Virus record (IMG/VR): IMGVR_UViG_3300029448_000352
Location: 1 to 26,711 of that record
Strand: one strand, 5' to 3'
Length of the DNA stretch: 26,711 nt
Source of the DNA: a virus
The notes beneath the pieces were generated by a model, which saw only the letters and a program-made list of their open reading frames with translations, was not told the origin of the DNA and did no database searches. Of the stretch, positions 1 to 26,711 are shown piece after piece. A program made the position numbers and the translations under genes. How positions within the stretch are numbered: position 1 is the first letter of the stretch; every line of letters starts with the position of its first letter.

Positions 1-15
1 CCCGATATGGTCGAT

Positions 16-408
16 CTATATCTTGTGGTCGATCGTATCAAAAATCTCTTTCCACGTTCCATGAACCATGCACCCCGTATCAAGCCCGACCCGACTTAAT
101 TCCCGTGCCTTTGACCCCTCAAATAAAAATAGGGTCGAGGAAGAGAGGTGCTTGACCAAGAAATAACTTTTGCCCCCATTCAATGAATGTGAGGTATGCC
201 AAGCGATTTGATGTGGAGATACATTTATTTTGTTTCCATTTGATACCTTCAATTCAATCCAGAAACAACGACCATCGCCAACAATATAAGTGTCGGGAAT
301 ACCTCCACCAGATCTGTTTTCTATTCGAGTGAAAAAGTATCCTTTATCCTTCAATCTCTGGCGAAGTAAGTTCCAAAGGTTCGTCTCTGGTTTCGGCATC
401 TTCAACAT
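16..408 (-). CDS. VRR-NUC family (PD-(D/E)XK) nuclease
   Basis: This 130-residue protein has the layout of a stand-alone VRR-NUC domain. It shows RIEN with Glu30, GIPD at 36-39, IELK at 51-54 with the Glu-x-Lys pair, and SPHQ with Gln67 before a Trp. These match the metal-binding and catalytic positions of PD-(D/E)XK nucleases. In phages such proteins are thought to act on branched or newly replicated DNA, but the substrate here is unknown. It is the third gene of a leftward trio with HNH and small terminase, which suggests a packaging or DNA-processing role. The start at 408 lies 65 bases inside the terminase gene; Met4 (399) is an alternative. It ends with TAG at 16-18, and the 15 bases beyond hold no visible start codon. 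Family call is firm, role is inference. Confidence 0.85.
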   Translation of the reverse strand: MLKMPKPETNLWNLLRQRLKDKGYFFTRIENRSGGGIPDTYIVGDGRCFWIELKVSNGNKINVSPHQIAWHTSHSLNGGKSYFLVKHLSSSTLFLFEGSKARELSRVGLDTGCMVHGTWKEIFDTIDHKI

Positions 409-895
409 CCTCTTTTACAAAAATTTGTGGGTAGTTTTTCTGCAAAGCAGATAGTCGAGCAACAATTTCATCCCTCGACATTTGATCGATTACATGGGTA
501 ACTTCTGAGGATCTTCTATCAGTAGAAAGACCTCCCAAAGCTGAACGAATTTTTTCAGCATTTATACTAGCAGAAAATTGTTTATTCTCTTGAGCATCTT
601 TTGAAAGTTCATGAAGTCTTTCAAGCTGACCCATCAACGTGACCCCATATCTTCTTTCCTTCTCCTCTCGAAGTTCAGCAACATATTCGGTGACATGAGG
701 GAAGTCTCTTCCGTTCAACAAAATGGATGCTTGTTTCTTCGCAACATTCGGAGAGTATCCAGACTTCCTAGCACATTCAGTATTGGAATAAATTCCCTCG
801 ACAATATATTTTGCAAAAGTTTTTTGGCGATCAGTCAACGTCCGATCATGGGTTTGTTCAATCGCTTGAATTTTTTTCTTCGATAGTTTTGCCAT
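344..895 (-). CDS. Terminase small subunit-like protein
   Basis: This 183-residue protein has a helix-turn-helix-like N-terminus at about residues 20-75 with LTDRQ, FAKYIVEG, ECARKSGYSP and KKQASILLN. That pattern is typical of phage small terminase subunits, which recognise the packaging site and load DNA onto the large subunit. A charged helical middle section (about 65-115) would fit oligomerisation, and the acidic tail may contact the large subunit. The start overlaps the end of the upstream HNH gene by 38 bases, and the 3' end overlaps the nuclease gene by 65 bases. The leader is purine rich (GAGAGAGCGAG) without a full Shine-Dalgarno. The large subunit is not in the window and probably lies to the left. 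A generic phage DNA-binding protein is the alternative. Confidence 0.75.
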   Translation of the reverse strand: MAKLSKKKIQAIEQTHDRTLTDRQKTFAKYIVEGIYSNTECARKSGYSPNVAKKQASILLNGRDFPHVTEYVAELREEKERRYGVTLMGQLERLHELSKDAQENKQFSASINAEKIRSALGGLSTDRRSSEVTHVIDQMSRDEIVARLSALQKNYPQIFVKEDVEDAETRDEPLELTSPEIEG

Positions 896-1175
896 TGTTT
901 TTAAACTCGCTCTCTCTAATTGTTTTTAATCGATGACAGTTAGGACAAAGTAATTGAATTATGTCAGATGCCGTTGCCCCTCGATAAACGACCCTTCGAA
1001 AAGTTTCAGAGGAACTTTCTGTCTTTCGTTTCTTTGAGGATCTTTTTATGTGATCAAAATCGAGAAGTCCAGAATTCTCTTCTGTCTCCTCAATTCCACA
1101 ATCAACACATTTTCCACCAAGTATTTTCAAAGCCTTGTTTCGAAGTCTAACATGGTAGTCTCTTGTCCAAGCCAT
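858..1175 (-). CDS. HNH endonuclease
   Basis: This 105-residue protein has a zinc-type HNH core: CVDCG at Cys23/Cys26, LDFDH at 38-42 with catalytic His42, and CPNCH at 77-81. HNH proteins next to terminase genes are known in HK97-like phages to work with the terminase in packaging, and the position directly upstream of the small terminase fits this. It is the first gene of the leftward operon that starts in the control region at 1176-1530. The start is ATG at 1175, with only a weak purine stretch (TTTTGGA) and no good Shine-Dalgarno. A homing-type HNH is less likely, because the gene is compact, overlaps its neighbour and does not interrupt anything. Confidence 0.88.
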   Translation of the reverse strand: MAWTRDYHVRLRNKALKILGGKCVDCGIEETEENSGLLDFDHIKRSSKKRKTESSSETFRRVVYRGATASDIIQLLCPNCHRLKTIRESEFKNNGKTIEEKNSSD

Positions 1176-1218
1176 TCCAAAAGAGTAAATCTATCAAAAT
1201 TTAATTTCAAGGTTTTTC

Positions 1219-1243
1219 CCTATATAGGGGATTTTGACCCCCC
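1219..1243 (-). promoter_or_regulatory. 25-bp element, left copy, facing the packaging genes
   Basis: Read on the minus strand it is GGGGGGTCAAAAT, then CCCC, then TATATAGG, and it continues into GGAAAAACC. It matches the right copy at 22 of 25 positions with no gaps. It ends 43 bases before the HNH start at 1175. The TATAGGGAAA end resembles the initiation end of T7-type RNA polymerase promoters. An operator or a host promoter with an extended -10 are alternatives. Confidence 0.6.
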
Positions 1244-1246
1244 AAG

Positions 1247-1272
1247 TGTAAATCTGTAAACCATTTGTAAAC
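1247..1272 (-). repeat. Cluster of three TGTAAA[C/T] repeats
   Basis: TGTAAAT at 1247-1253, TGTAAAC at 1255-1261 and TGTAAAC at 1266-1272 sit directly inside the left 25-bp element. They are the reverse complement of the GTTTAC core repeated at 1318-1344, so the control region carries the same short word in both orientations. They could be binding sites for a replication initiator or repressor. Confidence 0.55.
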
Positions 1273-1317
1273 AGTAGGGCTTCTTTAGGAAGTCTTATTT
1301 TGTTGACGATTAGAAGG

Positions 1318-1344
1318 GGTGTTTACGGTGTTTACGGTGTTTAC
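1318..1344 (+). repeat. Three perfect tandem GGTGTTTAC repeats
   Basis: Three identical 9-base units lie head to tail. The last runs on into ACC to give the small palindrome GGTGT-TT-ACACC (1336-1347). The 9-base period is close to one helical turn, so the sites face the same side of the DNA. This looks like a cooperative protein-binding array (iterons or operators). It is too short for CRISPR. Confidence 0.7.
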
Positions 1345-1378
1345 ACCTCATTTCAATTATTTTTTTAAAAAAACAGTA

Positions 1379-1403
1379 GGGGGGTCAAAATTCTGTATAT
1401 AGG
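1379..1403 (+). promoter_or_regulatory. 25-bp element, right copy, facing the early genes
   Basis: Read on the plus strand it is GGGGGGTCAAAAT, then TCTG, then TATATAGG. It is the inverted partner of 1219-1243, with differences confined to the four-base block in the middle. It ends 127 bases before the first early start at 1531. If it is a promoter, the transcript would carry the hairpin at 1485-1500 in its leader. Confidence 0.6.
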
Positions 1404-1484
1404 TAAATATGTCACACAAATAAAAAAACAAACAGAAACGTGAAAATAGTTGTTCTCTAGTTGTTTTTCGTGTACTGTTTTTAT

Positions 1485-1503
1485 AGGCACTCTTGTGCCT
1501 TTT
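1485..1503 (+). terminator. Leader hairpin with T-tract (terminator-like)
   Basis: AGGCAC at 1485-1490 pairs with GTGCCT at 1495-1500 around a TCTT loop, followed by TTTAATT. It has the form of a small intrinsic terminator but sits 31 bases before the first early gene, so it could be an attenuator or a processing/stability hairpin of the early mRNA leader. Confidence 0.45.
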
Positions 1504-1530
1504 AATTAATCAATCAAGGAGGACATATTA

Positions 1531-1722
1531 ATGTTCGATATACTAACAAAAACTGACAGACAAATTGACATCTACTTGACTAATTGCTCAGACGAGGAAC
1601 GAGAGCAATGGAGAAATGTTGCATGGACTATTGATGCTTGGTTCATGGATCAAGAATATTCAAAGCAAGATCACATAATCGACCTTGACGAAAACAAGGT
1701 ATATTTCGAAGGAGCGATATAA
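1531..1722 (+). CDS. Hypothetical early protein, 63 residues
   Basis: This is the first gene of the early rightward block. It has a near-perfect Shine-Dalgarno (AAGGAGG at 1516-1522, eight bases before ATG), so strong expression is likely. The product is small, acidic and rich in Trp, Asp and Glu, with no signal peptide or membrane segment. The family is not recognised. Its TAA shares a base with the ATG of the next gene, so translation is probably coupled. First genes of phage early operons often encode host-takeover or anti-defence proteins, but nothing in this sequence proves that here. Confidence 0.75.
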   Translation: MFDILTKTDRQIDIYLTNCSDEEREQWRNVAWTIDAWFMDQEYSKQDHIIDLDENKVYFEGAI

Positions 1723-1940
1723 TGGTTAAGCCTAATTTTATGTTTGAGCATTGGACTTGTGATCAAGTAGCTGAATGCATGGAAGGAATAACGGACGATT
1801 TATATGATGCTCTTTGGAGCAAGGGTGTTCGGGAAAGCGAAAAGCTTTTCAATGAAAATCGACCTATTTCAGACGTTTGGCATATATTCACGGACGAAGA
1901 AAAAAAGAAATTAAACAAAGTAGCAAGGGAGATAAAGTAA
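1722..1940 (+). CDS. Hypothetical early protein, 72 residues
   Basis: The start is ATG 1722, one base inside the preceding stop, with AAGGAG at 1709-1714. The product is a small acidic, probably helical protein (CDQVAECMEGITDDLYDALW at about 13-32), ending in a lysine-rich stretch. There is no membrane segment. It was not recognised as any family. Its stop shares one base with the ATG of the next gene (TAATG). Confidence 0.7.
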   Translation: MVKPNFMFEHWTCDQVAECMEGITDDLYDALWSKGVRESEKLFNENRPISDVWHIFTDEEKKKLNKVAREIK

Positions 1941-2365
1941 TGGGTTACACAAATTATTGGTATCAGTATCGGGATTTTACAGATAGCGAGTGGGATGAGA
2001 TATCAGATTTTGCTTATACTCTCGCTGACAATTCTGAGAAATATAAGATTAACGTATTAGAGATCAAGGATAGAATTTTGCACATAAATGGTGACGAGGG
2101 TGGATCTTGTGAGACTTTCATTCTTAATAGATATGAACCAGAACCAAGGTACGAGGGCGACAAAACCTATTTCAACTTCTGCAAAACTAGAGAACTACCT
2201 TACGACAAGGTCGTTTGGAAGTTTCTGAAGTTTATAAAGTTCGTAGTCTTAGATCCAAGTGAGGTAGATTTTATAATCGCTAATGACAACGGAGTGTATT
2301 TCTCCAAGATCGAAGAAGGGGAAAGAATGTATACTCCATCTAAATTTAAAAAAGGAGCAATTTAA
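1940..2365 (+). CDS. Conserved-type phage protein starting MGYTNYW, 141 residues
   Basis: I place the start at ATG 1940. It overlaps the previous stop by one base, follows a purine-rich AAGGGAG, and gives the aromatic N-terminus MGYTNYWYQYRDFT, which resembles a family of uncharacterised phage proteins beginning MGYTHYW. An upstream in-frame ATG at 1877 would add 21 Lys-rich residues read from inside the neighbouring gene and is less likely. The middle (about 45-85) has alternating hydrophobic residues that suggest beta strands. The function is unknown and it appears cytoplasmic. Confidence 0.75.
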   Translation: MGYTNYWYQYRDFTDSEWDEISDFAYTLADNSEKYKINVLEIKDRILHINGDEGGSCETFILNRYEPEPRYEGDKTYFNFCKTRELPYDKVVWKFLKFIKFVVLDPSEVDFIIANDNGVYFSKIEEGERMYTPSKFKKGAI

Positions 2366-2775
2366 TGAATATTAATATTTGGAGATTAGATGGATTTTCT
2401 GTGCTTGTAGATCCTAATGATGCTTTTAGGAGCATCGAAACTCAGCACATTCATGAGATGTGTGGGATCATTCCTACGTTCTTTGCAAAAGCCGTAATGA
2501 ATAGCGATGAGGATTTTGACGAGGTGATCGAGGGCATGGATCAAGAATATGGGTTCGGTGGCTTTGGAGCATTTCCTTTTAATGGCAAGGTAGAAGGCAA
2601 CAAGTACATCTCTCCAGACAACTCTGATACAGATAGTGACCTTGATGCCTTAACTGTATCTCTCTATCGAACTGAGGACGGAAAAAACAAATTCAAGATG
2701 TATCAGTTTCAATATGGGATCGTAGCCGTTGAGGATGTTCCTAGTGGCAAAACCAAAATAGCTAGATTTGATTAA
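2365..2775 (+). CDS. Hypothetical early protein, 136 residues
   Basis: The start ATG 2365 shares one base with the preceding TAA and has a strong AAAAGGAG about eight bases upstream. The protein is acidic, with a glycine and phenylalanine rich patch YGFGGFGAFPF near residues 62-72 and an Asp/Ser-rich turn (DNSDTDSDLD) near 85-95. The rest looks like a mixed alpha/beta soluble protein. No family was recognised. It is followed by a nine-base gap and then the 49-residue gene at 2785. Confidence 0.7.
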   Translation: MNINIWRLDGFSVLVDPNDAFRSIETQHIHEMCGIIPTFFAKAVMNSDEDFDEVIEGMDQEYGFGGFGAFPFNGKVEGNKYISPDNSDTDSDLDALTVSLYRTEDGKNKFKMYQFQYGIVAVEDVPSGKTKIARFD

Positions 2776-2784
2776 GGAGTGAGG

Positions 2785-2934
2785 ATGGATAAAGAATTTA
2801 TAAAGAACTTTAAGGATGGTGTCGCTGATGCCATCCTTAACGGGAACATGGCTGAAGAATACTCGGACGGATATAAACAAGGGTATGATTTTGGCATAAC
2901 TATTTTTTGTGAATTAGAGGAGCAAGGATCATGA
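2785..2934 (+). CDS. Small hypothetical protein, 49 residues
   Basis: This short gene fills the gap between its neighbours. ATG 2785 follows AAGGAGTGAGG, and the TGA at 2932-2934 overlaps the ATG of the next gene (ATGA). The product begins MDKEFIKNFKDGVADAIL and ends FCELEEQGS. It contains EEYSDGYKQGYDFG, a tyrosine/glycine-spaced amphipathic segment seen in several tiny phage proteins. It has no membrane helix. The evidence for it being real is the start signal and the tight coupling on its 3' side. Confidence 0.65.
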   Translation: MDKEFIKNFKDGVADAILNGNMAEEYSDGYKQGYDFGITIFCELEEQGS

Positions 2935-3131
2935 AACTACAAGCGACAAAAGTTGAACGTATGTTTTTGGAGTTTATGCTCGATACATTTCTCGATCATT
3001 ATGGAAATTGGGATCGAAGTCACAATCCTTATGAGAAAACCCTTGAGGAATACAACGATCATTTCGGGGAGATCTTCACGGAAGAGACACTCGACATCTT
3101 TAAATCTATGATCAAGGAGATACGAAGATAA
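2931..3131 (+). CDS. Hypothetical early protein, 66 residues
   Basis: ATG 2931 overlaps the stop of the preceding small gene (ATGA), with GAGGAGCAAGG upstream. The product is a short, mostly helical protein (KVERMFLEFMLDTFLDHYGN at about 7-26) with a Glu/Asp-rich second half. It was not recognised. It ends the first early sub-block: two hairpins and a new ribosome-binding leader follow before the next gene at 3216. Confidence 0.7.
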   Translation: MKLQATKVERMFLEFMLDTFLDHYGNWDRSHNPYEKTLEEYNDHFGEIFTEETLDIFKSMIKEIRR

Positions 3132-3138
3132 TGATTTT

Positions 3139-3160
3139 AGGACACTTGAAAGAGTGTCCT
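3139..3160. other. Perfect 8-bp intergenic hairpin
   Basis: AGGACACT (3139-3146) pairs with AGTGTCCT (3153-3160) around TGAAAG. It lies eight bases after the preceding stop codon and has no T-tract, so it is more likely an mRNA 3'-end stabiliser or processing site, or part of a double hairpin with 3165-3181, than a stand-alone terminator. Confidence 0.5.
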
Positions 3161-3164
3161 ATGA

Positions 3165-3187
3165 CCATTGTCTAGCAATGGATTTTT
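3165..3187 (+). terminator. Terminator-like hairpin with T-tract
   Basis: CCATTG (3165-3170) pairs with CAATGG (3176-3181) around TCTAG, followed by ATTTTTC. The stem is weak, so termination may be partial. It is followed at once by an AATC-repeat leader and AAAGGAG (3201-3207), the same order seen at 1485-1522, which suggests a reused leader module. Confidence 0.45.
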
Positions 3188-3215
3188 CAATCAATCAATC
3201 AAAGGAGAAAAACGA

Positions 3216-3632
3216 ATGAAAAATAAAATCGAAACTTTTAACAAAACTAACCTCTCATATTTGAGGAAAGTAATTATGGATAACCTTGGTGTAGATATCG
3301 AGGACATGGGTTTAACGGCTGAGTTGGGGGGTGCAAGATATTCTTCCGACCATGTGGAGTTCAAACTTAATATAACCATTGGGGGTAAAACTAAAATGGA
3401 ACAAGATCTGGATCTTGAACTTAGTTTCAACTCAAACCTTGATAAGGACAAGGTGGCTGAGTACAACGGATCGAGGTACAAGCTGATTGGTTATAAGAGA
3501 GAGAACAAAAAATATCCATTCATCGTTAAAAATCTTGACAACAATAAACCATACAAATTTCCAAAGGATCTAATCGATAGATTATTTGGCAAGGAAGATA
3601 ATATAGTTAGAGGAGCATTCAACAATGGCTAA
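3216..3632 (+). CDS. Hypothetical protein, 138 residues
   Basis: The start is ATG 3216, eight bases after AAAGGAG at 3201-3207. An earlier in-frame ATG at 3168 would read through the hairpin and the Shine-Dalgarno and is rejected. The protein begins with Lys/Asn-rich helices, then has LGVDIEDMG and a strand-rich middle (HVEFKLNITIGGKTKMEQDL at about 47-66), suggesting a small beta-sheet domain. No family was recognised. Its 3' end overlaps the next gene by eight bases, so the two are likely co-translated. Confidence 0.75.
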   Translation: MKNKIETFNKTNLSYLRKVIMDNLGVDIEDMGLTAELGGARYSSDHVEFKLNITIGGKTKMEQDLDLELSFNSNLDKDKVAEYNGSRYKLIGYKRENKKYPFIVKNLDNNKPYKFPKDLIDRLFGKEDNIVRGAFNNG

Positions 3633-3996
3633 ATTAGTATTTAGAAATTCAAAGACACTTCAATCCTTGGCGAGAAAAACTCTCGCCAAGAAGGAATTCA
3701 AAGTTCCTTACGAAGATAAATATACTGAAGAAAGAAGTTTTTATCTTGTGAAGGATGAAGGCATTTATGTGATGAATTGCTATAAGGACAAGGATCATAA
3801 GAAAAATCTTGTCGTGTATGCAAGTGGCTTTAATCCAAAGACAAACGTACATTGTTGGGATGATTGTGTCGATGCCGTAGGTGGAGACGATTTCGCTGAA
3901 AGTGTACCTTTATCAAACAAGATGCTGACGAGAATTTGTGAGGGTAATTCTTTGACGATTAACTTAACTGAAACTGAAATGAAAATAGAGGTGTAA
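3625..3996 (+). CDS. DUF3085-like protein, 123 residues
   Basis: ATG 3625 has AGAGGAG at 3609-3615 and overlaps the previous gene by eight bases. The central part (about residues 28-100), with VPYEDKY, LVKDEGIYVMNCY, YASGFNP and GGDDFAESVPL, resembles the uncharacterised DUF3085 domain found on plasmids and phages. I name that family from memory of its pattern, so treat it as tentative. It is soluble, with no signal or membrane segment. A perfect 10-bp inverted repeat lies within the first 22 codons (3666-3690) and may affect translation. The role is unknown. Confidence 0.7.
   Translation: MAKLVFRNSKTLQSLARKTLAKKEFKVPYEDKYTEERSFYLVKDEGIYVMNCYKDKDHKKNLVVYASGFNPKTNVHCWDDCVDAVGGDDFAESVPLSNKMLTRICEGNSLTINLTETEMKIEV
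3666..3690. repeat. Perfect 10-bp inverted repeat inside a coding region
   Basis: CTTGGCGAGA (3666-3675) and TCTCGCCAAG (3681-3690) flank AAAAC. The GC-rich stem stands out from its AT-rich surroundings and starts 41 bases after the ATG. There is no T-tract on either strand, so it is not an intrinsic terminator. It could be an mRNA structure or a dyad protein-binding site. Confidence 0.7.
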
Positions 3997-3997
3997 C

Positions 3998-4390
3998 ATG
4001 GGTAGATATTATCAAGGAGATATAGAAGGCAAATTTTGGTTTGCCGTTCAATCGAGTGCTGATCCAGAGTTCTTTGAACCATCTTGTTTTATAGAACTAG
4101 ATGAAGAGGATTGTGGAATGATCCGTTGGGAGTTCGAGAAGGAAGATCTTCCAAAAATCGAGAAAGGCATTCGGGAATGCAATTCTAAACTTGGTTCATG
4201 GGGCAAGAAACTCGATACGTTCTTCGGGAGTAGAGATACCTACACCGATGAAATGTTGACAAAGGCTTTGGGTACTTCTGCGAAAAAAGTCAGATCACTT
4301 TTGGAGTGGTATGCGAGGAGAGGACTTGGTTGTCGGATTTTACGTTGTGTCGAGGAACTAGGACATTGTCATTTTGAAGGAGAATGCTGA
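3998..4390 (+). CDS. Conserved-type protein starting MGRYYQGDIEGKFWF, 130 residues
   Basis: ATG 3998 follows AGAGGTG at 3986-3992, two bases after the preceding stop. The N-terminus MGRYYQGDIEGKFWFAVQSS is a recognisable signature of an uncharacterised protein family found in phages and some large viruses. The second half is helical, with a Cys/His-rich end (GCRILRCVEELGHCHFEGEC, residues 111-130) that could bind a metal, though spacing does not match a standard zinc finger. The biochemical function is not known to me. The stop overlaps the next gene start (TGATG). Confidence 0.75.
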   Translation: MGRYYQGDIEGKFWFAVQSSADPEFFEPSCFIELDEEDCGMIRWEFEKEDLPKIEKGIRECNSKLGSWGKKLDTFFGSRDTYTDEMLTKALGTSAKKVRSLLEWYARRGLGCRILRCVEELGHCHFEGEC

Positions 4391-4650
4391 TGGCTAAAAA
4401 ATTATCAACAATTACTAAAGCATGGACGATCAGTTATGAGGATCGGGTCACTCTTTTAGAGAAGTTGCAATGCCTCCAGAGGATCGAGCAAACAACCTCT
4501 GAGCATTGCTCTATCGATTACGAAGAAATCTGCAAAGCCGTCACTCTTTTGTATACCATATGCAATATGTTTGGCTTTGAGAATAAGAAGGAAAACGGAG
4601 TAAGAAGTTTTTATTCTGATTTAGTTTTAAAAGAGGAGAATGAAGAATGA
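4390..4650 (+). CDS. Hypothetical protein, 86 residues
   Basis: I choose ATG 4390, which shares a base with the previous TGA and lies seven bases after GGAG (4379-4382). ATG 4384 is two codons upstream in frame but sits too close to that Shine-Dalgarno. The product is a helical, cysteine-containing cytoplasmic protein with a paired-helix look (ISYEDRVTLLEKLQCLQRI, then DYEEICKAVTLLYTICNMFG). No family was recognised. The TGA overlaps the next ATG by ATGA. Confidence 0.7.
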   Translation: MAKKLSTITKAWTISYEDRVTLLEKLQCLQRIEQTTSEHCSIDYEEICKAVTLLYTICNMFGFENKKENGVRSFYSDLVLKEENEE

Positions 4651-4883
4651 ATATAGGTAAATTATATTATCTGCTGAAGGATCTTCCAGATCATTACGAA
4701 CTGAGGATCAAGATCAAAGGATCTCCAGACTACGATGATTTATATGTGGTTATGGATCAAGAAGTCTCCATTGAGACAAGTGGTAATAGTCCATTGGTTT
4801 CCTTGCAAAGCAAGGAGTTGGATCATGAGGTTATGCTCTTGAGGAAAGAAGGAGACTCAAGAATTTATAGGAGTGGCAACTAA
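4647..4883 (+). CDS. Hypothetical protein, 78 residues
   Basis: ATG 4647 overlaps the previous stop (ATGA), with GAGGAGAATGAAG upstream. The sequence KLYYLLKDLPDHYELRIKIKG looks like a helix followed by beta strands, and MDQEVSIETSGNSPLVSLQ continues the strand pattern. This resembles tiny single-domain phage proteins of unknown function. Its stop shares a base with the start of the membrane protein at 4883. Confidence 0.7.
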   Translation: MNIGKLYYLLKDLPDHYELRIKIKGSPDYDDLYVVMDQEVSIETSGNSPLVSLQSKELDHEVMLLRKEGDSRIYRSGN

Positions 4884-5011
4884 TGGGAGATGATTTAGAA
4901 AATAAATGTCTGAAGTATTATGCTGACTTTTTAATTATTTGTGGATTGCTCCTATTCTTGGGAATAGGTGGAGCGATCCTCTATCAACTCATTTATGGGG
5001 GTGGACAATGA
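4883..5011 (+). CDS. Small single-pass membrane protein, 42 residues
   Basis: This tiny gene fits exactly between its neighbours: ATG 4883 shares a base with the preceding TAA, and its TGA overlaps the next ATG as ATGA. The Shine-Dalgarno is weak (TAGGAGTGG). After a charged N-terminus (MGDDLENK) comes one hydrophobic helix, FLIICGLLLFLGIGGAILY at about residues 16-34, then a short polar tail. It is predicted to sit in the inner membrane with one pass. A holin, superinfection-exclusion or host-membrane-signalling role are all possible, but position in the early block argues against lysis. Confidence 0.65.
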   Translation: MGDDLENKCLKYYADFLIICGLLLFLGIGGAILYQLIYGGGQ

Positions 5012-5211
5012 AAACTAAAATTGAAATAGAAGATTGGATCTATCTTTATTCTGAGTTATCTGGTTACATTGAAGGAAGAATATGTAGTTTTGATAATACT
5101 ACGCATGATGTTTGGGGCAATCGTTTACCAGAAACAGAAGATAAATTCTGTGATATCTGTACTGACGTTGAGGAGATCATGAGTACTGTTTTAGAAAAGG
5201 CAGAACTATGA
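5008..5211 (+). CDS. Hypothetical protein, 67 residues
   Basis: I use ATG 5008 because it overlaps the upstream stop (ATGA) and follows GGGGGTGG. The in-frame ATG at 4939 would read through the membrane-protein gene and is not supported. The product is acidic, with KIEIEDWIYLYSELSGYIEG at the start and a Cys pair (CDIC) near residues 48-51. No family was recognised. It directly precedes the methyltransferase with a four-base overlap. I checked it for a displaced methyltransferase motif I and found none. Confidence 0.65.
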   Translation: MKTKIEIEDWIYLYSELSGYIEGRICSFDNTTHDVWGNRLPETEDKFCDICTDVEEIMSTVLEKAEL

Positions 5212-6551
5212 GATATCAAGCAATAGAAATCGATAAATTTGCGATTAAAGTTTCGGACGATAACCATGAGGGGATCGTCCGATACCATGATGTTCGGGAC
5301 GTAACGGGCGAGATGTTGGGCAAGGTGGACTTCTTTTGTGGGGGGTCACCATGTCAAGGATTTTCGTTTTCTGGGAAACAATTGGCATTTGATGATCCTA
5401 GGTCGGTATTGTTTTTTGAATATGTTAGATTGCTGAATGAACTTCGGGAGATAAATCCAGAGATGGTTTGGATGTTGGAAAACGTGAATATGAAGAAAGA
5501 GTTTGAAAACATCATAACGGAAACTGTTGGAGTTAATCCCCTAAAGGTCAACTCAGCTATCTTTTGTCCTCAGAATAGGGTTCGGAATTATTGGTGTAGT
5601 TGGTACGTTGATCCATCGAGGTTCGTGGATCGGCATCGCTACATCAATGATATTTTGGATTTGGAATCAGAGGAGCAAATTAAGACATACACTCCAAAGG
5701 TTCGTGGTTCGAGGTCAGAGAATTGTCATGAGGTGGGTCATGCAGACGATATCAACGGACATGATATTCTGAAACGGATCTACTCTCCATCAGCCAAAGC
5801 ACCTACGTTGAATACGATGGGTGGGGGTAATCGACATCCAAAGGTTGCCTTGACGGAACCAGAATGGAATTCAGCATCGATTAGAAATCGTAGGTTGGAT
5901 GCCAACGGAGTTCGGAAAGACGATCAATTGGATTTAGATCTTGTTCCGTGTTTAGAGGTCAAAGGCGAAAAGAAATCGAATGCTTTGACAACTGTACAGA
6001 AAGACAACCTCGCATCGAACTTACCTCAAGGAAGATATCCATTGAAGAAAGCCTTTGATATTCCAAGAGAGATCTTGAAGGACAACGAGCGACAAAGACG
6101 GGTTTACGAAACAGATAGTAAATCTCCAAGTTTACTTGCTCGATCTGATAGTCCAAAGATTCGTCCGATTGCCGATATAGTCGGTGGGCAAGGGAAGGAT
6201 TTACTTCGAGCAGACATCGGGAAGTCCTCGACCTTGTTGGCTAGAGATTATAAAGGCTTTGGTAACCAAGGTATGACGGGAGTTCGAACCTCTGAATTCT
6301 ATAAGTGGCGAAGATTATCCGTGGTCGAGTGTTCAAGACTCCAAGGATTACCAGACGATTATTGTAAAAGTGTTTCGAAGTCTCAAGGCTATCGACAACT
6401 TGGCAACGGGTTTCAAGTCGATACGATCTTTGAGTTATTAAAGCAACTACCCAAGGACACACCTCTGGACAATGTGGCATCAGCTTTTGATGGCATCTCA
6501 TGTCTGAAGGTTGCCTTGGATCAATATGAGGAATGGAGGAGTCATGGCTAA
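5208..6551 (+). CDS. DNA (cytosine-5) methyltransferase, circularly permuted
   Basis: This 447-residue enzyme should transfer a methyl group from S-adenosylmethionine to cytosine C5, probably to hide phage DNA from restriction. It starts at motif II (QAIEIDKFAIKV). Then come DVRDVT (III-like, 28-33), catalytic GGSPCQGFSFSG with Cys49 (IV), LENVN at 90-94 (VI), QNRVRNYW at 122-129 (VIII), a long variable target-recognition region, RRLSVVECSRLQGLPDDY (IX) and GNGFQVDT from 399 (X). The SAM-binding motif I, normally first, is missing upstream (in-frame stop at 5169-5171) but appears at the end as VASAFDGISC, Phe427-Asp428-Gly429. The order is thus II to X, then I. Motifs III to VI resemble DNMT3-like phage enzymes. 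The usual Gly after FDGISC is Leu. The start overlaps the previous stop (ATGA). Family is firm; activity and target are unknown. Confidence 0.92.
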   Translation: MRYQAIEIDKFAIKVSDDNHEGIVRYHDVRDVTGEMLGKVDFFCGGSPCQGFSFSGKQLAFDDPRSVLFFEYVRLLNELREINPEMVWMLENVNMKKEFENIITETVGVNPLKVNSAIFCPQNRVRNYWCSWYVDPSRFVDRHRYINDILDLESEEQIKTYTPKVRGSRSENCHEVGHADDINGHDILKRIYSPSAKAPTLNTMGGGNRHPKVALTEPEWNSASIRNRRLDANGVRKDDQLDLDLVPCLEVKGEKKSNALTTVQKDNLASNLPQGRYPLKKAFDIPREILKDNERQRRVYETDSKSPSLLARSDSPKIRPIADIVGGQGKDLLRADIGKSSTLLARDYKGFGNQGMTGVRTSEFYKWRRLSVVECSRLQGLPDDYCKSVSKSQGYRQLGNGFQVDTIFELLKQLPKDTPLDNVASAFDGISCLKVALDQYEEWRSHG

Positions 6552-6723
6552 GAAACGAGGAGTTCCAGAACGTCCAAGAAATCCGTATCACATTCGGAAA
6601 AGATCCCATGTGATTCCAGACAAACGGGAGAAGGACAAAAGAAATCGCCATCTGCATGATTTGTGGATGGCGAAGAAACTTAATCAAGAAATCAAGAAAG
6701 AAGAAGAAAATGAAGACATATAA
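6544..6723 (+). CDS. Small highly basic protein, 59 residues
   Basis: ATG 6544 follows GGAGGAG inside the end of the methyltransferase gene and overlaps its stop by eight bases, so coupling is likely. The product is strongly basic in its first 50 residues (MAKKRGVPERPRNPYHIRKR, then KREKDKRNRH) and ends in an acidic KKEEENEDI tail. This composition suggests nucleic-acid or ribosome binding, but no domain was recognised. Its position right behind the methyltransferase could mean a related role, which is inference. Confidence 0.7.
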   Translation: MAKKRGVPERPRNPYHIRKRSHVIPDKREKDKRNRHLHDLWMAKKLNQEIKKEEENEDI

Positions 6724-6919
6724 TATCAGAGTTCGAGCCGACTACGTTGGCTACTATAACATTAAGGCTAAGTCTTTGAATGATGCAGAGGCAATGGCTC
6801 AACAACAATTGTTTAATGAAATGAATGATGGGGTCGATGGAGTTTTCGACTTCGAGGAGTTCGAGGATGAAGAGCATCAAGCACATAAACAACTAGTGCA
6901 ATGGGCAGAGAACCAATGA
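6710..6919 (+). CDS. Hypothetical protein, 69 residues
   Basis: I place the start at ATG 6710, within the end of the previous gene (14-base overlap), preceded by the purine-rich AAGAAAGAAGAAGAA. The upstream ATG at 6656 would add a Lys/Arg stretch that is the other gene read out of frame. MKTYNIRVRADYVGYYNIKA followed by SLNDAEAMAQQQLFNE looks like two strands and a helix, and the tail is very acidic (FDFEEFEDEEH). The pattern resembles small phage proteins with a strand-strand-helix fold. Function is unknown. It ends in an ATGA overlap. Confidence 0.7.
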   Translation: MKTYNIRVRADYVGYYNIKAKSLNDAEAMAQQQLFNEMNDGVDGVFDFEEFEDEEHQAHKQLVQWAENQ

Positions 6920-7113
6920 TTGTAAAAGCCATAGCACTAATTTGCATCGTTCATTCTGTCGGGGATCATAGTTGCCCTACCATTGTGTTCGATGAAGAAT
7001 TTTCATCGGTCAAGGAATGTAACACTTGGTTAATTAGGAAAAGATTATACAATATGCCAAAGAATCAAAGAATATTTTTGGATGATTGTGTAATAACTAA
7101 GGGGGATGGATGA
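6916..7113 (+). CDS. Small protein with hydrophobic N-terminus, 65 residues
   Basis: I prefer ATG 6916, which overlaps the previous stop (ATGA). ATG 6901 in the same frame would add MGREP. The N-terminus MIVKAIALICIVHSVGDHSC could be a short signal sequence or membrane anchor. Cys residues follow at HSCP, KECN and DDCV, which would suit disulphides outside the cytoplasm. Its layout resembles the protein encoded at 7743-7976. No family was recognised and export is a prediction only. Confidence 0.65.
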   Translation: MIVKAIALICIVHSVGDHSCPTIVFDEEFSSVKECNTWLIRKRLYNMPKNQRIFLDDCVITKGDG

Positions 7114-7352
7114 AAGATTTATTTAACCCAGAACAATGGAATACCATTCATGAGGACATCTCCTCATGTTGCGACAATTGGAAAGAGGACGGATATGATC
7201 CGTCCTTGGTCGCTTATATCGGTATCTTCCGTTTCACCCTATTGGCTCAACAATATGTCAGCGAAAAAGATTTAGACTTTTTTGTTTCTACGGCTATCGA
7301 GTCAGCAAAAAGATTTAATCCAGAAAAAGGAACAATTGATTATGACGCTTAA
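7110..7352 (+). CDS. Hypothetical protein, 80 residues
   Basis: ATG 7110 overlaps the previous TGA (ATGA) and follows AAGGGGGATGG. The product is a mostly helical soluble protein: MKDLFNPEQWNTIHEDISSC, then a hydrophobic helix around GIFRFTLLAQQYV and a charged helix DLDFFVSTAIESAKRF. The CC pair at about residues 20-21 is unusual. No family was recognised. Its end overlaps the next gene by 11 bases. Confidence 0.65.
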   Translation: MKDLFNPEQWNTIHEDISSCCDNWKEDGYDPSLVAYIGIFRFTLLAQQYVSEKDLDFFVSTAIESAKRFNPEKGTIDYDA

Positions 7353-7746
7353 AAGAAAAGTAATGATAACTAACATCACGGAAAACAACTCAGCATTCGG
7401 CATGATAACTGGCAATCCCCGAAAAGACGAGGTCGTATATTTTACGAATCGCCTGGTGAAAAAATATAACATGGAACTTGGCGAAAGGGTGTTTTGTACG
7501 TTGATCCCGAATTATGAAGACCGACAAGATAATTGTCCGTGGAGAGCCGTGGAAGTAGATTGCTTGAGGGAACTTCTGACGAAGGTCGATCTCAAACAAG
7601 GATCTGTCTGGAAACATTTGACCCGTGAGGTTTCTGATTGGCTTGTCGATGAGGCAATAAAGATGAAACAACCCGACGTTGGGATAGTGGCTGCCTCCAT
7701 AATTACGGATGTATATCTCGATGAAAATGAGGAGACAGTACAATGA
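7342..7746 (+). CDS. Cold-shock/OB-fold-like small protein, 134 residues
   Basis: The likely start is ATG 7342, with AAGG at 7327-7330 somewhat far upstream; ATG 7363 is possible. Residues about 8-65 show a strand pattern like a diverged cold-shock (OB) domain: MITNITENNSAFGMITGN, then DEVVYFTNRLV, LGERVFCTLIPNY and CPWRAVEV. Cold-shock domains bind single-stranded RNA or DNA. The aromatic RNP motifs are not clearly kept, so this is a fold guess. The C-terminal half is helical. The stop overlaps the following ATG. Confidence 0.65.
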   Translation: MTLKRKVMITNITENNSAFGMITGNPRKDEVVYFTNRLVKKYNMELGERVFCTLIPNYEDRQDNCPWRAVEVDCLRELLTKVDLKQGSVWKHLTREVSDWLVDEAIKMKQPDVGIVAASIITDVYLDENEETVQ

Positions 7747-7976
7747 TCAAGGCATCTTTTTTCGTATTGTATTTTATTACTGTCCCCGACGTTACCACCG
7801 AAGTTGACACCATTTTTCACCGATGGGCGTTTGAAGAACAAGAAAATTGTTTGTACATGGCTCATAAAATGAAACAGGAACTTGATCCGTTTGCCCGAAA
7901 GCAACAATGTCAAGAAAATACCGAATGGTATAAGGAACTCAAGGCACCTTTACCGAAACCCGAATTTATGGATTAG
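7743..7976 (+). CDS. Small protein with hydrophobic N-terminus, 77 residues
   Basis: ATG 7743 overlaps the previous TGA (ATGA), with GAGGAGACAG upstream. The N-terminus MIKASFFVLYFITVPDV is hydrophobic enough for a signal or anchor. Then comes a helical section with two Cys (ENCLYMAHKM and QQCQEN). The layout (short hydrophobic start, acidic-aromatic patch, spaced Cys) echoes the protein at 6916-7113 and may mark a distant paralogue. It is the last gene before the regulatory gap at 7977-8041. Function unknown. Confidence 0.65.
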   Translation: MIKASFFVLYFITVPDVTTEVDTIFHRWAFEEQENCLYMAHKMKQELDPFARKQQCQENTEWYKELKAPLPKPEFMD

Positions 7977-7988
7977 GGCTTGTATTTT

Positions 7989-8027
7989 TATAACATTTAA
8001 TATATATGTTACCTATGTTGATGTTAT
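7989..8027 (+). promoter_or_regulatory. Putative promoter/operator of the ribbon-helix-helix gene
   Basis: An inverted repeat TAACAT (7991-7996) / ATGTTA (8006-8011) is followed by ATGTTG (8015-8020) and ATGTTA (8021-8026). TATAAC (7989-7994) and TATATG (8003-8008, 17 bases after TTGTAT at 7980-7985) are possible -10 boxes. Repeats of this kind upstream of an Arc-like gene would suit autorepression. Confidence 0.4.
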
Positions 8028-8041
8028 AGAAGGAGTACAAA

Positions 8042-8233
8042 ATGCCTAATGTCGGTATTAAAAACAAAGACAGAGCCGAACTTCCGTTTGTAAATATTGC
8101 CGTTCCGGTAGAAGATAGGGAAAAGCTTAGAGCAATTGCCCAAGAAGAGGGTAGAACGATGGCTAGGCAAGTTTCTAGAATGATTCGAGAGGATCACGAA
8201 AGAAGGTTTGGAAATGGACAAGGAAAAGAATGA
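8042..8233 (+). CDS. Ribbon-helix-helix (Arc-like) DNA-binding protein, 63 residues
   Basis: ATG 8042 has a strong GAAGGAG at 8029-8035. The strand ELPFVNIAVPV (residues 14-24) followed by helices EDREKLRAIAQEEG and TMARQVSRMIREDHERRF matches the ribbon-helix-helix fold of Arc/MetJ-type repressors, where the strand pairs in a dimer and enters the major groove. It has its own leader with ATGTTA repeats (7989-8027) that may be its operator, unlike the coupled genes before it. It could control the nearby SNF2 gene or the early block; this is inference. Confidence 0.8.
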   Translation: MPNVGIKNKDRAELPFVNIAVPVEDREKLRAIAQEEGRTMARQVSRMIREDHERRFGNGQGKE

Positions 8234-8402
8234 AGAAATGAAAGACGATGTCGTTAATAGATTGATGAGAGGAATGCTCTCCCCAGGCGAAGCTAAAATC
8301 TTGTTGACCCGTTACGGGGCAAGTGAGAAAGAAGCTGATTTCTGGATTAGCGACATTGTCGATGGAAAGCTAGTTAAGATTAGATCGATAGGCGGTCTTT
8401 AA
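8214..8402 (+). CDS. Hypothetical protein, 62 residues
   Basis: I choose ATG 8214, seven bases after AGAAGG (8201-8206), within the end of the regulator gene (20-base overlap). The TTG at 8208 would sit only one base after that Shine-Dalgarno. The protein has a charged start and then MLSPGEAKILLTRYGASEKEADFWI, which looks like a small helix-turn-helix-like bundle. No family was recognised. It is the last plus-strand gene before the reversed helicase: its TAA (8400-8402) and the helicase TAA (8401-8399) share the palindrome TTAA. Confidence 0.65.
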   Translation: MDKEKNEEMKDDVVNRLMRGMLSPGEAKILLTRYGASEKEADFWISDIVDGKLVKIRSIGGL

Positions 8403-9880
8403 CTTTTCTTAGGCTTTATCTGAAGCCATTCTTTGGCTTCTTCCCCAAGAACCTTTGCACTAAGGTTTATCTTGTTAACAAGAGAACTCACTATTTTTTC
8501 GTCAATTGTGCCTTCGGAGATTAAATCGATGTAGGTTACAGACTTGTTCTGCCCGATACGATGACACCGATCTTCTGATTGGATTCGTGTATCGAGGTTA
8601 AAGTCATTAGCGTAGTAAACTACTGTGCTTGCCTCCGTAAGAGTCAATCCCCGACCCGCAGTTGCGGGGTTACCAATGAAAAATTTTAGTTTAGAGGACG
8701 GATTCTGAAAATTATCAATAATTTTACTTCTTTCGTCGTCTGAGGTGTCCCCGTAGTATCGTGCTGCCGACTCTTTCCCGAAATTATCTGCAAGAACTTG
8801 ATGGATCTTCATGATGTCATACCGAAAGCGTGACCAGATAATAACTTTCCCCGAACTTTCGTAACAAATGTCCAGAAGGGCATCCATTCGCTTGGTATCA
8901 AAGTTTTCTTGGTAGCCATCGTCCGTGGTCAGATAACCCGAAAGAATTTGTTGAAGTCTCAGCATCTGCGTGACCATCTGAGGAGCCGAAACAATCTTCC
9001 CGTCCTCGAATAAAACTAAAGCCTCTTTCCGAATCTGCTCATATAATTCAAGTTGTCTTTTAGTCATGCCCACATAACGGGGCATATATACTTTATCTGG
9101 AAGATCCAAACAATCTTTCTTGAGCACCCGAAAACTGAAGGTGTCAAGTTTTTTATTTAGTTCATCTAAGTTTTTAAACCCGACTACTTGTCTAAAACTT
9201 GTAGATCCCATGTTCCTAGTTTGCAGGTGAGCGTATCGAGATTGAAAAGCGTAATAATTACTGTACCCAAGCACACCTTTTTTTAAAAATTCTGTCTGAG
9301 AGTACACATCCATCGGAGAATTAGTCACGGGCGACCCCGTAAGTATCCTAGAGTATAAAAAATCCGTTGAAGTTTGTACCAGGGTCTTTGTTCTGTTCGA
9401 TTTGTAGTTCTTAATAGCCGTAGATTCGTCAATGGCGATGATTCCACGCCTTCCGTAGCGTTTACCAAGCCATTTTCCAATGTTCTTGCCTTTTAACGAT
9501 GAAAATATTTCTACATTCATAACAAAAATCGTAACCCCATCAAATTTGTCTTGAACGGACTTTATTTCCCGTTCTTGTTCTTTGTTTGCGTTACTTACCC
9601 ACCGAATCACCCTATAAGGCACCTCATCGGGGAAGTGCTGCGGGATCTCTCGTTCAATCCAATTACGATACACTCCCTTGGGGGCAATGATCAAGGCAAA
9701 ATCAATTTCTCCTTGCTCATAAAGATAAACGATATTATCTATTAAAACTTTAGATTTGCCTGTCCCCATTTCCATAAATAATGCAAAATGTTTTTTATTG
9801 TGGCAGGCGTTTAAAGCTGCTATCTGGTGCTTAAATGGTTTTGTTTTAAATTTTTGTTTGACAAGTGATTTGTTTTCCAT
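8399..9880 (-). CDS. SNF2-like superfamily 2 DNA helicase/translocase
   Basis: This 493-residue ATPase has both RecA-like halves. The first holds a Q-like KHQIAAL, Walker A MGTGKS (38-43), DEST at 151-154 (motif II), and LTGSPV at 180-185 (motif III). The second holds VIIWSRFRYD (IV), GNPATAGRGLTLTEAS (V) and SEDRCHRIGQ at 435-444 (VI). SNF2-type enzymes move along duplex DNA; phage members may help in replication fork restart or recombination, as T4 UvsW does. It is the only minus-strand gene between 1531 and 16513. It has a promoter, TTGACA-17-TATTAC (9915-9887), but no Shine-Dalgarno: the predicted transcript begins at the ATG. Family is sure; role is inference. Confidence 0.93.
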   Translation of the reverse strand: MENKSLVKQKFKTKPFKHQIAALNACHNKKHFALFMEMGTGKSKVLIDNIVYLYEQGEIDFALIIAPKGVYRNWIEREIPQHFPDEVPYRVIRWVSNANKEQEREIKSVQDKFDGVTIFVMNVEIFSSLKGKNIGKWLGKRYGRRGIIAIDESTAIKNYKSNRTKTLVQTSTDFLYSRILTGSPVTNSPMDVYSQTEFLKKGVLGYSNYYAFQSRYAHLQTRNMGSTSFRQVVGFKNLDELNKKLDTFSFRVLKKDCLDLPDKVYMPRYVGMTKRQLELYEQIRKEALVLFEDGKIVSAPQMVTQMLRLQQILSGYLTTDDGYQENFDTKRMDALLDICYESSGKVIIWSRFRYDIMKIHQVLADNFGKESAARYYGDTSDDERSKIIDNFQNPSSKLKFFIGNPATAGRGLTLTEASTVVYYANDFNLDTRIQSEDRCHRIGQNKSVTYIDLISEGTIDEKIVSSLVNKINLSAKVLGEEAKEWLQIKPKKS

Positions 9881-9887
9881 ATATAAG
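9858..9887 (+). promoter_or_regulatory. Sigma-70-like promoter for the replication operon
   Basis: A perfect -35 TTGACA (9858-9863), an 18-base spacer, and TATAAG (9882-9887, 5 of 6 consensus bases) point towards the gene at 9940. The -35 lies inside the first codons of the helicase gene. The predicted start is near 9894, giving a leader with GAAGAGGAG (9925-9933). Confidence 0.65.
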
Positions 9888-9915
9888 TAATATGTTGTGT
9901 ATTAACCAATGTCAA
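9887..9915 (-). promoter_or_regulatory. Sigma-70-like promoter for the SNF2 gene
   Basis: On the minus strand a perfect TTGACA (9915-9910), a 17-base spacer and TATTAC (9892-9887, 4 of 6 consensus bases) lie six bases before the helicase ATG. The -10 shares base 9887 with the -10 of the opposite promoter, so both cannot be occupied at once. The predicted start coincides with the ATG. Confidence 0.6.
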
Positions 9916-9939
9916 TTAAAACCTGAAGAGGAGATACTT

Positions 9940-10497
9940 ATGAATGACATTTTTGACGATATGTTCGATGAAGGAGAAGCTCTGGATTCGATCAATACTG
10001 AGACGACGAAAAACCTCAGTTCTTTAGTGCGAAAGTTACGAGTAGTTGAGCAAGACGTAGAGGATGCAGAAACGCACCTCAAAACTCTCAAGCAAGAGAG
10101 ACAAAGACTATCTACAGAATTGATTCCCGATCTGATGGACGAAATGGGTGTTGAACGAGTAGATGTTGACGGACTAACTGTTACAAAGAAACAGATTGTG
10201 GCAGCATCCATACCCGTTGCGAACAGGGATGAGGCTTTTAGTTGGTTACGAGACAGAGGATTAGATGACATCATTAAGAACGATGTTGTTTGTTCCTTTG
10301 GTCGTGGACAAGACAACATGGCAAAAGATGCAATGGCGACTTTATCGGAAAGAGGATTGAGTCCTTCGATGAAGACACACATACATCCGATGACCTTGAA
10401 GGCTTTCATTAAGGATCGTGTAGAGAGTGGCGATGAAGTAGACTTAGATCTCTTCGGAGCTTTTTTATCAAATGCAGTAGATATTAAGAGGAAATAA
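9940..10497 (+). CDS. Coiled-coil protein of the replication operon, 185 residues
   Basis: ATG 9940 follows GAAGAGGAG (9925-9933); an in-frame ATG at 9865 overlaps the helicase and the promoter and is rejected. After an acidic start (MNDIFDDMFDEGEALDSI) comes a clear coiled coil, LSSLVRKLRVVEQDVEDAET on to KQERQRLSTELIP, at about 26-66. The second half has SWLRDRGLDDIIKND, a small globular domain. Proteins like this occur beside ssDNA-binding genes in marine phages, but I know of no tested function. It is the first gene of the rightward replication set, with the putative SSB three bases on. Confidence 0.75.
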   Translation: MNDIFDDMFDEGEALDSINTETTKNLSSLVRKLRVVEQDVEDAETHLKTLKQERQRLSTELIPDLMDEMGVERVDVDGLTVTKKQIVAASIPVANRDEAFSWLRDRGLDDIIKNDVVCSFGRGQDNMAKDAMATLSERGLSPSMKTHIHPMTLKAFIKDRVESGDEVDLDLFGAFLSNAVDIKRK

Positions 10498-10499
10498 TA

Positions 10500-11279
10500 A
10501 TGGCTAAAGAAATCATTACAAAAGAAGATCAACTTCCGGCAGATTTGTTGGATGAAATTACGGCATCAGCAGGCGAAGGAACTAGTTTTGACAGTTCCGA
10601 GATGCAGATCCCGTTTATTCGGATTATACAAGCTTTGTCTCCACAGATTAAAAAGAAAGACCCTGGTTTCATCGAAGGAGCAGACCAAGGGGATGCTTTT
10701 AATACTGTGACTAATGAGCATTGGAGTGGCGAAGAAGGACTTGTCGTTATTCCTTGCTATCAAGAGACTAAGTTTCTTGAGTTTGTTCCGAGGGATTCTG
10801 GGGGTGGATTTATGGGAGAGCTTGAACCTAGCAATCCCGATCTTCAGAATACCGAAAGAAAAGGTGCTAGAGAGATCTTACCAAACGGAAACGAATTGGT
10901 GAAGTCTGATCAGCATTATTGTTTAATACTTGGTGATGGTGGTATGTTTCAACCCGCGATTGTGGATATGAAATCGTCTCAGCTTAAAGTGAGCAGACGT
11001 TGGAAGACCCAGATTGCGATGCAGAAGATCCGTCATCCTAAAACAGATGCACTACTAACTCCTGCCGTTTTTGCTACGATGTGGAAACTTACTACCACTG
11101 AGGAAAGCAATGACCAAGGAACGTGGTACAATTGGTCAGTGACCAAGCATGGCTTAGTTAACACGAGAGATACTCTTACAGAAGCTAAACTCTTTAGGGA
11201 ACAAGTCATGAAGGGTGCTGTTAAGGCTGTAGAGGAAACGGAACCTCTTCAAAAGAATGAAGACGAAGTTCCATTTTAA
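10500..11279 (+). CDS. Putative single-stranded-DNA-binding protein, 259 residues
   Basis: ATG 10500 lies seven bases after AGAGGAA and two bases after the previous stop. Residues about 30-210 are strand rich (IPFIRIIQALSPQIKK, GLVVIPCYQETKFLEFVP, HYCLILGDGGMFQPAIVDMK), as expected for an OB-type domain. The protein ends in an acidic tail KNEDEVPF. Bacterial SSB ends DDDIPF, the tip that docks repair and replication partners, so this is a striking match. Position ahead of primase, helicase and polymerase supports a role in coating ssDNA. I see no direct family signature, so SSB is a good inference rather than a proof. Confidence 0.65.
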   Translation: MAKEIITKEDQLPADLLDEITASAGEGTSFDSSEMQIPFIRIIQALSPQIKKKDPGFIEGADQGDAFNTVTNEHWSGEEGLVVIPCYQETKFLEFVPRDSGGGFMGELEPSNPDLQNTERKGAREILPNGNELVKSDQHYCLILGDGGMFQPAIVDMKSSQLKVSRRWKTQIAMQKIRHPKTDALLTPAVFATMWKLTTTEESNDQGTWYNWSVTKHGLVNTRDTLTEAKLFREQVMKGAVKAVEETEPLQKNEDEVPF

Positions 11280-11301
11280 CTGCTAACTCTATAGCTTTAG
11301 T

Positions 11302-11352
11302 TGAGGGGCATGGGTTTTTTTTAAAATCTTCCTTTTTATCCCATGCTCCTCA
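11302..11352. promoter_or_regulatory. 13-bp stem-loop upstream of the primase gene
   Basis: TGAGGGGCATGGG (11302-11314) pairs with CCCATGCTCCTCA (11340-11352), with a single G-U wobble, around a 25-base T-rich loop. It ends 11 bases before the primase ATG, which has no Shine-Dalgarno. It occupies most of an 84-base gap in an otherwise tight operon. It could be a terminator variant, a ribosome-access control or a processing site. Confidence 0.6.
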
Positions 11353-11363
11353 CCATGTGAACC

Positions 11364-12890
11364 ATGTCAGATATAAACAAATTTATGCAGGCTTTTCGTG
11401 GCTCGGATGAGGCACACGGACAAACGACAGTTGGTGCAGTAGGTCGGAACGGAAAGACCGAGGCACAGAGTCGAGTGGTTCGTGAGCCGTTGACCGAGGA
11501 ACTAATACAGAACCACCTCGAAGGAAAGCACGGAGTCGGGGCGATCCCGATTAATAAGAGTAATGAATGTTACTTTGGGGCGGTTGATATTGATCAGTAT
11601 GACCTTGACCATAAAGCATTAATAAAGAAGATAATTAAATTTAAGCTGCCACTTGTTGTTTGTCGGTCAAAGTCTGGTGGTGCTCACTTGTTTTGTTTCT
11701 TGAAAGAACCGACACAAGCAAAGATTTTTAGAGAATATTTAACGGAGATTGCGGGTGCTTTAGGATATGCCAGAGCCGAGATATTTCCGAAACAAGATAG
11801 TATACTCTCCGAAAGAGGGGATGTAGGTAACTTTATTAACTTACCTTACTTTAAAGCAAAGCAAACCATGAGATATGCCTTTGACGATAAAGGTAATGCT
11901 ATGAAACTAGATCAGTTCTTGGCGATGGTCGAGAAGAAGAAGACATTTGTTGCAGATTTAGAGAAGGTAAAGTACGGGGAAAGCCGTGAGGTTTTTGCCG
12001 ACGGGCCACCTTGTTTGCAAAATTATGTGTCAAGTGGAAAAGTTGACAATAATAGAAATATTTTTCTTTCGCAGTGTGCTCCATATTGCAAGGGCAAGTT
12101 CTCGGATTCTTGGAAGAATTCATTGGAAGAGATAAACCAGAGACATTGTGCTCCCCCTCTTCCCGCGAGTGAGTTGGTTACACTGCAGAACCAATACCAG
12201 AAGAAGGATTATTATTACCAATGCAACATCGAACCGAATGCCTCTTTCTGTAACAAAGAATTATGTAAGACTCGAAAGTTCGGAATTGGTACGAAATCGG
12301 ATCATGCTGCCGACTTGAGTGGACTAACGATTATGTTATCTGACCCGAAGTTGGTGTTTCTGGATGTGAATGGTGGACGATTGGAAATAACAATGGATCA
12401 CCTACAGAATCAGCATTTGTTTCAGAAGGCTTGTATGGAGCAACTCATGATGATGCCCTCTAAGATGAAAGAAACCGATTGGGTGACCAAAGTAAATGAA
12501 ATGTTGAAACACGCAGTTCAGTTAGAAGTTCCGAAAGAACTTACAGTAGATGGTCAGTTTTTTGATCTGCTAGAAACATTTTGCACAAGCCGTATTCGAG
12601 CACAATCCTCAGAAGAATTGTTTATGGGTAAGCCGTGGACAGAGGACGGAAGAACGATGTTCATGATTAATGGTCTGATGGAGTTTCTTCAGCAGAGAAA
12701 CTTTACTTCTTTTACTAGGGCACAGATACAAGAGCGTTTAAAGAAATTGAACAATGGGGGAGAGTGCAACGGACATAAGAGTGTTAGAAAACCCGATGGA
12801 GCAAGAACCACGTTACGAGTTTGGTGGGTTCCCGCGTTTGATGGTGTAGAGGAAGTTACAGAGGTGCCCGAAGATGAAATACCGTTCTGA
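11364..12890 (+). CDS. Archaeo-eukaryotic-type DNA primase (AEP/TOTE-like), 508 residues
   Basis: The N-terminal half is an AEP primase domain like that of TOTE-system primases. FGAVDID at 71-77 gives the metal-binding Asp75/Asp77, SKSGGAHLFCF at 102-112 has the catalytic His108, EIFPKQ is at 139-144 and NFINLPYF at 156-163. It should make RNA or DNA primers for the polymerase encoded downstream. A second part has CAPYCKG and later YYYQCN, ASFCN and ELCKTRKFGIG, a probable metal-binding cluster as in primase C-terminal domains. It ends EDEIPF, like an SSB tip; those last codons also carry the start of the next gene. The ATG at 11364 has no clear Shine-Dalgarno but a stem-loop before it. Confidence 0.87.
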   Translation: MSDINKFMQAFRGSDEAHGQTTVGAVGRNGKTEAQSRVVREPLTEELIQNHLEGKHGVGAIPINKSNECYFGAVDIDQYDLDHKALIKKIIKFKLPLVVCRSKSGGAHLFCFLKEPTQAKIFREYLTEIAGALGYARAEIFPKQDSILSERGDVGNFINLPYFKAKQTMRYAFDDKGNAMKLDQFLAMVEKKKTFVADLEKVKYGESREVFADGPPCLQNYVSSGKVDNNRNIFLSQCAPYCKGKFSDSWKNSLEEINQRHCAPPLPASELVTLQNQYQKKDYYYQCNIEPNASFCNKELCKTRKFGIGTKSDHAADLSGLTIMLSDPKLVFLDVNGGRLEITMDHLQNQHLFQKACMEQLMMMPSKMKETDWVTKVNEMLKHAVQLEVPKELTVDGQFFDLLETFCTSRIRAQSSEELFMGKPWTEDGRTMFMINGLMEFLQQRNFTSFTRAQIQERLKKLNNGGECNGHKSVRKPDGARTTLRVWWVPAFDGVEEVTEVPEDEIPF

Positions 12891-14400
12891 GTTAATACTA
12901 GGTCCTCCAGGGTGTGGCAAGACACATACCCTCATTGAGATAGTCAGAGAGGCTCTGTCACGGGGCATAGAACTAGATAGGATTGGTTATGTATCTTTTA
13001 CTAGAAAGGCTGTTAATGAGGCTGTAGAGAGGGCAGGGTCGGCATTTAATTTGTCACCAAAAGACCTACCTTACTTCCGTACTCTTCATTCGCTTGGATA
13101 CCACGGCTTGGGTTTGGCTCAAGCTGATCTTATGTCTCGTGAGGATTGGAAAGAGTTCTCCAGAATGATGGGCATGAACTTCGATGGGATCACGTCTTCG
13201 GATGCAGACGAGGGTCTTATTCTTCCACAAGGCAGAGACAACGACAGATATTTACGAATGATTGATCGAGCTGCCCTTCGATGTGTGCCTCTGGAGAAAG
13301 AGTTCAACGATCAGAGAAGGTATGATCTTCACTTCTTCATGCTTGAGAAAATAGATAAGGCACTAAAAGCATTCAAGTCTGACAGAGAGAAAGTGTCTTT
13401 TACGGATATGATCTCTAAATATGTAGAGCAAGGTAATACTCCAAAGTTAAAGATACTGATTGTAGATGAAGCTCAAGACCTCGTTCCGTTGCAGTGGAAG
13501 ATGGTTGAGTTACTTGCAAGCAACTCTGAGTACACATACTTTGCAGGAGACGATGACCAGGCGATTCACAAATGGGCGGGAGTGGATGTAAATTTATTTA
13601 TGAAGTGCTCTGAAACAATTCGTGTTCTTGATAAAAGTTACAGACTACCCAAGTCTGCGTTTGACCTATCGATGTCCGTGGTTAAAAGAATAAGGAATCG
13701 ACAAGAAAAGATTTTTAATCCTACAGACAAGCAAGGAAGTGTAAATTTTCATCTTGACACATATGACATGGACATGAGCCAAGGTTCGTGGACCTTGATG
13801 TCTCGAACTAACTCCTTTGCCAGAGACATAGCCTCCGATCTTCGTGAACAAGGACTATTCTACGAGATCAAGGGATTTCCTAGTGTCAAGAAAGAAATAG
13901 CAGAGGCTATAAATATCTGGGAAGGGTTGCAAAAAGGAGACGAGATAGGATTACATGAGGTAAGGCGATTGTATGAACTTGCCCCGAAGACGGGAGATGG
14001 AGCCGTAATAAAAAGAGGTATGCTTCCGTTACTTGATGCTGAACCCGTGGATGCTACTTATACCTATGAGAGTCTTGTAAACAACCTTGGATTACTTGCA
14101 GGCAAAGATACAGATGCCTTGGATATATTACGTTTAGGCAACGACGAGAAGTACTACATCCGTGCATTGCGTAGAAGAGACGAAATACTAACAGAGCGAC
14201 CACGGTTGAAAGTTTCTACATTTCACGCTATGAAAGGAGGAGAAGACGAAAACGTAGTGGTGCACCTAGACTCTACCAAACCCTGCGTTACGAATCCCGA
14301 CCAAGACGATGAACACAGAGTTTTCTATGTGGGTCTTACAAGAGTTAAGAAAAACCTACACATCGTTGAATCACAAAAGAAATACAGGTATGATATATAA
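12874..14400 (+). CDS. UvrD/Rep-like superfamily 1 helicase, 508 residues
   Basis: ATG 12874 lies 17 bases inside the primase gene after GAGGTG (12861-12866). Motifs in order: GPPGCGKT at 10-17 (Walker A), GYVSFTRKAVNEA (Ia), VDEAQD at 197-202 (II), FAGDDDQAIHKWAG at 223-236 (III), LDKSYRLP (IV), STFHAMKGGEDENVVV (V) and FYVGLTRVKKNLHIV (VI). This is a 3'-5' type SF1A helicase plan, shorter than UvrD (about 720). With no DnaB-like helicase seen here, it is a candidate fork helicase beside the primase and polymerase. The stop TAA shares a base with the next ATG. Confidence 0.93.
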   Translation: MKYRSELILGPPGCGKTHTLIEIVREALSRGIELDRIGYVSFTRKAVNEAVERAGSAFNLSPKDLPYFRTLHSLGYHGLGLAQADLMSREDWKEFSRMMGMNFDGITSSDADEGLILPQGRDNDRYLRMIDRAALRCVPLEKEFNDQRRYDLHFFMLEKIDKALKAFKSDREKVSFTDMISKYVEQGNTPKLKILIVDEAQDLVPLQWKMVELLASNSEYTYFAGDDDQAIHKWAGVDVNLFMKCSETIRVLDKSYRLPKSAFDLSMSVVKRIRNRQEKIFNPTDKQGSVNFHLDTYDMDMSQGSWTLMSRTNSFARDIASDLREQGLFYEIKGFPSVKKEIAEAINIWEGLQKGDEIGLHEVRRLYELAPKTGDGAVIKRGMLPLLDAEPVDATYTYESLVNNLGLLAGKDTDALDILRLGNDEKYYIRALRRRDEILTERPRLKVSTFHAMKGGEDENVVVHLDSTKPCVTNPDQDDEHRVFYVGLTRVKKNLHIVESQKKYRYDI

Positions 14401-14681
14401 TGGCAAAGAGAAAACAACTACTAGAGCAGGCAAGTCAGTTAATCTCCAAAGAACGGGCAAAAATATATGGAGATGCACAAGTAAACCATGAACGTATCGC
14501 AAAGTTCTGGTCGATTATTTTAGAAAGAAAGATTACAGTAGAAGAAGTCTACCACTGCATGATTGCCGTAAAGATGTCTCGATTGATACAGACCCCGAAT
14601 CATTTAGATTCGTTAGTTGACATAATGGGATATGCTGCCCTCTGGGGCGAAGACGATGAGTGGGGCGAAGACGATGGGTAA
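14400..14681 (+). CDS. DUF6378-like phage protein, 93 residues
   Basis: ATG 14400 shares a base with the helicase stop (TAATG). The pattern ISKERAKIYGDAQVNHERIA, FWSIIL, VYHCMIAVKMSRL and HLDSLVDIMGYAALW matches my memory of DUF6378, a small helical phage family of unknown function, common beside replication genes. The helices with conserved His, Glu and Asp could suggest a nucleotide-pyrophosphatase-like (MazG-type) bundle, but the usual ExxE pair is not clear. The last residues WGEDDEWGEDDG come from an 18-base tandem duplication (14643-14678) that also duplicates the polymerase start codon. Confidence 0.8.
   Translation: MAKRKQLLEQASQLISKERAKIYGDAQVNHERIAKFWSIILERKITVEEVYHCMIAVKMSRLIQTPNHLDSLVDIMGYAALWGEDDEWGEDDG
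14643..14678 (+). repeat. 18-base tandem duplication at a gene junction
   Basis: Two head-to-tail copies begin TGGGGCGAAGACGATG and end AG (14643-14660) or GG (14661-14678), 17 of 18 identical. In the upstream gene each copy encodes WGEDDE/G. In the polymerase frame each copy supplies an ATG (14656, 14674). It looks like a recent slippage duplication. Confidence 0.85.
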
Positions 14682-16593
14682 GGACAGAAACGACAAGAAA
14701 ACTATAAGCTTCGAGGAGTATGGGCACGATTTACGAACAAGCATGGATGTGCTTGACGTGGATTGGAACATACCTTCCGAGTTTCCCGATCTCACTCACT
14801 GCAAACAAATAGCTGTGGATTTAGAAACAAGAGATCCCAACATAAAAGAACTAGGTCCGGGATGGGCAAGGAACGACGGAGAGATTATAGGTATCGCTGT
14901 AGCAACAGGTGATTACCAGGGTTATTTTCCTATTCGTCATGCCAATGGTCACAACCTTGATCCCGATATGACCCTTAATTGGTTTAAGGATCAGATGAAC
15001 ACACCCCATATAGATAAGATTATGCACAATGCAACATATGATGCGGGATGGCTTCGTACCGAGGGTGTTGATGTCAAGGGGTTAATTATTGATACGATGG
15101 TGGCTGCCCCCGTGGTCAATGAAAACAGATTTAGTTATAGTCTTAACAATCTTGGTCGTGATTACATCGATATGCGAAAGAACGAAAAGATGTTAAAAGC
15201 TGCGGCAAAAGACTTTGGAATAGATCCCAAAAGCGATATGTGGAGGCTTCCTCCGAAATTTGTCGGGCCATATGCCGAACAAGACGCTCTCATGACCCTA
15301 AAATTGTGGGAAAGGTTGCATATTGAGATCAATCGAGAAGAATTAAATAGTGTCTTTGACATGGAACTTGCGTTGATACCAATCATGCTTGACATGAGGG
15401 AGAGAGGTGTTCGAGTGGACTTGGACAAGGCAGACCAGGCTAAGACCCTATTGAAAAAACGTGTCAAGGAATTAAAATCTTTTATCAAGAAAAAAACAAA
15501 GGTTGACATTGAGCCGTGGGCCAATGCCTCCGTAGAGAAGGTTTTTAAAGAATTAGGCTTAAACTATCCGAAGACGGAGCTAGGAGCACCCTCTTTTACC
15601 AAGCAATTCTTACAAGCACATCCAAACGAAGTTGCCCAGGCTATTGTAAAACTTCGAGAGGCAGACAAAGCCGATAGTACATTTATCGATAGTATCTTGA
15701 GGCATGAACACAAAGGTCGTATTCATTGTGAATTTCACCAATTACGATCTGATGATGGGGGGACAGTCACGGGTAGGTTTTCGTCGTCGAATCCAAATCT
15801 ACAGCAGATACCTGCTCGTGACCCCGAAATCAAAAAGCTGATTCGGGGTCTTTTTATACCCGAAGAGGGGCAGAGGTGGGGTAGCTTTGACTACTCCTCA
15901 CAAGAGCCTAGATTATTGGTTCACTATTGCTCCGTGCTTAGACAAGCTGACAGACATCCCATGATTGATGAGGTGATTGACGAGTATCACAAAGGTGATG
16001 CTGACTTTCATCAGATGGTGGCAGACATGGCGGGCATATCTCGTAAAGAGGCAAAAACAGTAAATCTGGGAATTATGTATGGAATGGGAGTGGCAAAACT
16101 TGCAAGTCAGTTGGTTCTTTCTAAAGACGATGCAAAAGCTCTCATGGCTAAGTACCATGAACGTGTACCTTTTGTAAAAACCCTAGCAGAACGTGTGATG
16201 CAGAGAGCTGCCAAGCACGGCAAGATCAGAACGATCAAGGGGCGATTATGCCGATTCGATATGTGGGAACCACGGAGTTTTGGCTATAACAAGCCTATGA
16301 AATGGGAAGATGCAGAACGTGAGTACGGGCCACAGATTCGAAGAGCATTTACATACAAAGCTCTAAATAAATTGATCCAAGGTTCGGCAGCCGACCAGAC
16401 TAAACAAGCGATGGTGGATTGCTATGAGGAGGGTCTTGTTCCGTTGATCACGGTTCATGATGAATTATGCTTCTCTGTTGAGAGCGATATTCAAGCACAT
16501 AAAATCAAGAAAATTATGGAGACGGGTCTGGAGTTGGCTGTTCCGAGTAAGGTTGACCAGGATCTAAAGAGCAATTGGGGCGAGGTTGATTAA
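14674..16593 (+). CDS. polA: DNA polymerase I family (family A) with 3'-5' exonuclease
   Basis: I choose ATG 14674 (639 residues); ATG 14656 or 14632 add residues read from the duplicated repeat. A proofreading domain has VDLET with Asp49/Glu51 (Exo I), HNATYD with Asn119/Asp123 (Exo II) and YAEQD with Tyr200/Asp204 (Exo III). The polymerase has TGRFSSSNPNLQQIP at 366-380, motif A SFDYSSQEPRLL with Asp406, motif B RKEAKTVNLGIMYG at 457-470, and motif C VHDE at 594-597. It lacks the 5'-3' nuclease of bacterial Pol I. Leu465 stands where E. coli has Phe762. It should be the phage replicative polymerase. Its last 80 bases overlap the zinc-ribbon gene on the opposite strand. Confidence 0.96.
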   Translation: MGKDRNDKKTISFEEYGHDLRTSMDVLDVDWNIPSEFPDLTHCKQIAVDLETRDPNIKELGPGWARNDGEIIGIAVATGDYQGYFPIRHANGHNLDPDMTLNWFKDQMNTPHIDKIMHNATYDAGWLRTEGVDVKGLIIDTMVAAPVVNENRFSYSLNNLGRDYIDMRKNEKMLKAAAKDFGIDPKSDMWRLPPKFVGPYAEQDALMTLKLWERLHIEINREELNSVFDMELALIPIMLDMRERGVRVDLDKADQAKTLLKKRVKELKSFIKKKTKVDIEPWANASVEKVFKELGLNYPKTELGAPSFTKQFLQAHPNEVAQAIVKLREADKADSTFIDSILRHEHKGRIHCEFHQLRSDDGGTVTGRFSSSNPNLQQIPARDPEIKKLIRGLFIPEEGQRWGSFDYSSQEPRLLVHYCSVLRQADRHPMIDEVIDEYHKGDADFHQMVADMAGISRKEAKTVNLGIMYGMGVAKLASQLVLSKDDAKALMAKYHERVPFVKTLAERVMQRAAKHGKIRTIKGRLCRFDMWEPRSFGYNKPMKWEDAEREYGPQIRRAFTYKALNKLIQGSAADQTKQAMVDCYEEGLVPLITVHDELCFSVESDIQAHKIKKIMETGLELAVPSKVDQDLKSNWGEVD

Positions 16594-16705
16594 TCGCTTG
16601 TTCACCTTGACAGCAATCATCGACCACTGAACCACAGACAGAGCATTGGTCGTGACCATGCACATTGATGCGATTACTTTCTTGCTGACATTTAGGGCAA
16701 ATCAC
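16514..16705 (-). CDS. Small zinc-ribbon protein, 63 residues, GTG start
   Basis: The start codon is GTG (16705-16703), overlapping the TGA of the upstream virion gene (16704-16702), so it is probably translated by coupling at the end of the late operon. MICPKC (Cys3, Cys6) and QCSVCG (Cys21, Cys24) form a classic two-knuckle zinc ribbon, followed by VVDDCCQGE. The last 27 or so residues (GQPYSEQPTPDPSP end) are rich in Pro and read antisense to the polymerase C-terminus. Zinc ribbons of this size in phages are often of unknown role, perhaps binding nucleic acid or protein. No intrinsic terminator is seen between the two converging genes. Confidence 0.75.
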   Translation of the reverse strand: MICPKCQQESNRINVHGHDQCSVCGSVVDDCCQGEQAINQPRPNCSLDPGQPYSEQPTPDPSP

Positions 16706-19700
16706 CTATACAAACCTCTACTTGCCATAGCTTGTGCGAGTGCCTGTGATTGAGGATCTGGATTTACAATAGGATTCGTTGGATCAATTCTTGGTGTGCC
16801 TGTACCAACAGTTGGTTGTACATTTGGCACAGGTGTTCTGTTAAGTGATCCATCAAAAGGAAATGTTAAGGGATTAACTCTAGGAACAGATTGTTGAATA
16901 CTTCTCTGTGTTTCTGGAGATGTTTTTAGATAACCCTCTTCTGCTGACATACCTTCCAGATTTGCTTTTTGCACTGCTGTGTTTATATCTCTAAGAGCCG
17001 TGGCTACTGTATCCTCTCCGGGTTTCCTTGATGCAGTAATCATTTTTAGAACACTAGGCATCCTTAAAGCATGAGACATCGTTGTATAAAACAGTAACGC
17101 ACCACCCGTTGTAATAGGGTCCATTGCGAAGCTAAATGCAGTAAGAGACAGAGCAATCGTTGCGGGAGCCAATCCACCTTTACCTGCCATCGGTTGTTGA
17201 GATGCTCTCTTCATTATGTCTGCCATTTGAAACAAATAATCAGATCTTTCTTTTCCGAACATAGCAGTGATTGTGTCTTTTCCGTAATCGTCTGCTAAAA
17301 CCTTTTGAAGTTTATTTCCTAATCTTCCAGACAAAAAATTATCTGCAAAAGTTTGTTCGTTCACATCCCCTAAAGATCGAAGGATTCTTGCCATAGCTGC
17401 GTTTTCCACGGATTCTTTCAACTCTGCGTGTTTCGGGAGTTGAAAAGATTCATCCCCAAACTTCATGTTATTTTCCATAAAATCGTTAATTAAACGAGCA
17501 TTACCTTTGGCAAACAGTTTATCCATTACGACATCACCGTTTCCAGTGTTGAATGCCTCCATAAGAGAGTCTTTGTCTACTGCTTTTTTATTTAGAACGG
17601 CTGCCTTTACACCTCTTATGGCTTCCACCAGAGGTCTGTCAGCAAATTGTTCAAACACCTCACGGTTCATTTCTGCACCCGTAGATCTAAAAATTTTCAT
17701 TAAATCTTCAACGGCTTCTAATTCCCCTTTACCCCTAAAGAGAACCTTTTTAGTTTCTCCTAAATTATCTATCATTCCTGCAATTTTTCTTCCATCAAGA
17801 AATTCTACGCCATCTTTTAAATTCATAACTTTCTGTGTCGTGAGTACACGATTTATAAACTCTGCTGCAAGTTGCTTTCTCATTGATTCTCCTGCAGTTC
17901 CAGAAGATATTTTAAAAGCTTGTCTTGAAGCCAGATCTTTTTCTGCTTCTTGTATACCTTGTCGAACAGAAGTGGCGTTTACTCCTTTTGCTTCAAGCTC
18001 TTTTACTTTAGCTTTAGCTTGTGGTATCGTTAAATCCTGCTCTGCATATCTAACTGTTGGGGCTTCTGGCTCAACTGCTCGAATAGGTCGTATTCCTTTT
18101 ATAGCCCTTAAAAATTTTGTTAAGGACTCTGGGTCGTTTGGTTTCACCACATCATCTAAAATTTTACTAACACTAACTGTTTGATCAGGGCTTCTATTTA
18201 CATTTTTAACAAAACTTTGAATATGAGGAGCTTTAAATCTGTTAAGTCCTTTAGAATAGTATGCTCGTGCTTCTTGATACATTCTAAGACCTTTTTGAAG
18301 TTCCAGTTGTTGTTGAGTAACAGTTCTTGGACCTATGTCCGTAGGAGACAACATATCTTGCTGTCTTGCCCCTACCCGAAATATTTTGTCACTAAGAAGA
18401 CCTTCAGCATCTATAAATGCTTGATTAACTGTTTTACTTAGATCATCTAAACTATGATCCCCAACGGTAGATATAAACGAAGGGTTAAAGGAAAGGTCAC
18501 TAACAGCAACTCTAATTTTTAAAGCATCAGCAGTTGTTATAAACATTCTCTTCTCTATAAGCTGTTGTAACTCTTTGCCTTTGGCATTTGGGTTTAATCT
18601 CTTCACCTCTGCTTCTGCTCTTCTGTACGCTGATGTCAATATTCTTCCCACGGGTTTTTTTGGATTTAACAACTTAGATATCTCGTCTGTTTGCTCATTA
18701 ACTTTCATTTTGTAAAGAAATCTATTTACATCTCCAATTGGTATAATCTTATTTCCTTCTCCCAACATTTTGTCAGCTTCTAAAAACAACCCATCAGCCT
18801 GCCTGTGAAAACTTTCTTTTGCAGAGTTTAACGCTTTTATGAGATCCACGCTTAGATCTCTACCTTGCTTCAAAGGAGCCATAATTTTTACTAACTCCTC
18901 CTCTATTTCTTTTCCTAAAACTCTTTGTGCTGCGGCAAGTTTTTCTGCCGGAGTTCCGTATATCTTTTCAATGTCTTTTTTTATAGATCCCATGAGCGAG
19001 GTAAGTCCCGCATCGTCTTTTGCTCCAAGATCTATCAGATCTTTTTTTAAAGCGTTCAAGTTCTGAATAGCTGCTCCCTTGTTTGGAATGACACCTTCAT
19101 AAATTGCTTGAGCACGACCTAAAATTGAAAAAGCACCAGGAGCTGCACCTTCAATGGTTGGTCTATATCCTTTCGCCAACATTTCTCTTCCAAGAACCTT
19201 ACCTTGTTCGGCAGCTTCTCCTCCACTGCCTTTGAGAAAACGACCCAACACTCTTGAAACGCCTCTACCAAGACCTTCTCCAAGAAAACCCATTGCACCT
19301 TCCCAAGCAACGTCGGCTGCCAATTGTCCTTTATCCTGTCTTTGATACCCATTAACATACTCTAATGTTTCATCTATTGCTTTACCTAGAGCCATCGATC
19401 CACCAACAAACGCCATTGCAGGTAACGTAGCCATGCCTGCTGTTAAAACACCTGCTGTTATACCGAAGGTTAACGGTATTCCTACTTCTCCCCCAAAATC
19501 CACTAGGTCATACTTACTAAATCCTTCTTCGTCGATAGCCACTTCTGGGCCTTCCCCCATATCTAGTTTCTTTCGACCCTCTTTTGTAATTATAAATCTA
19601 CCACCTTTGTCTTGACGAAAACCTTTCTCGCCAACAACGTCCTTAAGGTAAGCTGCCTTCTCTGAGTCAAGTTCTTTGTTCGAGAACCCTGCTCTAACAG

Positions 19701-19992
19701 ACAAGTTCCTTAATCCAGAGGTATAGTCTACATCTGGATCTTTCAAAGGCTCTTCTTTAGGTGCTCCCTCTTTAGGTACTCCTCCAACTCCTTGAGACTC
19801 TAAAGCAAATTTTCTTCGGTAGTAATTAGATATATCTTCTTGTTGGGGAGGAGGCACACTAGAAGAAGGAGCTTGTGGAGAAATTTTACTGATATTTTCT
19901 AGTATTATCTTTTGTTCTTCTTCCGTGGGAGTGTCGCCCGCAATATTGACTAAAGCAGGTCCTGTAGGAGTGTTTATTTGAATCTGACCCAC
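16702..19992 (-). CDS. Large virion protein, candidate internal/ejection protein, 1096 residues
   Basis: The start is GTG 19992-19990, sharing one base with the TAG of the upstream gene, after GAGGGACAGG. The N-terminus (MGQIQINTPTGPALVNIAGD, then TPTEEEQ) is followed by a Pro-rich linker (41-51) and two hydrophobic Gly/Ala stretches at about 167-204 and 941-971 that could enter a membrane. Long charged helices fill the middle. Such size, composition and place after the other virion genes match internal or ejection proteins of short-tailed phages, which form a conduit through the cell envelope. No enzymatic domain such as a lysozyme was found. Naming rests on context. Confidence 0.7.
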   Translation of the reverse strand: MGQIQINTPTGPALVNIAGDTPTEEEQKIILENISKISPQAPSSSVPPPQQEDISNYYRRKFALESQGVGGVPKEGAPKEEPLKDPDVDYTSGLRNLSVRAGFSNKELDSEKAAYLKDVVGEKGFRQDKGGRFIITKEGRKKLDMGEGPEVAIDEEGFSKYDLVDFGGEVGIPLTFGITAGVLTAGMATLPAMAFVGGSMALGKAIDETLEYVNGYQRQDKGQLAADVAWEGAMGFLGEGLGRGVSRVLGRFLKGSGGEAAEQGKVLGREMLAKGYRPTIEGAAPGAFSILGRAQAIYEGVIPNKGAAIQNLNALKKDLIDLGAKDDAGLTSLMGSIKKDIEKIYGTPAEKLAAAQRVLGKEIEEELVKIMAPLKQGRDLSVDLIKALNSAKESFHRQADGLFLEADKMLGEGNKIIPIGDVNRFLYKMKVNEQTDEISKLLNPKKPVGRILTSAYRRAEAEVKRLNPNAKGKELQQLIEKRMFITTADALKIRVAVSDLSFNPSFISTVGDHSLDDLSKTVNQAFIDAEGLLSDKIFRVGARQQDMLSPTDIGPRTVTQQQLELQKGLRMYQEARAYYSKGLNRFKAPHIQSFVKNVNRSPDQTVSVSKILDDVVKPNDPESLTKFLRAIKGIRPIRAVEPEAPTVRYAEQDLTIPQAKAKVKELEAKGVNATSVRQGIQEAEKDLASRQAFKISSGTAGESMRKQLAAEFINRVLTTQKVMNLKDGVEFLDGRKIAGMIDNLGETKKVLFRGKGELEAVEDLMKIFRSTGAEMNREVFEQFADRPLVEAIRGVKAAVLNKKAVDKDSLMEAFNTGNGDVVMDKLFAKGNARLINDFMENNMKFGDESFQLPKHAELKESVENAAMARILRSLGDVNEQTFADNFLSGRLGNKLQKVLADDYGKDTITAMFGKERSDYLFQMADIMKRASQQPMAGKGGLAPATIALSLTAFSFAMDPITTGGALLFYTTMSHALRMPSVLKMITASRKPGEDTVATALRDINTAVQKANLEGMSAEEGYLKTSPETQRSIQQSVPRVNPLTFPFDGSLNRTPVPNVQPTVGTGTPRIDPTNPIVNPDPQSQALAQAMASRGLYR

Positions 19993-22274
19993 TAACCTGT
20001 CCCTCGCATTCGAAGACCTGGTACACCGTCCATGTCTACAATATCAAAGACGGGCAGTTGACCTTTTTTACCTGCCTCTAGATCAAAAACAGATCTTCTT
20101 GGTATGTCTGTTTTGATAAATCCTAGTCCCGTGGATCTTGATCCTTTTACTCTGTCAATATCAGAAAGCGTGGAATATATGCCGTCTGCTTCTATTAAGG
20201 ATTTAGTTTGAGAAGCTAAAAGAGTCTTCATGGCAGCATCTATCCTTTGTTCTGCGGCAGCCTTGGTAACCAAGTTAATTTTAAACTTCCCTGTTTGTTT
20301 ATCTTCCTCAATTAAACCCCCAAAGAAAGGTCTTATAATCTGTAGTAGAACATCTCTGTCTGATATAGAGTTGGCTGATTGTGTGCTTCCAAGAGCCACC
20401 CTTGTGATCTCAGGTAGTGCTTGAAGCATTCTAGCTTCTATCTGTTCTACAGAATTAAACTCTTCACCAATCGTAACCCCAAAGAAAGTAGCACCCTTTG
20501 CAAATTGTTGTCCTGCGAATCCTTTAAAACCTCTAGAGAAGTCGCCCGTGGAAGGATCGTTTAACATTCTCTTAACGCCATCAAACATTCCCATTGCTCT
20601 AGCAGAGTCTTCAGCAATACCCATTGCTTTGTTGTATTCTTTCGCCATAGTTCTAACGTCACCAAGGAGAGCAGGATCAACCCCTCCCCCCGACATTTCG
20701 TTCACAAGTTCGGCTTGTTTTATCTGCAGTTCTATTGTTTTTAATTGAAAAGCTTTTCTTTCGTTAATAGCTGTGATAGAGGCAAGGTTGTTCATTTTGT
20801 CTCCATGTTTAAGTCTTTCAGCCATGCTCATTCGAATCATTGTTCCTTCTTCATGTTTTGTTCCGTTTGGATCAGTGTATCCACCTTTTCCAACAACATA
20901 AGTCTCAAAGTTTCTAGCATCGGCTCTTCCTTGTGCTCTTTGCTTGCTCACCTCGCCCAAACCGTACTGAAGTGCGGATAATTGAACCTGACGATTAAAT
21001 TCATCCCTTTTGGCGTTGTCCTCAATAAACATATCTGCTCCTTGTTCTAGAGCTTTTGCTATGTTGGTTAGGGCATTCGGACTTTCTCCCGCTGCCATTG
21101 CAAAACCTATCTTCGCTATAGCTAATCCTTTGTCCATACCCTTATATTCTGGAGCATTGTCCGTAAATTCTTTTACTAATTGTTTTAAAGCACCGCCCGT
21201 GCCTACACCAGACTTAACAGTATCCGTAACCAGTGTTTTAACATCTGCCATTGACGCTTTTCCGTTTAAGAAGTCTTCTGATGCCTTTTTGTGCTTGGCT
21301 GCTGTTCCTTGGTCTGCCGTAACACCAAGAGTTTGAGGGCGAAACTGACCATCTGTACCTTTTAGTTCATTGACTAGTGCCGTTTTGTCTGCGGTTACTT
21401 CCTTTAACCGTCCTCCACCTTCTTCAAAACGCTTGTCTTCTTCTGCCCTAAATTGTCGTTGTAATGCTTTTTCTAATGCTTCTTCTAATAAAGCCTCATC
21501 CGTGGGCGGTGCATCTGGATCTTGCATACCACCTTCTATAGCTCTCTTTCTTTCTTTTTCCATAAATATACCTGGATCAGTCAGTGGAAGTTTTTTCGCA
21601 AGAGCCTTCTTTTCTTCTGTAGGCAATTTAGAGTTAGCTATAAATTTTAACGCCAGACCGGGGTTGTTCTTTATGTCGTTAGGCAAAGGTTTTTCACCAC
21701 TTGCATACTCACGAATTGTTTTATCTGTAGGTTGATCCCTATCTGGAATAAATTGAAAATTTTTATCAAACAATATATCAACAACTCCTGCTCCAAGAGC
21801 AAGCACACCATCTCCCATAATGTCGTCGAACACATCCCCAAATCTGTCATACCCAGAAGTGCTTCCAGTTGTAAGAAAAGTTTTAAGAGCAGGGTTATTG
21901 TCTAGTATCTTGCCAGATCTAGTAAACACTCCACTTTCTGCGTCTTCCATTGGATCTATGTTTAATTTTTTTAAGGTGCTATCTCTAATATACTCTATGG
22001 GTCTGAGTCCCCCTGTGGTAGGGTTAACGGGGTTAAAGTTGCCGAATTTTCCTGCTTTAAGATCTTCAAGAAACATGGGCCCCGAATACCCTTTTTGGAA
22101 TATAGATGTCGGTCGAATACGACCCCCCATCGCACCAGGGGAATTAACTCCCCCACCATACTTGAACCTAGCCACCTCTTGGATCAATGGTGCAGAAGAA
22201 GCCATGATGCCACCCATCTGACGCACCTTGTCCCGTGCATCCCGTTTAAACATCTTTCTATTGGTTACGCTCAT
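19992..22274 (-). CDS. Virion-associated protein, candidate internal protein, 760 residues
   Basis: ATG 22274 overlaps the TGA of the upstream gene by four bases. The N-terminus MSVTNRKMFKRDARDKVRQM followed by GGIMASSAPLIQEVARFKYGGG resembles uncharacterised structural proteins of marine podoviruses. The protein is mostly charged helix with a Lys/Glu-rich region at about 200-330 and an Ala/Gly-rich part near 380-410. No transmembrane segment or catalytic motif is evident. It is flanked by other low-complexity virion genes in an overlapping string, so a capsid-internal or ejection role is the best inference. Confidence 0.65.
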   Translation of the reverse strand: MSVTNRKMFKRDARDKVRQMGGIMASSAPLIQEVARFKYGGGVNSPGAMGGRIRPTSIFQKGYSGPMFLEDLKAGKFGNFNPVNPTTGGLRPIEYIRDSTLKKLNIDPMEDAESGVFTRSGKILDNNPALKTFLTTGSTSGYDRFGDVFDDIMGDGVLALGAGVVDILFDKNFQFIPDRDQPTDKTIREYASGEKPLPNDIKNNPGLALKFIANSKLPTEEKKALAKKLPLTDPGIFMEKERKRAIEGGMQDPDAPPTDEALLEEALEKALQRQFRAEEDKRFEEGGGRLKEVTADKTALVNELKGTDGQFRPQTLGVTADQGTAAKHKKASEDFLNGKASMADVKTLVTDTVKSGVGTGGALKQLVKEFTDNAPEYKGMDKGLAIAKIGFAMAAGESPNALTNIAKALEQGADMFIEDNAKRDEFNRQVQLSALQYGLGEVSKQRAQGRADARNFETYVVGKGGYTDPNGTKHEEGTMIRMSMAERLKHGDKMNNLASITAINERKAFQLKTIELQIKQAELVNEMSGGGVDPALLGDVRTMAKEYNKAMGIAEDSARAMGMFDGVKRMLNDPSTGDFSRGFKGFAGQQFAKGATFFGVTIGEEFNSVEQIEARMLQALPEITRVALGSTQSANSISDRDVLLQIIRPFFGGLIEEDKQTGKFKINLVTKAAAEQRIDAAMKTLLASQTKSLIEADGIYSTLSDIDRVKGSRSTGLGFIKTDIPRRSVFDLEAGKKGQLPVFDIVDMDGVPGLRMRGTG

Positions 22275-23281
22275 GCGTTGTTGCCCCCAAAGAAGCCTGA
22301 CAATCCACCTTTGGATTGTGATAAGCCATATATACCCGTTGCCAATCCACCTAACTGAGATATGAGGCTTGGATCGGGGGTCGCGGTCGATTGTAGCGTT
22401 GACCCTGATGAGGGTACCCCTCTGAATATGTCAGATAAAAATCCTACTTCAGTAAATGGCTGTTGCTGTCCTGCTAGAAAACTCTGCAAACCACCAGACA
22501 TGATGGCTTGATCTTGTTGTTGTTGTAAGCCTCCTAGTCCGAGGAGCATATTTATATCTTTACCCATGAGTCCTTGAGCTGCCTCCCCAAGTGAAGCTTG
22601 TTGCATTCCGAGTCCACCGACTCCTGCACCAAGTTTACCCATGCCTTGTCCAAGTTGCCCGAATACTTGTCCTGCCCCCAGGCTTCTCTTTTGTTGATCT
22701 GCAAAAGCACTTTGTGCTTGAGCTTGAGCCTGTTGATACCCTGAACTACGAAGCTGTGCACCTAATCTTGCAGCTTGTTCTCCCGCAGTCCGTCCCAATT
22801 CTGTCTGAGCCACTGCCTCTCGTGACCCACCAAAGGCTCCTCTTCCTCTGGCTTGACCTGCAAGCTTATTAGCTTGTATCTGTCGTTGACGCTCTATGTC
22901 CTGTTGTAGAGTATCAATAACTTCTTCTCTGTAAGGGTCCATGTATTCTTTGTAGGATTGAGGATCGTACATCTGCGTTCCCGCTTCAGTTAGACCTGCT
23001 CCTCTACGGGTTATATCGGCTGCTTCGCCTAATGTGGATACACCACTAGCTAGGGTTTCTGCTCCTTGTTCGAGCATAGGTTGGTAGGCACCAATGCCTT
23101 GGGTTCCTATTTCTATGGCTTTTAGTTGTTGAGGGGTTAGAGCTGCAACAAAGTCCTCGTATGCAGGTATTTGTTGACCTTCCCCCGCAACTTCTTGTGC
23201 CGTCTTTAAAAGATCTTTTAAATAATTTTCTTGATATTCTGGTAGAAGTTGATCTCGTACTGTTGTTGAAGTTTGTACCAT
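22271..23281 (-). CDS. Gln/Gly/Ala-rich virion protein, candidate ejection protein, 336 residues
   Basis: ATG 23281 shares a base with the TAA of the upstream gene. A helical N-terminal section is followed by GQARGRGAFGGSREAVAQTE (about 142-161), a pattern common in putative internal proteins of marine short-tailed phages. Then come Gln/Ala repeats (QQAQAQAQSAF) and Gly/Leu-rich repeats (GQLGQGMGKLGAGVGGLGMQ) with an amphipathic, membrane-active look. The C-terminus (LSGFFGGNNA) is Gly rich. The make-up is like the pore-forming internal proteins of T7-type phages, but I cannot show homology. Confidence 0.65.
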   Translation of the reverse strand: MVQTSTTVRDQLLPEYQENYLKDLLKTAQEVAGEGQQIPAYEDFVAALTPQQLKAIEIGTQGIGAYQPMLEQGAETLASGVSTLGEAADITRRGAGLTEAGTQMYDPQSYKEYMDPYREEVIDTLQQDIERQRQIQANKLAGQARGRGAFGGSREAVAQTELGRTAGEQAARLGAQLRSSGYQQAQAQAQSAFADQQKRSLGAGQVFGQLGQGMGKLGAGVGGLGMQQASLGEAAQGLMGKDINMLLGLGGLQQQQDQAIMSGGLQSFLAGQQQPFTEVGFLSDIFRGVPSSGSTLQSTATPDPSLISQLGGLATGIYGLSQSKGGLSGFFGGNNA

Positions 23282-24039
23282 TATGCCACTCTATTCTCAA
23301 GATTGTTCATAAGAGCGTACATCTTAGCCGCTCCCTTTTCTCTGTCTCCACCACCTGCATTATCGACTGCTTTTCGTGTCATCACAAATTCACCGTCCGA
23401 GAGCCGTGCTTCTTGTACCTTCTGCCCATTCTGAAAGATACCCGCTTTTACGTCATCACTTCGTCCAGTGCCAGGACCTTCAATGTATCCACCCGCTGCT
23501 GCCATAATACTAGGCGTTGGAGCTTGAGGCGTGGACATAATGCCTAACCCGTCTGGGTTTTGAAAAGTTCTTTCTCCTGTTTCGGGGTCTATATAAGGCT
23601 TAACCACAACTCGACCGGCATAATCCGTTCTTTCTCCCGTTCCTAAAATTTGTTCGGCACCGTCGTCCCTACCTTTAACAGCTTCGGCTGCAGTGGCTAA
23701 TGCAAGTATTCCACCAGGACTCATCATTCTGTCGGCTAAACTTACTCCACCTTTTTCAAGACCTTGCTCGGCTGCTTTTTTTACAATATCGCCTTTTGCC
23801 TTTTGACTAACAGCAGAAGAAAACATACCCCCACCAAGCTGACCGCCTAAGTTCTGGGCAAAAGATCCGACTCCTGGTATAGAGCCAATTCCAAACGCCA
23901 TGCCTCCACTTTTTAAAGCGTCTTCTAAGCTTCCACCACTTGCTAAACTTCCTATCCCTGCTCCGACGGCAGCAGCCATAGCAGTGCCACCTCCAGTAAT
24001 CAGACCTGCTATTCCCCCTAGTATCGCTCCTAGACTCAT
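23281..24039 (-). CDS. Gly/Ala-rich virion protein with tape-measure-like end, 252 residues
   Basis: ATG 24039 lies three bases after the previous gene. The N-terminus is a long Gly/Ala hydrophobic stretch (MSLGAILGGIAGLITGGGTA, continuing to about residue 37) that could insert into a membrane. The C-terminal part has GGYIEGPGTGRSDDVKAGIF, then LSDGEFVMTRKAVDNAGGGD, a signature seen at the ends of tape-measure and related tail or internal proteins in many phages. This suggests a virion protein released with the DNA. Overlap with the next gene is one base. Confidence 0.7.
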   Translation of the reverse strand: MSLGAILGGIAGLITGGGTAMAAAVGAGIGSLASGGSLEDALKSGGMAFGIGSIPGVGSFAQNLGGQLGGGMFSSAVSQKAKGDIVKKAAEQGLEKGGVSLADRMMSPGGILALATAAEAVKGRDDGAEQILGTGERTDYAGRVVVKPYIDPETGERTFQNPDGLGIMSTPQAPTPSIMAAAGGYIEGPGTGRSDDVKAGIFQNGQKVQEARLSDGEFVMTRKAVDNAGGGDREKGAAKMYALMNNLENRVA

Positions 24040-24042
24040 ATT

Positions 24043-24345
24043 CTATCCTATTGTAACGCTAACTGATCCTACTGCACTTGTTGCTGAATTGCCAGAACAA
24101 TGTGGTCTATCTACTTTTGATATCTTAACAAATCCGTCCACCTCAAACAAGGCCCCTGTTTCTAAAGTTGTGTCATGCCCAGAGGGTAGGTTTGTAAAAC
24201 TCATTTTTGTTGCCCGTGATTCACCTGGGTTTCTCTGTTGCTCCACAAATATAGAGAAAGAACGCACTACATCTGAGAAATAATTTCTGTCGTAAGCCTC
24301 TGGTGGATATGGAAATAATGGGGAAGGTACATTTCTCGTCGCCAT
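24043..24345 (-). CDS. Conserved-type virion protein, 100 residues
   Basis: ATG 24345 shares a base with the preceding TAA. The sequence MATRNVPSPLFPYPPEAYDR, then FSDVVRSFSIFVEQQRNPGE, resembles a short uncharacterised protein that regularly follows the stabilisation-protein gene in marine podovirus genomes. The second half is strand rich with GALFEVDGFVKISKVD and a Ser/Val end (SAVGSVSVTIG), which would suit a small beta-barrel tail or adaptor protein. No function is known to me. Confidence 0.7.
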   Translation of the reverse strand: MATRNVPSPLFPYPPEAYDRNYFSDVVRSFSIFVEQQRNPGESRATKMSFTNLPSGHDTTLETGALFEVDGFVKISKVDRPHCSGNSATSAVGSVSVTIG

Positions 24346-26684
24346 TATCTTCTCCCGTCGGGTCTTACATCAAGTCTTGGTGTCCCCAATCTCCACATAA
24401 CGCCAGTTACGTCACTTTCTATGCGAAAAGCAAAGGATCGCCCTCGTGCTCGAACATGAAGTTGTTCTGTAAATAGCTCTACGGGGGTGGAAACCGACTG
24501 CGATACAGCATTACTGCTCGTTTCGTTAAAGGTTACACCAGGGAAGTTTCTGGTTTTTACCACCATATTTACTCGTGGTGTCTCATTTGTGCTGTCTCTA
24601 AATGTAACGTCTGGAACCACTTTTCGTATAAGAGCAAATTTCTCTCCGTCACCTATGTCTATCTGACTTGATTCAATGTTCGCGGATATAGCTGAAGGTG
24701 GGTTTGTACTCCCGTCATCTTGACCAAATTCATGGTAATACAACTTATTGTCAGTATGAGCAGCTATTGGGTACTGATTTATACCTCTATCTACCCACGC
24801 TGTTCGTGTAAGGTTGCCAAAATACCACACTTTTTCTTGATAATTATAAATTACATAACGGTCATTTGTAGAACTGCTTTTAGACGGGTAAAACCACCAT
24901 ACTTCACCATAAGAAGAATTATGCCCTGCTGTTACCTTACCTATTTGATCTCTGTTAAAGTCAGAGAACACATAATCAAGAACCGTGCATGGTAGTCTTT
25001 GCACCGTACCACCATATACATAGAACTCTTTTGATCCCATCCAGAAAACAAAATCGTTGACCGCAATAGCTGCGTTAGCACTTGCAATCGTAATATTTCT
25101 TGATATCTCGTTTAAACCAAACGTGAACGGTGGGCCTAGGAACTGCATTCCATGTAGCGATACATCCGTAAACACCAATATCTGTTGTTTGGTCTGAATA
25201 GCCACAACTATCTCTGATCCAGTAGATATGCGTAACTCACCTGCCGTGTTCGTAGCAAGTGTTTGCCAAGATGTTAGACTTTCTTGTGACCCAAAACGTA
25301 TAAGCAAAGGATCTTGCGTACCAATAGACGATTCGCCATCGCACCCAAAAGCAATAACGTGTCTATCCTGGTCGGACACCATAATCTGTTTAGCTATCGT
25401 AGGAGCGAGCGTAGAACCAGATAAACCAGATAGTTGTACGGCTCGTGAAGAGGTGCCCGACGTTCTATCCCAATAGTAAATACCACCGTTCTTTATGTTT
25501 ATAAGGACATCTTCACCAAAATTATCGTGTGTCCAGTTTGTAAGGTTGGCACCCGACACGGTAGATTCCGCAGGCATACCCCATCCAAAGCTTGCCTCGA
25601 TCACTGCTTCATTATCGGCATGAGTTGCTGCCGTGGTGCTAAGAGATCCTCGTGTTAACCCCGTAAATGTTGTAGAAGTTGTACCCGTATATTGAATTAT
25701 TTCATCTTCAATCTTGATATATCCAGAACTTGAGAAAGCCGCAGCAGAATCAACGGTTGCCGTGGTCACTGTAACGTCAGACGCTAGTCCACTACCATTT
25801 ATCAAGGTTACAGTGTCATCAATTGCTGTTGCGTTACCAAGAACAAGCCGTACAAGCTCTCCGTTAGAGTGCACTGCTGCTGTTGTTCCACCATGTCCAC
25901 GAGTCACTGTAAGAGTATTCGTAGATATACCACTAATCAACATAAGCTCACCACCCACATCTATAACGTCAGAGGTAGACATACCCGTAGCACTTGTAAC
26001 ATCTACGGCTGTTTCCGACGCATCAAGCTCTTCGTTTAAGGTTGTGGTTAATTCATCGGTATCGACACCGTTCCATACTCCTGCACCCCAACCCGTACCA
26101 AAGAAGTTAGTATCAAGACCTGTGTTTACTTGATAGTTACCTACGGTAGAGCTTCCTCCACTGCCTGTATCAGACCCGTTAGCCGCAGCAGATACGGTAA
26201 TAGTGTAACTGTTATTGTTGACAATACTTGTAATCTGGTGTTCAGCGTTTAAAACAGCAGCGGTAACTGTGCCTCCCAAGGTTGCTGCCCCAGAAAAAGT
26301 AACAAAATCATTTAATACGGCTCCATGAGCCGTGTCTGTGACTGTAACCGTTGTACTGCTATTTGTGGCTGCAAAAGTAACGTCCCCTGCACCTGTTGTA
26401 GAACGAATAGGGGTTATGTCATTATAAGCCCCACCATCAGCTATGTAGTATTTAAGATTTGTACCAAGACCCAAGTACTTTGTACCATCTAATGCTACCC
26501 AACTAAATAAGGCTCTGCACGTCCCTAAAAACGTATTGTCGCTGTAACTCGACCAACCACCTATCTTTTCGGGAGCACCGAATCTAAAACGCACTTTATC
26601 TCCCGTAAACCAACCGCCTTCATTAGAATAGGACGTGGATTCTCTATTGATCCCCGGTTTAAATTTTAAAGACGTTAAAGGCAT
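24345..26684 (-). CDS. P22 gp10-like phage stabilisation/tail protein, 779 residues
   Basis: The N-terminus (LTSLKFKPGINRESTSYSNE, then GDKVRFRFGAPEKIGGW) and the strand-rich C-terminal half (ISRNITIASANAAIAVNDFV, FWMGSKEFYVYGGTVQRL, VWWFYPSKSS) fit the stabilisation/tail-hub family of P22 gp10, which closes the head-tail channel. Between about 90 and 370 there is an insert of Thr/Ser-rich beta repeats, including two copies of a module ending TRG...T.A..H (214-281 and 307-362). These look like surface-exposed decorations. The start ATG 26684 shares a base with the stop of the preceding gene. Family call is good; the exact position in the virion is inference. Confidence 0.75.
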   Translation of the reverse strand: MPLTSLKFKPGINRESTSYSNEGGWFTGDKVRFRFGAPEKIGGWSSYSDNTFLGTCRALFSWVALDGTKYLGLGTNLKYYIADGGAYNDITPIRSTTGAGDVTFAATNSSTTVTVTDTAHGAVLNDFVTFSGAATLGGTVTAAVLNAEHQITSIVNNNSYTITVSAAANGSDTGSGGSSTVGNYQVNTGLDTNFFGTGWGAGVWNGVDTDELTTTLNEELDASETAVDVTSATGMSTSDVIDVGGELMLISGISTNTLTVTRGHGGTTAAVHSNGELVRLVLGNATAIDDTVTLINGSGLASDVTVTTATVDSAAAFSSSGYIKIEDEIIQYTGTTSTTFTGLTRGSLSTTAATHADNEAVIEASFGWGMPAESTVSGANLTNWTHDNFGEDVLINIKNGGIYYWDRTSGTSSRAVQLSGLSGSTLAPTIAKQIMVSDQDRHVIAFGCDGESSIGTQDPLLIRFGSQESLTSWQTLATNTAGELRISTGSEIVVAIQTKQQILVFTDVSLHGMQFLGPPFTFGLNEISRNITIASANAAIAVNDFVFWMGSKEFYVYGGTVQRLPCTVLDYVFSDFNRDQIGKVTAGHNSSYGEVWWFYPSKSSSTNDRYVIYNYQEKVWYFGNLTRTAWVDRGINQYPIAAHTDNKLYYHEFGQDDGSTNPPSAISANIESSQIDIGDGEKFALIRKVVPDVTFRDSTNETPRVNMVVKTRNFPGVTFNETSSNAVSQSVSTPVELFTEQLHVRARGRSFAFRIESDVTGVMWRLGTPRLDVRPDGRR

Positions 26685-26711
26685 TAGCCGGGCCTCATCT
26701 GAACCGCTATG
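26684..26711 (-). CDS. C-terminal end of an upstream virion gene (partial)
   Basis: Reading the minus strand into the window gives eight codons, IAVQMRPG, and TAA at 26686-26684, which shares its last base with the ATG of the stabilisation gene. The same TAATG junction occurs twice more in this late block (at 24345 and 23281), so an open upstream gene is likely. Too little is present to name it; a head-tail joining protein would fit the position. Confidence 0.5.

Follow-up and report, generated by a model that had tools for sequence, protein, structure and literature searches.

Mirrored arms and iterons of variable core in the divergent intergenic region upstream of TerS in marine phages

The region between TerS and the early genes

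The DNA analysed here (the window, record G000) is a viral fragment of 26,711 bases. Its leftward unit contains the gene for the terminase small subunit, TerS (344..895, minus strand; phrog_51, E 2.8e-14), which flanks the region of interest, and, as second gene, an ORF for a VRR-type nuclease (16..408, minus strand; phrog_2165 and others) that lies beside TerS in most relatives. In the window phage, an ORF for an HNH endonuclease (858-1175) is found between TerS and this region; the ORF is missing from the close relatives L002 and L086 and is probably a recent homing-type insertion. On the other side, the first rightward (early) ORF of the ORF list spans positions 1531..1722 (plus strand). 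The rightward early/replication region encodes a ribbon-helix-helix (RHH) protein, a SNF2 helicase, proteins resembling Pam3 gp33 and gp34, a TOTE-type AEP primase, a UvrD helicase, a DUF6378 protein and PolA, in an order common to about 20 related contigs. Complete distant relatives, recognized by their polymerase, are HTVC023P, 023Pt_psg01, HTVC027P and DSL-LC04.

Several features of the neighbouring genes were recorded along the way. The SNF2-type helicase gene (8399-9880) lies on the opposite strand within the early region, at the same place and in the same orientation in about 20 relatives. Acidic tails like that of SSB terminate the gp34-like protein (10500-11279; DEVPF), which may be the phage SSB, and the AEP primase (11364-12890; DEIPF), whose tail is kept in nearly all relatives. 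The large ejection-type proteins (16702-22274 in the window; also G001, G031 and G056-G058) show 25-45% identity where other genes show 80-99%, and are apparently swapped or fast-evolving modules.

The intergenic region is bordered by two 25-bp elements, or arms. The left arm, GGGGGGTCAAAATCCCCTATATAGG (1219..1243, minus strand), points toward the TerS side, and the right arm, GGGGGGTCAAAATTCTGTATATAGG (1379..1403, plus strand), points toward the early genes. The left arm reads GGGGGGTCAAAAT-CCCC-TATATAGG on the minus strand and the right arm GGGGGGTCAAAAT-TCTG-TATATAGG on the plus strand. The mirrored copies described in the initial annotation are thus real: they are identical at 22 of 25 positions and differ at three, each of them within the 4-base block (CCCC/TCTG). 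An inverted-repeat search stretches the pair to 35 nt at 83% identity (1215-1249 and 1373-1407). The left arm also includes a perfect 12-bp palindrome, CCCTATATAGGG. A 24-nt core pattern, allowing at most 3 mismatches, matches twice in the 26.7-kb record, at the two arms, against a chance expectation of 0 (100 dinucleotide shuffles); since the record is a fragment, a search of the "whole genome" for copies covers this fragment only. The initial annotation had proposed a search for further copies: the record has none elsewhere, and the 50.4-kb relative G001 has the same pair once, at the homologous place.

Between the arms, 123 bp are occupied by 9-bp iterons that had escaped the initial annotation and that are the more remarkable part of the region. 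They form two opposed sets of 9-bp units of the form GT-NNN-(C/A/G)A. The left set (1248..1273, plus strand) consists of GTAAATC (1248-1254), GTAAACC (1256-1262) and GTAAACA (1267-1273), two of these copies being degenerate. In the middle set (1320..1344, minus strand), TGTTTAC occurs three times with a 9-bp period (at 1320, 1329 and 1338), so that the minus strand reads GTAAACA. A degenerate iteron, GTAAATA (1403..1409, plus strand), stands immediately behind the right arm, where relatives have a right-hand iteron. The A/T-rich tract TTTCAATTATTTTTTTAAAAAAA (1351..1373) separates the middle iterons from the right arm, and an A/T tract is found here in most relatives. The left arm is 28 bp from the left iterons, and the right arm lies 57 bp from the point where the last middle iteron starts.

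Arms and iterons in related phages

The arms border the divergent intergenic region in every relative examined. The pair is found at the same place in L002 and L086; L086 has GGTGGG in both arms where the window has GGGGGG in both, so that its two arms carry the same G-to-T change. In L147, a run of 10-12 G residues precedes TATATA in both arms. More distant relatives carry mirrored CTATATAG or CTATAG elements at the arm positions, at nearly fixed distances. Conservation in related genomes, on which the initial annotation had made the significance of the pair depend, is therefore seen both as the pair itself (L002, L086) and as positional equivalents farther away.

Distances were analysed in 81 non-redundant regions. 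Left arm and left iterons are most often 27-29 bp apart (34 of the 48 regions with a left arm), and the right arm is most often 57-60 bp from where the last middle iteron starts (40 of the 67 regions with a right arm); a simple pattern search found no left arm in 33 of the 81 regions and no right arm in 14. When the arms are read outward in the 35 non-redundant relatives that have the two at canonical spacing, left and right agree at 11.1 of 20 positions within a phage and at 9.7 between phages (permutation p=0.0005; 7.0 when shuffled). Equivalents at nearly fixed spacing, together with the likeness of the arms within a phage, indicate that the mirror pair is a general feature. By this comparison, the G-run arm is the window-clade version of the general pair, and the G-run arms of L147 are independent.

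For the iterons, two TerS scans, the first of them with a profile, yielded the regions upstream of TerS at 121 loci. Iterons were called from at least three identical 7-mers GTNNN(A/C/G)A that included a tandem pair at 8-12 bp. Tandem iterons were present in 109 of the 121 regions and in none of 1,045 random control windows from the same contigs; the loci are redundant metagenomic fragments, and related sequences should not be counted as independent events. The copies stand in tandem with a 9-bp period (spacing 9+10 in the left set, 9+9 in the middle set), as in a protein-bound iteron array. Across the iteron regions, 17 different NNN cores were seen. Agreement between the left and the middle core is 0.82 within a phage and 0.376 between phages (p=0.0002; frame test of 22 regions). 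The layout recurs, with cores of other sequence, in four MAG contigs that come from an independent collection.

The changes affect all copies in concert. In L002 and L086, all three middle iterons are GTAATCA, versus GTAAACA in the window, and copies 2 and 3 of the left set are also GTAATCA, the first being degenerate (GTAATTC/GTAATTT). That copies on both sides have changed together is expected if one factor reads each set, and some of these statements of co-variation rest on few clades. Switching is also seen over very short distances. In L198, L199, L207, L211 and L324-L328, TerS proteins are 98-100% identical and the intergenic sequences nearly so except for the iteron cores; at least six cores (AAA, TCT, CAA, CCT, ACT and a CCT/CAT hybrid) occur within this clade of at least 98% TerS identity. 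The hybrid is that of L325 (upstream of TerS, position 702), in which the left set is GTCCTCA and the middle set GTCATCA; it is possibly an intermediate in core switching. Altogether, as judged from these alignments, the 3-bp core is the same in all iteron copies of most phages and differs even between near-identical phages.

The left and middle sets share their cores, yet not the bases that separate the copies, nor the register (9+10 versus 9+9). Differing spacers and register argue against conversion by slippage or template switching and for recognition of the core. They likewise bear on the idea that a DNA or RNA hairpin or cruciform is the functional element, its copies agreeing through pairing or through template-switch homogenisation. 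As single-stranded DNA, the window stretch does fold far better than its shuffles (z -5.1). However, neither full pairing nor conversion explains agreeing cores within set-specific spacers and unequal registers, and L325 has CCT on the left versus CAT in the middle. A pure hairpin was rejected, as register and spacers lend selected pairing no support, and structure-based agreement in general appears very improbable.

Two variants of the pattern were noted. In L331-L333, L335 and L337, a clade with 84% TerS identity, the same layout is built from a variant 9-bp frame, TGACTCAAA, indicating that even the GT frame can shift. L001 was set aside: it matches the 24-nt pattern, but GGGGTCAAAATTGCC repeats there in another context. 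Three such repeats lie at 559-620 beside a winged-helix-like ORF, one copy matching the 24-nt pattern, in what seems to be a further control or origin region built on repeats.

Search for a protein that reads the core

A concerted change of many DNA sites normally needs a matching change in a protein. The determinant of the core was not found among TerS, the RHH protein, SNF2, gp33, gp34, the primase, UvrD, PolA, an AlpA-like protein and the ejection proteins, and the obvious candidates are unchanged. TerS, SNF2, gp33 and gp34 were rejected because they change little or not at all between phages whose cores differ. Primase, UvrD and PolA are 95-100% identical between phages with different cores (primase: 95-97% when compared in full, 100% over the part common to L207 and L211). 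The RHH protein (8042..8233, plus strand), a candidate DNA-binder with a PF07878 match below cut-off, is kept in 7 of 7 relatives tested; its beta strand is identical in the window (core AAA) and in L002/L086 (AAT), and the whole protein is identical in L207 and L211 as well as in L151 and L177. Ejection proteins are hypervariable, but they were dismissed: G001 and G031, which have the same core, are no more alike (40%) than the window and G001 (43%). A screen for gene presence associated with the core was dominated by phylogeny.

The AlpA-like protein deserves separate mention. Its gene, of about 70 codons, sits between primase and UvrD in G035, G037, G041, G046, G056 and others, and, leaving aside the window clade and the HTVC-type phages, all 8 relatives that were tested gave a Phage_AlpA match better than the cut-off. 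In the sequence examined of the window clade the gene was not found, and primase and UvrD overlap there. This winged helix-turn-helix (wHTH) protein was attractive for a BldC-like binding to 9-bp sites, and its recognition helix seemed to covary with the core when the first 13 genomes were compared. The lead was later refuted: the protein is identical in L266 (TCT), G046 (AAA) and G056 (ACT) and so cannot set the core. It may bind the invariant iteron frame. The AlpA antitermination protein of P. aeruginosa (PMC7969949, PMC9371919) has the same name but is apparently a different protein.

Constancy of TerS has a further implication. If the region were a packaging site (cos/pac), TerS would recognise the palindrome and the iterons for DNA cutting, a role suggested by the position of the cassette directly upstream of TerS and by the HNH endonuclease ORF inserted there in the window. 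Yet TerS is 100% identical in L207 and L211, whose cores are TCT and AAA, which argues against recognition of the core; moreover, in L088 and L090 the same layout adjoins the VRR nuclease gene, and TerS was not found next to it. An unchanged TerS in phages of unlike core speaks against a packaging site at which TerS reads the core, and packaging functions at large seem very improbable.

Promoter, operator and origin readings

CTATAG and TATAGG ends resemble promoters of single-subunit RNA polymerases, and T7-like phage promoters have a TATAG-type end. The initial annotation had taken such a hint from the arms, which do form an outward pair, and a T7-type polymerase was accordingly looked for outside the window. 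No PF00940 (single-subunit RNA polymerase) match was obtained in 16 related records, part of them fragments, that included 50-kb contigs and four complete phages of 57-61 kb; the positive control, T7 (NC_001604), scored 1e-109. Furthermore, the elements do not make up a genome-wide promoter family: there are only two copies per contig, two in the window and two in G001, all in the arm region. In this and in their palindromic core, the arms are unlike T7-like promoters. We regard a T7-type function as extremely unlikely, and the hint has been abandoned.

Sigma-70 signals give a different picture. A consensus scan for outward -10/-35 pairs (16-18 bp spacing) finds none at the arms; its matches there are weak, inward and at background frequency (5 versus 3.0 expected). 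The arms present TATA-type, -10-like cores without a -35 match, and CTATATAG cores are palindromic, so that outward polarity rests on the flanking element. In several relatives a sigma-70 promoter of the type TTGACA-N16/17-TATTCT closely follows the right arm, and in some of them it is immediately preceded by iterons. A tentative early -10 in the window, TATAGG (1482..1487, plus strand), was placed by alignment with L002 and L086, which have TATAAT/TATTAT about there; it is weak and is not called by the consensus scan. A terminator-like hairpin with a T-rich tail (1485-1500) lies between this -10 and the first early ORF, and L002 has a different hairpin in this interval.

The cassette is defined by its sequence, its homologous position, its near-fixed spacing and the co-variation of its copies. 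From this arrangement we infer promoter identity and transcription, protein binding and timing. We propose, at about even confidence, that the arms are the outward outer edges, providing -10-type promoter cores, of a divergent TerS/early control cassette in which the iterons would be regulator sites. The earlier suggestion, that paired promoters or operators set the two directions of transcription, agrees with position, outward polarity, conservation and near-fixed geometry, promoter function being kept as a prediction. Each arm would most likely supply a -10-type core (TATATA/TATAGT) and an upstream recognition element. Lacking a consensus -35, the arms would need a DNA-bound factor, which would be a protein that occupies the inner 9-bp iterons head-to-tail. 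On the left, with TATATA as the -10, the first iteron would lie about 20 bp upstream, over the -35, in the position of a class II activator; on the right, the middle set would lie about 52 bp upstream of the core, with an iteron usually directly behind the core. A separate sigma-70 promoter just rightward would drive the early genes. Occupancy of the iterons would thereby time or balance leftward TerS/nuclease versus rightward early transcription.

Plasmid and SaPI/P4-type iteron origins have short repeats that flank an A/T-rich tract, the repeat sequences being replicon-specific. The cassette is like them in its short repeats flanking an A/T-rich tract, and tract and iterons would suit a replication origin equally well. 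In such an origin an initiator would bind the iterons, the A/T tract would unwind, and the arms would be borders or primer promoters. Two opposed sets of short iterons adjoining a conserved A/T tract, a phage replication set downstream (AEP primase, UvrD helicase, PolA, SSB-tailed gp34) and the fact that iteron-specific incompatibility would account for core diversification all speak for this. Against it, and unlike those origins, the cassette adjoins TerS, 9-11 kb away from the primase; no initiator gene was found, and the primase changes little from phages of one core to those of another. An origin is thus rather unlikely, but origin and promoter functions would be compatible and could coexist.

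Returning to the control cassette, likenesses exist with two described systems. Stoperators of Cluster A mycobacteriophages are 13-bp sites scattered over the genomes of temperate phages and bound by a known repressor; their consensus differs between related phages and tracks the specificity of the DNA-binding protein, with immunity grouping as the proposed consequence (PMC6550527). The cassette resembles this operator/stoperator system in having many short asymmetric sites per phage and a consensus varying between relatives (PMC6550527). It differs in that its sites are 7-9 bp, in tandem and confined to one intergenic region, and that no repressor was found. MerR-like regulators of the BldC family are small wHTH proteins that bind head-to-tail to 9-bp direct repeats, and the cassette has the same 9-bp period and tandem direct repeats of variable number (PMC5859096). 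Unlike BldC, the relatives' candidate, the AlpA-like wHTH, is missing from the window clade and identical across cores. A description of the cassette was not found in the literature on iterons, hypervariable phage operators or this phage group, which is weak evidence of novelty.

The region is probably a control region common to a large group of marine phages, with the arms as its promoter-like edges. We tentatively suggest, with somewhat less than even confidence, that these lytic marine phages use a fast-switching recognition code: the 6-9 iterons of a control or replication cassette would change their 3-bp core together on an otherwise unchanged backbone, implying an equally fast-changing factor, perhaps host-encoded or from the late region, and sorting near-identical phages into compatibility or exclusion groups. 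Once known, the partner protein would reveal the way in which an entire regulatory or replication system is re-tuned in a phage, and would make it directly testable whether iteron identity decides the winner between near-identical phages in a co-infected cell. The iteron core is also a ready marker for grouping this widespread marine phage lineage.

Follow-up and report, generated by a model that had tools for sequence, protein, structure and literature searches.

The analysed window, the 26,711-nucleotide stretch comprising positions 1 to 26,711 of IMG/VR virus record IMGVR_UViG_3300029448_000352, carries a gene for a C5-cytosine methyltransferase whose motifs run in the order II-III-IV-VI-VIII-target recognition region (TRD)-IX-X-I, rather than in the canonical order I to X from the N-terminus. 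The gene overlaps a small gene at either end and has phage replication and structural genes as neighbours; the features referred to below are as follows.

5008..5211, plus strand: upstream gene, with no relation to methyltransferases
5208..5211, plus strand: ATGA in which the start codon of the methyltransferase shares bases with the stop codon of the upstream gene (GTGA in relative L083)
5208..6551, plus strand: circularly permuted C5-cytosine methyltransferase gene (P0001), 447 aa, from the ORF and profile matches
5220..5243, plus strand: motif II, the new N-terminus (AIEIDKFA, residues 5–12), from motif position; strand 2–6 in the model
5283..5303, plus strand: motif III (YHDVRDV, residues 26–32), from motif position; strand 24–26 in the model
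5340..5357, plus strand: motif IV (GGSPCQ, residues 45–50; catalytic Cys49)
5475..5486, plus strand: motif VI (LENV, residues 90–93)
5571..5594, plus strand: motif VIII (QNRVRNYW, residues 122–129)
5688..6302, plus strand: target recognition region, residues ~161–365; low model confidence over 240–361
6039..6164, plus strand: 42-residue segment (278–319) in the recognition region, absent by alignment from L001 and L002
6309..6347, plus strand: motif IX (RRLSVVECSRLQG, residues 368–380)
6399..6422, plus strand: motif X (LGNGFQVD, residues 398–405)
6450..6470, plus strand: junction linker between the old C-terminus and the old N-terminus (residues 415–421)
6471..6545, plus strand: relocated motif I (strand 422–426, FDGISC 427–432, helix 432–446), from the model and the motif-I profile
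6544..6723, plus strand: downstream gene (MAKKRGVPERPRNPYHIRKR...), overlapping the methyltransferase end; kept in L082, L083 and L156

The N-terminus of the ORF is fixed by an in-frame TGA at 5169–5171 and by its ATG, which shares bases with the TGA that ends the preceding gene, an arrangement that suggests translational coupling of the two. With a motif-I profile built from 87 canonical relatives, nothing above noise was found 5′ of the gene in the six frames of 4601–5300, which, together with the in-frame stop, upholds the claim of the first-pass annotation that no N-terminal motif I lies hidden upstream. The C-terminal motif I, by contrast, scored 18.1 bits against this profile, while 9.0 bits was the highest score among 20,000 shuffled versions of the segment; the segment itself (SAFDGISCLKVAL) begins at residue 425 by position search.

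The protein matches PF00145 with 118.6 bits (cut-off 22) and TIGR00675 with 111.5 bits (cut-off 100.65). In both cases, residues 5–6 onward correspond to profile position 27 onward, so that the first 26 profile positions have no N-terminal counterpart. The catalytic residues (Cys49 in PCQ, ENV and QxRxR) are present, as are the cofactor motifs I, II (with its Glu), III (with its Asp) and X. At the level of sequence, the ORF is confirmed as an intact C5-cytosine methyltransferase with a permuted motif order. It had also been proposed that a leucine in place of the usual glycine after FDGISC might alter SAM binding. However, this position varies among relatives, which have Gly, Phe (FAGIGGF in L087 and L088) or Asp (FSGVGAD in L004, a member of the nearest canonical clade), so Leu433 is no argument for altered SAM binding. 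The 42-residue segment sets the recognition region apart from that of the closest relatives, and the specificity may therefore differ too. This segment contains a KSPSLLA repeat-like element, suggestive of modular gain or loss of recognition units.

The surroundings of the gene are those of an accessory slot. The upstream gene is conserved: in L083 it again precedes the permuted gene, and in L156, a syntenic phage, it precedes a different one, an unrelated 89-aa gene (11740–12009, minus strand) that follows directly after it. Since a different gene thus fills the same slot, the methyltransferase is exchangeable cargo; a canonical methyltransferase was not found at this site in L156, the sole further syntenic record that reaches it. 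Pfam searches with ten proteins of the window revealed no recognisable partner restriction enzyme. A profile scan of the window record, which is a fragment, likewise returned no second PF00145 gene, and we rejected on this basis, within the limits of a fragmentary record, a separate methyltransferase that supplies motif I in trans. Elsewhere in the window, the replication module includes a primase with an AEP-TOTE domain (11364–12890; TOTE conflict system primase).

The structure of the protein was predicted with AlphaFold2 from an input of the window protein and 46 unmodified relatives, permuted ones included, so that the model is not blind to the permutation. The model (pTM 0.68) has pLDDT values mostly of 85–98 for about residues 1–200 and 365–447 and of under 50 for the recognition region 240–361. 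Its tail, for which a structure prediction had been proposed as a check, is predicted as a confident strand (422–426) and helix (432–446) with pLDDT 90–96. By VIA-align, model residues 1–419 superimpose on residues 34–323 of M.HhaI (Z 24.8, r.m.s.d. 2.6) and on residues 39–391 of M.MpeI (Z 23.6); M.HhaI residues 1–33, which make up the motif I region, have no sequential partner in the model. Strand assignment, model confidence and homology together argue strongly that the tail would sit in the SAM site beside residues 1–20. A Foldseek search against viral models returned ordinary methyltransferases and confirmed no further permuted case.

The enzyme had initially been labelled DNMT3-like, a description that is only partly apt, DNMT3 being its nearest known relative neither by sequence nor by fold. 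Its best solved sequence matches are M.HaeIII (5e-18) and M.HhaI (6e-17), ahead of DNMT3B (3e-9), and M.HhaI also leads DNMT3A (Z 22.8) among the structural matches. The label is better suited to the second phage family described below.

A scan of IMG/VR yielded 80 loci, two of which share its unusual C-terminus. L001 (the same as L083 and L154) is 85% identical overall by alignment and has the same motif order; L002 (the same as L082 and L151) is 97% identical over the part covered and has motif I after X, its N-terminus lying outside a contig that truncates the gene at the 5′ side. Both proteins end in FDGISCLKVALDQY. In the other relatives, motif I is N-terminal wherever the N-terminus is covered, and a second IMG/VR scan with the C-terminal 60 residues as query returned only the L001 and L002 contigs. 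Across all loci retrieved, a profile survey classed 88 ORFs as canonical (I-II/III-IV/VI-IX/X); motif I after X at the extreme C-terminus was seen only in the window, L001 and L002, and the complete II-to-I order was visible only in the window and L001. The permuted II-first form is hence known from three contigs, one of them 5′-truncated. A scan of genome contigs gave weak relatives only, none with the II-to-I order. In Enterococcus phage EF62phi and Streptococcus phage IPP64, genes that seemed to run on from X into I were set aside as canonical, the extension being due to chance. The first-pass annotation had named homologues with an N-terminal motif I, alone or together with a C-terminal one, as a sign of mis-assembly or decay; L001, the permuted relative whose gene is complete, has neither arrangement.

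The gene neighbourhood of L001 and L002 also matches that of the window: the small flanking genes recur on whichever sides are covered, and in L001 the start overlap reads GTGA. Between the window and L001, dN is 0.10 and dS about 1.6 (saturated), corresponding to a dN/dS of 0.061; for the last 33 residues the ratio is 0.147 on ten differences (four nonsynonymous and six synonymous), and for the window and L002 it is 0.06. A dN/dS of about 0.06 at saturated dS indicates that the permuted form has been maintained by selection over a long divergence. The synonymous divergence of the tail from L001 (window 6450–6548) is low, 0.30 versus 0.66 for the whole gene over ~20 sites, perhaps owing to recombination or overlapping constraint. 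With homologues, selection and structure prediction in agreement, the proposal of a C5-methyltransferase permuted between motifs I and II is borne out.

Natural circular permutants of this enzyme class are known, and so are engineered ones. A search of REBASE identified 27 natural permuted C5-methyltransferases, all of them broken in the variable region, and nature was suggested to favour pathways that keep both domains intact (Albert et al. 2018; PMC5944983). The Type H enzymes (M.BssHII, M.Alw26I, M.Esp3I, M2.Eco31I and M2.BsaI) belong to the same enzyme class as the window protein and are natural circular permutants too; however, they are broken in the variable region, with IX and X before I–VIII (PMC5944983), whereas the N-terminus of the window enzyme lies at motif II and its break between I and II. 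Permutants with breaks elsewhere have been engineered, among which cp35M.MpeI is active, albeit poorly soluble (PMC5944983). The breaks of cp35M.MpeI and cp33M.SssI are close to that of the window enzyme: residue 1 of our model corresponds to M.MpeI residue 39, four residues from cp35, and the N-terminus between motifs I and II is that of the cp35 class, a placement of the cp35 break that relies on residue numbering and the class scheme (PMC5944983). These two proteins are designed variants of the CG-specific M.MpeI and M.SssI, whereas the window enzyme is natural and comes from a phage. Because the surveyed natural permutants were broken in the variable region alone (PMC5944983), the break between motifs I and II represents a new natural topology. 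A literature search, mostly of open-access work, found no description of a phage permuted C5-methyltransferase, although this does not prove priority.

Two further groups bear on this comparison. The canonical phage C5-methyltransferases (phrog_116; L004, L036, L029 and L042 being nearest in the tree) share with the window enzyme motifs II–X, the catalytic residues, the setting as a solitary phage gene and homology over the whole body, but in this nearest clade motif I is N-terminal (LFSGVGADIMAW...), whereas it is C-terminal in the window enzyme. Plant DRM (4onj, 4onq and 7l4c) has an X-to-I linker of nearly the same length, the spacing from GN to FDG in the window protein nearly equalling that of the crystallised enzyme, and the sequence alignment crosses the junction with a single-residue gap. 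DRM is a eukaryotic protein with extra domains that starts around motif VI and ends after V. The window enzyme does not have this order (VI–X, then I–V) and shares with it the X-to-I junction only; plant DRM was not among the best 50 structural matches listed for the window model.

A tblastn search with the C-terminus of the window protein led to a second permuted family, in Phage nd4 and human faecal phages, the proteins of which start at motif IV (MIKILIGGSPCT) and end IX-X-I (MYDGIGTG)-II-III. A scan with the nd4 protein (WRQ08028.1) gave 38 loci; in the profile survey, 33 ORFs in all, mostly from gut phages and prophages, showed IV/VI, IX/X and then II/III, motif I being discernible after X and before II (examples are L084:2981–4657, L085:3472–5157 and loci in L089–L126, such as L119:1797–2684). 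The family corresponds to phrog_17284, which is listed as ‘unknown function’. In Pfam, one member matches profile positions 3–56 downstream of positions 61–318, below the cut-off. The model of L119, a short member, has a pTM of 0.83 and its best match is plant DRM (4onq_B, Z 15.9, model residues 42–295), with which it aligns in order through X-I-II-III to the C-terminus; DRM leads DNMT3 by less than one Z unit, and the DNMT3 matches stop at residue 229, before motif I. A comparable IV-to-I arrangement is found in beta-class N4/N6 methyltransferases. Both the IV-first proteins and the window enzyme are phage-encoded and have motif I after X with an X-to-I junction; by contrast, the IV-first break lies between III and IV, II and III are C-terminal as well, the catalytic motif is PCT instead of PCQ, and the proteins form a separate clade. 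The window protein starts at II rather than IV and its similarity to phrog_17284 is local only, over residues 359–439.

Within this second family, the ORF of L105 that starts at 1858 (880 aa) has an apparent intein directly before the catalytic cysteine (...ANNAIVHN|CTKWSIAQ), and in MT835543, a record marked UNVERIFIED, the methyltransferase is split over two overlapping frames (L086:2724–4118 and 3959–4396). The genome of Phage nd4 (OR777945.1) also encodes a MunI-like protein at 40145–40606 and an adenine methyltransferase.

In a tree built on the shared body, motifs II–X, the window enzyme and L001 (100/100) join the canonical L004, L036, L029 and L042 (99/96), whereas the IV-first clade (100/99) lies elsewhere, beside canonical L065. 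Since the best tree separates the two permuted groups, it implies two permutations, and independent origins of the II-first and IV-first forms are favoured on this phylogeny. A single permuted clade is not rejected by the AU test (P = 0.287), and one ancient fusion of X to I, later re-cut into the II-first and IV-first forms and perhaps plant DRM, would also account for the similar X-to-I spacing (28 residues in the window enzyme, 29–31 in the IV-first proteins). Against it stands the maximum-likelihood tree, with the two groups in separate places, and we regard a common fusion as rather unlikely; it concerns the origin only and is compatible with the functional explanation given below. We would attach far less probability still to the broader proposition that phages repeatedly evolved permutations at I|II and III|IV, break points believed not to occur in nature, and that plant DRM inherited its X-to-I junction from a phage-type fusion and is not a permuted eukaryotic DNMT3.

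Permuted enzymes have been proposed to arise by duplication followed by trimming at both ends (PMC5944983). The II-first form most likely originated in an in-frame tandem duplication of a canonical gene, after which the first copy lost its motif I and the second lost everything after motif I. Two to four C5-methyltransferase genes occur in tandem on single phage contigs (L038, L039, L040, L043 and L055–L061), so that suitable substrates for such a route do exist. The motif I of the window enzyme is nearest to the NVLSLFDG.SCG types (11 of 22 residues), whereas its sister clade has LFSGVGADIMAW; a chimaera with a body from the L004 clade and a motif I from an FDGMSC-type enzyme was considered, but 22 residues are too few to decide it.

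The window enzyme is very probably a conserved, functional natural permutant, with a putative activity and specificity. We consider it likely that it is a complete phage C5-cytosine methyltransferase with one normal SAM pocket, of duplication origin and serving as anti-restriction cargo. According to the model, the chain would start at the second strand of the SAM domain (motif II) and close with strand 1 and its helix (motif I), and these two ends are predicted to fold back side by side into a normal SAM pocket, with the short linker after motif X probably playing the role of the X-to-I linker in plant DRM. The gene sits in an accessory slot of exchangeable content, flanked by two small conserved genes. 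On established phage biology, a solitary phage methyltransferase most plausibly shields phage DNA from host restriction: the DNA would be methylated, and host restriction enzymes would not cut it.

M.MpeI and M.SssI can each be assembled in trans from complementing fragments (PMC5944983), and the C-terminal motif I of one chain could in principle complete the SAM pocket of another in a domain-swapped dimer. The linker, however, is nearly as long as that of DRM, which has been crystallised with X-to-I in one chain, and the monomer model is confident at both ends, which makes such a dimer improbable. About as doubtful is a decayed or non-catalytic leftover, in which the terminal motif I would be all that is left of a second gene, and the protein would be inactive or only DNA-binding. 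Its motif I is indeed more diverged than in canonical relatives, and a long branch (0.9 changes per column) points to fast past evolution; yet dN/dS is 0.06 over saturated synonymous divergence, every catalytic residue is retained and the tail is conserved in three contigs. The 26.7-kb window is a metagenomic virus record, but a mis-joined canonical gene, or a different frame holding an N-terminal motif I, is almost inconceivable given the same arrangement with differing sequence in two other IMG/VR contigs, the absence of an upstream motif I from the six frames searched and a start overlap conserved as ATGA or GTGA. Thus, two further contigs with the same arrangement and neighbourhood, together with the low dN/dS, argue against both assembly error and decay and in favour of a functional permutant.

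The window gene is broken inside its SAM-binding domain and evolves under strong purifying selection; another phage family is cut elsewhere in the same domain. With two phage families broken inside the SAM-binding domain, phages are an exception to the generalisation of 2018 that natural breaks fall in the variable region. The canonical sister clade and the window enzyme form a natural before-and-after pair, on which the model of permutation by duplication and the cost in SAM affinity of a break between I and II may be assessed. Moreover, profile-based annotation misses or mislabels permuted enzymes, as illustrated by the listing of phrog_17284.
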